Below are positions 1-64,000 of a stretch of DNA of 64,000 bases, piece after piece. Position 1 is the first letter of the stretch; the number at the start of each line of letters is the position of its first letter. Under the pieces are notes generated by a model. The model saw only the letters and a list, made by a program, of their open reading frames with translations, was not told the DNA's origin and ran no database searches. Both the position numbers and the translations under genes were made by a program. Source of the stretch: Marinomonas vulgaris (GTDB lineage: Bacteria > Pseudomonadota > Gammaproteobacteria > Pseudomonadales > Marinomonadaceae); contig NZ_JAGSSV010000009.1 of NCBI RefSeq assembly GCF_018145875.1, positions 1 to 64,000 of the forward strand, in the 5' to 3' direction.

Positions 1-51
1 TTGACATATTGATACCTGCTTAGTTACGGTGATCTTATCACCTCTAATCAG

Positions 52-2007
52 GTGGCCAAATTAGTTGTACCACTACACATCCCCCCACTAGAAATGATCG
101 AACGAATTGAAGTAATTCGTGGTCCAGCGTCTACCCTTTATGGCGCAGACGCTTTGGGTGGTGTTATCAATATAATCACTCGCAAAGACGCTGAAAAATG
201 GAGTGGCTCAGCAACATTAGGCCGAACTTTTCAGACTGACAACGATTACGGTGATGACACCACTTTAGACTTTAGTGTCATGGGTCCAGTGGTTCCAGGA
301 AAATTAAATCTAGGAATACGCGGAAGTGTCTACGATAAGGAATCCTCAACACCAAACTACGATGATGTCGTCGACCCTTCTGGTACAGTTCAAAGCCGTG
401 AATTAGGCTTTGGGGGTGGTGGTAAAACTGTTGATAACACCAATCAAGCAGGTGGTTTTAGCTTAATTTTCACCCCTAACGATGACCATACACTCAGCTT
501 TGATTACGATACTTCTAATCAGGTGTATGACAACGAAGGCAGTCAAGTTGGTACAGTCGACAGTGTTGATAACCTTTGGGCAAGAAATAACTCTCCTCGT
601 ACAGGCTACAAAGATGAGCAAGAATTTAATCGTGAATCTTGGGCGATAAGTCATGAAGGTCATTGGGGTGACCTTATGAGCCAAGTTAGCTTTTCTAGCG
701 TCACTACAACTAATGAAGGAAGATCATTACCCTTCACTGCAAAAGAGCGTGCTGACTTCACCAATCTTTACAATGGTACAGGCAATTACGCAGGCTTATC
801 ATTGGATGAGCGCAAAGCACTATCTGGTGAAAAATTCTTACCGCGTCCTGACCGTATAATGGAAAGTCGTCAAGATGTTTTAGATGCAAAGCTCGATATC
901 CCATTAGGCGATCATCAGGTTATTACCGGTATTCAAGTGATTCGCGGTGAACTAGAGGATGGTGTATTTGGTATGTACGGTGATCAATACAAAGCCGGTG
1001 AAGTGCAAGAACATAATATGCAGTCTATCTTCGTAGAAGACAACTGGATGCTAACACCAGACTTTACTCTAACCGCAGGTATACGTCTTGATGATCATGA
1101 TACTTTTGGCGATCAAACAAGCCCTCGCCTTTATGGTGTATACAGTTTAAATAATAATTGGACAGTAAAAGGTGGTGTTAGCACAGGTTATAAAACACCT
1201 AAAACCACTGATTTATTCCAAGGTATTACAGGTTTTGGTGGACAGGGAACGAGCCCATTTGTCGGCACACCAGATCTACAACCTGAAACCAGTGTCAGCT
1301 CTGAAATTGCCGTTTACTGGCAAGATCCTGTTAAACGCCACAGTTTTAATGCCACCATTTTCCAGAATAACTTCAAAGATAAAATTGCCAGCCAAGGTGA
1401 CCTAAGTAGTTGTGAAGCAACAGGAGGCGTTGAGCCATGTGCTGATATTGGTAATGGTTGGGAGAGTCTTGGATACGACTCCTTTACTAAAAAGGTGAAC
1501 ATTGATAAAGCTGTCATTGAAGGGATTGAGCTAGCGGGCCGTTATCAAATACGTGAAGACTTAACTTTGCGTGCAAACTACACCTACACAGACAGTGAGC
1601 AAAAGAGTGGTTCGCAGAAAGGTTATCCACTAACAGGTACCGCTAAGCACATGATGAACACGTCATTAGACTGGTCTGCCACAGACAAACTGAGCTTGTC
1701 TTTAATCGCAGAACTTCGTAGCGATCGTTTCCGTGGCCTAAACAGAAACAATCAAGTAGATGCAGGTAAAGATGGTGACATTTACTACAAGTCTTACGAA
1801 GTATTTCATTTAGGTGCGACTTATCGTGTAAATGATGCCGTCACAGTAAATGGCCGCATCAATAACCTACTAGATGAAGACTTCACTAGTCAGTCTGTAT
1901 CCTTTGAGGACAATGGCGACGGTACTTACGAGGCAACCTACTATGATGACTACAACAACAAAGATAAGGCACGAAATATCTGGTTGAGTGTTAATGTTGC
2001 TTTCTAA
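52..2007 (+). pseudogene. TonB-dependent outer-membrane receptor, 5'-truncated
   Basis: The product matches TonB-dependent receptors from the second half of the plug domain onward. The plug signature IERIEVIRGPASTLYGADAL lies at about residues 31-50, followed by a long beta-barrel of alternating aromatic strands that ends in a terminal Phe (SVNVAF), as outer-membrane barrels do. The signal peptide, TonB box and first part of the plug (roughly 100 residues in intact relatives) are missing. In this frame a TGA at 10-12 precedes the GTG at 52, and the other two forward frames hold stops within the first 65 bases. Without a signal peptide the product could not reach the outer membrane, so I read it as a remnant or frameshifted gene. 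The plug motif resembles ferric-siderophore receptors, but the ligand cannot be told. A strong terminator follows. Confidence 0.7.
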
Positions 2008-2047
2008 ACCGTTGACTTAGAAATCGCACAAATTAGATTTTCCCTTT

Positions 2048-2084
2048 AAACCAATAATTGAGTCACTCAATTATTGGTTTTTTT
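2048..2084 (+). terminator. Rho-independent terminator after the TonB receptor
   Basis: A perfect 15-bp stem (arms 2048-2062 and 2066-2080) with a 3-base loop runs directly into a T-rich tract, 40 bases after the receptor stop codon. Confidence 0.9.
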
Positions 2085-2123
2085 GTTTTCTAAAACTCAC
2101 TCTGTAAACACTTAGCACCAAAC

Positions 2124-2164
2124 AAAAAAAGCCGTTACGAGATTCCCTCGTAACGGCTTTTTTT
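2124..2164 (-). terminator. Rho-independent terminator of glyS (bidirectional)
   Basis: An 11-bp stem (2131-2141 with 2147-2157, GCCGTTACGAG arm) is flanked by seven A on the left and a T run on the right. It can stop transcription from both sides; its main client is the leftward glyS gene that ends at 2189. Confidence 0.9.
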
Positions 2165-2188
2165 ATTCATGTCATCTGAACGATATGA

Positions 2189-3565
2189 TTAATCTTGGTT
2201 AATAAAGTAATTAACCACATACGCTGGCAGTTCCGCCGCTGGCACGACGATTTGCTCCATGGTGTCGCGGTCACGAACGGTCACTGGTGCGCCTTCTTTT
2301 TCGATAGAATCGAAATCGACGGTCACGCAAATTGGCGTTCCGACTTCGTCATGACGACGGTAGCCTTTACCTACGTTGCCTGTGTTTTCATAAAGAATAC
2401 GACCCAAACCTAATTTTTGAAGCTTGTTTTTAAGCTCTTTTGCCAAAGCAACAATTTCTGGCTTGTTCTTTTTAAGCGGCATAATAGCGACTTTGATCGG
2501 CGCTAGGTGCGGCTTAAATTTCAACACGGTACGAGTCGTGCCATTTGGCAACTCTTCTTCGGTATAGGCTTCTGTCATCACCGCCAAAAGACCACGGTCT
2601 AAACCGGCAGACGGCTCGATGCAGAAAGGCACTTCCCACTTATTCGCTTCAAGGTCACGGATCGCTAATTTCGCGGTGGAATGCTCGTTCTTTTTCACTT
2701 TCGCAGAAAGGCCAAACTCTTCTTGAGCCTTAGTGTGAGAACCCAAATCGTAATCAGTACGGTTCGCTACGCCTTCAAGTTCTTCCAAACCATGTGGAAA
2801 ACGGTACAAGATATCCACAGTGGCTTTTGAATAATGCGCTAGGTCGTCGCCAGTCACGTATTCAAACTCAATATTTTCTGCCGATAGACCTTGATCCAAC
2901 CACCACTGCTTACGAGTGCTGACCCAGAAATCGTGCCATTTTTCGTCTTCACCTGGTTTACAGAAGAATTCCAATTCCATTTGTTCAAATTCACGAACAC
3001 GGAAGATAAAGTTACGCGGCGTGATTTCGTTACGGAAAGATTTACCAATTTGCGCAATACCAAAAGGCAAAGTACGAGAGGTGGAATCTACAACGTTTTT
3101 GAAGTTAGTAAAAATACCTTGTGCGGTTTCTGGACGAAGGTAAGTGTAAGACTCTTCGTTGACCATAGGTCCGACGTTGGTTTTAAACATCAAGTTAAAA
3201 TCGCGAGGCTCTGTGACGTTTGTTGAACCACAGTTATCACACACTTTAATGTCTTTCATGTGATCGGCGCGCATACGAGATTTACATTCGTGGCAGTCGA
3301 CCATAGGATCGGTAAAAGTATCTTCATGACCCGAGTATTTGTAGACGTGTTTGTTTTGGATAATGGCGGCATCCAATCCTTCTACATCGTCACGCTCGTA
3401 TACCATGGCACGCCACCAAGCCGCTTTTAGGTTGTTTTTTAATTCAATACCTAACGGACCGTAATCGTAAGCGCCTTGCATACCACCGTAGATTTCACTG
3501 CCTTGGAAAATAAATCCGCGACGTTTACACAGGGAAACGAGTTCATCCATTGTTTTAGCTGGCAT
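2189..3565 (-). CDS. glyS: Glycyl-tRNA synthetase, single-chain (homodimeric) type
   Basis: Charges tRNA-Gly with glycine in the cytosol. This 458-residue class II synthetase is of the one-chain alpha2 kind known from archaea, eukaryotes and many Gram-positives, not the GlyQ/GlyS alpha2-beta2 enzyme usual in gammaproteobacteria. Visible parts: N-terminal [12 protein letters not shown], a CxxC...CxxC zinc-ribbon-like insert around residues 90-115, motif 2 ([19 protein letters not shown]), motif 3 ([14 protein letters not shown]) and a C-terminal anticodon-binding domain ([10 protein letters not shown]). I chose the ATG at 3565 because AAAGG lies 11 bases upstream; an in-frame GTG at 3577 is the alternative. 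The gene stands alone with its own promoter and terminator. The symbol glyS is used here for the single-chain enzyme (also glyQS). Confidence 0.93.
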
Positions 3566-3646
3566 TTCTAAACACACCTTTAGTCAATTCGTTAATAAAG
3601 ACATGAAAACCGAAAAGGCATCACGCTTAAGGAAAAGTAATCCAGC

Positions 3647-3675
3647 ATTGTACTCTGTGGTCGTATTTCCCTCAA
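3647..3675 (-). promoter_or_regulatory. Sigma-70 promoter of glyS
   Basis: On the minus strand TTGAGG (3670-3675) and TACAAT (3647-3652) are 17 bases apart, about 80 bases upstream of the glyS start. No activator or T-box-like leader structure is obvious between promoter and gene. Confidence 0.6.
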
Positions 3676-3812
3676 TGGCGATTATTCTCGATACAGGGGC
3701 TTTATATCCTCAAGGAATGGGCATTATTACTGGTGTTGCCAGGTAGGTTCCGCTTAAAATAACGCCAAGACTTTTTTATTGCACATTTGCTTTCGAGATC
3801 AGGATATTGACC

Positions 3813-4259
3813 ATGCGCACTCCTAATTCCTACTTAACGATAATCCTTGGTGTTTTGGGCATTATTCCCTTCGCCGCTGCGACTTATATAAGTTGGAATA
3901 ATCATACTTTTCTGGGCTTTTCTGGTTTCACCCTGTTCAGCACCTACAGCGCCGTGATTTTAAGTTTTCTAAGTGGCGCTTTGTGGGGACAATTGATACA
4001 TAAAGACATTTCGCCCCTGGGTCGCTTCTTATTTATTTCCAGCAATGTATTGGCCTTAGCGGCGTGGGCGTCTTTGTTGATTCACATCCCTAGCTTATCC
4101 ATTGCGCTTTTGCTGCTTGGTTTTATGAGTGTTTTTTGGGTAGAAGCGCGCACCTTGGTGTTAATACGCTCGCCAAATGCCCGCTATTTGAACATGCGTT
4201 TTGTTATCACCATTATCGTTTGTGTGCTGCACCTTGCGATGTTATACCCGCACTACTAA
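3813..4259 (+). CDS. DUF3429 family membrane protein
   Basis: A small hydrophobic protein of 148 residues with about five predicted transmembrane segments (residues about 7-25, 35-55, 68-88, 91-110, 128-145), matching the pattern I know as DUF3429. Its function is unknown. The ATG at 3813 is preceded by AGGA at 3801-3804; a TTG six bases upstream is less likely. It is followed by a DCC thiol-disulfide protein and a short-chain dehydrogenase on the same strand, a grouping that suggests a shared stress or redox role, though this is inference. Nothing in the sequence shows a substrate or partner. Confidence 0.75.
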   Translation: MRTPNSYLTIILGVLGIIPFAAATYISWNNHTFLGFSGFTLFSTYSAVILSFLSGALWGQLIHKDISPLGRFLFISSNVLALAAWASLLIHIPSLSIALLLLGFMSVFWVEARTLVLIRSPNARYLNMRFVITIIVCVLHLAMLYPHY

Positions 4260-4272
4260 CCCACTAATAAAA

Positions 4273-4300
4273 TGATCTGACCCTACGTCAAACCCGTAAA
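4273..4300 (+). promoter_or_regulatory. Possible ECF-sigma promoter before the DCC gene
   Basis: TGATCT (4273-4278), 16 bases, then CGTAAA (4295-4300). This resembles the TGATCC...CGTAA pattern of promoters used by RpoE-ChrR (ECF11) sigma factors. The match is short and was found by eye, so it is only a candidate. Confidence 0.25.
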
Positions 4301-4329
4301 AACAATATGAAAAAATTATTTTTACGGGT
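4292..4329 (+). repeat. Inverted repeat (hairpin) upstream of the DCC gene
   Basis: Arms ACCCGTAAAAACAAT and ATTATTTTTACGGGT pair over 15 bp with one mismatch around an 8-base loop, ending 7 bases before the next start codon. There is no T tract after it beyond the T-rich arm, so it could be a weak terminator for the upstream gene or a structured leader that affects translation of the DCC protein. Confidence 0.6.
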
Positions 4330-4336
4330 CTAAATT

Positions 4337-4729
4337 ATGCTAACAATTTTCTACGATGGTCACTGCCCTTTGTGCGCCGCTGAAATGAACACCCTTCGGT
4401 CATTAGACGCCAATAAAAAACTGCAATTAGAAGACATTCACGCCGAGAATTTCAGCAAAAAATTCCCCCACATTGACCCAATCGAAGCGGACAAAGTGCT
4501 TCATGGTCAGCTCGATAATGGCCAAATTATCAAAGGCCTCGATGTTACCTGCTTAGCATGGAAATTAGTGGGTAAACATAAATGGATGCAAGTGCTGCGT
4601 TGGCCCGTGGTGCGTTTCTTTGCCGACAAAAGCTATTTATTTTTTGCTCGTTATCGCCATCAAATTTCGTCCTTTGTCAGCGGCAAGCCTCGTTGTGAAC
4701 CCTGTAAAAAAGATGGTTGCGACCTTTAG
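4337..4729 (+). CDS. DCC family (DUF393) thiol-disulfide oxidoreductase-like protein
   Basis: A 130-residue protein that starts with the family hallmark FYDGHCPLCAAE: the CxxC pair sits at about residues 12-15 at the head of a thioredoxin-like fold. It has no signal peptide, so it is probably cytoplasmic. The C-terminus carries an extra Cys cluster (CEPCKKDGCDL) which could bind metal or take part in disulfide exchange. The biochemical role of the family is not established. Ribosome binding before the ATG at 4337 is poor, and the start lies just after a hairpin, so translation may be limited or controlled. It lies between a DUF3429 gene and an SDR gene. Confidence 0.85.
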   Translation: MLTIFYDGHCPLCAAEMNTLRSLDANKKLQLEDIHAENFSKKFPHIDPIEADKVLHGQLDNGQIIKGLDVTCLAWKLVGKHKWMQVLRWPVVRFFADKSYLFFARYRHQISSFVSGKPRCEPCKKDGCDL

Positions 4730-4766
4730 TTTTTAGCGCATTTTATTCATTGAAAGGAAGTCTCAA

Positions 4767-5492
4767 ATGTCAGATTTTTATGCCCTTGTTATCGGCGCCA
4801 GCAGTAAAATTTCCCATGCGGCCATTGCGCAATTTGAACAAAACGATGCCTGTCTTGGGGTGTTTGCTGTGAGTCGAACCGCGCCTGTTGAATCGTTCGA
4901 CCCAAAGACCCATTGGTTCGAATGCGACTACAGCGAAACCGCCATTCGTCAGGTTTGTAAAGGCTTGATGCCTTTTGCGGGAAAGATAACCAAGGTGTTG
5001 ATCTGCAATGGAATATTGCACGAAGACAGCATGATGCCAGAGCGTAAATTAGAAGATGTAACAGCCGCTCAGCTAGAGCGAACCTTTCAAGTAAACACCA
5101 TTATTCCCATGCTTTGGTTAAGCCATATATTGCCCCTGGTAAAAGGTGAAACATCGGCTCAGATTTCGGTGTTCAGTGCACGCATTGGCAGTATTTCAGA
5201 CAACAAAACCGGCGGCTGGTACAGCTATCGCGCCTCCAAAGCCGCACTCAACATGCTTATTCAGACATGCTCGATTGAGTACGCGCGACGGGCGAAAAAC
5301 GTCAAACTGATTGCCTTTCATCCGGGCACAACGGACACGCCCTTGTCTAAACCCTTTCAGCGCTCTGTGCCTGAAGGCAAGCTGTTTACTCCTGAATTTG
5401 TCGCCACGCAATTGTTGTTCATTATGGACGACGTGGAGATGAACAACAAAGCGACTTACCTAGACTGGAACAACCAAGCGATCACCTGGTGA
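4767..5492 (+). CDS. Short-chain dehydrogenase/reductase (CsgA/C-factor-like)
   Basis: A 241-residue Rossmann-fold oxidoreductase. The cofactor loop is VIGASSKI near residues 8-15, an atypical form of TGxxxGIG, and the catalytic YxxxK appears as YSYRASKAA at about residues 151-159, with FSARIGSIS supplying the active-site Ser. The overall pattern fits the group often labelled cell-cell signalling protein CsgA or C-factor, which gives no firm substrate. TGAAAGGAAG upstream supports the ATG at 4767. It is the last gene of the DUF3429-DCC-SDR series; a short GATCACC inverted repeat overlaps its stop codon but lacks a T tract. Confidence 0.85.
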   Translation: MSDFYALVIGASSKISHAAIAQFEQNDACLGVFAVSRTAPVESFDPKTHWFECDYSETAIRQVCKGLMPFAGKITKVLICNGILHEDSMMPERKLEDVTAAQLERTFQVNTIIPMLWLSHILPLVKGETSAQISVFSARIGSISDNKTGGWYSYRASKAALNMLIQTCSIEYARRAKNVKLIAFHPGTTDTPLSKPFQRSVPEGKLFTPEFVATQLLFIMDDVEMNNKATYLDWNNQAITW

Positions 5493-5522
5493 TCACTTGG
5501 CTAAACAAAAGTTAAGTAAAAA

Positions 5523-6188
5523 CTAAATCATATCAATGCTTAAGAATAACCGTTTGTCTTCTGCGCTCGCAGCAGGCGAACGGTGAACCATGCCACGACC
5601 TAGCGACGTTGGCCATTCGTCCCCTTTCATAATCGCCACATCACCTGCCTGTAAACGATTAATCACTCCTGTGTCACTCAAGCCACTATTAAGATCTGTC
5701 GCACGGCCGCCACGACCTAAATGATCTCGAATTACGTGGGCTTCGTGTAGCCATTCACTGCCGGTTCCCGAATAGGTAGACACCATGCGACAAGGAATTT
5801 TATCCACATGAAAACGCGGACACATGGCCGACGACAAGGCCGTCAGGCGCACCCCTACTTCCTCAAGGTCAAACAAACAGGCGAACATGTCCACCAGCAA
5901 GCCTATGTCAGCTACAAACGCCTCTTTACCATCAGCGTCGGGCAATAAACGGCCTAACAGAGTAGTGATTTTTTCAGAACTTCCTTGGGAGGTATACGAA
6001 AAATTAGGCGAGGATACTAACAGCGACTCGGCGTAATCCGACAGTTCACCCAGCGGTCTTTGCCACACTGTCATACCAATACTGGGGTTATAAATATCGC
6101 CAAACACATCCTGATCAGGCGACTTCGCCACGCTCAAAAGCCCAACCGCCTGATCCGAATCTATCGCACTTTGCACATTCGCTTGCAT
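5523..6188 (-). CDS. DUF1826 family protein, probably zinc-responsive
   Basis: The 221-residue protein has the DUF1826 pattern: an N-terminal TVWQRPL segment, a central CPRFHVDKIPCRMVSTYSG block and a C-terminal RLFLSIDMI end. The FHVD motif, YSGTGSEWLHE and a late MVHRSP recall metal-dependent oxygenase-like folds, but no reaction is known. Family members are, to my knowledge, often found in Zur-regulated zinc gene sets, and a Zur-like palindrome lies 48 bases upstream here, overlapping the likely -35 element (TTGTTA ... TATAGC). AAGGTGAG before the ATG fixes the start. A role under zinc shortage is inference from this regulation. It stands as a single gene, convergent with the SDR gene. Confidence 0.85.
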   Translation of the reverse strand: MQANVQSAIDSDQAVGLLSVAKSPDQDVFGDIYNPSIGMTVWQRPLGELSDYAESLLVSSPNFSYTSQGSSEKITTLLGRLLPDADGKEAFVADIGLLVDMFACLFDLEEVGVRLTALSSAMCPRFHVDKIPCRMVSTYSGTGSEWLHEAHVIRDHLGRGGRATDLNSGLSDTGVINRLQAGDVAIMKGDEWPTSLGRGMVHRSPAASAEDKRLFLSIDMI

Positions 6189-6235
6189 TGTCTCTCACCT
6201 TATTCACGTCATCATGATTGCTATAAATAAATGAT

Positions 6236-6252
6236 ATGTTATAACAAAACAT
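6236..6252 (-). promoter_or_regulatory. Zur-like operator upstream of the DUF1826 gene
   Basis: ATGTTATAACAAAACAT has inverted ATGTT/AACAT ends with 7 bases between them, the spacing of the gammaproteobacterial Zur box (ATGTTATAATATAACAT). It overlaps the predicted -35 region of the DUF1826 gene. Confidence 0.6.
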
Positions 6253-6295
6253 AAATAAAGCTATTAGACGTTACCAGCAAGCCAGTGCATGGAAG

Positions 6296-6556
6296 CTACT
6301 TCAGTAAAGGATCGTCTTTTGGAAGCAGTTTTTGAATCCATAACGCCAGCTTGTGCTTCATGCTTGGCAAGTCTTCTTTGTCTGCAGGTAGAGCAACAAT
6401 CAATTTATCCAATACCAACAAACGGTAAATGGCTTCGGTTTTTTCATTCGCCGACATGGTGGCCGAAAAGCCTTCGTAACCGCGTTTTAAGGCGTAATTT
6501 TCTCCCACTTGAATGGCTTTTTTGCTCAATGCAATTTCGTTTTTTATCTTTTTCAT
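6296..6556 (-). CDS. DUF5062 family small protein
   Basis: An 86-residue, Lys-rich, largely helical protein ending in SMKHKLALWIQKLLPKDDPL, which fits a small conserved family of marine gammaproteobacteria that I know as DUF5062. Its function is unknown; there is no signal peptide, membrane segment or metal motif. AAGGAA seven bases before the ATG at 6556 and the family-like C-terminus argue that it is a real gene rather than chance. A 113-codon open frame on the opposite strand over the same bases lacks any family likeness. It is a stand-alone gene divergent from the gntR-prp operon. Confidence 0.75.
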   Translation of the reverse strand: MKKIKNEIALSKKAIQVGENYALKRGYEGFSATMSANEKTEAIYRLLVLDKLIVALPADKEDLPSMKHKLALWIQKLLPKDDPLLK

Positions 6557-6602
6557 GCTGTTCCTTAAAAATACACAGATCGCGACGACAGGCTAAAACA
6601 AG

Positions 6603-6614
6603 ATTGTCGACACA
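6603..6614 (+). promoter_or_regulatory. Imperfect GntR-type operator site
   Basis: ATTGTCGACACA agrees with the two perfect sites downstream in 10 of 12 positions. It lies 47 bases upstream of the DUF5062 start on the other strand and could be a distal site. Confidence 0.35.
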
Positions 6615-6786
6615 TTCACTATTCGATTGACGAACGCCTACGCTGAAACTGTATCAGCTTTTTGCCTTCATCCCAGCCGTTATCGAGTTTCTATCGATAA
6701 AAATACAGAAAAATCAGAATTTTAGCTCAAAAAAGACCCTGTTAAACACAAAACACTACGACTAAAGAAGTATAAGAAAATCCAAT

Positions 6787-6798
6787 ATTGTCGACAAT
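6787..6798 (+). promoter_or_regulatory. GntR-type operator, upstream site
   Basis: The perfect 12-base palindrome ATTGTCGACAAT lies just upstream of the -35 element of the gntR promoter. The TTGTCGACAA-type core is typical of FCD-subfamily GntR regulators, so autoregulation is likely. Confidence 0.7.
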
Positions 6799-6803
6799 CT
6801 AAC

Positions 6804-6832
6804 TTGATAATTCCCGAATAGACGGCTATAAA
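6804..6832 (+). promoter_or_regulatory. Sigma-70 promoter of the gntR-prpBCD operon
   Basis: TTGATA (6804-6809) and TATAAA (6827-6832) are separated by 17 bases. The promoter is bracketed by two operator palindromes, one abutting the -35 and one over the expected transcription start. Confidence 0.75.
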
Positions 6833-6839
6833 GAGATAC

Positions 6840-6851
6840 ATTGTCAACAAT
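6840..6851 (+). promoter_or_regulatory. GntR-type operator, downstream site
   Basis: ATTGTCAACAAT differs by one base from the upstream site and covers the expected start of transcription, so binding would block initiation directly. Confidence 0.7.
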
Positions 6852-6869
6852 CATTAGGTTTTCACCGTT

Positions 6870-7571
6870 ATGAGCATTCCTGTTTCAAGCCATTTAGTGT
6901 CTTTAAGGTCCGCTACCTTATCCGAAGACATTGCTCAGCAATTGAGTAGTGCCATTGTCAAAGGCGATATACCTCAAGGCAGTAAAATTTCGGAGCCAGA
7001 ATTGGCCAAGCAATACGGCGTGTCTCGCGGGCCACTTCGGGAAGCCATTGTGAAACTCGAAGGCCTCGGCTTAGTCACTCGTACCGCCAATGTGGGCGCT
7101 CGAGTGATTCAGCTCAACCTGCAAGACATGCTCGACACCTTTACCATGCGCGAAGCCCTAGAAGGCATGGCCGCTCGATTGGCCGCCGACACCATGCCCG
7201 CCAGCGAAGTGAACAACTTATACGACTTGCTCGACAAGCACCAAGCTCATTTAGATGACAACCAAGACGAACATTATTTGCAACAAGGCGGCAACGACGA
7301 TTTTCATCTACGCATTATTCACGCCAGCCAAAATGCCAAATTGATTCGTTTATTAACCGAAGAATTGTACTCGGTGATTCGCATGTATCGCCGACATACC
7401 GCCGACCAGCGCAGCGATCCACGTCAAGCATTGCGAGAACACAGAGCGATTTTAGACGCCATCGCCAACCACGAAGGGGATCTGGCCGAGCTACTCATGC
7501 GTCGACACATCAGCCGCGCCAGCCAGTTATTGAAGCAAGCCATGGAACACAGTGAACGCGCTTCTCACTAA
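6870..7571 (+). CDS. GntR-family (FCD) transcriptional regulator of the prp operon
   Basis: A 233-residue regulator with an N-terminal winged helix-turn-helix (about residues 15-80; [20 protein letters not shown]) and a C-terminal all-helical FCD sensor domain. The FCD metal-site pattern is visible as D in NDDFHLRI, H in EHRAIL and H in RRHISRA, so a metal-bound carboxylate effector, such as methylcitrate or methylisocitrate, is plausible. It is the first gene of the prp operon, 53 bases before prpB, which makes it the likely local regulator (called PrpR in some gammaproteobacteria, unrelated to the sigma-54 PrpR of enterics). The operators around its own promoter point to repression with autoregulation. 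Confidence 0.88.
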
Positions 7572-7624
7572 GCCTTTTATTCCCCATATCAACCATACGA
7601 AAACAAACAATAAGAGAGGACAGT

Positions 7625-8503
7625 ATGACAACAGCTTCACCAGGTGCACGTTTTCGACACGCCGTCGCCACTCAATCACCTTTGCAAGTGGTGGGCGCGG
7701 TTAATGCCTATTGCGCCATGATGGCCGAACAAGCGGGTCATCATGCTGTTTATTTATCTGGCGGTGGCGTGGCAAACGCCTCCTACGGCTTACCCGACCT
7801 TGGTATGACAGATTTACACGATGTGTTGGAAGATGTGCGCCGTATCACTTCAGCATCTAATTTGCCCTTGCTGGTCGACATAGACACTGGATTTGGCGGC
7901 GCTTTCAACATCGCTCGCTCTGTTCAGCAGATGGAAAAAGCCGGCGCGGCGGCGGTGCACATTGAAGATCAGGTGCAACAAAAGCGCTGCGGTCATCGCC
8001 CTAATAAAGCCATTGTGAGCCAAGCGGAAATGGTCGACCGCGTTAAAGCCTGTGTCGACGCCAGAACCGATGACGACTTCGTCATCATGGCACGCACCGA
8101 CGCCCTTGCTGTGGAAGGCATGGAATCGGCCATCGAACGCGCCATTGCCTGCGTAGACACTGGGGCTGACATGATCTTCCCAGAAGCCATGATCACCTTG
8201 GAGCAATACAAAGAATTCGTCGCCGCGGTAAAAGTGCCGGTGCTGGCCAACATCACCGAATTTGGCGCCACGCCCTTGTTTAGCAAAGCCGAGCTGGCCA
8301 GCGCAGGCATCGATCTAGTGCTCTATCCGTTAAGCGCTTTTCGCGCCATGAATAAAGCCGCGCTGAATGTGTACCAGCACCTATTGCAAGACGGCCACCA
8401 GCGCAATGTGATCGACACCATGCAAACCCGCAACGAGCTGTACGAATTTTTGAACTACCACGAATACGAGGACAAACTAGACGCTCTCTTCTCGACAAAA
8501 TAA
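7625..8503 (+). CDS. prpB: 2-Methylisocitrate lyase
   Basis: Splits 2-methylisocitrate into pyruvate and succinate, the last step of the methylcitrate cycle for propionyl-CoA breakdown. The 292-residue TIM-barrel protein carries the isocitrate-lyase-superfamily signature KRCGH (about residues 120-124) with the catalytic Cys, the magnesium-binding DIDTGFGG (about 81-88), and ARTDA (about 157-161). AGAGGA before the ATG gives a good ribosome-binding site. Length and motifs match PrpB and not the much longer AceA. It is followed by prpC and prpD with short spacers, consistent with one transcript from the gntR promoter. Confidence 0.96.
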
Positions 8504-8577
8504 TAGACAACCAAATAACACACGACAAAATACCGTTTTCATCAAGATTCTCACTAAAAATAACAATGGAGAACATT

Positions 8578-9717
8578 ATGACTAAAGTACTTTCAGGCGC
8601 CGGATTACGCGGCCAAAGCGCAGGCCAAACCGCATTGTGTACGGTCGGCAAAGCCGCTGCCGATTTAACCTATCGTGGTTACGACATCGACGTACTGGCC
8701 GACAAAGCCAGCTTTGAAGAAGTGGCTTATTTATTACTGTATGGCGCTTTGCCAAACCGTCATCAATTGCATGATTACGAACAAAAGCTGATGAGCTTAC
8801 GCCCCTTGCCCGACGAGCTCAAAGCCGTCTTAGAGTTGATTCCGAAAACCGCCCACCCAATGGATGTGATGCGCACCGGTTGCTCTTTTTTGGGCAATAT
8901 CGAGCCAGAACTGCCCTTTGACAAGCAGCCTTCTCTGGCCTTACATGCCGCTGATCGACTGGTTGCCACGCTGCCTGCCATGGTCGTTTATTGGTATCGT
9001 TTTAGTCACGATGGGGTGCGTGTCAATACTCACAATGCGCAGGTGCCTTCGTTAGCTGGACACTTTTTAACCATGCTGCACGACGAAGCCCCCAGCGAAT
9101 TGCACACACAAGTGATGAACGCTTCGCTGATCCTATACGCTGAACATGAATTTAACGCTTCCACCTTTACCGCCCGGGTGTGTGCGTCGACTTTATCTGA
9201 CCTGCACTCGTGCATAACCGGCGGTATCGGCAGCTTGCGTGGACCTCTGCATGGTGGCGCCAATGAAGCGGCGATGGACATGATAGAGCCTTGGCAATCC
9301 GCTGATGAAGCCGAAACGGAGCTGATGAAAAAGCTGGCTAACAAAGAAACCGTAATGGGCTTTGGCCATGCCATTTACAGCGAGCGAGACCCGCGCAACG
9401 ATGTCATCAAGAAGTGGTCGAAAAAACTCAGCGATGCCGTTGGCGACGAATATTTATACGCGGTGTCTGAACGTTGCGAAGAAGTCATGTGGCGGGAGAA
9501 AAAACTCTTTTGTAATGCCGATTTCTTCCACGCCAGTGCCTACCGCTTTATGGGCATTCCGACCAAATTATTCACGCCCATTTTTGTCTGTTCTCGTGTC
9601 ACTGGCTGGGCCGCGCACGTCATGGAACAGCGCAGCAATAACCGCATCATTCGCCCTAGCGCTGATTACATTGGGCCAGATCACACGAACTGGGTCGACA
9701 TAGACCAGCGTCCATAA
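8578..9717 (+). CDS. prpC: 2-Methylcitrate synthase
   Basis: Condenses propionyl-CoA with oxaloacetate to 2-methylcitrate. The 379-residue protein has the citrate-synthase fold motifs: LRGPLHGGANEAAM with the first catalytic His, GFGHAIYSERDPR with the second, and NADFFHASAYRFMGIP carrying the catalytic Asp. Short length, lack of the N-terminal regulatory segment of type II citrate synthase, and placement between prpB and prpD identify it as PrpC. The ATG at 8578 follows GGAG by 7 bases; an in-frame ATG at 8566 overlaps that binding site and is less likely. Confidence 0.95.
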   Translation: MTKVLSGAGLRGQSAGQTALCTVGKAAADLTYRGYDIDVLADKASFEEVAYLLLYGALPNRHQLHDYEQKLMSLRPLPDELKAVLELIPKTAHPMDVMRTGCSFLGNIEPELPFDKQPSLALHAADRLVATLPAMVVYWYRFSHDGVRVNTHNAQVPSLAGHFLTMLHDEAPSELHTQVMNASLILYAEHEFNASTFTARVCASTLSDLHSCITGGIGSLRGPLHGGANEAAMDMIEPWQSADEAETELMKKLANKETVMGFGHAIYSERDPRNDVIKKWSKKLSDAVGDEYLYAVSERCEEVMWREKKLFCNADFFHASAYRFMGIPTKLFTPIFVCSRVTGWAAHVMEQRSNNRIIRPSADYIGPDHTNWVDIDQRP

Positions 9718-9765
9718 CACAACAAACGCCAAACATTTCATCATTAATATTTAAAAGGGAAGACA

Positions 9766-11253
9766 ATGAGCAACAACGTAGATGTAAATAACCGCCCAGA
9801 TTATGACCAAGTTATTCAGGACATCGCAGACTATGTGATCAACTTTAAAGTCGACAGCCAAGAAGCCCTCGACACCGCACGAAATTGTTTAATGGATACC
9901 CTCGGCTGTGGTTTATTAGCCCTGCGATTTCCAGAATGCACCAAGCATTTGGGCCCTGTTGTACAAGGCACTGTGGTGCCCAACGGCGCACGCGTACCCG
10001 GCACGTCCTTGTCGCTAGACCCTGTGAAAGCGGCGTGGGACATCGGCTGCATTATTCGCTGGCTGGATTACAACGACACCTGGCTGGCGGCAGAATGGGG
10101 TCACCCTTCTGACAACCTAGGCGGCATTTTGGCGGTGGCGGATCACCTTTCTCAGGTGCGTTTGTCCAATGGTGAAAGCCCTCTTACTATGCGCGAAGTA
10201 CTCGACGCCATGGTCATGGCGCACGAAATACAAGGCGTTATAGCGTTAGAAAACTCGTTTAATCGCGTCGGTTTGTGCCACGTTTTATTGGTGCGCGTGG
10301 CCTCGGTGGCCGTGGTAACCAAGATGATGGGTGGCGACCGCGAGCAAATTATGGCGGCTATCTCACAAGCTTGGGTCGATGGTTCGGCACTGCGCACTTA
10401 TCGCCATGCGCCGAACGCAGGGTCGCGTAAATCCTGGGCCGCAGGGGATGCCACTTCACGTGCCGTACGTTTGGCCGACATGGCCATGCGTGGTGAAATG
10501 GGCATTCCGAGCGTACTTACCGCGCCACAATGGGGCTTTTACGACGTGTCTTTTTCGAAAACCAACAAAGACCAAGCCATCAAGCCCGATGAGCAACGCC
10601 AGTTTTCTTTCTCGCAGGATTACGACACCTACGTGATGGAAAATATCTTGTTTAAGATTTCCTTCCCAGCGGAATTCCATGCACAAACCGCTGCCGAAGC
10701 CGCGGTGACTTTGCACCCGCAGGTAAAAGATCGTTTGGCCGACATCGATAAGATCGTCATTCGTACCCACGAATCAGCGATTCGTATCATTTCCAAATCG
10801 GGCCCATTGGCCAACGCCGCCGACCGCGATCATTGCTTACAATACATGGCCGCCGTACCTTTGGCGTTTGGTAACCTCATTGCCGAACATTATGAAGACG
10901 ACTTTCACGCCGCTAATCCCATCATTGATGAGTTGCGTGACAAAATGGACATCGTTGAAGACCCGCGCTTCACTGCGGAATATTTGGAAGCCGACAAACG
11001 CTCTATCGCCAACGCCATTCAAGTCTTTTTTAAAGACGGCAGCCACACCGATGAAGTCGCCGTGGAATACCCGTTAGGACACCGTCGCCGTCGCGAAGAA
11101 GGCATCCCTTTGTTAGAGCAAAAATTCAAAAACAACTTGGCGACGCGTTTTCCCCATCGTCAATGCGAGCAGATTTTCACCTTGTGCAAAGACCAAACCG
11201 CATTAGAAAACACACCGGTGAATCGCTTTATGGACTTGTTCGTCATCGCTTAA
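9766..11253 (+). CDS. prpD: 2-Methylcitrate dehydratase
   Basis: Dehydrates 2-methylcitrate to 2-methyl-cis-aconitate. The 495-residue protein matches the MmgE/PrpD family: [19 protein letters not shown] near residues 93-111, and [20 protein letters not shown] in the middle of the chain. PrpD is free of iron-sulfur clusters, and neither acnD nor prpF is present in the operon, so this organism appears to use the PrpD variant of the pathway, with hydration of the product left to an aconitase encoded elsewhere. AAAGGGAAG before the ATG is a strong ribosome-binding site. prpE (propionyl-CoA synthetase) is also absent here. Confidence 0.94.
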
Positions 11254-11256
11254 TCC

Positions 11257-11287
11257 TCAGGGTCGCAGTATCATACTGCGACCCTGA
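11257..11287 (+). other. Perfect intercistronic hairpin between prpD and tmcA
   Basis: A 14-bp perfect stem (TCAGGGTCGCAGTA arm) with a TCA loop begins 3 bases after the prpD stop and ends 19 bases before the tmcA start. No T tract follows, so it is not a standard terminator; it could protect the prp messenger 3' end or reduce read-through. Confidence 0.6.
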
Positions 11288-11306
11288 AAAGAGCGAATGT
11301 ACTTGT

Positions 11307-13361
11307 ATGCCTAACAACCATCGTCATTGTTATCTGTTATCCGGCTCGCCTGACAAGGTGCTGTCGGATTTTCTTTTTCTCAGCCAAAATTTGGCTTCGC
11401 CGCTTGTGGTGGCACAAGATATCAGTCACTACGAAGGCGATTCTCACCGATTCTCGACGTGCGCTTTCAAACAGGTTCGCCAACATCTAGGCCGAACCCA
11501 CGATGCGATTTTGTTGGACTTAACCCAGGGTGTGTCTGCCAGCGCATTGGCTATTTTAGCGGGCACGGTTCGCGGTGAGGGGCTCTTTGCCATCGCTTTG
11601 CCAGAGCAAGACTGGCTGACGACAACGGATCACGACCTTGCCCGTTACCTGCCTTGGCCTTTGGAACCCGAGCAAGTGACCTCCTATTTCAAACACTATC
11701 TTAACGACTGCCTGCACCGCAGCGATTCGCCTTTTCAACCGATTACATCAAGTACATTAACCCCCTTGCCCGCGCTGACATCCACCGATGCGCGAGCGCC
11801 ACTCACCACAGAGCAAGCTCACGCTCAGTCCGCTTTGCTCATGGCTGACGCCGGGGCGTATGTGCTTATTGCCCCACGCGGCCGTGGTAAATCCACCCTG
11901 CTGGGCGATACCTTGGCGACATTAATACAAGCGGGCAAACGAGTAGCCATTACCGCACCAAACCAAGAAGCCATTACCACTCTAAAGCAGCGCTTTTCTC
12001 ACCTGATGACGGCATCACAAACAAAAGCCGAACTGCCCTTTTTCGCCCCAGACGCGCTAGAGCACTCCACCAATCACTGGGATTACCTGTTCGTAGATGA
12101 AGCGGCCATGTTGCCTTTGCCCATGCTAAAAGCCATGAGTAAACTGGCAGATCATACTGTGTTTAGCACCACAGATTATGGCTATGAAGGCGCGGGGAAA
12201 GGTTTTGGCTTGCGCTTTTGTCGCTATTTAACCGAGCAAAAAAGCCCTCAGCAGCATGCCTTGCAGCGCTTAACTTTAGACACTCCGATTCGATGGGGGG
12301 GAAATGACCCACTAGAACATTGGCTCAATAACACCCTCTTTTTAACGGATGAAAACGCCACGCCAACAGCGCTTATTTGGCCTGAAAAACGGCCAAGCTA
12401 TCATGCTTTTTCCACGTCAGATTGGTTATCACAAAGCAAACAATTGGCCGACACTTTTCGCCTACTAGTCAGTGCTCACTATCAAACATCGCCTGATAAC
12501 CTAAGATGGATGCTCGATGACCCATCGGTTACCAGCTACCTTGCTACTGCCAATCACCAGCTAAATTGCGTGGCCATTGTGACCGAAGAAGGCAACCTAC
12601 CTGATGAACTGAGTCAGGCGGTTATGCAAGGCACAAGGCGCCCAAGGGGTCATTTGCTGCCACAATCCTTGCTGGCTCACGAAGGGCTCAAGGACGCAGG
12701 TCGCTATCGGTACTGGCGTATTAGTCGCATTGCCACCAACCCAGAAAGACAACAGCAAGGTCACGCCAGTCGATTGCTTGATCATATTGCGCAGAACGCT
12801 CAGTCTAGATGCGACTTTTTATGCACCAGCTTCGCAGCCACGCCCGACGTAGTGGCGTTTTGGCTGAAAAATGGCTATCGACCGATTCGACTCGGTACTG
12901 CCAAAGACCAAGCCAGCGGCAGCTATTCTTTGATGATGATAAAGCCCCTTAACGAAATGGCCGCCTTATTAGCAGACCAATGGCAAGGGCACTTTATCGA
13001 GCAATTCTCGCTCAATATCTTACTGCAATACCCTGACTTAGCCACGGAACTGATTATGCTAATAATGGCGTCATCGACCCACAACATCCCTCCCTTGGCT
13101 ACGCTTTCTTCACAAGACCGACACGATTTAACCTTGTTTATGAGTCACCATCGACCCTTTGACAGCCTTCGCCCTGTGCTATTCAAAGCGGCATTAAATA
13201 TGGCACAAGCTCAACAATTACAGCCCGACAACCCGATGCATCGGTTATTTTTAGAAGCGGCACTTGGCCGACACACCGAGGCTTCTCGCCACGCCGCGGG
13301 ACTATCCGGGAAAAAAGCCATGATGTCGGCAATAAAACAGTTATTAGCCGAGGCTTTTTAG
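11307..13361 (+). CDS. tmcA: tRNA(Met) cytidine acetyltransferase
   Basis: Makes N4-acetylcytidine at the wobble base of elongator tRNA-Met using acetyl-CoA and ATP. The 684-residue protein has the expected order: an N-terminal DUF1726-like domain, an RNA-helicase-like module with Walker A APRGRGKSTLLG (about residues 190-201) and Walker B FVDEAAMLP, then a GNAT acetyltransferase domain (RISRIATNPERQQQGHASRL) and a C-terminal tRNA-binding region. E. coli TmcA has about 670 residues. The frame is open further upstream into prpD, but the family N-terminus fits the ATG at 11307; its ribosome-binding site is weak. A hairpin without a T tract follows the stop. Confidence 0.92.
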   Translation: MPNNHRHCYLLSGSPDKVLSDFLFLSQNLASPLVVAQDISHYEGDSHRFSTCAFKQVRQHLGRTHDAILLDLTQGVSASALAILAGTVRGEGLFAIALPEQDWLTTTDHDLARYLPWPLEPEQVTSYFKHYLNDCLHRSDSPFQPITSSTLTPLPALTSTDARAPLTTEQAHAQSALLMADAGAYVLIAPRGRGKSTLLGDTLATLIQAGKRVAITAPNQEAITTLKQRFSHLMTASQTKAELPFFAPDALEHSTNHWDYLFVDEAAMLPLPMLKAMSKLADHTVFSTTDYGYEGAGKGFGLRFCRYLTEQKSPQQHALQRLTLDTPIRWGGNDPLEHWLNNTLFLTDENATPTALIWPEKRPSYHAFSTSDWLSQSKQLADTFRLLVSAHYQTSPDNLRWMLDDPSVTSYLATANHQLNCVAIVTEEGNLPDELSQAVMQGTRRPRGHLLPQSLLAHEGLKDAGRYRYWRISRIATNPERQQQGHASRLLDHIAQNAQSRCDFLCTSFAATPDVVAFWLKNGYRPIRLGTAKDQASGSYSLMMIKPLNEMAALLADQWQGHFIEQFSLNILLQYPDLATELIMLIMASSTHNIPPLATLSSQDRHDLTLFMSHHRPFDSLRPVLFKAALNMAQAQQLQPDNPMHRLFLEAALGRHTEASRHAAGLSGKKAMMSAIKQLLAEAF

Positions 13362-13368
13362 AAAATCG

Positions 13369-13394
13369 TCAATGGGTGAAAATCCACCCATTGA
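13369..13394 (+). other. Hairpin after tmcA
   Basis: A 10-bp perfect stem (TCAATGGGTG arm) with a 6-base loop starts 7 bases after the tmcA stop codon. It lacks a T tract, so it would be a non-standard terminator or a messenger-end structure. Confidence 0.45.
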
Positions 13395-13477
13395 TAAAAT
13401 AATCATGTGTGTAATTCCCCCTATTAGGTGACGTTAGAACAAAACACCCACAAGTCATTGTTGATTTTTCCTATATA

Positions 13478-13490
13478 AATCATACCGTTA
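13478..13490 (+). promoter_or_regulatory. Possible IHF site before dctP
   Basis: AATCATACCGTTA fits WATCAR-N4-TTR except at one position. It lies about 18 bases upstream of the sigma-54-like promoter, where IHF often bends DNA for an enhancer-binding protein. Confidence 0.35.
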
Positions 13491-13507
13491 ACAATTTATT
13501 AAAGACT

Positions 13508-13523
13508 TGGCACAAATTGTGTA
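13508..13523 (+). promoter_or_regulatory. Sigma-54 (RpoN)-type promoter of dctPQM
   Basis: TGGCACAAATTGTGTA has a perfect -24 TGGCAC and a partly matching -12 element (GTGTA against TTGCA) at the correct spacing. DctD, encoded downstream, is a sigma-54 activator, which supports the call. A long leader of about 110 bases separates it from the dctP start. Confidence 0.55.
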
Positions 13524-13637
13524 AACACTCTAACCAAGCACACCTGTTTTGCTCTGCCTAATGTTTCTGTGTCACACAGTTTTCTGGGCTAAAAACCAGG
13601 TAAACAATAATAATTCAGTTTTTGGAGTCTTATAAAA

Positions 13638-14630
13638 ATGAAAAAAATCAGCCTTGCTCTGACCTCGTTAGCACTTGCCCTTTCAGCTGGAACCGCTGTT
13701 GCAAACTGTGATTCTGGTGAGCGTGTTGTAAAATTCAGCCACGTAACCGGTGGTACTACTCACCCTAAAGTGGTTGCAGCCAATAACTTTGCGGATCGTG
13801 TTAACAAAGAAATGAACGGCAAATTGTGTGTAGAAGTCTTCCCTAACTCTACTTTATTTGGCGATTCTAAAGAGCTTGAAGCCCTTCTTCTTGGCGACGT
13901 TCAGTTACTTGCACCGTCTCTTTCTAAGTTTGGTTCTTATACCGACAAATACGGTGTGTTCGATCTTCCTTTCATCTTTAAAGACATGGATCACGCGATT
14001 CGTTTCACTAAGACACCTGAAGGCAAAAAATTATTGTTAGAAATGGACGAATACGCAGGCTTCGTTGGTCTAGGTTACTGGATGTCTGGTATGAAGTACT
14101 TCTCTGCTAACAAACCACTATTGGTCCCTAGCGACGCTGAAGGCATGAAATTCCGCGTGCAAACGTCTGACGTAGCAAAACAAATGATTGCCGCTATGGA
14201 CGCTTCTCCACAAGCCATGGCGTTCTCTGAAGTATACGGTGCCTTGCAAACCGGCGTGGTAGATGGTCAGGAAAATACCTGGTCTAACATCTACACGAAG
14301 AAATTCTACGAAGTACAAGACAGTGTCACAGAAACCAACCACCAGTTGCTGGCCTACTTGTTCATGACCTCCTCTGAGTTCCTATCCAGCCTTCCAGCTG
14401 CTGATCGCGCCCAGTTTATTCAAATCGCGGATGACGTGACTCAAGAAGCGAACTTGAATGTAAAAGCCGCTGAAGCAGCCAACCGCGCCAACATTCTGAA
14501 AGCAGGCGGTAAAATCAACACCCTTACCCCAGCGCAACGCCAAGAATGGGTCGATACTATGAAGCCTGTTTGGAGCCAATTTGAGCGTTACATCGGTAAA
14601 GATTTGATCGACGCTGCCGCTGGCGCGTAA
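13638..14630 (+). CDS. dctP: TRAP transporter solute-binding protein, C4-dicarboxylate type
   Basis: Periplasmic receptor that captures C4-dicarboxylates (succinate, fumarate, malate) for the DctQM permease. The 330-residue protein has a clear Sec signal peptide (MKKISLALTSLALALSAGTAVA) and a mature start at NCDSGERVVKFSH. The conserved carboxylate-binding Arg lies in KFRVQTSDVA, near mature residue 150, and PQAMAFSEVYGALQTGVVDGQENT is the typical DctP segment. TTGGAG precedes the ATG. It is first in dctP-dctQ-dctM and is separated from dctQ by a hairpin with a T tract, a layout that lets the binding protein be made in excess over the membrane subunits. Expression probably depends on RpoN and DctB/DctD. 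Confidence 0.94.
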   Translation: MKKISLALTSLALALSAGTAVANCDSGERVVKFSHVTGGTTHPKVVAANNFADRVNKEMNGKLCVEVFPNSTLFGDSKELEALLLGDVQLLAPSLSKFGSYTDKYGVFDLPFIFKDMDHAIRFTKTPEGKKLLLEMDEYAGFVGLGYWMSGMKYFSANKPLLVPSDAEGMKFRVQTSDVAKQMIAAMDASPQAMAFSEVYGALQTGVVDGQENTWSNIYTKKFYEVQDSVTETNHQLLAYLFMTSSEFLSSLPAADRAQFIQIADDVTQEANLNVKAAEAANRANILKAGGKINTLTPAQRQEWVDTMKPVWSQFERYIGKDLIDAAAGA

Positions 14631-14651
14631 TTCAAATTCTACCTTGCAGTT

Positions 14652-14677
14652 AGCTGACCCAAACGGGTCAGCTTTTT
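14652..14677 (+). terminator. Partial terminator (attenuator) between dctP and dctQ
   Basis: A 9-bp stem AGCTGACCC/GGGTCAGCT with an AAAC loop runs into TTTTT, 22 bases after dctP. The position inside the operon suggests partial termination that keeps dctQM expression below that of dctP. Confidence 0.75.
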
Positions 14678-14699
14678 GTTGTCTGATTAGGAGACCCCC

Positions 14700-15377
14700 A
14701 TGGCACTTTGGCCACATCTGTATTTATTGGTTTTTATTATTATCCTTTGGGTGCTCGAAAAGCTGTTCCCAAAAGTCATGGAGCGAGCTGAAGAAAACCT
14801 GTTAATCATCGTCATTTCTTCCATTATGGCGGTGTCCTTCGGGCAAGTCATTGCACGCTATGGTTTTAACACGGGCTGGGACGCAGCGTTAGAATTCAAC
14901 ACAGTTGCCTTCTCTTGGTTAATCCTATTGGGCATGAGTTACGGTATCAAAACCGGCTTACATCTGGGTGTCGACATCGTCTTAAATGCCGTGCCCAAAC
15001 CGGTTGCCAAAGGCTTGTCTTTGTTTGGCGCCGCGGCCGCTATGCTTTACGGCTTAATTTTGTTGGATTCTACTTGGTTGGCCATGCTGGGCATCGATGT
15101 CAGTGGCGGTGCGATTGAGTATTGGCAAAAAATGTACAAAATTGGCATCGGATCAAATGAACTACGTTATCCAGAATTTATACAAGAAATGTTTGGTTTG
15201 CGTCCTCGTGTGCATCGTTGGATCGTTCTGGTTATTTTGCCAATCAGTTTGGCGTTGCTTTCTTACCGTTCTTTGCAGGCCTTTATCGACATCGCACGTG
15301 GCAAACGTGGCATGTTGATCAGTGGTCATGAAGCGCAAGAACTTGTCGAAGAAAACAAAAACGTCTTAAAAGACTAG
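14700..15377 (+). CDS. dctQ: TRAP transporter small permease subunit
   Basis: Inner-membrane subunit that pairs with DctM. The 225-residue protein has four main transmembrane segments (about residues 5-18, 33-53, 68-88, 104-125) plus one near 170-190, with the DctQ-type stretch NTVAFSWLILLGMSYGIKTGLHLGVD in its middle. It is longer than the common 160-180 residues because of a hydrophilic insertion (about 130-165, WQKMYKIGIGSNELRYPEFI) before the last membrane segment. TTAGGAGACC supports the ATG. The dctM start follows after 16 bases. Confidence 0.9.
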   Translation: MALWPHLYLLVFIIILWVLEKLFPKVMERAEENLLIIVISSIMAVSFGQVIARYGFNTGWDAALEFNTVAFSWLILLGMSYGIKTGLHLGVDIVLNAVPKPVAKGLSLFGAAAAMLYGLILLDSTWLAMLGIDVSGGAIEYWQKMYKIGIGSNELRYPEFIQEMFGLRPRVHRWIVLVILPISLALLSYRSLQAFIDIARGKRGMLISGHEAQELVEENKNVLKD

Positions 15378-15393
15378 CCGCAGGAGCGTTATT

Positions 15394-17007
15394 GTGGAAT
15401 CTATTATTCTCTTTTCATTGGTACTCGTGCTGCTGTTTGTTGGCTTGCCGGTGGGTATCTCGTTGGGCTTATCGTCCATCTTGTTTATTACCTTTTTCTC
15501 CCACGACTCTTTGTCGTCGGTGGCGATCTCTTTGTTTGGCGCTGGGCAGCACTACACCCTGTTGGCGATTCCATTCTTTATCATCGCTTCTTCTTATATG
15601 TCGACGGGCGGTGTGGCGAAGCGTTTGATTAACTTTGCCATTGCCAGTGTCGGTCACTTTCGTGGTGGCTTGGCGATGGCGTCTGTATTGGCTTGTATGA
15701 TGTTTGCTGCCCTATCTGGGTCTTCTCCTGCAACAGTCGTGGCCATTGGTACCATCGCCATTGCTGGTATGACGCAAGTGGGCTACTCAAAAGAATTTGC
15801 GGCGGGCATTATTGCCAACGCTGGCACCTTGGGCATTTTGATTCCACCTTCTATCGTGATGGTGGTGTACGCCGCTTCTGTTGATGTGTCTGTAGGTCGT
15901 ATGTTCTTGGCAGGGGTCATTCCCGGTTTAATGGCGGGCGGTATGTTGATGCTGGCCATCTACGTGGTCGCTCGTATCAAAAAGCTACCAGCAGAAGAAT
16001 GGAAAGGCTTCGGTCATTTGGTTCGTGGCGGTAAAGACGCTGGCTGGGGCTTGTTCCTTGTTGTCATCATCATGGGTGGTATTTACGGCGGTGTATTCAC
16101 ACCAACGGAAGCCGCGGTTGTGGCGGCGGTTTACTCCATGTTCATCGCGCTGTTTGTTTACCGCGATATGGGGCCATTAAAAGGCCAAACTTGGACCAAC
16201 GACAACGACGCACCTCACGCTCGTGTTGGTTTTAACGGCATGGTATACGGCGTGTCTTTTTTCCTCGTGTGGGAAATCATGTCTTTCTTCGTATTTGCCG
16301 ACAGCGAAACTGTCACTGGCGGCGATCGAGCTACTTGGGGCGCCATCATGTCAGTGGCCTTGGCGATTTTCTATGTGTACAAACGTTCGAGTAAACTAGA
16401 GCAATCTATCGGTACTTGTATTGCAGCCGGTCTACCGATCTGGGGTCGTAACTTATCGATGATGTTACGCGGCTTCTTCCCTTCTTTGTTTGGCGAAGAA
16501 TCTCGTAAAGTCATGCTAGAAGGCACTAAGACGACCATCATGTTGATGTTCATCATTGCCAACGCCTTGTTGTTCGCACACACCTTGTCTGCAGAACGTA
16601 TCCCACAAATGATCACCGAATGGATGTTAGGCGTCGGCTTTAACTGGTTTACCTTCCTAGTTGCGGTGAACATCTTGCTATTGATCGGTGGTCAGTTCAT
16701 GGAGCCATCGGGTCTATTGGTTATCGTAGCGCCGGTTGTGTTCCCGATTGCGATGGAACTGGGTGTTGACCCAATTCACCTAGGTATCATCATGGTGGTC
16801 AACATGGAAATTGGTATGATCACACCGCCGATTGGTTTGAACCTCTTTGTGACATCCGGGATCACCGGCATGAGCTTAGCTCGCGTGGTCAAAGCCGCAA
16901 TGCCATTCGTATTGGTATTGATGGTGTTCTTGGTGATGGTGACTTACATTCCGGCACTGTCTACCGCGTTACCATACAGCATCATGGGGCCAGAAATCGT
17001 TCAATAA
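15394..17007 (+). CDS. dctM: TRAP transporter large permease subunit
   Basis: Catalytic membrane subunit of the sodium-coupled dicarboxylate TRAP system. Family segments are clear: SGSSPATVVAIGTIAIAGM, NAGTLGILIPPSIVMVVYA, FTPTEAAVVAAVYSM, and near the end NMEIGMITPPIGLNLFVTSG. At 537 residues it is about 110 longer than standard DctM; the extra part, about residues 265-375, contains two or three more hydrophobic segments and hydrophilic linkers. DctQ of this operon is also enlarged, so the two expansions may go together. The start is GTG at 15394, with AGGAG upstream. A strong terminator follows the stop. Confidence 0.92.
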   Translation: MESIILFSLVLVLLFVGLPVGISLGLSSILFITFFSHDSLSSVAISLFGAGQHYTLLAIPFFIIASSYMSTGGVAKRLINFAIASVGHFRGGLAMASVLACMMFAALSGSSPATVVAIGTIAIAGMTQVGYSKEFAAGIIANAGTLGILIPPSIVMVVYAASVDVSVGRMFLAGVIPGLMAGGMLMLAIYVVARIKKLPAEEWKGFGHLVRGGKDAGWGLFLVVIIMGGIYGGVFTPTEAAVVAAVYSMFIALFVYRDMGPLKGQTWTNDNDAPHARVGFNGMVYGVSFFLVWEIMSFFVFADSETVTGGDRATWGAIMSVALAIFYVYKRSSKLEQSIGTCIAAGLPIWGRNLSMMLRGFFPSLFGEESRKVMLEGTKTTIMLMFIIANALLFAHTLSAERIPQMITEWMLGVGFNWFTFLVAVNILLLIGGQFMEPSGLLVIVAPVVFPIAMELGVDPIHLGIIMVVNMEIGMITPPIGLNLFVTSGITGMSLARVVKAAMPFVLVLMVFLVMVTYIPALSTALPYSIMGPEIVQ

Positions 17008-17040
17008 CGATTTCTGTTCTGCAAATAGTTATAAAGTTTG

Positions 17041-17066
17041 GCGCCCGCAAGGGCGCTTTTTTTTTT
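17041..17066 (+). terminator. Rho-independent terminator of dctPQM
   Basis: GCGCCC-GCAA-GGGCGC followed by ten T. It acts rightward only, since the other strand lacks a T tract on its exit side; the convergent SDR gene ends at 17070. Confidence 0.93.
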
Positions 17067-17069
17067 GGC

Positions 17070-17798
17070 TTACAAATCAAAATTGGTGGGCATCACCACC
17101 ACATCACGAATGGTCACACCCCGTGGGCGGGTCAACATGAAGATCAAAATATCGGCGATTTCACTGGCCTCGACTAAACTGCCATTGGCCTTCGCTTCGG
17201 CCAACTTTTCTTCTGGCCAATCAGCCAATAAAGAAGTGACGACAGGCCCAGGCGACACAGAACCAATGCGTAAACCGTCTTTGAATACCTGACGACGTGT
17301 GGTTTGCACAAAGCAATTAATCGCCCATTTCGACGAGGCGTAAACAGGCTCCCACGGCGTAGGATAGTGCGCTGCTAACGAGCTGGTCACCAAGATATCG
17401 CCGGTTTTTCGAGCGGCCATGTGAGGAATCACATCACGCACGTTTTTCATCACCACATTGACGTTCAAATTCATCATGCGATCTATGTCATCGGGGTCGG
17501 CATCAACCAAGTCACCGCCCACATAAAGTCCAGCATTGGCGTGAAAAATATCAATCACTCCCACCTGCTCTAAAATACGTGGAATCAATTGCTTACAGGC
17601 TTGGGCATCCAATAAATCGATGACCAAGGGCACCGCCGCGTCTCCGTGTTTATCGCAAATGGCCTGCAACGCCGCTTCGTCACGGTCAACAAACACCACG
17701 GTGGCACCTTCGGCGATCATAGCTTCAGCACTAGCCAAGCCAATACCCGATGCCGATCCTGTGACCACAGCCACTTTTCCCTTTAATTGCGCTGACAT
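17070..17798 (-). CDS. Short-chain dehydrogenase/reductase
   Basis: A classical 242-residue SDR: cofactor loop TGSASGIG at about residues 13-20, acidic VDRDE at the end of beta-2 (about 37-41), which favours NAD(H), HANAG for fold stability, the catalytic Ser in LVTSSLAAH, and YASSK as YxxxK (about 152-156). It resembles the YdfG-like branch that oxidises small 3-hydroxy acids, but the substrate cannot be read from sequence. It begins 31 bases after dctD on the same strand and may be co-transcribed with dctB-dctD, so its substrate may be linked to dicarboxylate or hydroxyacid use; this is inference from position. Confidence 0.88.
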   Translation of the reverse strand: MSAQLKGKVAVVTGSASGIGLASAEAMIAEGATVVFVDRDEAALQAICDKHGDAAVPLVIDLLDAQACKQLIPRILEQVGVIDIFHANAGLYVGGDLVDADPDDIDRMMNLNVNVVMKNVRDVIPHMAARKTGDILVTSSLAAHYPTPWEPVYASSKWAINCFVQTTRRQVFKDGLRIGSVSPGPVVTSLLADWPEEKLAEAKANGSLVEASEIADILIFMLTRPRGVTIRDVVVMPTNFDL

Positions 17799-17829
17799 AT
17801 TTCATCTCTTTTTGTTGTTGAATAGAAGG

Positions 17830-19188
17830 TTATTGCTTATAAATGTCTTTGTCTAAACCGTATTTTCGCATCTTGTCATATAGGGTTTTGCGCGGTAGAC
17901 CAAGGGCATCCATGGTGTCTTTGATTGAACCTTTTTGACGCATGAGTTCTTGTTCTAACAGGGTTTTTTCAAAGCGTTCCAGCTGCTCCGGCAAAGTCAT
18001 CACACCTGGGTTATTTTCGTTGATAATGATCTGGTCAAACTCAAACGAGCCCGCCTCACCCATCAATACATAACGCTCGGCCAAATTACGCAATTCGCGT
18101 ACATTACCCGGCCAATCGTAGCTTAACAAACTGTGCATGCGCGCCGCTGACAAGGCTTCCGATTCGCGCTTGTACTGAGCAATGGCTATTAGACAAAAAT
18201 GCTGCCACAACAAAGAAATATCGTCTTTGCGCTCCCGAAGCGGTGGAATGTCCACTCGAACCACATTGAGTCGATAATACAAATCTTCCCGAAAAGTGCC
18301 GCCCTCGCTCAACTGCTTTAAATCCACCTTGGTGGCGGCCAAAATACGCAAATCTAGGTCGATGGCGGTATTTGAGCCCAAGCGTTCCAAACGACGTTCT
18401 TCGAGCACCCGCAATAAACGAATCTGCATCGACATGGGCATGCTTTCAATTTCATCGAGAAACAGAGTGCCGCCATTAGCGTGTTCCAACTTACCAATGC
18501 GTTGAGTTTTCGCGTCGGTAAACGCGCCTTTTTCATGGCCAAACAGTTCCGACTCCATAATTGAGTCAGGCACAGCGCCGCAATTAATTGCCACAAACGC
18601 ACGGCCGCGGCGTGAACTGTGTTCGTGAATATAGCGCGCCACCAGCTCTTTTCCGGTACCAGTTTCCCCCTGGATCAAGATGTCGGCCCCCGTATCCGCC
18701 ACATGCAACAAAGCTTGACGCAAACGATGGATGCCTGGTGTATTGCCGATAATGCGTGGACCTGGTGCATTTTGTGCCGCCAATTCTAGGCGTAGATGGC
18801 GGTTTTCTAAGGTCAGCTGGCGCTTTTCCGATGCACGTCGCACTACTTCTAAAAAGTCTTCATTGGAAAAGGGTTTTTCAATAAAGTCGTAAGCGCCATC
18901 ACGAATCGCACTAACCGCCATACTGATGTCACCGTGTCCGGTGATCAGAATAAAAGGGATCTCGGCGTCGATTTTCTTCACCTCTTCAAACAACTCTAAG
19001 CCGCTTTTACCGGGTAAATTGATGTCACTCACGATGACGCCAGACCAATCCAGAGAGAGTTTTTCCATCACGCCTTGCGCCGAGGCAAACTCCACTACAT
19101 CAAAATCTTCGAGCTGCAGAGTTTGAGAAATGGCCATGCGAACCGCTTGTTCATCGTCGATAAGTATGACTTGTTTACTGTCTGACAT
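17830..19188 (-). CDS. dctD: C4-dicarboxylate transport response regulator (sigma-54 activator)
   Basis: An NtrC-type activator of 452 residues: receiver domain (phospho-acceptor Asp in VIVSDINLPG, about residue 55), AAA+ domain with Walker A GETGTGKE and the SELFGHEKG helix, and a Fis-type helix-turn-helix at the end (TMDALGLPRKTLYDKMRKYG). The sigma-54 contact loop reads GAFTDA, with Asp at residue 225 (codon GAC, plus-strand 18514-18516) in place of the usual Gly. Its start overlaps the dctB stop as TAATG, so the two are translationally coupled. It probably activates the RpoN-type promoter of dctP. Confidence 0.93.
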   Translation of the reverse strand: MSDSKQVILIDDEQAVRMAISQTLQLEDFDVVEFASAQGVMEKLSLDWSGVIVSDINLPGKSGLELFEEVKKIDAEIPFILITGHGDISMAVSAIRDGAYDFIEKPFSNEDFLEVVRRASEKRQLTLENRHLRLELAAQNAPGPRIIGNTPGIHRLRQALLHVADTGADILIQGETGTGKELVARYIHEHSSRRGRAFVAINCGAVPDSIMESELFGHEKGAFTDAKTQRIGKLEHANGGTLFLDEIESMPMSMQIRLLRVLEERRLERLGSNTAIDLDLRILAATKVDLKQLSEGGTFREDLYYRLNVVRVDIPPLRERKDDISLLWQHFCLIAIAQYKRESEALSAARMHSLLSYDWPGNVRELRNLAERYVLMGEAGSFEFDQIIINENNPGVMTLPEQLERFEKTLLEQELMRQKGSIKDTMDALGLPRKTLYDKMRKYGLDKDIYKQ

Positions 19189-21485
19189 TAGATTTCCTTA
19201 TGAGGCGCGTTGGATGATAGGGCTTGATGATCAAAACGGGGCAAGCAAACGCAAAACTTAGCACCACCCGACGAGGCATTTTCTGCATAAATGCGGCCTC
19301 CCATGGCCTCCACAATACGTTGACTGATGGATAAGCCCAAGCCAAGTCCAAGCCCTGACGATTTGGAGGTAAAGAAGGGTTCGAATAAGTGTTTAATCGC
19401 TTCTTCGCTCAGACCATTGCCCGAGTCTTCAACACTAATAATAATATTATCGTCCACTAAACCTTGCTCAATCGACACCTGACCAGACTTATCGGAGGCT
19501 TCTAAAATGGCGTCGGCGGCGTTGGCCAATAAATTTACCAACACTTGCTCCAAAAACACCATATCGCCTTTGACAATAAAACCTTGGTCTTCTTTTACCA
19601 CTAGCTCAATACCCACTTCTTTAAAGCGGGGATTCATAATTTTCAACGCCCCCACGATGGCTGTTTGCACGGCGATCGGCCCTTGTTGCACGTCGCCTTT
19701 ACGGGCAAAGACTTTAAATCGCGCGATGATGTCCCCCATGTGGTGACCTAACTGGCTGATGTGCTGTAAGTTCGCATGGGCTTGCTCGTATTGACCACGA
19801 TCTAAGAACTTCAAACCATTGCCGGCAAACGCTCGAATGGCGGTCAGTGGCTGATTTAATTCGTGATTTAATCCAGCTGTTAGTTGCCCCAACACGGCCA
19901 ATTTTGCGGTTTGAATCAGCTCTCTTTGGGTGCCTTTGTGTTCTTCGATTTCATGGCGCAAACGCGTGTTGGCTTCTTCCAACTCAAAGGTACGTTCTCT
20001 TACTCGTTCTTCTAACTCAATCCGAGCCTGAGTAATGTCTTGTTCATAACGTTTGCGCTCGGTCATATCGTGGAAGGTCACCAAATAACTCAAGCGCTTC
20101 GGCAACTGCATTTCACACATGGCCATTTCCACCGGCACCGACATTTGATCTGAGTAACACAAATGCCCTTCTTTGGTTTGCACCTTGATGCCTAAATCAA
20201 GGGTGGCATCGACTAATTCTTGCTGAATCGACGGCGTCGGTAATACCGCCTCATCGGCTTGAAATAGTCGATGCAGCGGCTGACCAACCAAGGGCGCCAG
20301 CGGCTTGCCGACGAGTTTTTCAACCGCGGGGTTAAAAGACTCTATTTTATGATGCTCGTCCAGAGTCACTAAACCGGCTTGGGTATTCTGGATCACTTCA
20401 CGTATGTAAGCCTGATTGTGGCGAGTCATCTCATTGGCATCGGATCGCTCGCGCAACATACGTTGGCGTAAAGCGGCCAACCCAAATAACAGGGCGGTGA
20501 TCATAGCACCACCGGTAAAAATGGTTCGCCACAACGAAATGTCTTCGTTAATGGTTTTTAACGGCGCCAGTATGGAAATTTGAAAACCCAATAGATGAAT
20601 GGGTCGACTCATGCGTAAAAAGGACACGCGTTCTAACTTTGCCGTACCACTGTTGGCGGTGTTTTCCAGCACATCGACAATTTGCGTTTTCTCGTCGAAA
20701 GGGGTTTGGTAGACAATGGCCAGCTTCTCGATGTACTTGCCTAAATAGCGCTGGGAATCGGCAATGCGTTGCAATTCATCGTACGACAACTCACCCAATA
20801 CACGATACAACCAGTTAGGCTTTGAACTGCTAAACACAATACCGTCTGGGTCAAGCAATAAAAATTCGTAGCTTTGGTTGGCAAAGCGCTTTTCAAACTG
20901 AGTGAGATCCACCTTCACCACAGCGATACCAATGATGGTGTCCCTGTCATAAACAGGATAAGAAAAATAATAGCCGCGACGATTCGACATGGTGCCCAAG
21001 GCATAATAGCGCCCGGGGCGTCCTTCAATCGCATCTTGAAAATAGGGACGAAAGGCAAAGTTACGCCCCACAAAGCTCGTTTTCTCCCGATAATTCGACG
21101 CCGCGATGGTCAGCCCATCGGTGTTAAGAATGTAACTGTCCGACGCTTCCGTAATGCGGTTGATTTGTTCCAGCTCTCGGTTAAGCTGCTGAATGCCTGC
21201 CTCGGTGCCTTCTCGCAAGGCCGTTTTAACACGATCATTCGACGCCAACAGGGTCGGCATATGTTGATACTTGGCAATGGCACTTTCTAATACATTGGCC
21301 AGTTGATTGAGCTGCTCGAAGGAGTCGATGCGTAAGGTCTTGATTTGCTGATACTTTAACGCTTCGCCCCCTTTCCAGATAGACAGTACAATAACGATGA
21401 AAGCGATTGCATACAGCCAAATAGGGTGATGTTGTGCCGAAGTTCGCACACTGTTCCAACGATACGCTTCGTGGTTTGCTTTCAT
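19188..21485 (-). CDS. dctB: C4-dicarboxylate transport sensor histidine kinase
   Basis: A 765-residue membrane sensor. Order: transmembrane segment 1 (about residues 22-40), a large periplasmic double-Cache domain that senses dicarboxylates (about 45-320), transmembrane segment 2 (TIFTGGAMITALLFGLAAL), a cytoplasmic PAS domain (about 365-480), a coiled coil rich in Glu and Arg, a HisKA domain with the phospho-His in LNHELNQPLTAIRAF, and a HATPase domain (NLLANAADAI, VEDSGNGLS, GLGLGLGLSIS). It partners with DctD encoded directly after it. epmA ends only 39 bases upstream, so dctB either uses a promoter inside epmA or is read from it. Confidence 0.93.
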   Translation of the reverse strand: MKANHEAYRWNSVRTSAQHHPIWLYAIAFIVIVLSIWKGGEALKYQQIKTLRIDSFEQLNQLANVLESAIAKYQHMPTLLASNDRVKTALREGTEAGIQQLNRELEQINRITEASDSYILNTDGLTIAASNYREKTSFVGRNFAFRPYFQDAIEGRPGRYYALGTMSNRRGYYFSYPVYDRDTIIGIAVVKVDLTQFEKRFANQSYEFLLLDPDGIVFSSSKPNWLYRVLGELSYDELQRIADSQRYLGKYIEKLAIVYQTPFDEKTQIVDVLENTANSGTAKLERVSFLRMSRPIHLLGFQISILAPLKTINEDISLWRTIFTGGAMITALLFGLAALRQRMLRERSDANEMTRHNQAYIREVIQNTQAGLVTLDEHHKIESFNPAVEKLVGKPLAPLVGQPLHRLFQADEAVLPTPSIQQELVDATLDLGIKVQTKEGHLCYSDQMSVPVEMAMCEMQLPKRLSYLVTFHDMTERKRYEQDITQARIELEERVRERTFELEEANTRLRHEIEEHKGTQRELIQTAKLAVLGQLTAGLNHELNQPLTAIRAFAGNGLKFLDRGQYEQAHANLQHISQLGHHMGDIIARFKVFARKGDVQQGPIAVQTAIVGALKIMNPRFKEVGIELVVKEDQGFIVKGDMVFLEQVLVNLLANAADAILEASDKSGQVSIEQGLVDDNIIISVEDSGNGLSEEAIKHLFEPFFTSKSSGLGLGLGLSISQRIVEAMGGRIYAENASSGGAKFCVCLPRFDHQALSSNAPHKEI

Positions 21486-21524
21486 TGCCTATTCGACCTT
21501 TATTATTGTATGTTCTGTCGTTAT

Positions 21525-22505
21525 TTAAGCACGACCATGGGCAAAGGGTAACACCTCTGAGATGTGGTTTTTTTGGCACAGCAGCATCAACAAGCGATCC
21601 ACTCCTAATGCCACACCTGCGCAGTCTGGTAAGCCTTGTTCTAATGCTTTAATTAAGCGCTCATCAAACTGTCGATCGGCTAATTTCATGCTCTGTCGAG
21701 CCACCTTGTCTTGCTCAAACCTCTGCGCCTGCTCTTTCGCATCGGTTAGTTCATGGTAGCCATTGGCCAATTCCATGCCTTGCCAATACAATTCAAACCG
21801 TGCGGCGACTTTATGACCTTGCTCGTCACTGTGAACTTTCGCCAACGCCGCTTGAGACGCCGGATAACTGTGAATAAAACAGGGGGTATAGCGACCAATA
21901 GCCGGTTCCACCACGCTGGCAAATAATAGCTCTAATAGCGTATCGCGATCTTCTTCTTGCAAGCCATATTCTGTGTGATCATGAGCCGTTTGCTGTAGTT
22001 GTAATAAGGTCGCGCTAAATGGGTCTAAACCAGTATGGCGTAAAAAAGCCAGCTGATAACTTAAGCGCTCACAAGACAAACGAGCGTCGTCTAAGACATA
22101 AGCCAACAAGGCTTGAATCTCGTCCATTAATTGCCAGTGATCTAAACCAACCCGATACCATTCCAGCATAGTGAATTCAATACTGTGACGACGCCCTATT
22201 TCTTCCGCTCGAAACACCTTACCCAATTGATAAATAGAACCTGCGCCGGCACAAAGTAAACGCTTCATAGCGAATTCTGGCGACGTTTGCAGGTAATAGG
22301 TTACATCTTGCCCTTGGGAACGGATTTGACTGGTCAGCACTTCAATATGCGGATCGGTAATGCTGGCCAAAGACAAGCATTGAGTATCCACCTCCATCAC
22401 GCTTCTTTCATCAAAAAAACGGCGTATCGCAGCAAACAGCGTGGCTCGCTTTTGTAAAACAGACAGATCGGCACTGGGTTGCCATAGAGAAGCGTCGTAC
22501 ATCAT
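21525..22505 (-). CDS. epmA: Elongation factor P-(R)-beta-lysine ligase
   Basis: Attaches beta-lysine to the conserved Lys of elongation factor P. The 326-residue protein is a truncated lysyl-tRNA synthetase that has only the class II catalytic core: motif 2 (KVFRAEEIGRRHSIEFTMLEW) and motif 3 (GVALGVDRLLMLL), with no OB-fold anticodon domain, as in E. coli EpmA (about 325 residues). I prefer the ATG at 22505 (MMYDASLWQPS); the open frame reaches 22538 but the extra residues fit no relative. epmB and efp are not in the window. It heads a leftward series with dctB-dctD. Confidence 0.93.
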   Translation of the reverse strand: MMYDASLWQPSADLSVLQKRATLFAAIRRFFDERSVMEVDTQCLSLASITDPHIEVLTSQIRSQGQDVTYYLQTSPEFAMKRLLCAGAGSIYQLGKVFRAEEIGRRHSIEFTMLEWYRVGLDHWQLMDEIQALLAYVLDDARLSCERLSYQLAFLRHTGLDPFSATLLQLQQTAHDHTEYGLQEEDRDTLLELLFASVVEPAIGRYTPCFIHSYPASQAALAKVHSDEQGHKVAARFELYWQGMELANGYHELTDAKEQAQRFEQDKVARQSMKLADRQFDERLIKALEQGLPDCAGVALGVDRLLMLLCQKNHISEVLPFAHGRA

Positions 22506-22613
22506 GGGTACTCTGAAAAATAAATCGCATGATAACAAATACTGGGGGAGATATTCAGCCTACTCCGAGGCGAGCACGGTATTGAGAAAATAAATGCAGG
22601 GAATGTTATGTAC

Positions 22614-22637
22614 AAAAAAGCAGGCTCTAGGCCTGCT
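22614..22637 (-). terminator. Rho-independent terminator of recA
   Basis: On the minus strand AGCAGGC-CTAGA-GCCTGCT is followed by a T run, about 30 bases after the recA stop. Confidence 0.88.
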
Positions 22638-22668
22638 ATTGGAATAAAGGGAAGATGACAGAATGAAC

Positions 22669-23790
22669 TTAGAAGTCTAATGCATCCGCATCGTCTTCTA
22701 CTTCTGCGTTTTTCGCTTTTTTCGTGCTCGACTCAGCTTTGCCGCCAGCTTCAGCTTTCGCCGCTGTGTCGTCTTTGTCTTCTGCTTTGCCTTTTTTAGG
22801 CAGTAAGGCTTCACGCACTTTTGCTTCGATTTCTGTCGCAATATCAGGGTTATCCGCTAAATACTGAGCCGCATTGGCCTTACCTTGACCAATTTTACTG
22901 CCGTTGTAAGCATACCAGGCACCGGCTTTATCAACGAAGCCTTGCTTGACACCCAAGTCGATGATTTCACCCATACGGTAAATACCCGCACCGTACATAA
23001 TCTGGAATTCAGTTTGCTTAAACGGTGGTGCAATCTTGTTTTTCACCACTTTTACTCGGGTTTCATTACCAATGACTTCGTCACCTTGTTTCACTGAACC
23101 AATACGACGGATATCCAAACGAACAGAAGAGTAAAATTTCAGCGCGTTACCACCTGTGGTGGTTTCTGGACTGCCAAACATGACACCAATTTTCATACGA
23201 ATTTGGTTAATAAAGATAACCAAACAGTTAGCGCTTTTAATTGAGCCGGTAAGCTTACGCATGGCTTGCGACAACAAACGCGCCTGTACACCAACAGAAG
23301 AACTACCCATTTCGCCTTCAATTTCAGACTTAGGAACCAAGGCGGCAACGGAATCGACAATCACCACGTCTACACTGTTTGAACGCACCAACATGTCAAC
23401 GATTTCTAGCGCTTGCTCACCTGTGTCTGGTTGTGAAATCAACAAGTCTTCAATGTTAACGCCTAATTTTTCTGCATAAGAAGGATCAAGCGCATGCTCC
23501 GCATCGATAAACGCACAGGTTTTACCTTGCTTTTGTGCCTCGGCAATCACACTCAACGTCAGCGTGGTTTTACCGGAAGATTCTGGTCCGTAGATTTCAC
23601 AAATACGACCATAAGGAAGACCACCAGCCCCTAGCGCAATATCCAAACCCAATGAACCGGTCGATACGGTATCGATGTCTAGCTTAGCGCCTTCGCCCAT
23701 CTTCATGATGGCACCTTTACCGAATTGACGCTCAATTTGGGACAGCGCTGCGTCGAGCGCCTTTTTCTTGTTGTCTGCGATAGATGACAT
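22669..23790 (-). CDS. recA: Recombinase RecA
   Basis: Strand-exchange ATPase and SOS co-protease. The 373-residue protein is almost textbook: Walker [11 protein letters not shown] (about residues 68-77), [11 protein letters not shown] as Walker B, the L1/L2 loops ([23 protein letters not shown]) and an acidic, Lys/Ala-rich C-terminal tail. AAGGA eight bases upstream of the ATG. It lies in the conserved pncC-recA order and has a LexA box about 70 bases before the start, so it is SOS-inducible. recX is not found immediately downstream, where many relatives carry it. Confidence 0.98.
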
Positions 23791-23860
23791 ATTGGAATCC
23801 TTGTGACTAATTTTCGTTGTTGGTAACTCTAGCGGAGTTTTAGGTTAATCTCAAGAAATA

Positions 23861-23876
23861 CTGTATATAAAAACAG
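23861..23876 (-). promoter_or_regulatory. LexA (SOS) box and promoter of recA
   Basis: CTGTATATAAAAACAG fits CTGT-N8-ACAG. On the minus strand the box is flanked by ATAATA and TATTTC in the -35 and -10 positions, the same arrangement as in the E. coli recA promoter. The box lies 3 bases downstream of the pncC stop codon. Confidence 0.88.
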
Positions 23877-23878
23877 TA

Positions 23879-24379
23879 TTATTTTTCGTTTGATTTGAGC
23901 ATTTTTTGAACGCCATTTAACGCTGCTAACACAGTGGCCTCTCTGACCGATTGTCGATCACCTAAAAACTGAAAACGCATGGTTTTGGCATCACAACCGC
24001 GTTGTTGCCAACCAATGTAGACGCACCCCACGGGCTTTTCCACCGAACCGCCATTGGGACCTGCTACGCCACTAACCGCCACGGCAATGTCGCCTCCCAG
24101 CGCCAACGCCCCTGCGCACATTTCGGTTACGGTTTGCTCAGACACCGCACCAAACGCTTCTAAGGTTTCAAGCCTAACCGACAAACCTTGTATTTTTGCC
24201 TGGTTGGCATAGCTGATCACGCCACCAAAAAACCAAGACGAACTGCCTGACACCTCGGTACATACGGCGCCGATTAAGCCGCCAGTACAAGATTCTGCCG
24301 TCACCAGCATCAGGCCTTTTGCCTGTAATTGCTCACCCACTTGTTCGGCGATTTGCGTCATTTTTTGCATTTGATTCAT
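23879..24379 (-). CDS. pncC: Nicotinamide-nucleotide amidase (CinA C-terminal domain)
   Basis: Deamidates nicotinamide mononucleotide to nicotinic acid mononucleotide in NAD recycling. The 166-residue protein consists only of the CinA C-terminal amidase domain: TAESCTGGLIGA near residues 28-39, the SWFFGGVISYAN stretch, and AVSGVAGPNGG with KPVGCVYIGW. The stand-alone domain next to recA is the usual arrangement in gammaproteobacteria. It was often called CinA or YgaD before the amidase activity was shown. recA has its own LexA-controlled promoter right after it, so the two genes are probably only partly linked. Confidence 0.93.
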   Translation of the reverse strand: MNQMQKMTQIAEQVGEQLQAKGLMLVTAESCTGGLIGAVCTEVSGSSSWFFGGVISYANQAKIQGLSVRLETLEAFGAVSEQTVTEMCAGALALGGDIAVAVSGVAGPNGGSVEKPVGCVYIGWQQRGCDAKTMRFQFLGDRQSVREATVLAALNGVQKMLKSNEK

Positions 24380-24458
24380 TGTACTTATCCCTTAAATCCT
24401 AGGAAAATATCCCGTAGAATACCCCCCTATTTTTTAGATCACAATCGAGCTTTTCCAC

Positions 24459-27107
24459 ATGAGTAAAACACCCGTAGATAATCACACGCCGATGATGCGC
24501 CAATATTTTGGCCTTAAATCCGCGCACCCTAATCAATTGTTATTTTATCGCATGGGTGATTTTTACGAATTGTTTTACGACGACGCCAAACGCGCCTCAC
24601 AATTGCTCGACATCACTTTAACCGCCCGAGGCCATTCCGGTGGTTTACCCATTCCCATGGCTGGCATCCCTTTTCATGCGGCGGAAAACTACATCGCTCG
24701 CTTGGTGCGCATGGGCGAATCCGTTGTGGTCGCCGAGCAAACCGGCGACCCTGCCACCAGCAAGGGCCCAGTTGAGCGACAAATTGCCCGCATTGTGACT
24801 CCAGGCACCATCAGCGATGAGGCGTTTTTAGAAGAGAAACGAGAAAACCTCTTGTTGTCTTTAGCTCATCAAACGAGAAAAGGGTTGGATGTATTCGGCT
24901 TTTCGTATTTGGACATGGCCAGTGGCCGCTTTTGTTTGTTTGAAGTCGATGGTCACGATGCCCTCGCCAGCGAACTGCAGCGTTTGTCCCCGAGAGAGAT
25001 TTTGATCTCTGAAGACTTTCCTGCCCGTCAGGCTGTCAAACTGGAAAAAGGCGTTTCTGAATTAGGCCCATGGCATTTTGACTATGAATCCAGTTATCGC
25101 CAGTTGATCCAACAGTTCAACACCAAAGACTTATCCGGCTTTGGTTGCGAAGCCCTCACCGCAGCCATTTCCTCTGCCGGGGCCTTACTGCAATATGCGA
25201 AAGACACTCAACGCTCTGCCTTGCCGCACATTCAATCCATCACGGTTGAACACAAAGACGATTCGGTATTAATAGATGGCGCTACGCGACGCAATTTAGA
25301 AATCGATATTAACCTCACTGGCGGCACCAGCAACACGCTGATTGAAGTATTAGACAACTGTGCCACGCCGATGGGCAGCCGCTTATTAAAGCGCTGGCTA
25401 CATACGCCGATTCGCGATCTGGATGAAATTCAAGCACGCCAGTACGTGGTTAGTGAATTGCAAACATCACATAGCTATTCGTCGTTTGAAAGCGCACTGA
25501 AAAAAGTCGGGGATTTAGAGCGTATTTTATCGCGCATCGCCCTACGTTCTGCTCGCCCACGAGATTTATTGCGTCTGCGTTTTGCGCTGGAAGCCGCGCC
25601 AGAGATCAACGCCCTGCTCGAGCAAACCCAGACGTCTCGTTTACAGGAATTAAACCAACGCATCTTGGCGCAACCCGATACCACTGCGACGCTGGCGCTG
25701 GCGCTGGTAGAAAATCCACCGTCTGTGGTGCGTGACGGCGGTATTTTTGCCAAAGGCTACGATGACGAACTAGACGAGCTATTGGCGCTGTCGACCAACG
25801 CAACCGACTTTTTGGCCGAAATGGAGCGCAGCGAAAAAGAGCGCACTGGCATCAGCTCGTTAAAAGTGGGCTTCAACCGAGTACACGGTTATTACATTGA
25901 AATCAGCCGCTTACATTCAGATCAAGCGCCAGTGGAATACATTCGCCGTCAAACTCTAAAGAACGCCGAGCGCTTTATCACACCAGAACTTAAAGCCTTT
26001 GAAGATAAAGCCCTCAGCGCGAAATCCAAATCCCTCGCCCGCGAAAAAGAGCTGTACGAAGCACTGCTCGATCAGCTCAACGAGATTCTCGGGGAGCTGC
26101 AAACCACCAGCCAAGCTTTCGCGCAATTAGATGTGCTAAACACCTTTGCTGAGCGCTCCTTGGCGTTGAATTTTTGCTGTCCTGAATTGCATACCCGTGG
26201 CGGCGTAAAAATTATCGAAGGCCGCCACCCTGTGGTTGAAGCCGTGATTTCTGACCCTTTCGTCCCAAACGATTTAGAACTCAACGACCAGCGCTCCTTA
26301 TTGATGATTACCGGCCCCAATATGGGCGGTAAATCCACTTATATGCGTCAAATTGCCTTGATTACCTTGCTGGCACACACAGGTTGCTTTGTGCCCGCAA
26401 AGTCCGCGTCTATCTCAGTGGTAGATCGTATTTTCACTCGCATGGGCTCGTCTGATGACTTAGCCGGGGGCCGCTCTACCTTTATGGTGGAAATGACTGA
26501 GACGGCAAATATTTTAAACAATGCCACTAAGCACAGCTTGGTGCTGATGGACGAAGTCGGCCGAGGCACCAGCACCTTCGATGGTTTATCTTTAGCGTGG
26601 GCCGCGGTGGATTATTTGGCAAATCATCTCAAGTGCTATGTGCTGTTCGCGACCCATTATTTTGAACTGACGACACTCGCCGAGCAGCTCGACAATGCCG
26701 CCAACGTACATTTAACCGCCACTGAATACGATGATGAAATTGTCTTTTTACATAAGGTGCACGAAGGCCCTGCGAGCCAATCTTACGGTTTGCAAGTGGC
26801 GCAACTTGCCGGTGTGCCTCGTGACGTGATTGGCCACGCAAAACAGAAACTGAAAGAACTGGAAGTCATTACCGGTGTTGAACCAACCGGCGAATCTGCG
26901 CCGATCCAAGAGAAGAAACCAGCAAAAGCGTCAAAAGGTCGATCCGTAAAAGAAGCGGCAAACACTTACCAGCCGCAACAGGTCGATATGTTTGTACAGG
27001 CTGAAGACAGCGCCCTAAAAGATGCGTTAGCACAGCTCGATTTAGATAATATGACGCCGATGGAAGCCATCACCGCGCTTTATCAACTCAAATCGCATTT
27101 GTCTTGA
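24459..27107 (+). CDS. mutS: DNA mismatch repair protein MutS
   Basis: Recognises mismatches and small loops and starts methyl-directed repair with MutL. The 882-residue protein shows all MutS domains: mismatch-recognition start with the Phe-x-Glu motif ([12 protein letters not shown], about residues 31-42), connector, core and clamp ([15 protein letters not shown]), ATPase with Walker [14 protein letters not shown] and the signature [18 protein letters not shown], and a C-terminal tetramerisation segment ending [15 protein letters not shown]. It is divergent from pncC-recA and followed by fdxA, a gene order common in pseudomonads and relatives. Confidence 0.98.
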
Positions 27108-27180
27108 GTGTTGCATCGCTATTTTGGGGCACTGGATATAAGCTAATACCAGATAAATGTAGAGAATTGGCGATTGTGAC

Positions 27181-27210
27181 TTGCCGCCAAATAGGTAATA
27201 CCTCTAAAAT
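27181..27210 (+). promoter_or_regulatory. Possible fdxA promoter with AGGTA repeats
   Basis: TTGCCG (27181-27186) and TAAAAT (27205-27210) are 18 bases apart. AGGTAATACCT (27193-27203) is a palindrome inside the spacer, and a third AGGTA half-site lies at 27214-27218, so a regulator could bind here. Confidence 0.4.
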
Positions 27211-27249
27211 AGCAGGTATTCATTTTTATAGCTTGTAAGGAGAAGTCGA

Positions 27250-27573
27250 ATGGCTTTCATCGTTACCGATAACTGCATTCGCTGCAAATACACCGACTGC
27301 GTTGAAGTATGTCCTGTTGACTGCTTCTATGAAGGCCCTAACTTTTTGGCCATCAACCCTGATGAGTGCATTGATTGCGCTTTGTGTGAACCAGAATGTC
27401 CTGCTAATGCCATCTTCTCTGAAGATGAGCTACCAGAAGATCAAGAAGTCTTTGTGGAACTAAATCGTGATTTATCCATGATTTGGCCAAACATCGCAGA
27501 GAAAAAAGACGCCTTGCCAGATGCAGCGCAATGGGATGGTGTTGAAGATAAGCTCGAACATTTAGAGCGTTAA
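27250..27573 (+). CDS. fdxA: Seven-iron ferredoxin FdxA
   Basis: A soluble electron carrier of 107 residues with one [3Fe-4S] and one [4Fe-4S] cluster. The cluster Cys pattern is visible: [18 protein letters not shown] (first set) and [17 protein letters not shown] (second set). The acidic C-terminal extension ([17 protein letters not shown]) is typical of the Azotobacter FdI/FdxA type. GTAAGGAG precedes the ATG. The gene has its own likely promoter and terminator. Its physiological partner is not evident here. Confidence 0.95.
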
Positions 27574-27610
27574 TTTCACACGCAAATTAAGTGTCTTAGG
27601 CTAAACATGA

Positions 27611-27642
27611 AAGCGACCCAAGATAACGGTGTCGCTTTTTTT
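27611..27642 (+). terminator. Rho-independent terminator of fdxA
   Basis: AAGCGAC (27611-27617) pairs with GTCGCTT (27631-27637), extended by an inner CC/GG, and seven T follow. Confidence 0.85.
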
Positions 27643-28119
27643 GTGCTGATGTATTTTTCGCCTGAAGCGGCGTTAGAGTTTATCGTTACCCTAGAAAAAA
27701 GACGAAAAAAAGGGCAGCTCATGGCCACCCTACTTTCTGCTCACATCCTGTTAAGCGACTCTTCCGCTAAGTAAAAACACCCTTGTTTGTTTCTTCATGA
27801 AACGATCAAACTGTCCTAACTGATGCCGCTTTCCGTTGCGCCACCTTTATCCTTAAAACCTTCCCTTGTTCTTGAACCACCTTGTTCAATCCTTAATACC
27901 GTCACTGGCATCGTATTCTGCACCTCATGTGCTCTTCGTCCTGAAGTACGTCTGATGGAAAGGAATATACTGGATTTAAAGAATGACGCAAGTATGGCTA
28001 AAACAAGCAAAAAATATACTTTTTATATACAAATCAATTATTTATATCGAAAACACAAGCAAACATCCATTTCAACCACAAAACACACGGGAAACGCCTA
28101 CAGCCGTGTCAGAAAAAGA
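27643..28119. other. Gene-free interval between fdxA and the EAL-HDOD gene
   Basis: About 480 bases between convergent genes. I see no recognisable protein: the longest open frame (27823-28188 +) has no family likeness and runs into the neighbouring gene. The first half contains runs of A/G (AGACGAAAAAAAGGGC), and the second half is AT-rich. No clear terminator for the leftward EAL-HDOD gene is visible. It may hold a small RNA or be decayed sequence. Confidence 0.4.
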
Positions 28120-29340
28120 CTACATGGCAACCAGAAAATTGTCGGCCCATTTAACCGCTTGCAAATAAGTCGCTTTGAGATCCGCTAAATCTTGAGGGTG
28201 TTTGATATGGTGCCCATTGCCATAATGTTCAACCAAGTCCAGAGCGTGACCCACCCTTCCCGAGCGGTGCACAATGGCATTAATAAACTCACTTGGTAAT
28301 GGCAGCTGGCCCAAAACTTCGTCTAACTTCATGCCAGTGCACACATCCATCATGGACAGCATACCCGCTAAGAAATACTTATCTTGGTTATTGTACTCGC
28401 GGGCAGCGGCAAACAATTCAGCGTGTTTAGCGCGCACCATAATTTGTTCTAGCAATACGTGCTTATCTCCGACCATTTCAGACATCAGCAATAAGTTCGT
28501 AATCGCTTTTAAATGCTCAACACCAATCAGCATGATCGCCAAACGCACCGAATCCACCGACGCCACTAATCCAGTAATCGGAGAATTTAAGTAACGCAGC
28601 AGCTTGTGTACGAGCCCCGCGTCTTGGCTAACAATGTTTTCCAGCTCGTCGATGCTCAAGGTCGAGGTATTTAATAAAGACGACATGAGCTGTAACAACG
28701 TCATGCTGTTGACCTTGGCTGCCTTGCTGAACATCACTTCTGGCTTTTCAAAGAAATAACCTTGAAAATAATTTACCCCTAACAGGCGGCAAAATTGATA
28801 ATCTTCCCAGGTTTCTACTTTTCCGGCGATGACCTTTACATCGAACCCTCTCAAGGATTCCATCTGTTGATGAAAACCCTCTTGCCCCAAAGCTCGAATG
28901 TCTAGTTTGATGTACTCCGCCAGTTCAATAAAAGGTGTCAGCTTGCCATGAAAGGTAAAATCGTCCAAGGCAATCACACATCCTTCTTTCACCCAACGAC
29001 GCAGGGCCGACAATAAAATCGCATCGAATCCAGCGTTGCTTTGCACCTCGATGACCATATTGTCTTTGTTGATTGGTAAACCGGTTGGACTAAGTAAATA
29101 AGCGCGGGGGAAGTTAATAAAGGCCTTGTTGGTACCAACAAGATGCTCCATGCCCATTTCCAATAAGCTGGCCGACATTACCTGCGCTGTGGCGCTCACC
29201 TCGTCCATTACATCCGCTTGAACAGACACCGCATTTTGGCGATAGAGCAACTCGTAACCCATCACCACCAAGCGACTGTCGACGATAGGTTGTCTCGCAA
29301 CGGCAACGTTTGAGTAAGCGGATTGTGCAGTGTCGACCAT
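28120..29340 (-). CDS. EAL-HDOD domain signalling protein (YuxH/CdgJ-like)
   Basis: A 406-residue cytoplasmic protein with an N-terminal EAL domain (about residues 10-200) and a C-terminal HDOD domain (about 205-390). EAL residues are only partly kept: GYELLYR for the EAL triad, INFPRA, VIEVQS, ALDDF and IKLDI look preserved, but the loop-6 DFGxGYSS is replaced (DDFTFHGKL) and AEGVE reads AGKVE. Such YuxH-type proteins are either weak phosphodiesterases or c-di-GMP-independent regulators; Vibrio CdgJ, which acts in motility, is a relative. I start at ATG 29340 (MVDTAQSAYSN); the frame is open 49 codons further without family support. No operon partner. Confidence 0.87.
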   Translation of the reverse strand: MVDTAQSAYSNVAVARQPIVDSRLVVMGYELLYRQNAVSVQADVMDEVSATAQVMSASLLEMGMEHLVGTNKAFINFPRAYLLSPTGLPINKDNMVIEVQSNAGFDAILLSALRRWVKEGCVIALDDFTFHGKLTPFIELAEYIKLDIRALGQEGFHQQMESLRGFDVKVIAGKVETWEDYQFCRLLGVNYFQGYFFEKPEVMFSKAAKVNSMTLLQLMSSLLNTSTLSIDELENIVSQDAGLVHKLLRYLNSPITGLVASVDSVRLAIMLIGVEHLKAITNLLLMSEMVGDKHVLLEQIMVRAKHAELFAAAREYNNQDKYFLAGMLSMMDVCTGMKLDEVLGQLPLPSEFINAIVHRSGRVGHALDLVEHYGNGHHIKHPQDLADLKATYLQAVKWADNFLVAM

Positions 29341-29511
29341 AATGTAACGGTTCCAAAAAAGTGGGTGTGGTAAGTAACGCAAAAAATTCAGTCTATAATG
29401 ATCTAGTGTCTCAATATTGTCTAAAAATTGCCATTGGGTGCTGGCAATAATCTTGGTAACATGAGCTGTTAGATAAAGCAAAAACAAAGCCGAAAATCTG
29501 TGGGGAAAATA

Positions 29512-31356
29512 ATGCCAATATACCGTTCTAAGACAAGCACTTCAGGCCGTAATATGGCCGGAGCCCGAGCGCTGTGGCGTGCAACTGGTATGCAAGACGA
29601 TGACTTTCAAAAACCAATTATCGCCATCGCCAACTCTTTCACGCAATTTGTACCAGGTCACGTTCACCTAAAGGACATGGGGCAGCTGGTTGCGCGTGAA
29701 ATCGAGAAAGCTGGTGGTGTTGCCAAAGAATTCAATACCATCGCTGTGGATGACGGTATCGCCATGGGTCATGACGGCATGCTTTACAGCCTTCCATCAC
29801 GAGACCTCATCGCCGATTCTGTAGAATACATGGTCAACGCCCATTGCGCCGATGCCTTGGTATGTATTTCCAACTGCGACAAAATCACACCTGGAATGCT
29901 TATGGCCGCCATGCGCCTTAACATTCCAGTGATTTTTGTTTCAGGTGGCCCAATGGAAGCCGGTAAAACCAAGCTGTCTGAAAACAAACTAGACTTAGTA
30001 GATGCCATGGTCATCGCCGCCGATCCGACGGCATCCGACGAAAAAGTCGCCGCTTACGAGCGCTCTGCGTGCCCAACTTGCGGCTCTTGCTCTGGCATGT
30101 TCACCGCCAACTCCATGAACTGTCTTACTGAAGCATTGGGCTTGAGCTTGCCAGGCAACGGTACAACCTTGGCAACGCATTCCGATCGTCGCCAACTGTT
30201 CCTTGAAGCAGGTCGTCGCATTGTTGACATCACCAAACGCTTCTACGAAAACGACGAAGCCAATTGGGCGCCGCGTTCAATTGCCAGTTTCGACGCGTTT
30301 GAAAACGCCATGACTCTCGATATCGCCATGGGCGGCTCAACCAATACAATTTTGCATTTGCTTGCTATCGCCAAAGAAGCCAATGTCGATTTCACTATGG
30401 AAGACATCGACAGATTGTCTCGTCGTGTGCCTCAGCTGTGTAAAGTGGCTCCCAATTCCCCTAAATACCACGTAGAAGATGTGCACCGTGCCGGTGGTAT
30501 CTTTGGCTTGTTAGGCGAATTAGACCGCGCTGGTTTATTGCATAACCAATGTCATACAGTTCACTCCAATACCATGTCCGAAGCTCTAGAAACTTGGGAC
30601 ATCATGCGTTCGCCTACGCCTGAAATTATCGAGTTTTACAAAGCGGGTCCTGCAGGTATCCCAACGCAAACGGCTTTCAGTCAATCCACTCGCTGGCCTT
30701 CTTTAGACGGCGACCGCAAAGACGGTTGTTTCCGTTCGATCGAAAATGCCTTCTCTCTTGAAGGTGGTTTGGCCGTGCTTTACGGCAACATCGCCCTAGA
30801 CGGTTGTGTCGTAAAAAGTGCCGGTGTGGATGAGTCTTGCCTAGTCTTTGAAGGCCCAGCGCACATTACTGAATCCCAAGACGAAGCCGTTAAAAACATT
30901 CTTGACGACAAAGTAAAAGCAGGCGAAGTGGTCATTGTTCGTTATGAAGGACCAAAAGGCGGCCCAGGTATGCAGGAAATGCTTTACCCAACGTCTTACA
31001 TTAAATCAAAAGGCTTAGGCAAAGCTTGCGCCCTGCTGACCGACGGACGTTTCTCCGGCGGCACATCCGGATTATCCATCGGTCACGTGTCTCCTGAAGC
31101 GGGCGCCGGCGGTGCCATTGGCCTAGTAGAAAACGGCGACATTATTCGTATCGATATTCCAAACCGCACCATCAATGTATTGTTGAGCGATGAAGAACTG
31201 CAAGTTCGCCGCGATGCGATGAACGCCAAAGGCGCGGCAGCGTGGAAACCGGCTGAAGAACGTCCACGCAAGGTATCGCCAGCGCTGAAAGTGTACGCTC
31301 ACTTTGCCACCAGCGCTGACAAAGGTGCAGTACGTGATATCAGCAAAATCGATTAA
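29512..31356 (+). CDS. ilvD: Dihydroxy-acid dehydratase
   Basis: Dehydrates 2,3-dihydroxy-isovalerate and -methylvalerate in valine, leucine and isoleucine synthesis. The 614-residue protein carries the iron-sulfur and metal site Cys residues in [10 protein letters not shown] (about residues 121-130) and [18 protein letters not shown] (about 189-206), plus [10 protein letters not shown] and [17 protein letters not shown]. Length matches E. coli IlvD (616). ATG 29512 follows GGGGAAAA; an in-frame GTG at 29500 is an alternative. It stands alone between the divergent EAL-HDOD gene and rlmJ, with its own terminator. Confidence 0.97.
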
Positions 31357-31372
31357 TCACTAAACTCTCACG

Positions 31373-31412
31373 AAAAAGGCCGCTTTGCCCCATCGGCGAC
31401 GCGGCCTTTTTT
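31373..31412 (+). terminator. Rho-independent terminator of ilvD
   Basis: AAAAAGGCCGC pairs with GCGGCCTTTTTT around a 17-base loop, shortly after the ilvD stop codon. Confidence 0.88.
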
Positions 31413-31445
31413 AGTCATTTTTAGACTTTTAACACAGGACACACC

Positions 31446-32288
31446 ATGCTCAGCTATCGCCATATTTATCATGCAGGCAACCACGCTGATATTTTAAAAC
31501 ATTTGACGGTCAGTCAAATATGTCGTCATTTTGTCAAAAAAGACACGCCTTTTTTTTATTTGGATACCCACGCCGGCATTGGTCAATATTCGCTGAACTC
31601 TGAGCAAGCGCAGAAAAACAAAGAATTTCAATCGGGCATTGCCCGTTTACTCGAAGAAGATAGTCTTCCCGAGCCTATAGAACAATTGCTCGACATCGTT
31701 CGTGAAATGAACCCGACAGACGCGCTCACCATGTATCCGGGCAGTCCTAAAATTGTCGATTATTACGTGCGCCAAAAAGACAAATTGCACCTGTGCGAAT
31801 TGCACCCGAACGATTACCCAACATTGGCGGCGCTGTTTCCGAATAAACGTAAAGCCAATGTGGTCAAAGACGACGGCTTCGCTGCGGTGAAAGCCATGCT
31901 GCCACCACCACAAAAACGCGGTTTCGTGTTAATGGACCCACCATACGAAGTCAAAAAAGACTATCAATACGTGGTGCAAGCATTGGAGGATGGCCACAAA
32001 CGCTTTCCTCAAGGCACTTACGCTATCTGGTATCCAGTGTTAAACCGTCAACAGGCCAACGATTTACTCAAAAGCGTCAAGGCCACTAAAATTCGCAATA
32101 TTTTATTGTTGGAATTGTGCATTAGAGACACGGAACAAGAGCGCGGCATGGCAGGAAGCGGTATGATTATCGTCAACCCACCTTGGACACTCGCCAAAGA
32201 AGCCGAGACGTTTTTACCGGTATTAAGTCGACTCTTAGCAGAAGACAACGAGGCGGGCTACCAAGTCACTTGGATTACCCCAGAATAA
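31446..32288 (+). CDS. rlmJ: 23S rRNA (adenine(2030)-N6)-methyltransferase
   Basis: Methylates A2030 of 23S rRNA. The 280-residue protein starts with the RlmJ hallmark MLSYRHIYHAGNHADILKH and has the N6-adenine methyltransferase motif DPPYE (about residues 161-165) after an S-adenosylmethionine-binding HAGIGQYSL region. Length equals that of E. coli RlmJ (YhiR, 280). It was long described as a DNA-uptake protein (ComJ-like) before the rRNA activity was shown. A PAS/GGDEF-like gene follows after 28 bases and may be co-transcribed. Confidence 0.95.
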   Translation: MLSYRHIYHAGNHADILKHLTVSQICRHFVKKDTPFFYLDTHAGIGQYSLNSEQAQKNKEFQSGIARLLEEDSLPEPIEQLLDIVREMNPTDALTMYPGSPKIVDYYVRQKDKLHLCELHPNDYPTLAALFPNKRKANVVKDDGFAAVKAMLPPPQKRGFVLMDPPYEVKKDYQYVVQALEDGHKRFPQGTYAIWYPVLNRQQANDLLKSVKATKIRNILLLELCIRDTEQERGMAGSGMIIVNPPWTLAKEAETFLPVLSRLLAEDNEAGYQVTWITPE

Positions 32289-32316
32289 TCAAGGACGACA
32301 AACAAGGAGCCTGTCC

Positions 32317-33540
32317 ATGAGTACCCCGTTCGAATTGGCGTTTAAATACATGCCCACCCCTGCGTTTATTATCGACAGCAACACAGGGCGGTTGGTGTCT
32401 TTTAATCGCAATTTCAAAGCCCTATTTGATAAATTAGACGCCAGCTTACCCAACACCTGGGAAACACTGTGTGAAGACGCGAATCACGCCGAATACTGGC
32501 ACATGCTTAATAGTAAAATACAGTGTGGCAACATAGAACGCTGCGACACGCTCATTCGCATCGGTGATAAGTTAGTTTCCATGCAGTTGGATTTCCAGCA
32601 TTTAGGGGAAACGGTATTGGCGTGCGCTTACAACACGGACAACATGGATTTATCCGCTGCCGACAACACCTTGCTCAAATTCGCCTTAACCGAATCATCA
32701 GCAGGGCTTTGGGTATGGGAAACCGACACGGACTTGGTCTCTTGCTCCAAATCCATCGCGACTTTATTGCATTGCAGCCTAGAGCAAACGCCTCGCTCCA
32801 CCACAGAGTGGCATGCCTTGGTGCATCCAGACGATGTAAAAAAGCTTGCCAATGTCGTGAATGAACACGTTGCTCTGAATCAAAATTACTACGAAGTAGA
32901 ATACCGCATCTTAACCGGTAATCAGCATTATTTGTGGGTAAAGGAACGCGGCAGAAGCTACTCAAAAGGCGTCGATGGCAGCATCAAAAAAGTCATTGGG
33001 TTTGTCGTTGATATCAGTCACCAAAAAGCCCTCGAAGAACATTTGCGCAATCAAGCCACCTTCGATGAACTCACGGGCTTGCTCACTCGCGGCGCGGCAC
33101 TGACCCACTTCAAAAAGCAACTTGGTTTAGCAAAGCGCCAATACACACCGCTGACCATGGCAAAAATTCACCTCGATGCGAACGACAGACTGAGCCATTT
33201 GCCCATGGAAGCGCGCAATATCGCGATTCAAACCTCGGCTCGGTATATTTATAAACAAATACGTGAAGCCGACGTGCTCGCCCGAGTTGAAGCCGATAAA
33301 TTACTGCTGTTACTGCCCAACACCAGCGTGCGCGATGCAAAAAATTTACTGCAGCACATGATAAATCCATCAGAAGAAGAGACGGCCACCTTGTTGGTCG
33401 GCAACTCCGAACCTACGGATTTCTGTATTGGTATCGCGGCCTTCCCAGAAGACGGTGAAACCATCGACGAGTTAGCACTCAGTGCCAATCAAGCGGTTGA
33501 GAATGGTCAAGCGACCTGTAAACAAATCGTTGTGAATTAA
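32317..33540 (+). CDS. PAS-PAS protein with degenerate GGDEF domain
   Basis: A 407-residue cytoplasmic protein: an N-terminal PAS-like domain (about residues 5-110), a second PAS with PAC segment (about 120-240; HPDDV, YRILTGNQHYLWVKERG, GFVVDISHQK) and a C-terminal diguanylate-cyclase fold starting with ATFDELTGLLTR. The signature GGDEF is replaced by EADKL (325-329), so cyclase activity is very unlikely. The inhibitory c-di-GMP site RxxD is intact (R316-E-A-D319), five residues before the lost motif. It could thus act as a c-di-GMP receptor linked to a sensory PAS domain. AAGGAG precedes the ATG. It follows rlmJ and ends at a bidirectional terminator. Confidence 0.88.
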   Translation: MSTPFELAFKYMPTPAFIIDSNTGRLVSFNRNFKALFDKLDASLPNTWETLCEDANHAEYWHMLNSKIQCGNIERCDTLIRIGDKLVSMQLDFQHLGETVLACAYNTDNMDLSAADNTLLKFALTESSAGLWVWETDTDLVSCSKSIATLLHCSLEQTPRSTTEWHALVHPDDVKKLANVVNEHVALNQNYYEVEYRILTGNQHYLWVKERGRSYSKGVDGSIKKVIGFVVDISHQKALEEHLRNQATFDELTGLLTRGAALTHFKKQLGLAKRQYTPLTMAKIHLDANDRLSHLPMEARNIAIQTSARYIYKQIREADVLARVEADKLLLLLPNTSVRDAKNLLQHMINPSEEETATLLVGNSEPTDFCIGIAAFPEDGETIDELALSANQAVENGQATCKQIVVN

Positions 33541-33546
33541 CTACGT

Positions 33547-33583
33547 AAAAAGGCGCTGCCCATGATGGTGCAGCGCCTTTTTT
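33547..33583 (+). terminator. Bidirectional terminator between PAS-GGDEF gene and folA
   Basis: AAAAAGGCGCTGC pairs perfectly with GCAGCGCCTTTTT; A and T runs on either side let it serve both the rightward PAS gene and the leftward folA. Confidence 0.92.
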
Positions 33584-33598
33584 GACTTTCGTTATCTA

Positions 33599-34108
33599 TT
33601 ACTCAGCACTGGTTCTTTGGTACACCGAAAATCGATAGTCGTATGGGTTATGCCCTTCTGCAGCGAAAGCTTCTTCGCCAATCAAAGTAAACGACGGCCA
33701 ATCCACTTCAGGGAAAAACGCATCACCGGCTACCTCAGCATCCACATGAGTAATGTACAAACGGTCGGCTTTTTCTAACGCCAATTGGTAAATTTGCGCG
33801 CCGCCAATCACCATGACTTCATCGTGCCCATTGATCAAACAGATGTCTTCGCCTAATGAAATCGCGGCATCAAGAGACGTTACCACATCAACGCCTTCCG
33901 CCTGATAGTTTTCGTCTCGAGTAATCACAATATTGCGACGACCTGGCAAGGGTCGACCAATCGACTCAAACGTTTTGCGCCCCATAACGATCGGCTTGCC
34001 CATGGTCGCTTGTTTGAAATATTTTAAATCGTTTGGCAAATGCCAAGGTAAAGCGTTATTGATACCAATGGTTCGATTGGTGGACATAGCAACGATAAGT
34101 GACAACAT
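33599..34108 (-). CDS. folA: Dihydrofolate reductase
   Basis: Reduces dihydrofolate to tetrahydrofolate with NADPH. The 169-residue protein starts LSLIVAMSTNRTIGINNALPWHLPNDLKYF, where the WHLPxDLK segment carries the catalytic acid (Asp in PNDLK), followed by GRKTFESIGRPLPGR (cofactor site) and VIGGAQIY. AAGGG before the ATG supports the start. It makes the substrate used after ThyA turnover, and thyA lies next door but in opposite orientation. This is the chromosomal enzyme type, not a plasmid resistance form. Confidence 0.96.
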   Translation of the reverse strand: MLSLIVAMSTNRTIGINNALPWHLPNDLKYFKQATMGKPIVMGRKTFESIGRPLPGRRNIVITRDENYQAEGVDVVTSLDAAISLGEDICLINGHDEVMVIGGAQIYQLALEKADRLYITHVDAEVAGDAFFPEVDWPSFTLIGEEAFAAEGHNPYDYRFSVYQRTSAE

Positions 34109-34159
34109 AAAGTACCCTTCTTCTATTCGTTCAGAACTCGGAATCTCTCTTTACAGTGC

Positions 34160-34188
34160 TTAGCAGTGAGAGTGCGTTCTGCTACAAT
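34160..34188 (+). promoter_or_regulatory. Likely sigma-70 promoter of thyA
   Basis: TTAGCA (34160-34165) and TACAAT (34183-34188) with a 17-base spacer, about 70 bases upstream of the thyA start in the divergent folA-thyA interval. Confidence 0.4.
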
Positions 34189-34255
34189 TCGTTTCAATTT
34201 ATTATACCCATGACGATTCAGATCGTCTCGGACAATACACACTAGGTGATTTTTT

Positions 34256-35110
34256 ATGGAACAGTATTTAGACCTTTGCCGCCGCATCGTCGATGAAGGA
34301 GTATGGGTAGAAAACGAACGCACAGGCAAACGCTGTTTAACCGTTATTAACGCAGATTTAACCTACGATGTGAGCAAAGGCGAATTCCCTTTGGTCACCA
34401 CCCGTAAAAGCTATTGGAAATCCGCCATTGCGGAAATCATTGGCTATTTACGCGGCTATGACAACGCCGCGGATTTTCGCGCTCTAGGCACCAAAACCTG
34501 GGACGCCAATGCCAACCAAAATGACGTCTGGTTAAACAACCCTTATCGCAAAGGCGAAGACGATATGGGGCTGTGCTACGGCGCCATTGGCCGCCACTTT
34601 CCAAAAGCCGACAACAGTGGAAAAATCGATTTATTAAAGCAAATCATCGATGATTTGACTCGAGGTGTGGATAACCGTGGGGAAATCCTCACTTTTTATC
34701 ACCCGGGCGCGTTTCACATGGCGTGTTTACGCCCTTGCATGTACAGCCATCACTTTTCGTTATTGGGTGATACCTTGTATTTAAACAGCACCCAGCGCAG
34801 TTGCGATGTCCCTCTTGGTTTGAATTTTAACATGGTGCAAGTGTATGTTTTATTGGCCATCGTCGCGCAGATTACTGGCAAAAAGCCAGGCAAGGCCTAC
34901 CATAAAATTGTTAACGCACACCTCTATAAAGACCAGTTAGAATTGATGCGAGACGTACAACTCAAGCGCGAACCCTACCCATTGCCTAAGCTTATTATCA
35001 ATCCAAAAATCAAAACCCTAGAAGACATAGAAACCTGGGTCACCATGGACGATTTCGATGTAGAAGGCTATCAATTCCACGAGCCAATAGCCTACCCATT
35101 TTCGGTCTAA
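34256..35110 (+). CDS. thyA: Thymidylate synthase
   Basis: Methylates dUMP to dTMP with methylene-tetrahydrofolate. The 284-residue protein has the dUMP-binding and catalytic parts: [16 protein letters not shown] near the start, the nucleophile Cys in [14 protein letters not shown], and the downstream [16 protein letters not shown], then HIYxxQ-like [13 protein letters not shown]. The nucleophile region LRPCMYS differs from the E. coli LPPCH form and is like the slightly longer Vibrio-type enzymes. AGGTG before the ATG. Unlike the neighbouring rppH-ptsP-lgt and folA genes it is read rightward. Confidence 0.96.
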
Positions 35111-35140
35111 GCCGCGTTTGTATTGACTTGATTTATCATA

Positions 35141-35168
35141 AAAAAACCAGCTTGAGGCTGGTTTTTTT
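35141..35168 (+). terminator. Bidirectional terminator between thyA and lgt
   Basis: AACCAGC pairs with GCTGGTT around a 5-base loop, with six A before and seven T after, so it can stop both thyA and the convergent lgt. Confidence 0.88.
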
Positions 35169-35194
35169 ATGAGTTAAAACTTCCCTACACAAAT

Positions 35195-35992
35195 TTAATG
35201 CTTAGGAAAGATTTTTCCTTTAAAGCCAATCGCCACCAAAGCCACACCCGCAATCACCATAGGCAAAGACAGCAACTGGCCTTGAGTCAACCAACCAAAC
35301 GCTAGGTAACCAATTTGTGGGTCTGGCTGTCGAACAAATTCCACAAGAATACGGAACAAGCCATAAAAGAGTAAAAATAGGCCGGAGACACAGTAACGCG
35401 GCTTACTTTTCTGAGAAAAAAACCACAGCACACAAAACAACGCCACCCCTTCCAGAGCAAATTGATACAACTGAGAAGGATGACGAGCGAGCTGTAACGG
35501 GTCAGCGGGAAAAACCATCGCCCAAGATACGTCTGTAGGCTTGCCCCATAATTCGCCACCAATAAAGTTACCTAATCGCCCTGCTCCTAAACCAATCGGC
35601 ACAAAAGGAGCGATAAAATCCGTCACATCAACAAGGTGCTTTTTGTGTCGACGAGCAAACACCAGCATGGCGACAATTACGCCTAACAAGCCGCCATGGA
35701 AGGACATGCCACCTTCCCAAATGCGTACTAATATCAGCGGGTTATCGACAAAGGACGGAAATTGATAAAACAAAATGTAACCAATTCGCCCACCCAGAAT
35801 CACACCTAACGCGCCGTAGAAAATCACGTCGCCGACCATCTCTGGCGTCCACAAGCCACCGGAACGTTTTGCTCGGTACATGCCTAAAAGGTAAGCCCCA
35901 GCGAAGCCGACCAAATACATAATGCCATACCAATGCACAGCAATTGGCCCGACCGAAATCGCAATAGGGTCAATGTTGGGATAAGAAATCAT
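35195..35992 (-). CDS. lgt: Prolipoprotein diacylglyceryl transferase
   Basis: Transfers diacylglyceryl from phosphatidylglycerol to the lipobox Cys of prolipoproteins in the inner membrane. The 265-residue protein has about seven membrane segments, the N-terminal [11 protein letters not shown] with the essential His/Tyr region, [11 protein letters not shown], and the Lgt signature [17 protein letters not shown]. It starts 27 bases after ptsP on the same strand, so the order rppH-ptsP-lgt forms a likely operon that ends at a bidirectional terminator. Confidence 0.97.
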
Positions 35993-36019
35993 AACGGTGT
36001 GAAAAACCTCAGAGGAAAA

Positions 36020-38308
36020 TTAATCGACATTGCTGGTTTTAGAAGGCCGTATTAGACGCTCGATGTTAGCCTCGCGCATCAGTCGTGTCATGGTTTGCGT
36101 AACGGCCTCAGCATGAGACAGTGTCATCACTTCGTTCAGCATGGCCTGCGCCTGCTGCAAGGAAATGTTGCGGATCACGGCTTTCACTTTTGGTAAGCTA
36201 GTGGAGCTCATAGACAAAACTTCGTAGCCCATTGCCATCAGCAAGATGGCACCCATAGGGTCACCAGCCATTTCGCCACATACACTGAGGCCAACGTCTT
36301 CGTCTCGCACCTGATCGACAATACTAAGCAAAGCACGCAAAACAGACGGATGAAAGGAGTTGTATAGATCGGCCACTCGAGGGTTGTTTCGGTCTACCGC
36401 CAACAAATATTGGGTTAAATCGTTGCTACCGACCGACAGAAAATCGACCATTTCAGACAACTCTTTCACCTGATACACAGCCGCAGGGATTTCAATCATC
36501 ACACCCACTTTGGGCATTTTGACATCGTAGCCTTCTTCTTTGACTTCCGCGTAACCACGTCGAATCAGCGCCATGGCTTCTTCCACTTCAGCTACATTGG
36601 AAATCATCGGCAGCATAATTTTTAAATTATACAGACCCGCACTGGCTTTTATCATGGCACGAATTTGCGCCATGAAGATCTCCAAGTGATCGAGAGTGAC
36701 ACGAATCCCGCGCCACCCCAGAAAGGGGTTCTCTTCATTAATAGGGAAATACGGCAACGCCTTGTCACCACCAATGTCCAAGGTCCGAACAGTCACAGGT
36801 GCGGGGGCAAAGCCCTCAAGCTGCTGGCGATAAATGGTCACCTGCTCAGCCTCGGTAGGGAAACGATCGCGCACCATAAAAGGCACTTCGGTTCGATACA
36901 AGCCAATGCCTTCGGCACCACGATCCAAAGAACGCACTATGTCCGCCGACAAGCCCGTATTTACATACAAAGACAAACGCTGACCGTCTAGGGTCTCACA
37001 AGGCAGGTCTTTGAGTGTTTCGTACTCTTCTTCGAGCAGGCGTTCTTCATCAACGATTTGCTGATAACTGTCAATCAAGGCTTCGGAAGGGTGAGTAAAA
37101 ATTTTCCCCAAGTACCCGTCGACAATGAGATCAACTTTATCGAGCTGAGCGTAAGGTAAATCAAGTGCTCCCATCACGGTCGGAATGCCCATGGCTCTGG
37201 CTAATATCGCCACATGGGAGTTGCCCGACCCCATCACAGACACCAAGCCTTTGATTTTATCGATGGGAATTTCACCCAACATGGACGCGGTTAGTTCCTC
37301 GCCAATGATGATTGACGGTTCACTGAATCGCTCCAGCACATTGGGGGCTTTTTCTTGTAGGTGGGATAAAATCCGACGACCAAGGTCACGCAAATCCGAC
37401 GCCCGCTCACGCAGATAAGGGTCGTCCATGCGGTTAAACTGGTTAATATGGGCCTTAATAACGTGTCTTAATGCCCCTTGCGCCCAGTTGCCCTCTTTGA
37501 TTTTTCGAACGACTTCCCCAGCGATGGCGTTGTCATCCAAAATTTTCAGGTAGACATCAAATAAAGCTTTTTCATCCGCTGACAAATGCTGACTGATTCG
37601 ATTACTGGCACGACGAATGTCTTGTCTGACCGCTTCAAGCGCTTGATAAAAGTCTTGAATTTCTTCATCAAACTCGGTGGTGTAACGATCTGGAATCACG
37701 TCCAGATCTGCCGGAGGGAAAACGACGACACCACGACCAATGGCAACACCCGAGCTACCGGGCACTCCCTTGTAACGAAAATCGGAACCGTTAGGAATAT
37801 TGTTTGGCGTGAGACTAGCAATGGCACCGGTTGCTTCAGCGTGGGCGATGACCCCCGCTAACTGTGCCGATAAGGTAATTAGAAATGCTTCTTCGCCTTC
37901 GTCAAAACGGCGCTTGTCTTCGTGTTGTACCACCAACACGCCCAGTACTTGACGATGGTGAATAATGGGCACACCCAAGAAAGAACGATAGCGCTCTTCA
38001 CCAGAGCCTTTTAAATAATGGAAAGAGGGGTGGATATGAGCGTCTTCTAAGTTGACCGGCTCTGCTCGTCGACCAACCAAACTCACCAAGCCTTCATCGG
38101 CTTTCAGACTGACTAAGCCTGCCACGTCGGCGTTTAAACCGCGGGTGGCCATTAAGACATACTCTTTGGTGTTGGTGTCGACTAAATAAATAGAACACAC
38201 TTCTGCACGCATTGCCCTGCGGACGCGCCGAACAATAATGTCCAGTGCCGCAGGTAAAGACTGCGCTGCCGTCACCTCTTGAGTAATTCGTCTTAACAAA
38301 CTTAACAT
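36020..38308 (-). CDS. ptsP: Phosphoenolpyruvate-protein phosphotransferase, EI-Ntr
   Basis: First enzyme of the nitrogen-related PTS; it passes phosphate from phosphoenolpyruvate to NPr. The 762-residue protein has an N-terminal GAF domain (about residues 5-160), the EI N-terminal domain (KGVPGSSGVAIGRGVV), the phospho-His segment SGNSHVAILARAMGIPTVMG, and the PEP-binding barrel (LYRTEVPFM, GWRGIRV, SVGSNDLTQYLLAVDRNNPRV, SVCGEMAGDP). The GAF domain senses glutamine in related enzymes. GGGAGAG lies before the ATG. It follows rppH by 48 bases, the usual order. ptsO/ptsN are not in the window. Confidence 0.97.
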   Translation of the reverse strand: MLSLLRRITQEVTAAQSLPAALDIIVRRVRRAMRAEVCSIYLVDTNTKEYVLMATRGLNADVAGLVSLKADEGLVSLVGRRAEPVNLEDAHIHPSFHYLKGSGEERYRSFLGVPIIHHRQVLGVLVVQHEDKRRFDEGEEAFLITLSAQLAGVIAHAEATGAIASLTPNNIPNGSDFRYKGVPGSSGVAIGRGVVVFPPADLDVIPDRYTTEFDEEIQDFYQALEAVRQDIRRASNRISQHLSADEKALFDVYLKILDDNAIAGEVVRKIKEGNWAQGALRHVIKAHINQFNRMDDPYLRERASDLRDLGRRILSHLQEKAPNVLERFSEPSIIIGEELTASMLGEIPIDKIKGLVSVMGSGNSHVAILARAMGIPTVMGALDLPYAQLDKVDLIVDGYLGKIFTHPSEALIDSYQQIVDEERLLEEEYETLKDLPCETLDGQRLSLYVNTGLSADIVRSLDRGAEGIGLYRTEVPFMVRDRFPTEAEQVTIYRQQLEGFAPAPVTVRTLDIGGDKALPYFPINEENPFLGWRGIRVTLDHLEIFMAQIRAMIKASAGLYNLKIMLPMISNVAEVEEAMALIRRGYAEVKEEGYDVKMPKVGVMIEIPAAVYQVKELSEMVDFLSVGSNDLTQYLLAVDRNNPRVADLYNSFHPSVLRALLSIVDQVRDEDVGLSVCGEMAGDPMGAILLMAMGYEVLSMSSTSLPKVKAVIRNISLQQAQAMLNEVMTLSHAEAVTQTMTRLMREANIERLIRPSKTSNVD

Positions 38309-38356
38309 AGCTCTCCCGTCACTCTTTCAACATCCCATTTTACGCGGCTAAGTTTA

Positions 38357-38842
38357 TCACTTTTCAAGGCGTCGATGTGCGCTAGGGATCAGCTCTTTTA
38401 AGGCTCGTCGGTAAACGTCTTTCTTAAACGCGACGACTTGACCTAATGGGTACCAGTAGCTTACCCAGCGCCAACCGTCAAATTCTGGGCATTCGGTTCC
38501 ATCTACGCAAACAGAGGCGTCTGGGCATCGAATAGACAGCAAAAACCATTTTTGTTTTTGCCCAATACACAAAGGCTTACTGTTGTGTCTTAACATGCGT
38601 TTAGGCAGTCGATAGCGCAACCAACCTCGAGTTTTTCCTATTATTTCTACCTGGTGAGGGTCTAAGCCCACTTCTTCTTTGAGTTCTCGGTATAAAGCTT
38701 CTTCAGGAGTTTCATCGGGTTTGATGCCACCTTGTGGAAACTGCCAAGCATTTTGCCCGACACGTCTCGCCCAAAGTAGCTGGCCACGCTCGTTCATCAA
38801 AATGATGCCCACATTCGGTCTGTATCCGTCTGCATCAATCAC
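38357..38842 (-). CDS. rppH: RNA pyrophosphohydrolase
   Basis: Removes pyrophosphate from 5'-triphosphate RNA ends and so starts RNase E-dependent messenger decay. The 161-residue protein has the Nudix box [17 protein letters not shown] continued by KEEVGL (about residues 38-60) and the RppH-like WQFPQGG and [10 protein letters not shown] segments. It starts with GTG at 38842, eight bases after AAGGTGAT. It is the first gene of rppH-ptsP-lgt and is divergent from the HAD phosphatase gene. Confidence 0.96.
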
Positions 38843-38977
38843 GAGCTATCACCTTCTAATATAAGAATAAATTAGATTCATTGTTCCATAATTCACCCAA
38901 GCGCACAATTAACACTGCTGTTATTTATTGTCGCCAAGGCTATAATTCATGCACTTTTGACGAATTGAGGACAGCGC

Positions 38978-39634
38978 GTGACTCTTGCAATATTTGACTT
39001 AGATGGCACCTTGTTAAGCGGTGACAGTGACTACACTTGGGGGCAGTTTCTTGTTGAGAAAGGCTTGGTGGATACACAAGCTTATAAAGAAGCAAACGAT
39101 CGATTTTTTGTCCAATACCAAGCAGGGACTCTGGATATTCACGAATATTTGGCCTTTAGCTTAATGCCTTTGACGAAATTCTCTCAGGCTGAGCTCACCC
39201 AACTGCATCGCACCTTCATGCAAGAAAAGATTCAGCCAATGATGCAAGAGAAAGCCACCGCCTTGCTAAAACATCATAAAGATCAAGGGCACTTCCTGTT
39301 GATGATCACGGCCACCAACCAATTTGTGACGGGCCCTATTAGCGACGCATTGGGTATGGATCATATTATTGCCCCTGTACCAGAAGTCATTGATGGTATT
39401 TATACCGGCAAGATTGTTGGCGTGCCTAGCTTCCAAGGCGGTAAAGTCACTCGACTCAATGATTGGCTAGCACAAACGGGACACTCAATGGAAGGCAGTT
39501 ACTTTTACAGCGACTCACGTAACGACTTGCCGCTATTAGAATTGGTCGAACACCCTATTGCGGTCGACGCCGACGAAACATTAAGCAAAATTGCTAAAGA
39601 CCGTGGCTGGGAACATATTTCTTTAAGAGACTAA
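38978..39634 (+). CDS. HAD-superfamily subfamily IB phosphatase
   Basis: A 218-residue phosphatase of the phosphoserine-phosphatase-like group: motif I FDLDGTLL (about residues 6-13) with the nucleophile and acid/base Asp, motif II Thr in MITATNQF, and motif III with Asp in YFYSDSRNDLPLLE. Such HAD-IB proteins occur next to rppH in many gammaproteobacteria and may dephosphorylate phosphoserine- or histidinol-phosphate-like substrates, but the natural substrate cannot be given. The start is GTG at 38978 after GAGGACAGC. A terminator follows. Confidence 0.9.
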   Translation: MTLAIFDLDGTLLSGDSDYTWGQFLVEKGLVDTQAYKEANDRFFVQYQAGTLDIHEYLAFSLMPLTKFSQAELTQLHRTFMQEKIQPMMQEKATALLKHHKDQGHFLLMITATNQFVTGPISDALGMDHIIAPVPEVIDGIYTGKIVGVPSFQGGKVTRLNDWLAQTGHSMEGSYFYSDSRNDLPLLELVEHPIAVDADETLSKIAKDRGWEHISLRD

Positions 39635-39660
39635 TGTGCAAATTTATGCCATAAAAAAAT

Positions 39661-39686
39661 GCCGTTAGATGTCTAACGGCGTTTTT
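39661..39686 (+). terminator. Terminator between the HAD gene and rlmI
   Basis: GCCGTTAGA pairs with TCTAACGGC, with a T run to the right and an A run to the left, so it can serve both convergent genes. Confidence 0.88.
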
Positions 39687-39710
39687 ATTTGATACGCAGA
39701 GCTAAATACT

Positions 39711-40907
39711 CTACAAACCCATATTATTATGAATACGGTAAAACAAGGCTTTTAGGTATTCTGTTTCTTCAATCGCAGGATGCACCGGATGATCTGGGGC
39801 TTGTGTACCACGATAAATCAATTGCGAGAAACGCTCTAGCTGGCGGCTGTTACTGCGAACGATGTCGTGTAAACGTGCGGTTTCAAGGTGCATAGAACAA
39901 GAGCCTGTTACCAACACACCGCCTTTTGCGACCAAACGCATCGCCAGTTGGTTAGCGCGATGATACGCCCCTTCCCCCGCCTTAATGTCTTTACGACGAG
40001 CAATAAACGCCGGCGGATCCATAACCACTACATCAAAACGTTCTTTGTCTTCGATCAAAGATTGCATGGCTTCAAATGCATCGCCATGCATCAAGTTGGA
40101 ACCACCTTCGTATTGATTCAACTTCAAGTTGGCATCCACATGACCCAGCGCACTGGCCGACGCATCGATAAAGGTCACGTCTGTTGCGCCCGCAGAAGCC
40201 GCTTGTACGCCCCAACCACCTACATAAGAAAACACGTCTAGAACACGTTTGCCGTCGCAGTAGTTTTGCATGGTTTTGCGGTTTTCGCGGTGGTCATAAA
40301 ACCAGCCGGTTTTCTGTCCATCCCAAACTGGCGCTTGGAACAAGACGTCGTTTTCTTGCAAAAACACCAATTCAGGCACTGTGCCGAAGGCTTCTTCCAC
40401 GTAGGTATCCAAGCCTTCAATTTGGCGCATTTTGCCATCGTTTTTCATCAAGATAGCGGTCGGTTTAACCACATCTTGCAGCGCTTCGATGATTTCGTTT
40501 TTAACACGCTCCATACCGGCCGTGGAGATTTGCACAACTAAAATATCCGCAAAGCGGTCGACTACCAAACCAGACAGGCCATCAGAATCGCCAAATACTA
40601 GGCGATAATATGGCGCAGCGTAGGTCATATCACGCAGTGATAAGGCGATTTTTAAGCGATGCACTAAGGTGGATTTGTCCAATACTGTGTCGGTACTGCG
40701 ACTGATCAGACGACCACAAATCAGGGTGTTTGGGTTAATGGTAGCAATACCAAGAGGTTTGCCTTGCGCTGTTTCGACAACAACCTGATCCCCTGGCGTA
40801 AATTGCTTTAATGGCGTCGCGGAGGTGTCTACCTCGTTGCTGTAAATCCATTGATGTCCAGCTCGTAAACGGCGATCAGCTTGGCCTTTTAGTCGAATCA
40901 CACTCAA
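39711..40907 (-). CDS. rlmI: 23S rRNA (cytosine(1962)-C5)-methyltransferase
   Basis: Methylates C1962 of 23S rRNA. The 398-residue protein has an N-terminal PUA domain (RRLRAGHQWIYSNEV), a middle EEHVS-like domain and a C-terminal Rossmann methyltransferase domain with KRVLDVFSYVGGWGVQAA (S-adenosylmethionine site), DVVVMDPPAFIARRK, and the catalytic Cys in GSCSMHL. Length matches E. coli RlmI (396). The start is TTG at 40907, or possibly the GTG two codons on; GGTGAAAG lies upstream. Its own promoter is not clear. Confidence 0.93.
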   Translation of the reverse strand: MSVIRLKGQADRRLRAGHQWIYSNEVDTSATPLKQFTPGDQVVVETAQGKPLGIATINPNTLICGRLISRSTDTVLDKSTLVHRLKIALSLRDMTYAAPYYRLVFGDSDGLSGLVVDRFADILVVQISTAGMERVKNEIIEALQDVVKPTAILMKNDGKMRQIEGLDTYVEEAFGTVPELVFLQENDVLFQAPVWDGQKTGWFYDHRENRKTMQNYCDGKRVLDVFSYVGGWGVQAASAGATDVTFIDASASALGHVDANLKLNQYEGGSNLMHGDAFEAMQSLIEDKERFDVVVMDPPAFIARRKDIKAGEGAYHRANQLAMRLVAKGGVLVTGSCSMHLETARLHDIVRSNSRQLERFSQLIYRGTQAPDHPVHPAIEETEYLKALFYRIHNNMGL

Positions 40908-41046
40908 AATCTTTCACCCAGTATATTTTTAAAAACGCTATTATAAAGACTCTCTATTCAAATGCTACGAAATACACGGTTGTCGCCATAATCACCAATC
41001 GCGACGCTTTTCTGTACTGCGTACTGCGTACTTCGTCAGCCAGTCT

Positions 41047-42117
41047 CTATTCGCGAGCAAACATCACCAAGTGATCAAGATGGACACTCAAACCAATTTC
41101 TTGGCCAATGCCATGATTGTGGTGCGACGAAGCAAAGCAATACACCACCTTGCCAGAGACTAGTCGCACTCGATACAAAAAGTGCGAGCCGCGGAAAAAC
41201 TTACTCTCGATGGTGCCAACAAATTCGCTGTCGTCGTCATGCAAAATGTCGTCAGGGCGCACCAAAAGGTCCACTTGCTGGTTGCCCTCAAAGCCGTGGT
41301 CTAAATCGCCACGAATGGTGCCTAAGTCAGAATGCACACAATTCGCGCCACACACGGTGGCTGCCAGAAAATCTCCGTGGCCGATAAAGCTCGCCACAAA
41401 ACGCGTTTCTGGGCAGTGATAAATTTCGTAGGGGGAGCCAGTTTGATGGATTTCACCCTTGCTCATAATGGACACCTGATCCGCCATGGCGAAGGCTTCC
41501 ATTTGGTCGTGGGTCACCAACAGGGCCGACATTTTTTCGTGTTTCAAGATGTCTCGAATGTCTGGCACCAGCTCTTCGCGCAATTTCGCATCTAACCCTG
41601 AAAACGGCTCGTCCATCAGCAGCAGTTTTGGCTTAGGCGCCATGGCTCTGGCCAAGGCAACTCGTTGCTGTTGGCCGCCTGATAGCGAATGAGGATAACG
41701 CGCTTCGAAGCCAGATAAACCGACCAGCTCCAACAAATAACGCACCCGCTCTTGGGCCGCGTCTTTAGGCCATTGGGTTAGGCCAAACGCAATGTTTTGC
41801 GCAATGGTTAAGTGTGGGAACAAAGCGATGTCTTGAAACACCATGCCGATGTGGCGGTGCTCTGGGTTTAGGTTAACGCTTGGGCTGGAAATTACCTCAT
41901 CGTCGACGCGTATTTCCCCCGCCAACAAGACTTCAAAGCCGGCAATGGCTCGCAACAGAGTAGATTTGCCGCAACCACTGGGGCCGAGCAAACAACCAAT
42001 TTGCCCTTCGTGTAATTGAAACGACGCCTGTTTCACCACAGCCACGCCATCGTATCCGACCGAGACATGGTCAAGGGTCAAGTCTTTAAGCTGTTTTTGC
42101 GACGGTAACGAGGTCAT
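41047..42117 (-). CDS. fbpC: Ferric-iron ABC transporter ATP-binding protein
   Basis: ATPase of the FbpABC-type ferric-ion importer. The 356-residue protein has Walker A GPSGCGKSTLLRAIAG (about residues 42-57), the Q-loop VFQDIALFPHL, signature LSGGQQQRVALARAM, Walker B LLLMDEPFSGLD and a C-terminal regulatory TOBE-like domain (LLVRPDDILHDD). It begins 8 bases after fbpB. The last gene of the fbpA-fbpB-fbpC operon; the iron assignment rests on the binding protein and a Fur-like box upstream. Confidence 0.9.
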   Translation of the reverse strand: MTSLPSQKQLKDLTLDHVSVGYDGVAVVKQASFQLHEGQIGCLLGPSGCGKSTLLRAIAGFEVLLAGEIRVDDEVISSPSVNLNPEHRHIGMVFQDIALFPHLTIAQNIAFGLTQWPKDAAQERVRYLLELVGLSGFEARYPHSLSGGQQQRVALARAMAPKPKLLLMDEPFSGLDAKLREELVPDIRDILKHEKMSALLVTHDQMEAFAMADQVSIMSKGEIHQTGSPYEIYHCPETRFVASFIGHGDFLAATVCGANCVHSDLGTIRGDLDHGFEGNQQVDLLVRPDDILHDDDSEFVGTIESKFFRGSHFLYRVRLVSGKVVYCFASSHHNHGIGQEIGLSVHLDHLVMFARE

Positions 42118-42125
42118 GTAAAGTC

Positions 42126-43790
42126 CTATTGGGAATGCCCACTGCGAGAAGAAATAGAGCGACTTAATAAGATCACTGGCACAAGGCCCACCAGCACTAT
42201 CATCAAAGACGCGGGAGCCGCATCGGTCAGCCGTTCGTCCGAGGCCAATTCAAATGCCCGAACCGCTAAGGTATTAAAGTTAAAGGGGCGTAGCACCAAG
42301 GTTGCCGGCAATTCTTTTAGAACGTCGACAAACACAATCAACATGGCGGTCAATACCGAGCCTTTAAGCAGAGGAACATGAATACGCGTCAGTACTTTAA
42401 AGGGCGTCATGCCTAATGAGCGACCAGCCATGTCCATACTGGGTTTGATTTTACCAAGGCCATTTTGCACCGCGCCCAAAGACACCGCCATAAAACGAAC
42501 TGTATAAGCGAACAAGAGCGCAAATAAGGTGCCGGAAAACATCAAACCAACACGTTCGCCGCTCACCTGTCTGACAAAATCAATGATTCTATGATCCAGC
42601 CATGCCAGGGGCACTATGGTGCCAATAGCAATAATGGTACCAGGGAGCGCGTAGCCCATACCCGCAATGCCCACCGAGGCTTTCACGCTGCGGCTGCGAT
42701 TTAATCGCATCGCATAGCTGAGCACCAGCGCCAAGCTAACCACAATTAACGACGCCATCGACGCCAGGTAAAACGAATTCCACGCCAACTGCACAAAATT
42801 CGAACCTGGCATGTCGGCTTTAAACGCCGCCCAGTAAGCCAGTACCACGACAGGAATCACAAAACCAATCACGATCGGCAAACCACACAACACCAAAGCC
42901 AACCCTGTGTGTTTTCGATTTAAAACAATGCGGCGGTTACTGGCTTGCTTCAAACCCGAGGCATGATATTGAATACGGTGACGAGAATAGCGCTCTAATA
43001 AGATCAACATGGCAACAAACAACAACAAGATACCCGCTAATTGAGAAGCCGCCGCAATGTCACCAAAACCATAAAAGGTGCGCAAAATGCCCGTGGTAAA
43101 GGTGTTCACACTAAAATATTGCACTGTGCCATAATCGGCTAGGGTTTCCATTAAAGCCAACGATAAGCCCGTTACAATGGCTGGACGCGCCAAAGGCAAG
43201 GCCAGTTTGAAAAACGCCATACGGCCGGAATAGCCTAGGGTGCGGCTGACTTCCAGGGTGTTCGCAGACTGCTCTAAAAATGCCGCCCGACTCATCAAAT
43301 ACACATACGGATAGAGTACCAAGGTGAGCATGGTCATGGCGCCACCTAAAGAGCGAATCTCGAAAAACCAATACTCGCCGTAACGCCATCCAGTGATGTC
43401 ACGAATAAAGGTCTGCACGGGGCCAGCAAAGTCCAGTATCCCCGTGTAGGTATACGCAATGATGTAAGCGGGCATGGCCATGGGCAGCAACAAGGCCCAT
43501 GACAAAAAGCGTCGGCCACGAAATTCGCACATGCTGGTCAACCAGGCACAAGGCACGCCAATGAGCAACACGCCAAGGCCAACGCCTAGCATCAGCAATA
43601 ATGAGTTTGAAACATATTCAGCCAACACGGTTTCATACAGGTGTTGCCACACCTCAGCGTCGCCAATAAGCACATTGACTAAGACCACCAAAATAGGCAA
43701 AGCCAAAACAGCAGCAACAACAATCGCCGCCGTTTTGAGCCAATTCCAAGAAGATGAATTAGATGCCCGTGAATGAGATAACTCAGCCAT
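42126..43790 (-). CDS. fbpB: Ferric-iron ABC transporter permease (fused double permease)
   Basis: A 554-residue inner-membrane permease with about twelve transmembrane segments made of two BPD-type halves: the first EAA-like loop is AFLEQSANTLEVSRTLGYSGRM, the second LGAVQNGLGKIKPSMDMAGRSLG. This duplicated form is typical of FbpB/HitB/SfuB iron permeases. It sits between fbpA (46 bases before) and fbpC (8 bases after). The start ATG is at 43790. Confidence 0.91.
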   Translation of the reverse strand: MAELSHSRASNSSSWNWLKTAAIVVAAVLALPILVVLVNVLIGDAEVWQHLYETVLAEYVSNSLLLMLGVGLGVLLIGVPCAWLTSMCEFRGRRFLSWALLLPMAMPAYIIAYTYTGILDFAGPVQTFIRDITGWRYGEYWFFEIRSLGGAMTMLTLVLYPYVYLMSRAAFLEQSANTLEVSRTLGYSGRMAFFKLALPLARPAIVTGLSLALMETLADYGTVQYFSVNTFTTGILRTFYGFGDIAAASQLAGILLLFVAMLILLERYSRHRIQYHASGLKQASNRRIVLNRKHTGLALVLCGLPIVIGFVIPVVVLAYWAAFKADMPGSNFVQLAWNSFYLASMASLIVVSLALVLSYAMRLNRSRSVKASVGIAGMGYALPGTIIAIGTIVPLAWLDHRIIDFVRQVSGERVGLMFSGTLFALLFAYTVRFMAVSLGAVQNGLGKIKPSMDMAGRSLGMTPFKVLTRIHVPLLKGSVLTAMLIVFVDVLKELPATLVLRPFNFNTLAVRAFELASDERLTDAAPASLMIVLVGLVPVILLSRSISSRSGHSQ

Positions 43791-43836
43791 TAAAACGTCA
43801 GACTCGTTGTCAAAAAGGTCTTAGTACAAGAAAAAA

Positions 43837-44910
43837 TCACTTCCACCCTGCTCTGTCCATAATTTCAACCGCTTCTCGGTTGTTTTCGCCAAGCTGGCTT
43901 AGGGAAATGGTGTCCGCGGTGAAATCACCAAACGGCGCTAACATCTCAGGTGCACTAATGCCGTCGACCACTGGATATTCGTTATTCACATGAGCGTACC
44001 ATTCCTGAGACGCTTGGTTGGTTAAAAACTCCAGCAATAAGGTGGCGTTTTCGATATTCGTCGCAGATGCCGTCAGGCCTGCGCCACTGACGTTCACGTG
44101 CGCGCCTCGCTCGTCTGCTTGCTGATTCGGCCAGAATAATTTGACCTTGTTGTACACTTCGCGCTCAGCTGCGTCGTCACTTTGTCCAAGACGACCATAA
44201 TAGTAGGTGTTGGCCAAGGTAAGATCACACACGCCAGCGCCGACAGCCTTGAGCAAGTCAACATCGCCACCAAACGGCGGACGAGCCAAATTCGCCATCA
44301 GGCCTTTAATCCAAGCTTGTGTCGCCTCGTGTCCATCGGCTTCTAGCATGGAAGCAACTAAAGATTGGTTGTAAATATTCGCGGAAGAACGCACACAAAT
44401 ACGGCCTTTCCAATGTGCGTCAGCAAGGTTTTCGTAAGTGGATAACTCATTGGGCGATACGGTTTCTGGGTTATAAAAAATAACCCGGGCACGCTGAGAC
44501 AAACCAAACCAATAACCATCGACATCGCGCAAATGGCTAGGAATATTGGCACTTAGCACATCACTGTGAATAGACTTAAGAACACCGGCCGCTTTTGCAC
44601 GGTGCAAACGCCCCGCGTCTACGGTAATAAAAAGGTCCGCTGGGCTAGCATCGCCTTCGGCTTTTAGGCGGCTTAATAAAGCATCGGCGGAGCCGGTAAT
44701 CAAATTCACCACCACGTCGTTTTGTTCAGAAAAAGTGTCTAATACCGGCTTGATTAAAGACTCTTTACGCGCTGAGTAAATATTCAATTCACCCTTGGCT
44801 TGTAGACTAGTGGAAAGCAGCAAAGACGACGTCAGCGCAACCAAGCCAACACCCTTAAGAATGGATTCGCGTCCCTTTATGTTACTTTTTTTGCCGCACT
44901 TTACAGACAT
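43837..44910 (-). CDS. fbpA: Ferric-iron-binding periplasmic protein
   Basis: Periplasmic transferrin-like receptor for free ferric ion. The 357-residue protein has a long basic N-terminus and a signal peptide core (ILKGVGLVALTSSLLLSTSLQA), a mature start at KGELNIYSARKE, and the two adjacent Tyr ligands in NTYYYGR (residues 234-240), the class-defining pattern of FbpA/FutA-type iron binders. AAGGTC precedes the ATG. A Fur-like box lies about 120 bases upstream, so iron represses the operon in all likelihood. Confidence 0.92.
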   Translation of the reverse strand: MSVKCGKKSNIKGRESILKGVGLVALTSSLLLSTSLQAKGELNIYSARKESLIKPVLDTFSEQNDVVVNLITGSADALLSRLKAEGDASPADLFITVDAGRLHRAKAAGVLKSIHSDVLSANIPSHLRDVDGYWFGLSQRARVIFYNPETVSPNELSTYENLADAHWKGRICVRSSANIYNQSLVASMLEADGHEATQAWIKGLMANLARPPFGGDVDLLKAVGAGVCDLTLANTYYYGRLGQSDDAAEREVYNKVKLFWPNQQADERGAHVNVSGAGLTASATNIENATLLLEFLTNQASQEWYAHVNNEYPVVDGISAPEMLAPFGDFTADTISLSQLGENNREAVEIMDRAGWK

Positions 44911-45026
44911 AGTGACCTTCCGCTTGTTTTAATCCGTTTGCCCTTTCGCCGTCGTCGAAAACTTCAACAAGCGCCCAAAAGACAGTAAAAAATGAAAAAA
45001 GAAATTAGCACAATAGGATGCTAAAC

Positions 45027-45045
45027 ACTAGCGATTATCATTTGT
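45027..45045 (-). promoter_or_regulatory. Fur-like box upstream of fbpABC
   Basis: On the minus strand ACAAATGATAATCGCTAGT agrees with the Fur consensus in 12 of 19 positions, including the unbroken core ATGATAATC. It contains a GATAAT that could be the -10 element. Confidence 0.55.
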
Positions 45046-45101
45046 TAAATAGTAAAGAAACCGTCATTAAGGCTTCATATTTGCACTGAAAAAAAGAGAG
45101 A

Positions 45102-45929
45102 TTAATGGAGCAAATAACTCAAACCATCGTTGACCACTAAGGCATCATCTAGCTCGTAAATAATACCTTCTGATAAGCCAGCAGCCTTACACACAGCCAT
45201 AGGAAATCCTTCACGTACCAAGTCGAGATCGCGCTCTGTTCGGATACAAGCATTTAGGTATCCAGCCAGATTTAACACGCAAGCCATAGGGTTCGGCTCG
45301 CCCTGGGCAAACGGCCGTTTGTGTTCTTGAACCGCACAACCTAGCACTTTTGGAAAGTGCCACAAGTCCATCAAGGCTTTGCCCGCATCTTGGGAAGTGA
45401 ACCCTAGTAAATCGAGCTCGGCTTTGACTCGGCTGGCTTTGCGATTGGCCACAAGAGTTTGGATTTCTCTTGCCGTATCTGGCGCAGTCAAATGCAACAG
45501 CAAGCGGCCTATATTATGAACAATACCCACCGTGAAAGCCTCGTCGGGCTTGACTAAATCGGATCGTTTAGCAAACCATTCAGATAACTCAGCAACACGA
45601 AACGAATCCACCCAAAACTCTGGTAAATTAATGCCATCCACCTTGTTGACAGAGCTTGAAAAACCCGACGCGATGACTAAAGTTTTGAGCTTATCCATGC
45701 CCAGTAGTACCGTTGCTTCATCAATGGACGAAATCTTTCTCGCCAAACCAAAATACGCAGAATTCACCATACGCAAAATTTTCAATGAAATGGTTTGATC
45801 GTGGGACACTCGAGCGGCAATGTCAGAATACTTGGCATTGGGGTCATTAAGCAGTTGGATCAGCTCACGAACCACATCCGGCACATTAGGCAGCTTGTCT
45901 GTTTGTTTGAGAAGGTCTTGAATGTGCAT
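45102..45929 (-). CDS. HDOD domain protein
   Basis: A 275-residue stand-alone HDOD protein (LPNVPDVVRELIQLLNDP at about residues 13-30, then ILRMVNSAYFGLARKISSIDEATVLLGMDKLKTL). HDOD is a relative of HD hydrolases that lacks the metal-site residues; GIVHNIGRLLLHL is the family core. These proteins act as regulators, often in motility, biofilm or stress signalling; no target can be read from the sequence. It follows ubiI by 51 bases on the same strand and may be part of the ygfB-pepP-ubiI transcript. It is the second HDOD protein in the window, beside the EAL-HDOD protein. Confidence 0.9.
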   Translation of the reverse strand: MHIQDLLKQTDKLPNVPDVVRELIQLLNDPNAKYSDIAARVSHDQTISLKILRMVNSAYFGLARKISSIDEATVLLGMDKLKTLVIASGFSSSVNKVDGINLPEFWVDSFRVAELSEWFAKRSDLVKPDEAFTVGIVHNIGRLLLHLTAPDTAREIQTLVANRKASRVKAELDLLGFTSQDAGKALMDLWHFPKVLGCAVQEHKRPFAQGEPNPMACVLNLAGYLNACIRTERDLDLVREGFPMAVCKAAGLSEGIIYELDDALVVNDGLSYLLH

Positions 45930-45980
45930 GCCTATTTCACCCTGGTGTTTTTTAATGTGTTGCTTTTGTTTACTCGTTGC

Positions 45981-47186
45981 TTATGAAAACGTTGACAAGC
46001 CCGCAGCGCGAGCGATCAGCTTTTTCTTTAAAGCCTGACTGCGATCAAATTGCTTCATTCCCGTATTGCGAAGCTGAACCAACAAAGGCTGCTGAGTCGA
46101 AAACAAACGCTTAAACGCTTCCATTCCCGCCGCCATGGCCATATTGTCGAGCATGCGCGCACGCTGATAACGTCGTAAAACCTTGCTAGCGCCCAAAGGC
46201 TCGCCCCGTCGATGGGCTTTGCTCAACACATCCACCAGCGCTTTGACATCACCAAAACCCAAATTCGCCCCTTGGCCCGCCAATGGGTGAATGGTGTGAG
46301 CGGCATCACCAATTAACGCGATACCCGATTTCACATAGGATTTCGCATGACGTTGGCGCAAAGGAATGGTTTGTCTCGGGCGAGTGATGCCGAGGACATT
46401 AAATCGACGATTAATGGCGTAATGCAAACGTCGACAAAAAGCCTCGTCGTCTAACGCCGTTAAGCCCTTTGCGTCTGCTGGAGGCACACACCAGACAATG
46501 GAAACAAAATGACGTTCGCCCACATCGGGCAAAGGCAGAAACGCCAACACCCCTTCTTCGCCAAAACTTTGCCACGCAGTATTGTCGTGAGATTGGTCGA
46601 TTTCGATGGTGGCGGCGATGGCGGTGTGGCCATAATCCCATTCCACGGTTTCAAAGCCGTTGTCAGTACGCAAGGTGGATACAGCGCCATCGGCGGCAAT
46701 CAGCACTTGAGCATCGATCCGATCGCCAGACACCAGCTCAGCTTGCACACCCGATTCGCTCAATTGATAGGACGATAGCGCGTTATTAAAATACAAATCA
46801 ATATTTGAAGAATGCTGTATTTGCGCCATCATCTGCTGGCTTAACACGACATTTTCCACCAGATTGCCCAGTTCTACCATGGACGCAGAACCCGCATTAA
46901 AATCGATGTAGCCTGCGCCTAGCCCATCCCAAGCAACAATATTGTCGTAGGTGGCGACTCGGCCTTGTGGAATATTTTGCCAGACGTTTGCCTGTTCCAA
47001 TAAGCTTTTGGACTGGCTAGAAATGGCGCTAACACGAGCATCGTAAGCCGGCGGTGGCGACAAGGTGTATTGGCCATCATGCTTATCAATCAAGGCCACA
47101 CGCAATGAAGATTTTGCCAATAGAATCGCCGACAGAGCACCGACCATGCCAGCACCCACAATAATCAGATCGTATGATTTCGCCAC
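45981..47186 (-). CDS. ubiI: Ubiquinone biosynthesis FAD monooxygenase (UbiI/VisC-like)
   Basis: A flavin monooxygenase of 401 residues that hydroxylates the aromatic ring of the ubiquinone precursor. FAD motifs: GAGMVGALSA at about residues 11-20 and GDAAHTIHPLAGQGANLGF near 300. The stretch DARVSAIS (after PPAY) and VENVVL match the UbiI/VisC branch rather than UbiH, which has DGRAIALA there. In many gammaproteobacteria ubiH lies between pepP and ubiI; here the UbiI-like gene follows pepP directly (44 bases) and ubiH is absent from the locus. Assignment to UbiI, not UbiH or UbiF, is from motif comparison by memory. Confidence 0.82.
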   Translation of the reverse strand: MAKSYDLIIVGAGMVGALSAILLAKSSLRVALIDKHDGQYTLSPPPAYDARVSAISSQSKSLLEQANVWQNIPQGRVATYDNIVAWDGLGAGYIDFNAGSASMVELGNLVENVVLSQQMMAQIQHSSNIDLYFNNALSSYQLSESGVQAELVSGDRIDAQVLIAADGAVSTLRTDNGFETVEWDYGHTAIAATIEIDQSHDNTAWQSFGEEGVLAFLPLPDVGERHFVSIVWCVPPADAKGLTALDDEAFCRRLHYAINRRFNVLGITRPRQTIPLRQRHAKSYVKSGIALIGDAAHTIHPLAGQGANLGFGDVKALVDVLSKAHRRGEPLGASKVLRRYQRARMLDNMAMAAGMEAFKRLFSTQQPLLVQLRNTGMKQFDRSQALKKKLIARAAGLSTFS

Positions 47187-47230
47187 TGTAATTTCTCCAT
47201 TGTATCCGGCATAAAAGCGGATATTTGCTG

Positions 47231-48529
47231 TTAAGCCATCAGCGCTTCTATGTCATGAATTTCTTTGGGCAAGCCATGGGTCAGCACGTAAGGGCCATCG
47301 GTACGAATGAGCACATCATCTTCGATTCGAATGCCTATGCCGCGCCATTTCGCGTCGACTGATTCGTTATCAGGCGACACATACAAGCCCGGTTCAATGG
47401 TCAGCACCATGCCTTCTTCTAATAAACGTGATTCTCCGGCCACCTTGTAAGCACCGCAGTCGTGCACATCCAGCCCCAACCAATGCCCTGTATTGTGCAT
47501 GTAAAAATCTCGATATGCTTTGTTCTCGATCAGCGTATCCAGATCCCCATGTAATAAACCGTGCGTGATCAAACCTTGAGTCAGGGTTCGCACCGCCGCA
47601 TTATGAAATGCCTCGTAAGGCGAACCCACGGTCAATTCTTTCATACCGGCATGATAGGCGTCGAGAACCACTTGGTACAACGCCGCTTGAGGCTCGCTGA
47701 ACTTACCGTTGGCCGGAAAAGTACGAGTAATGTCCGCCGCATAACAACCTAATTCCGCACCGGCATCAATCAAAATCAAGTCACCGTCGTCGATGATCTC
47801 GTCGTTTTTAATGTAATGCAGCACACAAGCATTGCTGCCTGAGGCGACAATGTTGTTGTACGCAGGCTGTCGTGCGCCGGATTTCATAAACACGTAATTC
47901 AACTCGGCTTCAAGCTGATATTCATTCATCCCAGGACGAACCGCGCGCATGGCTTGCTTGTGCGCCTCGACACTGATTTGCGCTGCCGCTTCCATGATGG
48001 CAATTTCTTCCGCGTCTTTGTATAAACGCATTTCAGCGACCAAAGGCGATAAATCTATCATCTGTGTCGGTGCTATTGCGCCAATTCGAGCACGCGCTGC
48101 GATATCATCACGCCACTTGGCTACCTGCTCACGCAAGCCTTGATCGCCCATTAAATACACCACATTATCGGCGCCATCTAGGGCCGTAAAAGCCACCTTG
48201 TCCAGGTCGTCCAGCACCGCTGCATCATAAGCACCAAATTCAGACATAGCCCCTTCGGTACCAAAACGAAAACCTTCCCATTGCTCTTTTTCAGGGTCTT
48301 TCGGCAAGGTCACTAGGGTTAAATCGCCCTGACCTTGTATCAAGGCATAAGCACTAGGCTCAGGAAACCCCGTCAGATAAAAGAAGCTGCTGTGAGGGCG
48401 GAATTCATACTCACAATCGTTGTTGCGTGTCGCCAATTCACCCGTTCGAATCACCACCACGCTATTGTCTGGTAACGATGCCATTAAGCGTGCGCGGCGT
48501 GCCTGATAAGTTTGCGTGCTGATGTTCAT
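47231..48529 (-). CDS. pepP: Xaa-Pro aminopeptidase
   Basis: Removes N-terminal residues that precede proline. The 432-residue protein has the pita-bread fold with the dimetal ligands visible: Asp pair in LIDAGAELGCYAADITRTFP, His in MHNTGHWLGLDVHD, Glu in LTIEPGLY and Glu in GIGIRIEDDVL. Length fits E. coli PepP (441). I start at ATG 48529 (MNISTQTYQ) with GAGG upstream; the frame opens six codons earlier. Gene order ygfB-pepP-ubiI is conserved. Confidence 0.95.
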   Translation of the reverse strand: MNISTQTYQARRARLMASLPDNSVVVIRTGELATRNNDCEYEFRPHSSFFYLTGFPEPSAYALIQGQGDLTLVTLPKDPEKEQWEGFRFGTEGAMSEFGAYDAAVLDDLDKVAFTALDGADNVVYLMGDQGLREQVAKWRDDIAARARIGAIAPTQMIDLSPLVAEMRLYKDAEEIAIMEAAAQISVEAHKQAMRAVRPGMNEYQLEAELNYVFMKSGARQPAYNNIVASGSNACVLHYIKNDEIIDDGDLILIDAGAELGCYAADITRTFPANGKFSEPQAALYQVVLDAYHAGMKELTVGSPYEAFHNAAVRTLTQGLITHGLLHGDLDTLIENKAYRDFYMHNTGHWLGLDVHDCGAYKVAGESRLLEEGMVLTIEPGLYVSPDNESVDAKWRGIGIRIEDDVLIRTDGPYVLTHGLPKEIHDIEALMA

Positions 48530-48574
48530 AAAACCTCGTTTGGTCAATAATCCCTGTGGTGATCGATGAAATGA

Positions 48575-49165
48575 TCAGTGTAAAGGGGCTTTTTTCGTGT
48601 GGTCTACATCGGGGTTAATATCATGATGTTCTGTGTACATCATCATGGCCGACAAACGCACGTATTCTACCAATTCAGTCAAATCGGCCTCGTTGTCGTT
48701 GTTGTCTTCCAAAGCGCGCATTTCTGCTTGCATAGCAGAAATATTGGCGACATCGCGAAGAATTTGTTTGGTTTCGTCAGACAAGTTATTTTTCTGGCCC
48801 GACAAACCGTAACCGGCTAAAAAGCCATGCGCCCATTGAGAAAGGGTCACACCGCGCTCGCATAATTCAGCGTCTTCATCAGAAATACTCGGCACTAGAG
48901 CAAATTCGCCATTTTGAAACAAGGTCAGAGTGGCGGTGTAAAGCTCCACCATTACAGCTCGGCTAGCGTCGTCTTTCCAGCCTTCGATGTCGCAAAATTC
49001 CGCCACCATGGTCAACCAATCTTCCAGCGGCAAGGTCACACCAGAGGCCAAATAACCGCATAATTGGCCGTGTAATTCGGAAGGCGACGCGGTAATAGAT
49101 TCCGTCACAAAGACATCGGCGATAAGGTCGAAGTCCAAGGCATCTTTTAACATTTCTGTGGACAT
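48575..49165 (-). CDS. UPF0149/YgfB family protein
   Basis: A 196-residue acidic protein matching the YgfB/YecA-like family: SPSELHGQLCGYLASGV near residues 29-45 and TLSQWAHGFLAGYGLSG near 128-144. YgfB of Pseudomonas aeruginosa affects beta-lactam resistance through ampD expression, so a regulatory role is possible here, but that is from a relative only. The ATG at 49165 is preferred; an upstream in-frame start at 49204 would lie within the folD terminator. Conserved position before pepP. Confidence 0.88.
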   Translation of the reverse strand: MSTEMLKDALDFDLIADVFVTESITASPSELHGQLCGYLASGVTLPLEDWLTMVAEFCDIEGWKDDASRAVMVELYTATLTLFQNGEFALVPSISDEDAELCERGVTLSQWAHGFLAGYGLSGQKNNLSDETKQILRDVANISAMQAEMRALEDNNDNEADLTELVEYVRLSAMMMYTEHHDINPDVDHTKKAPLH

Positions 49166-49194
49166 GGCATGTCTACCTATTTCATCGGGAATTT

Positions 49195-49228
49195 CAAAAA
49201 ACATGCCGTTAACGCATGGGTTAACGGC
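49195..49228 (-). terminator. Rho-independent terminator of folD
   Basis: A perfect 9-bp stem (GCCGTTAAC arm, 49205-49213 with 49220-49228) and, on the minus strand, a T6 tract three bases after. It lies 19 bases after the folD stop and separates folD from the ygfB gene. Confidence 0.85.
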
Positions 49229-49246
49229 AACATAAGAAGTTATGTG

Positions 49247-50089
49247 TTACGCGAGCTGTTTTAAGCCAGATTCAACCGTTTGTAAGATCAAGGTATTGAT
49301 GGTCATAGGACCAACGCCACCCGGTACGGGCGTGTATGCTGCGACGCGATCAACGAGTGGTGCCAATTCAATATCGCCCACACCACCTGGGTGATAACCA
49401 GCATCGACGACAACCGCACCGTCTTTGATCCATTCTGCTTTGATAAACTCAGGCTTACCTACCGCACCAACGATCACATCGGCTTGCTTCACAAGTTCAG
49501 ACAAGTTTTGCGTGCGTGAGTGGCAAATGGTTACGGTAGCGTTGGCGTTAAGCATCATCATCGCCATTGGCTTACCCAAAATCGGGCTGCGACCAACGAC
49601 CACAACATGTTTGCCTTCTAGTGCCACATCGTAAGCTTCAAGCAAGCGCATGATGCCCGCTGGCGTCGCTGCTCCGTAAGCCGGCTCTTGCATGGCCATA
49701 CGACCAAAACCCAAGCAGGTAACGCCATCAACGTCTTTGTGGGCCGCAATGGCATCGAAACACAAACGCTCGTCAATTTGTGCTGGCACAGGGTGTTGCA
49801 ACAAAATGCCATGAACATCTGGGTTATCGTTTAATTCGTTGATCTTGGCCAGCAGCTCCTCTGTCGTGGTGGTTTCTGACAGCTCAATGGCCATGGAGTC
49901 CATGCCGACACGGCGACACGCGTTACCTTTCATTTTCACGTAAGTAGCTGACGCTGGGTCTGCCCCCACCAAAATGGTCGCCAAAATGGGGGTTCGACCG
50001 GTACGAGCTTTAAGTTCCGTCACCTGTACTTCTAAGCGGTTTTCTGTGTCTTTGGCACAAAGTTTGCCATCAAGAACCAATGCAGTCAT
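49247..50089 (-). CDS. folD: Methylenetetrahydrofolate dehydrogenase/cyclohydrolase
   Basis: Bifunctional enzyme that interconverts methylene-, methenyl- and formyl-tetrahydrofolate with NADP. The 280-residue protein shows [16 protein letters not shown] with the catalytic Lys (about residues 51-66), [14 protein letters not shown], the NADP site [13 protein letters not shown] and the C-terminal [13 protein letters not shown] 50089 (MTALVLDGK) is preceded by GGAGCT; the frame opens 18 codons earlier without family support. It has its own terminator. Confidence 0.96.
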
Positions 50090-50191
50090 GAATGAGCTCC
50101 AATTAAAAAGCGTGGTAAAAAAGGGAGCCGTATTATACCCCAAGTTTTCTTTTGTTACTCAGTGGCCGCGAGATTAAAACAACAAGCAGCC

Positions 50192-51916
50192 CTATACTGC
50201 CTCTAAATAATCCACCATGAGTTGCAAATTGCGCTGGCCTCGAAATTCATTCACATCAAGTTTATAAACCAATCGCGCTTGGCTGGCGTTATGGTTTGGC
50301 CATTTGTCCAAGTCGACAAAAAAACAGATACCGTCTAACAATAAGCCACTGCTCGGTTCCCGCACCATGAGTTTGAGGTGTTTTTCTCCAACGATACGCT
50401 GTTGCAAAATATCAAATACCCCATCAAAACTGGGCTCAGGAAACATTTGTCCCCACGGACCAGACAAACGCACTTGCTCGGCAAAACTCAGACTAAAGTC
50501 TTCTGGCGCAAGCGGGCCGTCGGTGAGTAAGGTCGCCTCAAGCTGTTCTGGCGTCACCCACTCGGTGATAATGGCGTCGAACGCCAAGCGAAAGGCGTCA
50601 TAATGAGACTCTTTAATCGACATGCCAGCCGCCATAGCGTGACCACCAAACTTGCTTAACAACTGTGGATAACGTTTCGCCAGTAAATCCAAGGCATCGC
50701 GAATGTGAACCCCTGGAATGGAGCGGGCCGAGCCTTTTAATTCATCTTCTCCAACACGGGCAAACGCAATGACTGGGCGGTGACATTTTTCTTTCATACG
50801 CGACGCAAGAATACCGATCACTCCTTGGTGCCAATCGGCATCGTAAAAACACATGCCATTTGGCATGTCGTTTTCTTCATCCAATAAGGTCACCAGCGCC
50901 AATTCCGCCTGCTCCTTCATATCAGACTCTATGACCTTGCGCTCACGGTTAAATTGATCCAACTGCTGAGCATACTCGCGAGCTTGATGAGGATGCACCG
51001 CCAACAGGCATTCAATGCCCACGGACATGTCATCCAATCGTCCGGCGGCGTTGAGCCTTGGCCCTACGACAAACCCCAAATCGGAGGCTTTTAATTGGGT
51101 ATGATCACGACGCCCTACTTCCAACAGCGCCAAAATGCCTGGCCGCGCCAAACCCGCCTGAATGCGTTTTAACCCCTGTTGCACCAAGATGCGATTATTG
51201 GCGTCTAAGGTCACCACGTCGGCGACTGTGCCAAGGGCGACCAAATCCAAAAAGTCGGCCATTTTAGGTTCGGGAATGTGTTGCTCAACAAACCAATGAC
51301 GCGCTTTTAATTCTGCCCGTAACGCTGACATCACGTAGAAAATCACCCCAACTCCCGCTAGGTTCTTACTCGGGAAACCACAGTTAGGATGGTTTGGGTT
51401 CACAATGGCATCCGCGGCGGGCAAGGTGTCACCTGGCAAGTGATGGTCGGTAACCACCACTTTCATGCCGTAGGCTTTGGCCGCGGCAACCCCGTCAATA
51501 CTGGCGATACCATTATCCACCGTCACCAAAACATCGGGCTGACTTTTTTGTGCTACTTCGACGATTTCTGGCGTAAGCCCATAACCGAATTCAAATCGGT
51601 TGGGTACCAAATATTCCGGGGCGATAGCCCCCATGGCTTCCAACGCCAACATACCTAAACTGGTGCTGGTGGCGCCGTCGGCATCAAAGTCGCCCACGAT
51701 GAGAATTTTCTGACCGGCTTCAATGGCATCGGCCAAAATGCTCGCGGCTAGGGTTAAATCAAATAAAGAATCGGGCCTGAGCAGATGGGGTAACCGGTAA
51801 TCTAACTCTCGACTGGTTGTCACCCCACGTGCCAAAAATATACGACGTAAACTGGACGACATATTCGGGGGTAAATCTTCATCTTTAATCTGGATAGGTC
51901 GACGTTCTATGCGCAT
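50192..51916 (-). CDS. recJ: Single-stranded-DNA-specific exonuclease RecJ
   Basis: 5'-3' exonuclease used in recombination and mismatch repair. The 574-residue protein has the DHH-family motifs: VGDFDADGATSTS (about residues 77-89), VTVDNGIAS, TDHHLPG, then PRLNAAGRLDD and the DHHA1 motif FGGHAMAAGMSI, and a C-terminal OB-fold region. Length matches E. coli RecJ (577). ATG 51916 (MRIERRP) is preferred over an in-frame TTG four codons upstream. In many relatives hom and thrC lie close to recJ and dsbC, as here. Confidence 0.96.
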   Translation of the reverse strand: MRIERRPIQIKDEDLPPNMSSSLRRIFLARGVTTSRELDYRLPHLLRPDSLFDLTLAASILADAIEAGQKILIVGDFDADGATSTSLGMLALEAMGAIAPEYLVPNRFEFGYGLTPEIVEVAQKSQPDVLVTVDNGIASIDGVAAAKAYGMKVVVTDHHLPGDTLPAADAIVNPNHPNCGFPSKNLAGVGVIFYVMSALRAELKARHWFVEQHIPEPKMADFLDLVALGTVADVVTLDANNRILVQQGLKRIQAGLARPGILALLEVGRRDHTQLKASDLGFVVGPRLNAAGRLDDMSVGIECLLAVHPHQAREYAQQLDQFNRERKVIESDMKEQAELALVTLLDEENDMPNGMCFYDADWHQGVIGILASRMKEKCHRPVIAFARVGEDELKGSARSIPGVHIRDALDLLAKRYPQLLSKFGGHAMAAGMSIKESHYDAFRLAFDAIITEWVTPEQLEATLLTDGPLAPEDFSLSFAEQVRLSGPWGQMFPEPSFDGVFDILQQRIVGEKHLKLMVREPSSGLLLDGICFFVDLDKWPNHNASQARLVYKLDVNEFRGQRNLQLMVDYLEAV

Positions 51917-52029
51917 GCAAACACTCAACTGGCGTTAAAAAACTTTCAAATCAGTCATAAATACACCATGAGAATAACATAAACACCTACATTACTTATG
52001 CAGATCAACAATAAAATGACTCAGAACAA

Positions 52030-52058
52030 TTGGCATTAACCTTGCGTTGCTATATAAA
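52030..52058 (+). promoter_or_regulatory. Sigma-70 promoter of the chemoreceptor gene
   Basis: TTGGCA (52030-52035) and TATAAA (52053-52058) are 17 bases apart, about 48 bases before the start codon. I saw no flagellar sigma-28 promoter in the interval. Confidence 0.6.
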
Positions 52059-52105
52059 AGAATGCGCAACAAATGTATCTTTCACTCAACCGCTTAGGAT
52101 GAAAA

Positions 52106-54496
52106 ATGGCTGTTTCAATAAAAACGCGTTTAATTTTGATGGGCACCTTGCTCGCTGTGGTTCCCACCATTGTTGTCGGATTAGTTTTGAGCCAAAACGC
52201 TTTAAATAAAGGTACTGAAGCGCTGAGAGAAAGCTCTGAAAAACAGTTGATTTTATCTAGAAACCTAACTGCACAATCCATCGAAACCTACTTTTCTTTT
52301 ATCGACAAACAGATTATCAGCTTGTCACAAAACAACAGCACGATTGATGCAGCAGCATCCTTCTCTGAAGCTTTTAAACGCTACCCAACCGATGTATCAG
52401 AGCAAGACAGTCAGCAACTTACCGATTATTACCAAAACGCTTTCGACAAAAATTTCCAATCGCTCAATGCTGGAAAATCCAGTAACCCTAATAATCTACT
52501 TTCCGCGCTGAGTCCTATCGCCAAATCCATGCAAGCCAGCTACATTGCAAACAACCCGGCTCCTTTGGGTGAAAAAGACACCTTAGATGGAACAGGTGAC
52601 GGCAGTGCGTACGATAAAATTCACGCAGAGTTCCACCCGATGTTTCACCAATTCCAACAGGAATTTGGCTTTTATGATGTGTTTATTGCCGACGCTAAAA
52701 CAGGTCATATCGTCTACAGCGTATTTAAAGAGTTGGATTTTGCCACCTCTCTGTTAACTGGCCCTTATCAAAATACAGGAATAGGCACCGCTTTCAAAAA
52801 AGCCATTCAAGGTAACAGCGTAACCTCGAATACTTACTTAACCGATTTTGCCCCTTACGGACCATCTTATGATGCGGCGGCGTCTTTTATTTCGTCGCCG
52901 ATTATTCGCGATGGAAAAATGATCGCCGTATTAATTTTCCAAATGCCTATTGACCGAATTGATGCCGTGATGGTTCACCATGAGAAATGGCAGCAAAGCG
53001 GATTAGGCACAACAGGTCAGACCTATTTAGTGGGTCAAGACAGGGTCATGCACAGCAATGATCGCACGCTGATTGAAGACAAAGCTGCGTTCTTAGAAAA
53101 AGCCAAACAAGCAGGTATGACATCCGCCACTTTAAACAGCATAGACAAGCGCGATACCACTATTGGCATTGTCAAAATCAATAGCCCTGCAGTCGACGAC
53201 GCCATCACAGGTAATGAAGGCTTTTTGATCGACAACAATTATCTAGGCACACCGTCTCTTAGTGCTTACAAACCGCTCAAAATAGACGATGTGAATTGGG
53301 TGATCATCAGCGAGGAGTCTCAGTCTGAGGCTTTTCAACCCATTGAAAATCTAAAAAACACCGTTTATACCACATTGGCGATTGTGTCTTTCATTGCCTT
53401 GATTATCGGCGCACTACTGGGTCTTATTTTAGCGAAAATCATTGTTCGCCCCATCGACAACATGGTGACCTTAATGCACGACATCGCGGAAGGCGAAGGT
53501 GATTTAACGCAGCGTTTACCTGTTAATAGCAAGGACGAACTGGCGCAGCTGGCATCTGGTATTAACTTGTTCATCGAGCATATCGATAAAACCTTCTCCT
53601 CTGTGCTGTCTTCTGTAGTGCGATTGAAACCCATCTCAGAAGACATGGCTGATGTAAACAACAGGCTGACAGGCGCGACAGATCAGCAAAAACATCAGGC
53701 AGACAAGGTCAACGAATGCTTGTCAGAGACCAATGAGTCCACTAAGCAAGTAGAAGTAGAATTGGGCGAAATCAACAGCGCATCACAAGAGGGTAATCAA
53801 ATCGTCCACACCAGCAGCCAGGTTGTTCACAAGGTGGCTACTACCATGGAAGAACTGTCTATGGATATCAGCCAAGCAGTGGATGCCTTATTTAAACTCA
53901 AAGGCGACACCGACCGCATTGCAGGCATTATAGATGTGATTAACAGCATTGCTGAGCAAACTAACCTTCTTGCCCTAAACGCCGCCATCGAAGCCGCCCG
54001 CGCAGGTGAAGCAGGTCGTGGTTTTGCAGTCGTTGCCGATGAAGTGCGTTCTTTGGCGTCTAAAACACGTCAATCTACAGAAGAAGTAGCGAGCATGGTG
54101 GAAGCCATTCAGAGCGGCACAGAAGATGTGGTAAAACGCATGGAAAACAGCAAATCCAATGCGGAGCAATCCTCAACCCATGTTCAAGACGCTACTCAGT
54201 CCTTGTCTCAGGTTCAGGAAGCCATGGAGATTATTTCGCAAAAAGTACAACATATTGCCAAGGCGATTACGAGCCAACAAAATAACTTCCTTGATGTGAC
54301 GGCACATTACGATGAAATGCGTAATAGCTTTGTGCAAATCAATGAACAGACAGAACACTCTACCTTGGTCGGCAAAGATGTGATCAAGCTATCGGATAAC
54401 ATCATGGTGCACATCAACCGCTTCCAAGTGACCGATAGAAACTGGTCTGTGGATCGTCGCGACCTGATTCGCTCAGAGTCAGGCATTAAAAAATAA
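52106..54496 (+). CDS. Methyl-accepting chemotaxis protein (Cache type)
   Basis: A 796-residue transmembrane receptor: N-terminal membrane segment ([20 protein letters not shown], about residues 10-29), a large periplasmic double-Cache sensor (about 35-415; [24 protein letters not shown]), a second membrane segment ([20 protein letters not shown]), HAMP domain ([20 protein letters not shown]) and the signalling domain with hairpin tip [20 protein letters not shown]. No C-terminal CheR-docking pentapeptide is present (ends SGIKK). The ligand is unknown. AGGATG before the ATG. It is monocistronic and convergent with rsmE. Confidence 0.95.
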
Positions 54497-54529
54497 CGCT
54501 GTTTCTAGCACTTGCCCCCCGCTTGTGCC

Positions 54530-55249
54530 CTAACTAGGGTACAAGCGCGACAGTAGAACAGGCACCACGGTTTCTACTTTTAAGATTCGATCTCCTAAAT
54601 GTACCGACTTCATCCCAGCCTCGTGCCATTTCATCACTTCAAATTCATTCCATCCACCTTCTGGCCCTAGCGCCAGAACCGACGGCTGCTGAATATCCAC
54701 CGGACATGGTATGGCTTCGTAAGGGTGCGCTAGCAACCCCGTTTTTCCTTCTAAAATACTTGGCAACTGATCTTCCACAAAGGGACGAAAACGCGGAATC
54801 AACGACCATTTTGGCATGATGGTGTCTTTGGCTTGCTCTAGACCCTCGAGCAAACATTGCTCTATCGATTCAGTTTGCAGAACCGGACTTTGCCAGTAGC
54901 TTTTTTCCACCTTAGCAGAGTGAATCAAGTACAGCTCTTTCACCCCCATGGCAGTGATATTGTGCAGGGTACGCTTGAGCATATTAGGTCGCGGCAACGC
55001 CATCACCAACACTATAGGCAAGGGTGTAGGTGGCGATAAGGTCAGATTCAATGAGTGAATGTGCCCAGGCATGATGTCGCTCGGCGGCTCATATATACCT
55101 TCACCGATTTGACCATTTAACAGACCAACCCTAAGCACAGCACCTCGTTCGGCTTTGATCACCTTGGTGAGATGAGTTTGTTGGCGTGCACTTAACCCGT
55201 AAAGGCCGATGTCTAGCGTGTGGTCTGGATCAAGCAAAATTATATTCAT
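54530..55249 (-). CDS. rsmE: 16S rRNA (uracil(1498)-N3)-methyltransferase
   Basis: Methylates U1498 of 16S rRNA. The 239-residue SPOUT protein has MALPRPNMLKRTLHNITAMGVKELY in the middle and the cofactor knot ALGPEGGWNEFEV and LGDRILKVETVV at the C-terminus. The start near 55249 (MNIILLDPD) fits the family; the frame is open 13 codons further. A hairpin without a T tract (about 54520-54547) straddles the stop codon, between this gene and the convergent chemoreceptor gene. Confidence 0.93.
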   Translation of the reverse strand: MNIILLDPDHTLDIGLYGLSARQQTHLTKVIKAERGAVLRVGLLNGQIGEGIYEPPSDIMPGHIHSLNLTLSPPTPLPIVLVMALPRPNMLKRTLHNITAMGVKELYLIHSAKVEKSYWQSPVLQTESIEQCLLEGLEQAKDTIMPKWSLIPRFRPFVEDQLPSILEGKTGLLAHPYEAIPCPVDIQQPSVLALGPEGGWNEFEVMKWHEAGMKSVHLGDRILKVETVVPVLLSRLYPS

Positions 55250-55280
55250 AGGAAGAGCACAGTGATAATAATGAATAGAT

Positions 55281-55313
55281 AAAAACAAACGGCCAATCTT
55301 TGATTGGCCGTTT
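55281..55313 (-). terminator. Rho-independent terminator of the hom-thrC operon
   Basis: AAACGGCCAATC pairs with GATTGGCCGTTT (12 bp, 3-base loop), followed on the minus strand by GTTTTT. It lies 45 bases past thrC. Confidence 0.88.
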
Positions 55314-55358
55314 CTATTGATTACTGGGTATTCGCCGGACGATCAGCGAAAGTCAGCG

Positions 55359-56744
55359 TTAAATCTTATCAGCAACAAAGGCTTGCACGTCGCCCAAGCT
55401 GTTATCGAGCACTGTGTAAGATTCTTTACGTTCGAAAAGATCTTTCATGTGCTCTGGCAACACAGGCGTTTCGCAGCCGGCTTTTTCGACCGCTTCTGGA
55501 AACTTCACTGGGTGCGCCGTCGCTAGAGTAATCATAGGCACCGAACTGTCTTTCCAGCACTGACGCGCCGCTTCCAAGCCAATCGCCGTGTGAGGGTCAA
55601 GCAGGTATTGTGTTTTGGCAAACACATCGGCAATCACGTCGCAGGTTTTCTGATCGTCTACCTTGTAGCTGTCAAAGTTGTCTTTCACAAAAGACCAGGC
55701 TTGATCGCCTAATGACACATCGCCTTTGTTAAAGCGCGCCATTAAGTCATCAATAGCAGCGCCATCACGCCCGTGGGCATCAAATAACAAACGCTCAAAA
55801 TTACTCGAAACCATGATGTCCATACTTGGAGACAAGGTGACATTCAACGACTGACGACTCATGTCGTTTTCTGCAATTACGCGGTGAAGAATGTCGTTTT
55901 GGTTGGTGGCAACCACAAGCTGATCAATCGGTAAGCCCATTTGCTTCGCCAAATAGCCGGCAAAAATATCGCCAAAGTTGCCCGTTGGCACAGAAAAAGA
56001 CACTTTACGATGAGGCGCACCGACCGACAAAGCCGATGAGAAGTAATAAACGATTTGCGCCATGATGCGCGCCCAGTTAATCGAGTTTACCGCACCCAAT
56101 TTTGCGCCTTTCAAGAAAGACTGGTCGGCAAAGCTGGCTTTTACCATGCTCTGACAATCATCAAAATTGCCTTTTACCGCGATGTTGAAGACATTGTCAT
56201 CGATGACAGTGGTCATCTGGCGACGCTGCACTTCCGATACGCGCTGGTAAGGATGCAAAATAAAGATATCAAGATGCTCTGAATGGCGGCAACCTTCGAT
56301 CGCAGCGGATCCGGTATCACCCGACGTCGCACCTAAAATCACCAACTTTTCTTTGCGCTCAGACAAAACATAATCCATCAAGCGCCCCAGCAATTGCAAA
56401 GCAAAATCTTTAAACGCCAAGGTTGGGCCGCGAAACAGTTCTAAAATCCATTCGTTGTTGCCCACTTGCACCATGGGCGCAATGGATTGGTGATTAAAGC
56501 TGGCGTATGCCTCATCAATCATGCGTTTAAACGCGTCCGCAGGAATGTCGCCTTCTACAAAAGGCCACATCACTTTAAACGCCAATTCTTGATAAGACAA
56601 ACTTGCCCAAGAGGCAATTTCTTCTTTGCTATAATGAGGTAAGGTTTCTGGAACGTACAAACCGCCGTCATTCGCCAAACCAGCCAATAGCACGTCACCA
56701 AATGACAAAGCGGGTGCTTTGCCACGAGTAGAAATGTATTTCAT
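55359..56744 (-). CDS. thrC: Threonine synthase
   Basis: Converts O-phosphohomoserine to threonine with pyridoxal phosphate. The 461-residue protein has the cofactor Lys in FRGPTLAFKDFALQLLGR (about residues 105-122), LGATSGDTGSAAIEG as the phosphate-binding segment, and PTGNFGDIFAGYLAKQMGLP. Length fits the long ThrC type of pseudomonads. It begins 15 bases after hom, forming hom-thrC, and ends at a terminator. Confidence 0.97.
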   Translation of the reverse strand: MKYISTRGKAPALSFGDVLLAGLANDGGLYVPETLPHYSKEEIASWASLSYQELAFKVMWPFVEGDIPADAFKRMIDEAYASFNHQSIAPMVQVGNNEWILELFRGPTLAFKDFALQLLGRLMDYVLSERKEKLVILGATSGDTGSAAIEGCRHSEHLDIFILHPYQRVSEVQRRQMTTVIDDNVFNIAVKGNFDDCQSMVKASFADQSFLKGAKLGAVNSINWARIMAQIVYYFSSALSVGAPHRKVSFSVPTGNFGDIFAGYLAKQMGLPIDQLVVATNQNDILHRVIAENDMSRQSLNVTLSPSMDIMVSSNFERLLFDAHGRDGAAIDDLMARFNKGDVSLGDQAWSFVKDNFDSYKVDDQKTCDVIADVFAKTQYLLDPHTAIGLEAARQCWKDSSVPMITLATAHPVKFPEAVEKAGCETPVLPEHMKDLFERKESYTVLDNSLGDVQAFVADKI

Positions 56745-56759
56745 AAAATAAGGTCTCTC

Positions 56760-58058
56760 TTACGCCAAGTTTTCAACACGAATTCGCTGCACAGTACCCG
56801 CCACATCGGGCAGAGCTTCAATCGCAGCAATCGCGGCGTTCATATTGCGTTCTTTCACATCGTGCGTCATGACCACTAAAGGCACTAATTCGCTGCCTTC
56901 ACGCTCACGCTGAATCAATGACTCGATACTGATGTCGTTGTTAGACAGAATTTGTGTGATATTCGCCAATACGCCAGCACGGTCTTTGATCGTCATGTTT
57001 AAGAAGAAACCGCATTCGATCTCTTCCACTGGCAAAATCTGCACACCAGACAAGGCATCGGCTTGGAACGCCAAATGCGGCACGCGGTTGGTTGGATCTG
57101 CGGTGAGAGTACGAGCCACGTCAATCACATCGGCAATCACCGACGAGCCTGTTGGCAAAGCGCCAGCGCCGGCACCATAGGTTAAGGTCGGCCCGACCAC
57201 ATCACCTTGCACCATAATGGCATTCATCACACCGTTCACATTTGCCAATAATTGCTTATGTGAAATCAAAGTCGGATGAACACGCAACTCAATGCCTGTT
57301 TTAGAGCGACGCGCAATACCCAAATGCTTGATGGCGTACCCTAAATCATCAGCAAAGGCGACGTCTTCAGACGTAATGCGACTAATGCCTTCGGTATAAG
57401 TTTTCTCGAACTGCAAAGGAATACCAAATGCAATAGATGCCAAAATAGTCAGCTTGTGCGCGGCATCAATGCCTTCAATATCAAAAGTAGGATCTAGCTC
57501 AGCGTAACCAAGCTCTTGTGCTTCAGCCAAGACATCTTCAAAGTCGCGGCCTTTTTGGCTCATCTCTGTCAGAATGAAGTTGCCAGTACCGTTAATAATA
57601 CCCGCTAACCATTCAATTCGGTTGGCAGATAAGCCTTCACGGATTTGTTTAATAATTGGAATACCGCCTGCTACCGCCGCTTCAAACGCGACAATGACGC
57701 CTTTTTCCTGAGCTTTGGCAAAAATTTCGTTGCCATGCTCAGCGATCAACGCTTTGTTAGCGGTTACAACGTGCTTGCCATTATCGATGGCGGTTAGCAC
57801 AAGCTCTTTCGCAACCGAAGTACCGCCAATAAGCTCAAGTACAATGTCAATCTCTGGGTTGTTCACCACATCAAAAATATCACGGGTGACATTAATATCC
57901 GTGGTGTCGCAGGCGTCGTTATCACGACGAGCGCCCACTTGCTCAATAACAATACGGCGACCAACACGTCGCGTGATCTCTTCCGCGTTATTAAGAAGAA
58001 TATTAAAACTACCGGACCCCACTGTCCCCAGCCCACAAATTCCGACTTTTACCGGTTT
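56760..58058 (-). CDS. hom: Homoserine dehydrogenase
   Basis: Reduces aspartate semialdehyde to homoserine. The 432-residue protein has an NAD(P)-binding start VKVGICGLGTVGSGSF, NKALIAEHG, the catalytic region (GIINGTGNFILTEM; LDPTFDIEGIDAAHKL) and a C-terminal ACT domain (IKDRAGVLANITQILSNNDISIESL) which lets threonine inhibit it. I place the start at TTG 58058 (product MKPVKVGICGLG), seven bases after TGGGGT; the upstream TTG at 58082 has no such site. It forms an operon with thrC. Confidence 0.94.
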   Translation of the reverse strand, partial: KPVKVGICGLGTVGSGSFNILLNNAEEITRRVGRRIVIEQVGARRDNDACDTTDINVTRDIFDVVNNPEIDIVLELIGGTSVAKELVLTAIDNGKHVVTANKALIAEHGNEIFAKAQEKGVIVAFEAAVAGGIPIIKQIREGLSANRIEWLAGIINGTGNFILTEMSQKGRDFEDVLAEAQELGYAELDPTFDIEGIDAAHKLTILASIAFGIPLQFEKTYTEGISRITSEDVAFADDLGYAIKHLGIARRSKTGIELRVHPTLISHKQLLANVNGVMNAIMVQGDVVGPTLTYGAGAGALPTGSSVIADVIDVARTLTADPTNRVPHLAFQADALSGVQILPVEEIECGFFLNMTIKDRAGVLANITQILSNNDISIESLIQREREGSELVPLVVMTHDVKERNMNAAIAAIEALPDVAGTVQRIRVENLA

Positions 58059-58219
58059 CAAAACAATACCCCACAGAGACAATTTAATTTTTATAGGTCA
58101 GCTAACTCTTGATTATTTTGGATTAGATGACAAGCTGTCCATTATAACGCCAGAACAAGGCAAACCCAATGAACAAAAGGCATAACACATCGGCTATTTA
58201 GCGCAACCCAGGCAGAGAA

Positions 58220-58939
58220 TCACATCCCTAGACGTTTAATCAACTCAGCGGCGGGCAAATAGCCTGGCAATAAGCGGCCATCTCCTAGCACAATCGTTGG
58301 CGTGCCACGCACCCCAACCTCGTTACCTAGAACATATTGGTCAGCAATTGGATTGGTACAGGTATTTTCAGGCACGGCCTCACCATTTTTTGACTGAGTA
58401 AGTGCCGTCTGCGGATCAGCCGAACACCACACGCTGACCATTTTTTGGTAAGACTCTGAACCAACGCCGGCTCTTGGGTAGGCAAGATAACGCACCGTGA
58501 TACCAGCATCGTTAAGTTCTGGCACCTCTTTGTGTAACTTTCGGCAGTAACCACAATCTATGTCTGTAAATACAGTAATATGGGCTTTTTCGTTTTCCGC
58601 TTTATAGACAATCATGTCTGATTCAGGCAAAGCTTCTACTTTCGCCAGCTTGGCTTTCTCGGTTTCATTCTCAAGACTGGTTCCCTGCATTCGATACATA
58701 TCGCCAGCAATGAAATATTGGCCGTCTGGAGTAACGTGTATGGTAGGGCCACCTTTTAGCGACACGACAAACAAACCCGACCCAGCGTGTTGCTCAGCAC
58801 TTTCCACCTCGTATTGTGGCAATGCGGTATTCACAGCTGACAAAACAGCCGCTTGATCTGCCATCACAACACCAGAAATAGGGAGTAACAAGAAGCTCAT
58901 AACACGAGAGCGAGCAAAGGAGCGGAGAAAATATTTCAT
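58220..58939 (-). CDS. dsbC: Thiol:disulfide interchange protein (isomerase) DsbC
   Basis: Periplasmic disulfide isomerase. The 239-residue protein has a signal peptide (MKYFLRSFARSRVMSFLLLPISGVVMA), an N-terminal dimerisation domain, and a thioredoxin fold with FTDIDCGYCRKLHKE, where CGYC is the active site, plus the cis-Pro loop GVRGTPTIVLGDG. ATG 58939 follows GAGG; a start six codons upstream is less likely. It lies ahead of hom on the same strand, 161 bases apart, a gene order shared with pseudomonads (recJ/dsbC/hom/thrC neighbourhood). Confidence 0.95.
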   Translation of the reverse strand: MKYFLRSFARSRVMSFLLLPISGVVMADQAAVLSAVNTALPQYEVESAEQHAGSGLFVVSLKGGPTIHVTPDGQYFIAGDMYRMQGTSLENETEKAKLAKVEALPESDMIVYKAENEKAHITVFTDIDCGYCRKLHKEVPELNDAGITVRYLAYPRAGVGSESYQKMVSVWCSADPQTALTQSKNGEAVPENTCTNPIADQYVLGNEVGVRGTPTIVLGDGRLLPGYLPAAELIKRLGM

Positions 58940-58991
58940 GACAAGCCTCAAAGACAAAAAATAAAGTCTATTAGGCCATACGTTAGGGGGG

Positions 58992-59017
58992 AAGTTCCAT
59001 TAAAAAGTTCCATTAAA
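58992..59017. repeat. Tandem 13-base duplication
   Basis: AAGTTCCATTAAA occurs twice in direct tandem (58992-59004 and 59005-59017), just before the A run of the rplS terminator. It looks like a recent slippage or duplication. Confidence 0.8.
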
Positions 59018-59042
59018 AAAGGCGACTCGCGTCGCCTTTTTT
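59015..59042 (-). terminator. Rho-independent terminator of rpsP-rimM-trmD-rplS
   Basis: GGCGAC-TCGC-GTCGCC with six A to the left and six T to the right; on the minus strand it lies 13 bases after the rplS stop. Confidence 0.92.
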
Positions 59043-59054
59043 AAATAAGAAAAC

Positions 59055-59417
59055 TTAGCGCTTGGCCAATTTCTCTTTGATACGTGCAGATTTACCAGAA
59101 CGCTCGCGTAGGTAGTAGATCTTAGCTTGACGCACGTCACCGCGGCGTTTAACTTCGATGCTTTCAACCAAAGGGCTGTACGTTTGGAAAGCACGCTCAA
59201 CACCAATACCGCTAGAGATTTTACGAACGGTAAATGCTGAGTTAAGGCCTCGGTTACGCTTAGAGATTACAATGCCTTCATAGGCCTGTAGACGCTCGCG
59301 TGAACCTTCTTTAACTTTAACTTGGACAACAACAGTGTCACCAGGACCGAAGGCTGGGACTTCTTTTGTCATCTGTTCAGCTTCAATTTGCTGAATCAGT
59401 TTAGTTTTATTACTCAT
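59055..59417 (-). CDS. rplS: 50S ribosomal protein L19
   Basis: A 120-residue ribosomal protein at the 30S-50S interface. Family segments: [53 protein letters not shown] and the C-terminal [27 protein letters not shown]. Last gene of the conserved rpsP-rimM-trmD-rplS operon, 68 bases after trmD and directly followed by a terminator. Confidence 0.98.
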
Positions 59418-59485
59418 GGATGTGACTCCTAATGATATGGTTTCTTACTGAATGAAGGTTCTTCGGTTCAATAAGCTCGCAATTC

Positions 59486-60238
59486 CTACTCTGCCGAGGT
59501 TGAATCTTCAGTTTCGCGAATAAACTCTTCTAACAACAACTGCTGTTCCTTGTCCAACTCAAGGTCTTGCAGAAGGTCTGGCCGGCGCTGAAAAGTTCTT
59601 CCGAGCTTTTGCTTTAAACGCCAGCGTCTGATCTCCTCGTGGTTGCCACTAAGTAGCACTGAAGGCACAGATTCACCATTCAATACTTCGGGACGAGTAT
59701 AATGCGGGCAGTCCAACAAACCATCGGCAAATGAATCTTCATCCGCTGATGCTTGTTTTCCTAACACTCCTGGCACCATACGAAATACAGTGTCCATGAG
59801 CACCATTGCCGGCAACTCACCACCGCTTAGGACAAAGTCGCCGATCGACCATTCTTCATCAATTTGTGATTGAATCAAACGTTCATCAACGCCTTCATAG
59901 CGACCTGCTACCAGAATAAATTCTGCTTGTTTAGCAAGCTGCTGCACGCCTTCTTGCGTTAGCGTACGCCCTTGAGGGGACAGATAAATAACTTTTGCGT
60001 TTGGCACCAAGGCTTTGGCGCTGTCTATCGCATCTTTGAGAGGCTGCACTTTCATGAGCATCCCTGGACCACCACCATAAGGTCGATCGTCTACTGTTTT
60101 GTGTCTATCGTGGGTAAAATCACGAGGATTTAAAAAATCCACCTGAATCAGCCCAGATTTAATGGCTCTGCCCGTCACACCGTATTGGGTAATGGCTTGA
60201 AACATCTCCGGAAAGAGCGATATAACGCTAACCTTCAC
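59486..60238 (-). CDS. trmD: tRNA (guanine(37)-N1)-methyltransferase
   Basis: Methylates G37 of tRNAs that read CNN codons and so prevents frameshifting. The 250-residue protein has the TrmD trefoil-knot parts: [32 protein letters not shown], the knot region [13 protein letters not shown] and [14 protein letters not shown]. The start is GTG at 60238 with CTGAGGT upstream. It begins 22 bases after rimM. Confidence 0.98.
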
Positions 60239-60260
60239 GTTGTGACCTCAGCTTATCTGT

Positions 60261-60806
60261 TTAAAATTCCGGATCCCAGTCAACTACCATTTCCTGTTGT
60301 TCTAAATCGATGTTTAAAACATAGGTTCCTGGAGCATAGGGGATCAATCGCTCTTCACGATCAAAGCTACCTTCACACGCGCGGACAACAACCACATCAT
60401 TCGCACCGGTTTCCATCAGTTGAGAAACCTTCCCCAAGAGGACACCCTCTTTGGTAATTACCCTCAGACCTTCCAGCTGACTCCAGTAATAATCACCTTC
60501 ATCTAATTCTGGCAATTCTGCGGCATCAATATAAATATCCATACCACAAATCTCTTTTACTTGATCTCTGTCGGTATAGCCTTTAACTGATGCGACCAAA
60601 CCACGCCCTTGCAGACGGCCTTGGCTTAATTCTACGGCTTTCCACCCACTAGGAGTTTTCAACCACCAATGCTTGTAATCAAAGATTCCTTGCATTGGGT
60701 CGGTGTGTGAATATAACTTCACCCACCCTTTAACACCGTATACTGATGTAATGCGTCCAACCACAAGGGCTTGCTCAGGAGCGGCCGCTTGCTTTACTGC
60801 AGACAT
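60261..60806 (-). CDS. rimM: 16S rRNA processing protein RimM
   Basis: Assembly factor for the 30S head that binds S19. The 181-residue protein has the N-terminal RimM domain (VVGRITSVYGVKGWVKLYSHTD) and a C-terminal PRC-barrel (YYWSQLEGLRVITKEGVLLGKV, ending EEMVVDWDPEF-like). Second gene of the rpsP operon, 15 bases after rpsP. Confidence 0.97.
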   Translation of the reverse strand: MSAVKQAAAPEQALVVGRITSVYGVKGWVKLYSHTDPMQGIFDYKHWWLKTPSGWKAVELSQGRLQGRGLVASVKGYTDRDQVKEICGMDIYIDAAELPELDEGDYYWSQLEGLRVITKEGVLLGKVSQLMETGANDVVVVRACEGSFDREERLIPYAPGTYVLNIDLEQQEMVVDWDPEF

Positions 60807-60821
60807 AGCATTACCTCAATA

Positions 60822-61070
60822 TTAAGCGTTTTTGCTAGCATCTTTTACAAGCTGCGCAGCACGGTCAGAAAGTTGAGCGCCTTGGCTAACCCAATGATTT
60901 ACGCGATCTAGATCGATGCGTAGACGTTCTTCTTGACCACGAGCAACAGGGTTAAAGAAACCCAAACGCTCGATATAACGACCATCACGTGCACGACGGC
61001 TATCAGCCACGTTCAAATGATAGAATGGGCGCTTTTTAGAGCCACCACGAGAAAGACGAATAGTTACCAT
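60822..61070 (-). CDS. rpsP: 30S ribosomal protein S16
   Basis: An 82-residue ribosomal protein starting [19 protein letters not shown] and carrying [21 protein letters not shown], the S16 signature. First gene of rpsP-rimM-trmD-rplS; AAGGAACC precedes the ATG. Divided from the upstream ffh gene by a terminator. Confidence 0.98.
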
Positions 61071-61165
61071 ATGATTGGTTCCTTATTGCTTAACGAAACA
61101 CCCCTTGCCGAGTCGAATTTTTGACTCATACTACAAGAAGGCGGCATATTCTAGTCGATAAACCA

Positions 61166-61197
61166 GAAAAACGAAAGGGCGAATCACTCGCCCTTTC
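61166..61197 (-). terminator. Rho-independent terminator of ffh
   Basis: A perfect 10-bp stem GAAAGGGCGA/TCGCCCTTTC with a 5-base loop; on the minus strand CGTTTTTC follows. It lies 66 bases after ffh. Confidence 0.85.
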
Positions 61198-61262
61198 ACA
61201 TTAATTAGAAGTTTTTTCATTCTTCTAAGTAAAACAAGTAGATAGATCTTTCCAACAGAAGA

Positions 61263-62630
61263 TCAGCGGCCTCCAGGGAAACCACCACCAGGCATCATGC
61301 CACCTAGACCACGCATCATCTTCTGCATTCCACCCTTAGCGGACATCTTCTTCATCATCTTTTGCATTTGCTTATGTTGTTTTAACAAACGGTTCAAATC
61401 TTGAATTTGTAACCCTGCCCCCGCTGAAATGCGTTTTTTGCGGGAGCCGTTAATCACATCAGGGTTACGACGTTCTGCCTGAGTCATGGAGTTAATCAAG
61501 GCCTCCATTTGTACAAACATCTTATCGTTCACCTTGTCTTGGATATTGCCAAGTTGACCCATGCCCGGCAACTTATCCAACATAGAGGTCATGCCTCCCA
61601 TGTTTTTCATTTGTTGCAGCTGCTCTTTAAAGTCTTCTAAGTCAAAGCCTTTGCCTTTCTTCAGCTTACCGGCCAGTTTCTCAGCCTTACCTTTATCGAT
61701 CTGCTGTTCAGCTTGCTCGATCAAGGACAACATGTCGCCCATACCCAAAATACGAGAGGCTAAGCGATCTGGGTGGAAAGGCTCTAGTGCGTCCGTTTTT
61801 TCACCGACCCCTAAAAACTTAATCGGCTTACCAGTAATATGTCGAACCGACAAAGCCGCACCGCCACGGGCATCACCATCGGTTTTGGTTAATACAACAC
61901 CAGTCAATGGCAATACATCACCAAAGGCTTTAGCGGTATTCGCCGCATCCTGACCTGTCATGGCATCCACCACGAACAAGGTTTCAATCGGATTTACTGC
62001 GGCGTGCAAAGCCTTAATTTCGGCCATCATGTCGTCATCAATAGCAAGACGACCGGCTGTATCAACGATCAGAACATCTTTATGAGCTTTTTTCGCATAA
62101 TCGATGGCATTGTTAACGATGTCTATCGGCTGTTGCGACAGATCACTTGGAATAAAGTCAACACCGACTTCACCAGCTAAGGTTTCAAGCTGCTTAATCG
62201 CTGCTGGACGATACACATCGGCACTGACTACAGATACGGATTTTTTCTCGCGTTCACGCAAGTACTTAGCCAGTTTCGCCGCGGAAGTGGTTTTACCTGC
62301 CCCTTGTAGACCCGCCAGCAAGATAACCGCAGGGCGCGCAGCGCGAAGATTCAAACCATCGTTGGCCTGTCCCATCACATTTTCAAGTTCCTGCTTAACA
62401 ATTTTCAGGAAGACTTGACCAGGACTCAAGCTTTTTGACACCTCGGTGCCAATGGCGCGTTCCTTCACCGCACCGATGAAATCTTTTACAACCGGCAAGG
62501 CAACGTCGGCTTCTAACAGCGCCATACGTACTTCGCGCAACACTTCCTGTATGTTGTCTTCGGTTAATTTCGCTCGACCTCGAATACGATCAAGCGAGGA
62601 AGTTAAACGATTCGATAAATTGTCGAACAT
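61263..62630 (-). CDS. ffh: Signal recognition particle protein Ffh
   Basis: GTPase that binds 4.5S RNA and signal sequences of nascent membrane proteins. The 455-residue protein has the N domain, the G domain with GLQGAGKTTSAAKLA (about residues 106-120), VDTAGRLAIDD, TKTDGDARGGA, and a Met-rich M domain that ends QKMMRGLGGMMPGGGF. GAGGGTAAT precedes the ATG. It lies upstream of rpsP in the same direction and divergent from ypjD, the order also found in E. coli. Confidence 0.98.
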   Translation of the reverse strand: MFDNLSNRLTSSLDRIRGRAKLTEDNIQEVLREVRMALLEADVALPVVKDFIGAVKERAIGTEVSKSLSPGQVFLKIVKQELENVMGQANDGLNLRAARPAVILLAGLQGAGKTTSAAKLAKYLREREKKSVSVVSADVYRPAAIKQLETLAGEVGVDFIPSDLSQQPIDIVNNAIDYAKKAHKDVLIVDTAGRLAIDDDMMAEIKALHAAVNPIETLFVVDAMTGQDAANTAKAFGDVLPLTGVVLTKTDGDARGGAALSVRHITGKPIKFLGVGEKTDALEPFHPDRLASRILGMGDMLSLIEQAEQQIDKGKAEKLAGKLKKGKGFDLEDFKEQLQQMKNMGGMTSMLDKLPGMGQLGNIQDKVNDKMFVQMEALINSMTQAERRNPDVINGSRKKRISAGAGLQIQDLNRLLKQHKQMQKMMKKMSAKGGMQKMMRGLGGMMPGGGFPGGR

Positions 62631-62759
62631 ATTACCCTCAAATTTTGGTTCTAAATGGAAAAAACCTACGGTTTCAGTTTATCCAAGGTGAAATTGCCTC
62701 TATTATAACGGATAAATGATTATCGCCCTATACTTTTACCCAGCGGAACCTTTAGTTTC

Positions 62760-63527
62760 ATGACTCAATTATCGCTTTGGCTTGCTTGTATTGCCTGTTT
62801 AGTTGCTGGCACAGCGTATTATCTGCGTCCCACACAGCGTTATACCCAATACCTTGGCGCTTTCGCCATCTCAATACACACCATTTCACTAGCGTTAGTG
62901 TTACTCAGCCGAGATGGCTTTAATTTTTTGACGATTGGTTTTTTAATCGCTCTTATTGGTAACAGCATGTTGTGGTTAAGTAATCGCGACAAAGATTTGT
63001 CTTTATTGTTAGGTGCCGCATTTCCTCTTGGCGCGATCATTATTGCGTTAAATGCCATTCAACCTTGGGACTTAACCCAGCTCCACAGCCCGTCATGGGG
63101 CACCAGCGCACACATTCTTATCGCGTCAGTCGCGTACAGCTTATTCACCGCCGCCTGTGGTGTAGGCATTTTATTGTCTATTCAGGAGTACCAACTCAAG
63201 CACCACAAGCTCAAACAACTGCTGCGCGTTCCGCCGTTGCAAGTATTAGAGCGCTTGATGTTTGAACTGATTTGGGCGGCGTTTGTGTTGCTCACTGTCA
63301 CCATAGCGACAGGCTTCTATTTTATCGATGACATGTTTGCTCAACATGTCGCTCACAAGACGTTTTTCACCATTGCTTCTTGGTTTGTGTTTGCAGGGCT
63401 GCTATTAGGTCGACATTTTGCTGGCTGGCGAGGACAATTAGCTGTTAAGTTGACATTAAGCGGTTTCTTTTTACTCATGCTAGGGTATTTTGGTAGTCAA
63501 ATTGCGTTACAGATTTTGCGCCATTAA
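62760..63527 (+). CDS. ypjD: Cytochrome c assembly-like inner-membrane protein (YpjD/HemX type)
   Basis: A 255-residue integral membrane protein with about eight transmembrane segments, starting LSLWLACIACLVAGTAYYL. WGTSAHILIASVAYSLFTAACGVG and HKTFFTIASWFVFAGLLLGRHFAGWRG are the family-like segments with conserved His residues. It is related to CcsA/ResC-type haem handling proteins but lacks a clear WWD haem motif, so a role in cytochrome c assembly is not shown. In E. coli ypjD lies beside ffh and yfjD (CorC-like), and the same order holds here. Confidence 0.9.
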   Translation: MTQLSLWLACIACLVAGTAYYLRPTQRYTQYLGAFAISIHTISLALVLLSRDGFNFLTIGFLIALIGNSMLWLSNRDKDLSLLLGAAFPLGAIIIALNAIQPWDLTQLHSPSWGTSAHILIASVAYSLFTAACGVGILLSIQEYQLKHHKLKQLLRVPPLQVLERLMFELIWAAFVLLTVTIATGFYFIDDMFAQHVAHKTFFTIASWFVFAGLLLGRHFAGWRGQLAVKLTLSGFFLLMLGYFGSQIALQILRH

Positions 63528-63549
63528 CACGCAAGGCCATAAAGTCTAT

Positions 63550-63578
63550 TTGACAGTATGATCTTAAGAAACAATAAT
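63550..63578 (+). promoter_or_regulatory. Sigma-70 promoter of the CorC/HlyC-type gene
   Basis: TTGACA (63550-63555), 17 bases, AATAAT (63573-63578); the likely start codon lies about 33 bases downstream. Confidence 0.65.
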
Positions 63579-63610
63579 CCGACTATCTACATAATTGAGG
63601 CGATCCCTTT

Positions 63611-64000
63611 TTGAACGAAGTACCCTTAGGTATTCTTGGTGGAATACTTTTTTGTCTTATCTTGCTTTCTGCATTCTTTTCTAGCTCCGAAACAGGGATG
63701 TTGTCGATTAACAAATATCGATTAAAACATCTTGTGAAAAGCAAGAACCGATCTGCCATCAAAGTCAGCTCCCTTCTTGAACGACCAGACCGACTTATCG
63801 GCGTTATCTTAATCGGTAACAACTTCGTCAATATTCTTGCTTCAGCCATCGCGACCATTATAGCGGTTCGAATTTGGGGCGATGCGGGCGTGGCTATCGC
63901 TACCGCTGCCTTGACCATGATAGTGTTGATTTTCGCCGAGGTAACCCCTAAAACATTGGCGGCCATTCATCCAGAAAAGATTGCTTTTCCCGCCTCTTGG
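63611..64000 (+). CDS. CNNM/CorC-HlyC family membrane protein, 3' end outside window
   Basis: The first 130 codons of a DUF21/CNNM-type protein: a hydrophobic start (PLGILGGILFCLILLSAFF), the family hallmark SSSETGMLSINKYRL (about residues 20-34), LIGVILIGNNFVNILASA and a later FAEVTPKTLAA, typical of the membrane domain that precedes two CBS domains and a CorC/HlyC domain. The start is most likely TTG at 63611 (product MNEVPLG), as GAGG lies 11 bases upstream and no ATG fits. Relatives (E. coli YfjD) are linked to magnesium or cobalt homeostasis. The open frame runs off the end of the window. Confidence 0.88.
   Translation, partial: MNEVPLGILGGILFCLILLSAFFSSSETGMLSINKYRLKHLVKSKNRSAIKVSSLLERPDRLIGVILIGNNFVNILASAIATIIAVRIWGDAGVAIATAALTMIVLIFAEVTPKTLAAIHPEKIAFPASW

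Follow-up and report, generated by a model that had tools for sequence, protein, structure and literature searches.

A degenerate GGDEF protein encoded beside rlmJ in 48 Marinomonas genomes is a probable c-di-GMP receptor

The stretch of Marinomonas vulgaris DNA analysed here (64,000 nucleotides in full, hereafter the window) carries a gene for a 407-aa protein that is probably a sensor of c-di-GMP, as predicted from its sequence and from those of its orthologs. Its GGDEF domain has lost the GGDEF motif throughout the genus sample, while three residues aligned with the c-di-GMP inhibitory site (I-site), R274, R316 and D319, are invariant; the gene is under purifying selection, and the protein clusters with PAS-PAS proteins in which both sites are present. 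With a probability of roughly two in three, we favor the reading that the protein is a former diguanylate cyclase that has lost catalysis and has been kept as a cytosolic c-di-GMP receptor, likely one of the PopA/CdgA/CdgI kind. A degenerate GGDEF protein may be taken for a dead enzyme. Comparing the orthologs across the genus shows which features disappeared (the GGDEF motif and most aligned catalytic positions) and which persisted (the residues of the c-di-GMP site), so that a receptor function becomes directly testable with point mutants. Receptor candidates in other genera could be ranked by the same approach. The features discussed below are as follows, in window positions.

31446..32288, + strand: rlmJ (PF04378, 297 bits), 28 bp upstream of the gene for the 407-aa protein
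32317..33540, + strand: gene for the 407-aa protein (translated ORF), with a questionable PAS, a PAS and a degenerate GGDEF domain
32329..32484, + strand: PAS_8-like N-terminal stretch, residues 5-56 (Pfam 17.4 bits, below the cut-off of 21.8)
32737..33006, + strand: PAS_3, residues 141-230 (Pfam 52.2 bits, cut-off 25.6)
33055..33507, + strand: degenerate GGDEF domain, residues 247-397 (Pfam 51.5 bits, cut-off 23.8)
33136..33138, + strand: R274, at the position of WspR R198 (secondary I-site Arg) by spacing as in WspR; invariant in 48/48
33262..33264, + strand: R316, Arg of RxxD (primary I-site), from the translation; invariant in 48/48
33271..33273, + strand: D319, Asp of RxxD, from the translation; invariant in 48/48
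33289..33303, + strand: EADKL, residues 325-329, replacing GG(D/E)EF, from the translation and the ortholog alignment
33355..33357, + strand: H347, at the position of PleD R390 and PelD R402, counted 18 residues from the motif end; variable

Translation of 32317-33540 bears out the initial annotation of this DNA, which had read EADKL instead of GGDEF and an RxxD at the five-residue spacing. The RxxD is READ (R316, D319), where READVLARVEADKL begins at residue 316 (nucleotide 33262), and the five residues V320-V324 separate D319 from EADKL. The span of 33262-33300 given for this feature starts correctly at R316 but ends one codon early, as the motif runs to 33303. Of the two PAS domains that had been described, PAS_3 scored above its cut-off, whereas the N-terminal PAS_8 was sub-threshold in the window protein and was found in 16 of the 48 orthologs at E ≤ 0.1. 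At that same threshold, PAS_3 and the degenerate GGDEF domain were both found in all 48.

The gene does follow rlmJ, as had been proposed: rlmJ ends at 32288 on the same strand. An rlmJ gene lies upstream on the same strand in 49/49 Marinomonas rows, at distances of 23 to 148 bp (counted residue to residue, stop codon included), and ilvD lies upstream of rlmJ in 48/49, the exception (L078) ending at a contig edge. These arrangements make the gene for the 407-aa protein a syntenic core gene. With folA downstream on the opposite strand, its nearest neighbors are ilvD, rlmJ, folA and thyA. Outside the genus, rlmJ was absent from the flanks of about 1.5 kb of 12 homologous loci. The gap to folA is 58 bp in the window (33541-33598) and about 490-550 bp in five other loci (L032, L044, L047, L065 and L069), where it is filled by an ORF of 130-142 aa on the folA strand. 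We take this ORF to resemble a YjbQ-family protein. Upstream of ilvD, the other strand carries an EAL-HDOD protein gene (28123-29487, − strand; HDOD 52.9 bits, EAL 40.1 bits over part of the model), a second c-di-GMP-type protein near the locus.

Each Marinomonas genome searched had one ortholog (48/48, one of these genomes being only 77% complete). We extracted 49 rows and counted 48, the protein of Marinomonas algarum (L061) being identical to that of L039. Searching at family level instead of genus level gave these 48 genomes again, and a related-locus search gave one contig only, that of M. algarum. Identity to the window protein went down to about 46-48%. One ortholog (L055, G027:C22:322068-323180) matches until residue 371-372 and then has a different C-terminus, for a total of 429 aa, perhaps owing to a frameshift or a sequence error. 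At the level of the order, 31 of 390 genomes had a match at E ≤ 1e-25, namely 18 Marinomonas and 13 others, the latter at 25-31% identity; the 390 genomes were drawn evenly, and the four best first-look candidates were scored in most of them.

The combination of a lost motif and a retained RxxD held across the orthologs, so that the outcome named in the initial annotation as refuting it, a non-conserved RxxD, did not occur. The GG(D/E)EF signature of an active diguanylate cyclase, replaced by EADKL here, was found in 0/48 copies, in which the alignment gives the family pattern [EAD]x[DEN][KN]L, while R316 and D319 were unchanged in 48/48 (49/49 rows with L061). All six Arg codons are used at R316 (CGT 20, CGC 13, AGA 7, CGA 5, AGG 2 and CGG 1, n = 48), indicating that the DNA turns over while the residue stays. 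R274, also invariant in 48/48, lies at +24 from the D of DELTGL and 11 residues before the metal-Asp column, a spacing equal to that of WspR R198, and by this position would sit at the second half of the c-di-GMP site. The equivalent second-domain Arg residues are WspR R198, PleD R313 and DgcR R163, R274 being matched to them by spacing. Residue 347, at the third-Arg position, varies (H 21, N 10, S 5, and others, n = 48), which suggests a site make-up of the WspR/DgcR type and not of the PelD type. The description of the inhibitory site as intact thus holds for R316 and D319, to which the invariant R274 can be added, but not for the third Arg of PleD and PelD, replaced by the variable H347. 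Taken at the sequence level, the 407-aa family combines GGDEF homology, a degenerate motif, RxxD and the second Arg, the sequence features sought in receptors of the PopA/CdgA/CdgI/SgmT/YdaK kind.

Purifying selection was evident from dN/dS values of 0.005-0.05 for the whole gene (nine non-overlapping close pairs), with 0-0.056 for residues 237-407 (nine pairs). Mean entropy over the 48 copies was 1.51 for residues 1-115 versus 0.77 for residues 247-397. Predicted structures had a mean pLDDT of 34.2 for the whole protein and 51.8 for residues 237-407 (two input sequences each), and both models are too poor to judge the burial of R316.

In the receptor that we propose, R316 and D319 of a GGDEF domain would bind an intercalated c-di-GMP dimer, and the site would be completed by R274 from a second such domain, supplied by the other subunit of a homodimer or by a cognate cyclase. 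Cross-linked in this way by c-di-GMP, the two domains would change their relative geometry. The PAS part would act as a second input, and the output would be binding to a partner protein, for which the remodeled ex-active-site loop V-[EAD]-x-[DEN]-K-L may serve. The ex-active-site hairpin (33289-33324), with the consensus [EAD]-x-[DEN]-K-L-L-L-L-L-P-N-T, is about as conserved as the I-site and is possibly a partner surface.

Several described proteins share this combination of residues, and the statement in the initial annotation that such proteins act as c-di-GMP receptors agrees with the reports on PopA (PMC12564702) and PelD (PMC7112168). PopA of Caulobacter, reported to have a degenerate A-site with RxxD and to bind c-di-GMP (PMC12564702), differs from the 407-aa protein by its response-regulator front end, its status as a PleD paralog and its described role in CtrA degradation. 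CdgA (Bd3125) of Bdellovibrio bacteriovorus has GVNEF with RxxD, and its report gives a Kd of about 2 uM for c-di-GMP and no cyclase activity seen (PMC3271064). Like the 407-aa protein, it has lost the GGDEF motif and has RxxD five residues upstream; unlike it, CdgA is described in prey invasion and at the cell pole, and the two are likened by description, not by sequence. The same holds for CdgI of Escherichia coli, described with a degenerate A-site, an intact I-site and bound c-di-GMP and as lacking EAL (PMC5635695). It resembles the 407-aa protein in its degenerate A-site, its I-site residues and the lack of EAL, but its N-terminal domain is one common to DgcT/DgcX, not PAS, and it is known for contacts with other GGDEF domains.

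PelD of Pseudomonas aeruginosa and B. cereus is likewise reported as a c-di-GMP binder with a degenerate GGDEF and RxxD, and in the B. cereus protein the R395A change at the third-Arg equivalent abolished detectable binding (PMC7112168). PelD is described as having a GAF domain, as belonging to a Pel operon and as requiring a third Arg (R402/R395), whereas the 407-aa protein has PAS and H347; the lack of that Arg counts against the receptor reading. The GAF-GGDEF arrangement in a pel operon was not seen here, where PAS_3 precedes GGDEF and the immediate neighbors are ilvD, rlmJ, folA and thyA. As it lacks the third Arg, the protein was rejected as a member of the PelD family. Among other degenerate GGDEF proteins, the I-site Arg is reported to be needed for c-di-GMP binding in SgmT of M. 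xanthus (PMC3509222), and in YdaK of B. subtilis for c-di-GMP binding and for binding the cyclase DgcK (PMC7064775); SgmT is a hybrid kinase and YdaK a membrane protein, unlike the 407-aa protein. The make-up of the site is that of WspR and DgcR, in which RxxD is joined by an Arg from a second GGDEF domain; here, judging by spacing, R274 would take that role. WspR R242A and R198A were reported as purified essentially free of c-di-GMP (PMC2270323). In DgcR, the I-site is described as RxxD completed by a single Arg of the second subunit, the third Arg being too far from the ligand in the complex but possibly touching it in the activated state (PMC8041772). Unlike the 407-aa protein, WspR and DgcR are active enzymes that use the site for feedback inhibition. 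Some reports call for caution: SgmT without its GGDEF domain gave the same phenotype, so an I-site can be conserved and yet have no visible role (PMC3509222), and the GGDEF domain of TmoK of M. xanthus is reported neither to make nor to bind c-di-GMP. Among the matches listed in literature searches, no title dealt with the 407-aa protein (Marinomonas with c-di-GMP or GGDEF; rlmJ with GGDEF) or with a PAS-degenerate-GGDEF I-site receptor (degenerate GGDEF, I-site, PAS).

As RxxD is common in GGDEF domains, a single occurrence proves little. Among 35 other GGDEF domains of the same genome (a single-letter change such as AGDEF being counted as non-canonical, L097 being a partial match and L099 and L026 aligning poorly), RxxD was present in 9 of the 23 canonical domains, one of these nine also having the second Arg, and in 1 of the 12 other non-canonical domains, that one with the second Arg as well. 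The meaningful part, as judged from the alignment, is rather that RxxD is invariant in 48/48 copies that all lack GGDEF. With 43 of the 154 sites in residues 247-400 invariant among the 48 copies, the chance of three given sites all being invariant is 0.021 over the domain sites and 0.0057 among the 40 charged sites, figures that assume independent sites and include R274, which was picked after the alignment was made. Since the sites are taken as independent and the block 312-338 is conserved as a whole, these figures give modest support. One further locus of this genome (L027, G000:C5:56288-56710) has a GGDEF match with one in-frame TAA.

The alternative that survives best, though we hold it unlikely, is a pseudo-cyclase scaffold that works by protein contact alone, without c-di-GMP, for instance as an inhibitory partner of an active cyclase, with R316 and D319 kept for folding or for contact. 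In the stretch 312-338, 13 of 27 columns are invariant in the 48 copies, including R323, P334, N335 and T336, and conservation of this whole stretch means that folding or a partner could explain that of RxxD. The former active-site loop is strict, with K328 and L331 in 47/48 and L329, L330, L332, L333, P334, N335 and T336 in 48/48, and CdgI is reported to make strong contacts with several GGDEF domains (PMC5635695). However, CdgI is described as a c-di-GMP binder too (PMC5635695), and most of the other GGDEF domains in this genome (14/23 canonical, 11/12 non-canonical) lack RxxD, indicating that the domain folds without need for the Arg. Furthermore, R274 and R316 are 42 residues apart, both occupy I-site positions and are jointly invariant, which also speaks against a role in contact alone and for the c-di-GMP receptor.

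The origin of the family can be read from its closest relatives outside the genus, eight proteins of PAS-PAS-GGDEF type (L083-L090). All eight have GGEEF and RxxD, and seven have the second Arg; at the R390 position, six have K or R, and the closest two (L083 and L084) have Q or D. Because these relatives carry both motifs and the Marinomonas copies lack GGDEF, catalysis would have been lost while the binding residues were kept. Fifty-seven columns are common to at least 7 of the 8 relatives. Across the 48 Marinomonas copies, 23 of these columns persist in 47 or more, two in 44, one in 17 and 31 in 11 or fewer. The 23 retained columns include all three of the I-site, and the 31 lost ones include all five of GGEEF. 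At positions 285, 290, 293, 301, 325-329 and 398, the residue of the relatives occurs in ≤11/48 copies, the ortholog-relative alignment being rough between 285 and 301 and residue-level statements there approximate. The metal, guanine and phosphate positions in this alignment are, except for D344, those we take from the PleD literature. In a tree of 44 domains, which included 5 of the 48 orthologs, left out L030 and L095-L099 of the same genome and had a bootstrap that was not settled, the family members grouped with L083-L090 (support 97/91); the stem leading to them measures 2.23 changes per column, and the branches beyond it are shorter. A burst of change followed by strict conservation looks, on these alignments, more like a new function than decay.

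These comparisons also bear on two readings that we regard as far less probable. In one of them, the I-site is a neutral relic of the cyclase ancestor, and the PAS domains do all the work. The presence of RxxD in 8/8 relatives of other genera indicates that it was probably inherited, as this reading has it, but 31 of the 57 relative-conserved columns have fallen to ≤11/48 and the I-site has not; the use of all six Arg codons at R316, the low dN/dS of residues 237-407 and an N-terminal part that is more variable than the GGDEF part all make a neutral remnant very improbable. Least likely of all is a protein that is still a cyclase, or whose old active site binds GTP or some other nucleotide. 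Position 327 does carry an acidic residue in 46/48 copies (D 42, E 4), and V. cholerae VCA0965, with the changed motif AGDEF, is reported to make c-di-GMP (PMC3974145), but both Gly, the second acidic residue and the Phe of the motif are gone here, and the aligned metal, guanine and phosphate positions are lost or variable, with the alignment rough from 285 to 301.

The only other non-canonical GGDEF domain of this genome with RxxD belongs to a second degenerate GGDEF protein of 368 aa with a DEHEL motif (L098:389-1495, + strand, corresponding to G000:C2:5710-6816). It had one match in each of the 48 Marinomonas genomes, with identity down to about 26-28%, and 26 of its 368 sites are invariant in the 48 copies. 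Among them are the RxxD residues R266 and D269, R231, which by spacing corresponds to WspR R198, and K297, which corresponds to PleD R390; Arg 273, ahead of the motif, varies. The chance figures among charged sites are 0.0049 for three sites and 0.0006 for four; the protein was chosen for its own RxxD, and the invariance in the other 47 copies was not selected. Judged by these sequences, the DEHEL protein is the stronger receptor candidate, as it keeps its I-site residues more strikingly, and its retention of these residues also supports the receptor reading of the 407-aa protein. An order search with this protein gave matches outside the genus in 61/390 genomes, at E 1.7e-13 or weaker and mostly over the GGDEF stretch. 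A further possibility, to which we give little credence, is that these two core pseudo-cyclases have reached the same state, with GGDEF gone and a WspR-type I-site fixed, and read c-di-GMP as a pair, each lending RxxD and the second Arg to a c-di-GMP dimer shared by the two or to a cyclase, with c-di-GMP deciding GGDEF pairing. If so, c-di-GMP itself would choose which GGDEF domains pair up in Marinomonas. The gene for the DEHEL protein is flanked by what we take to be a dihydroorotase-like gene and a yggS-like gene.
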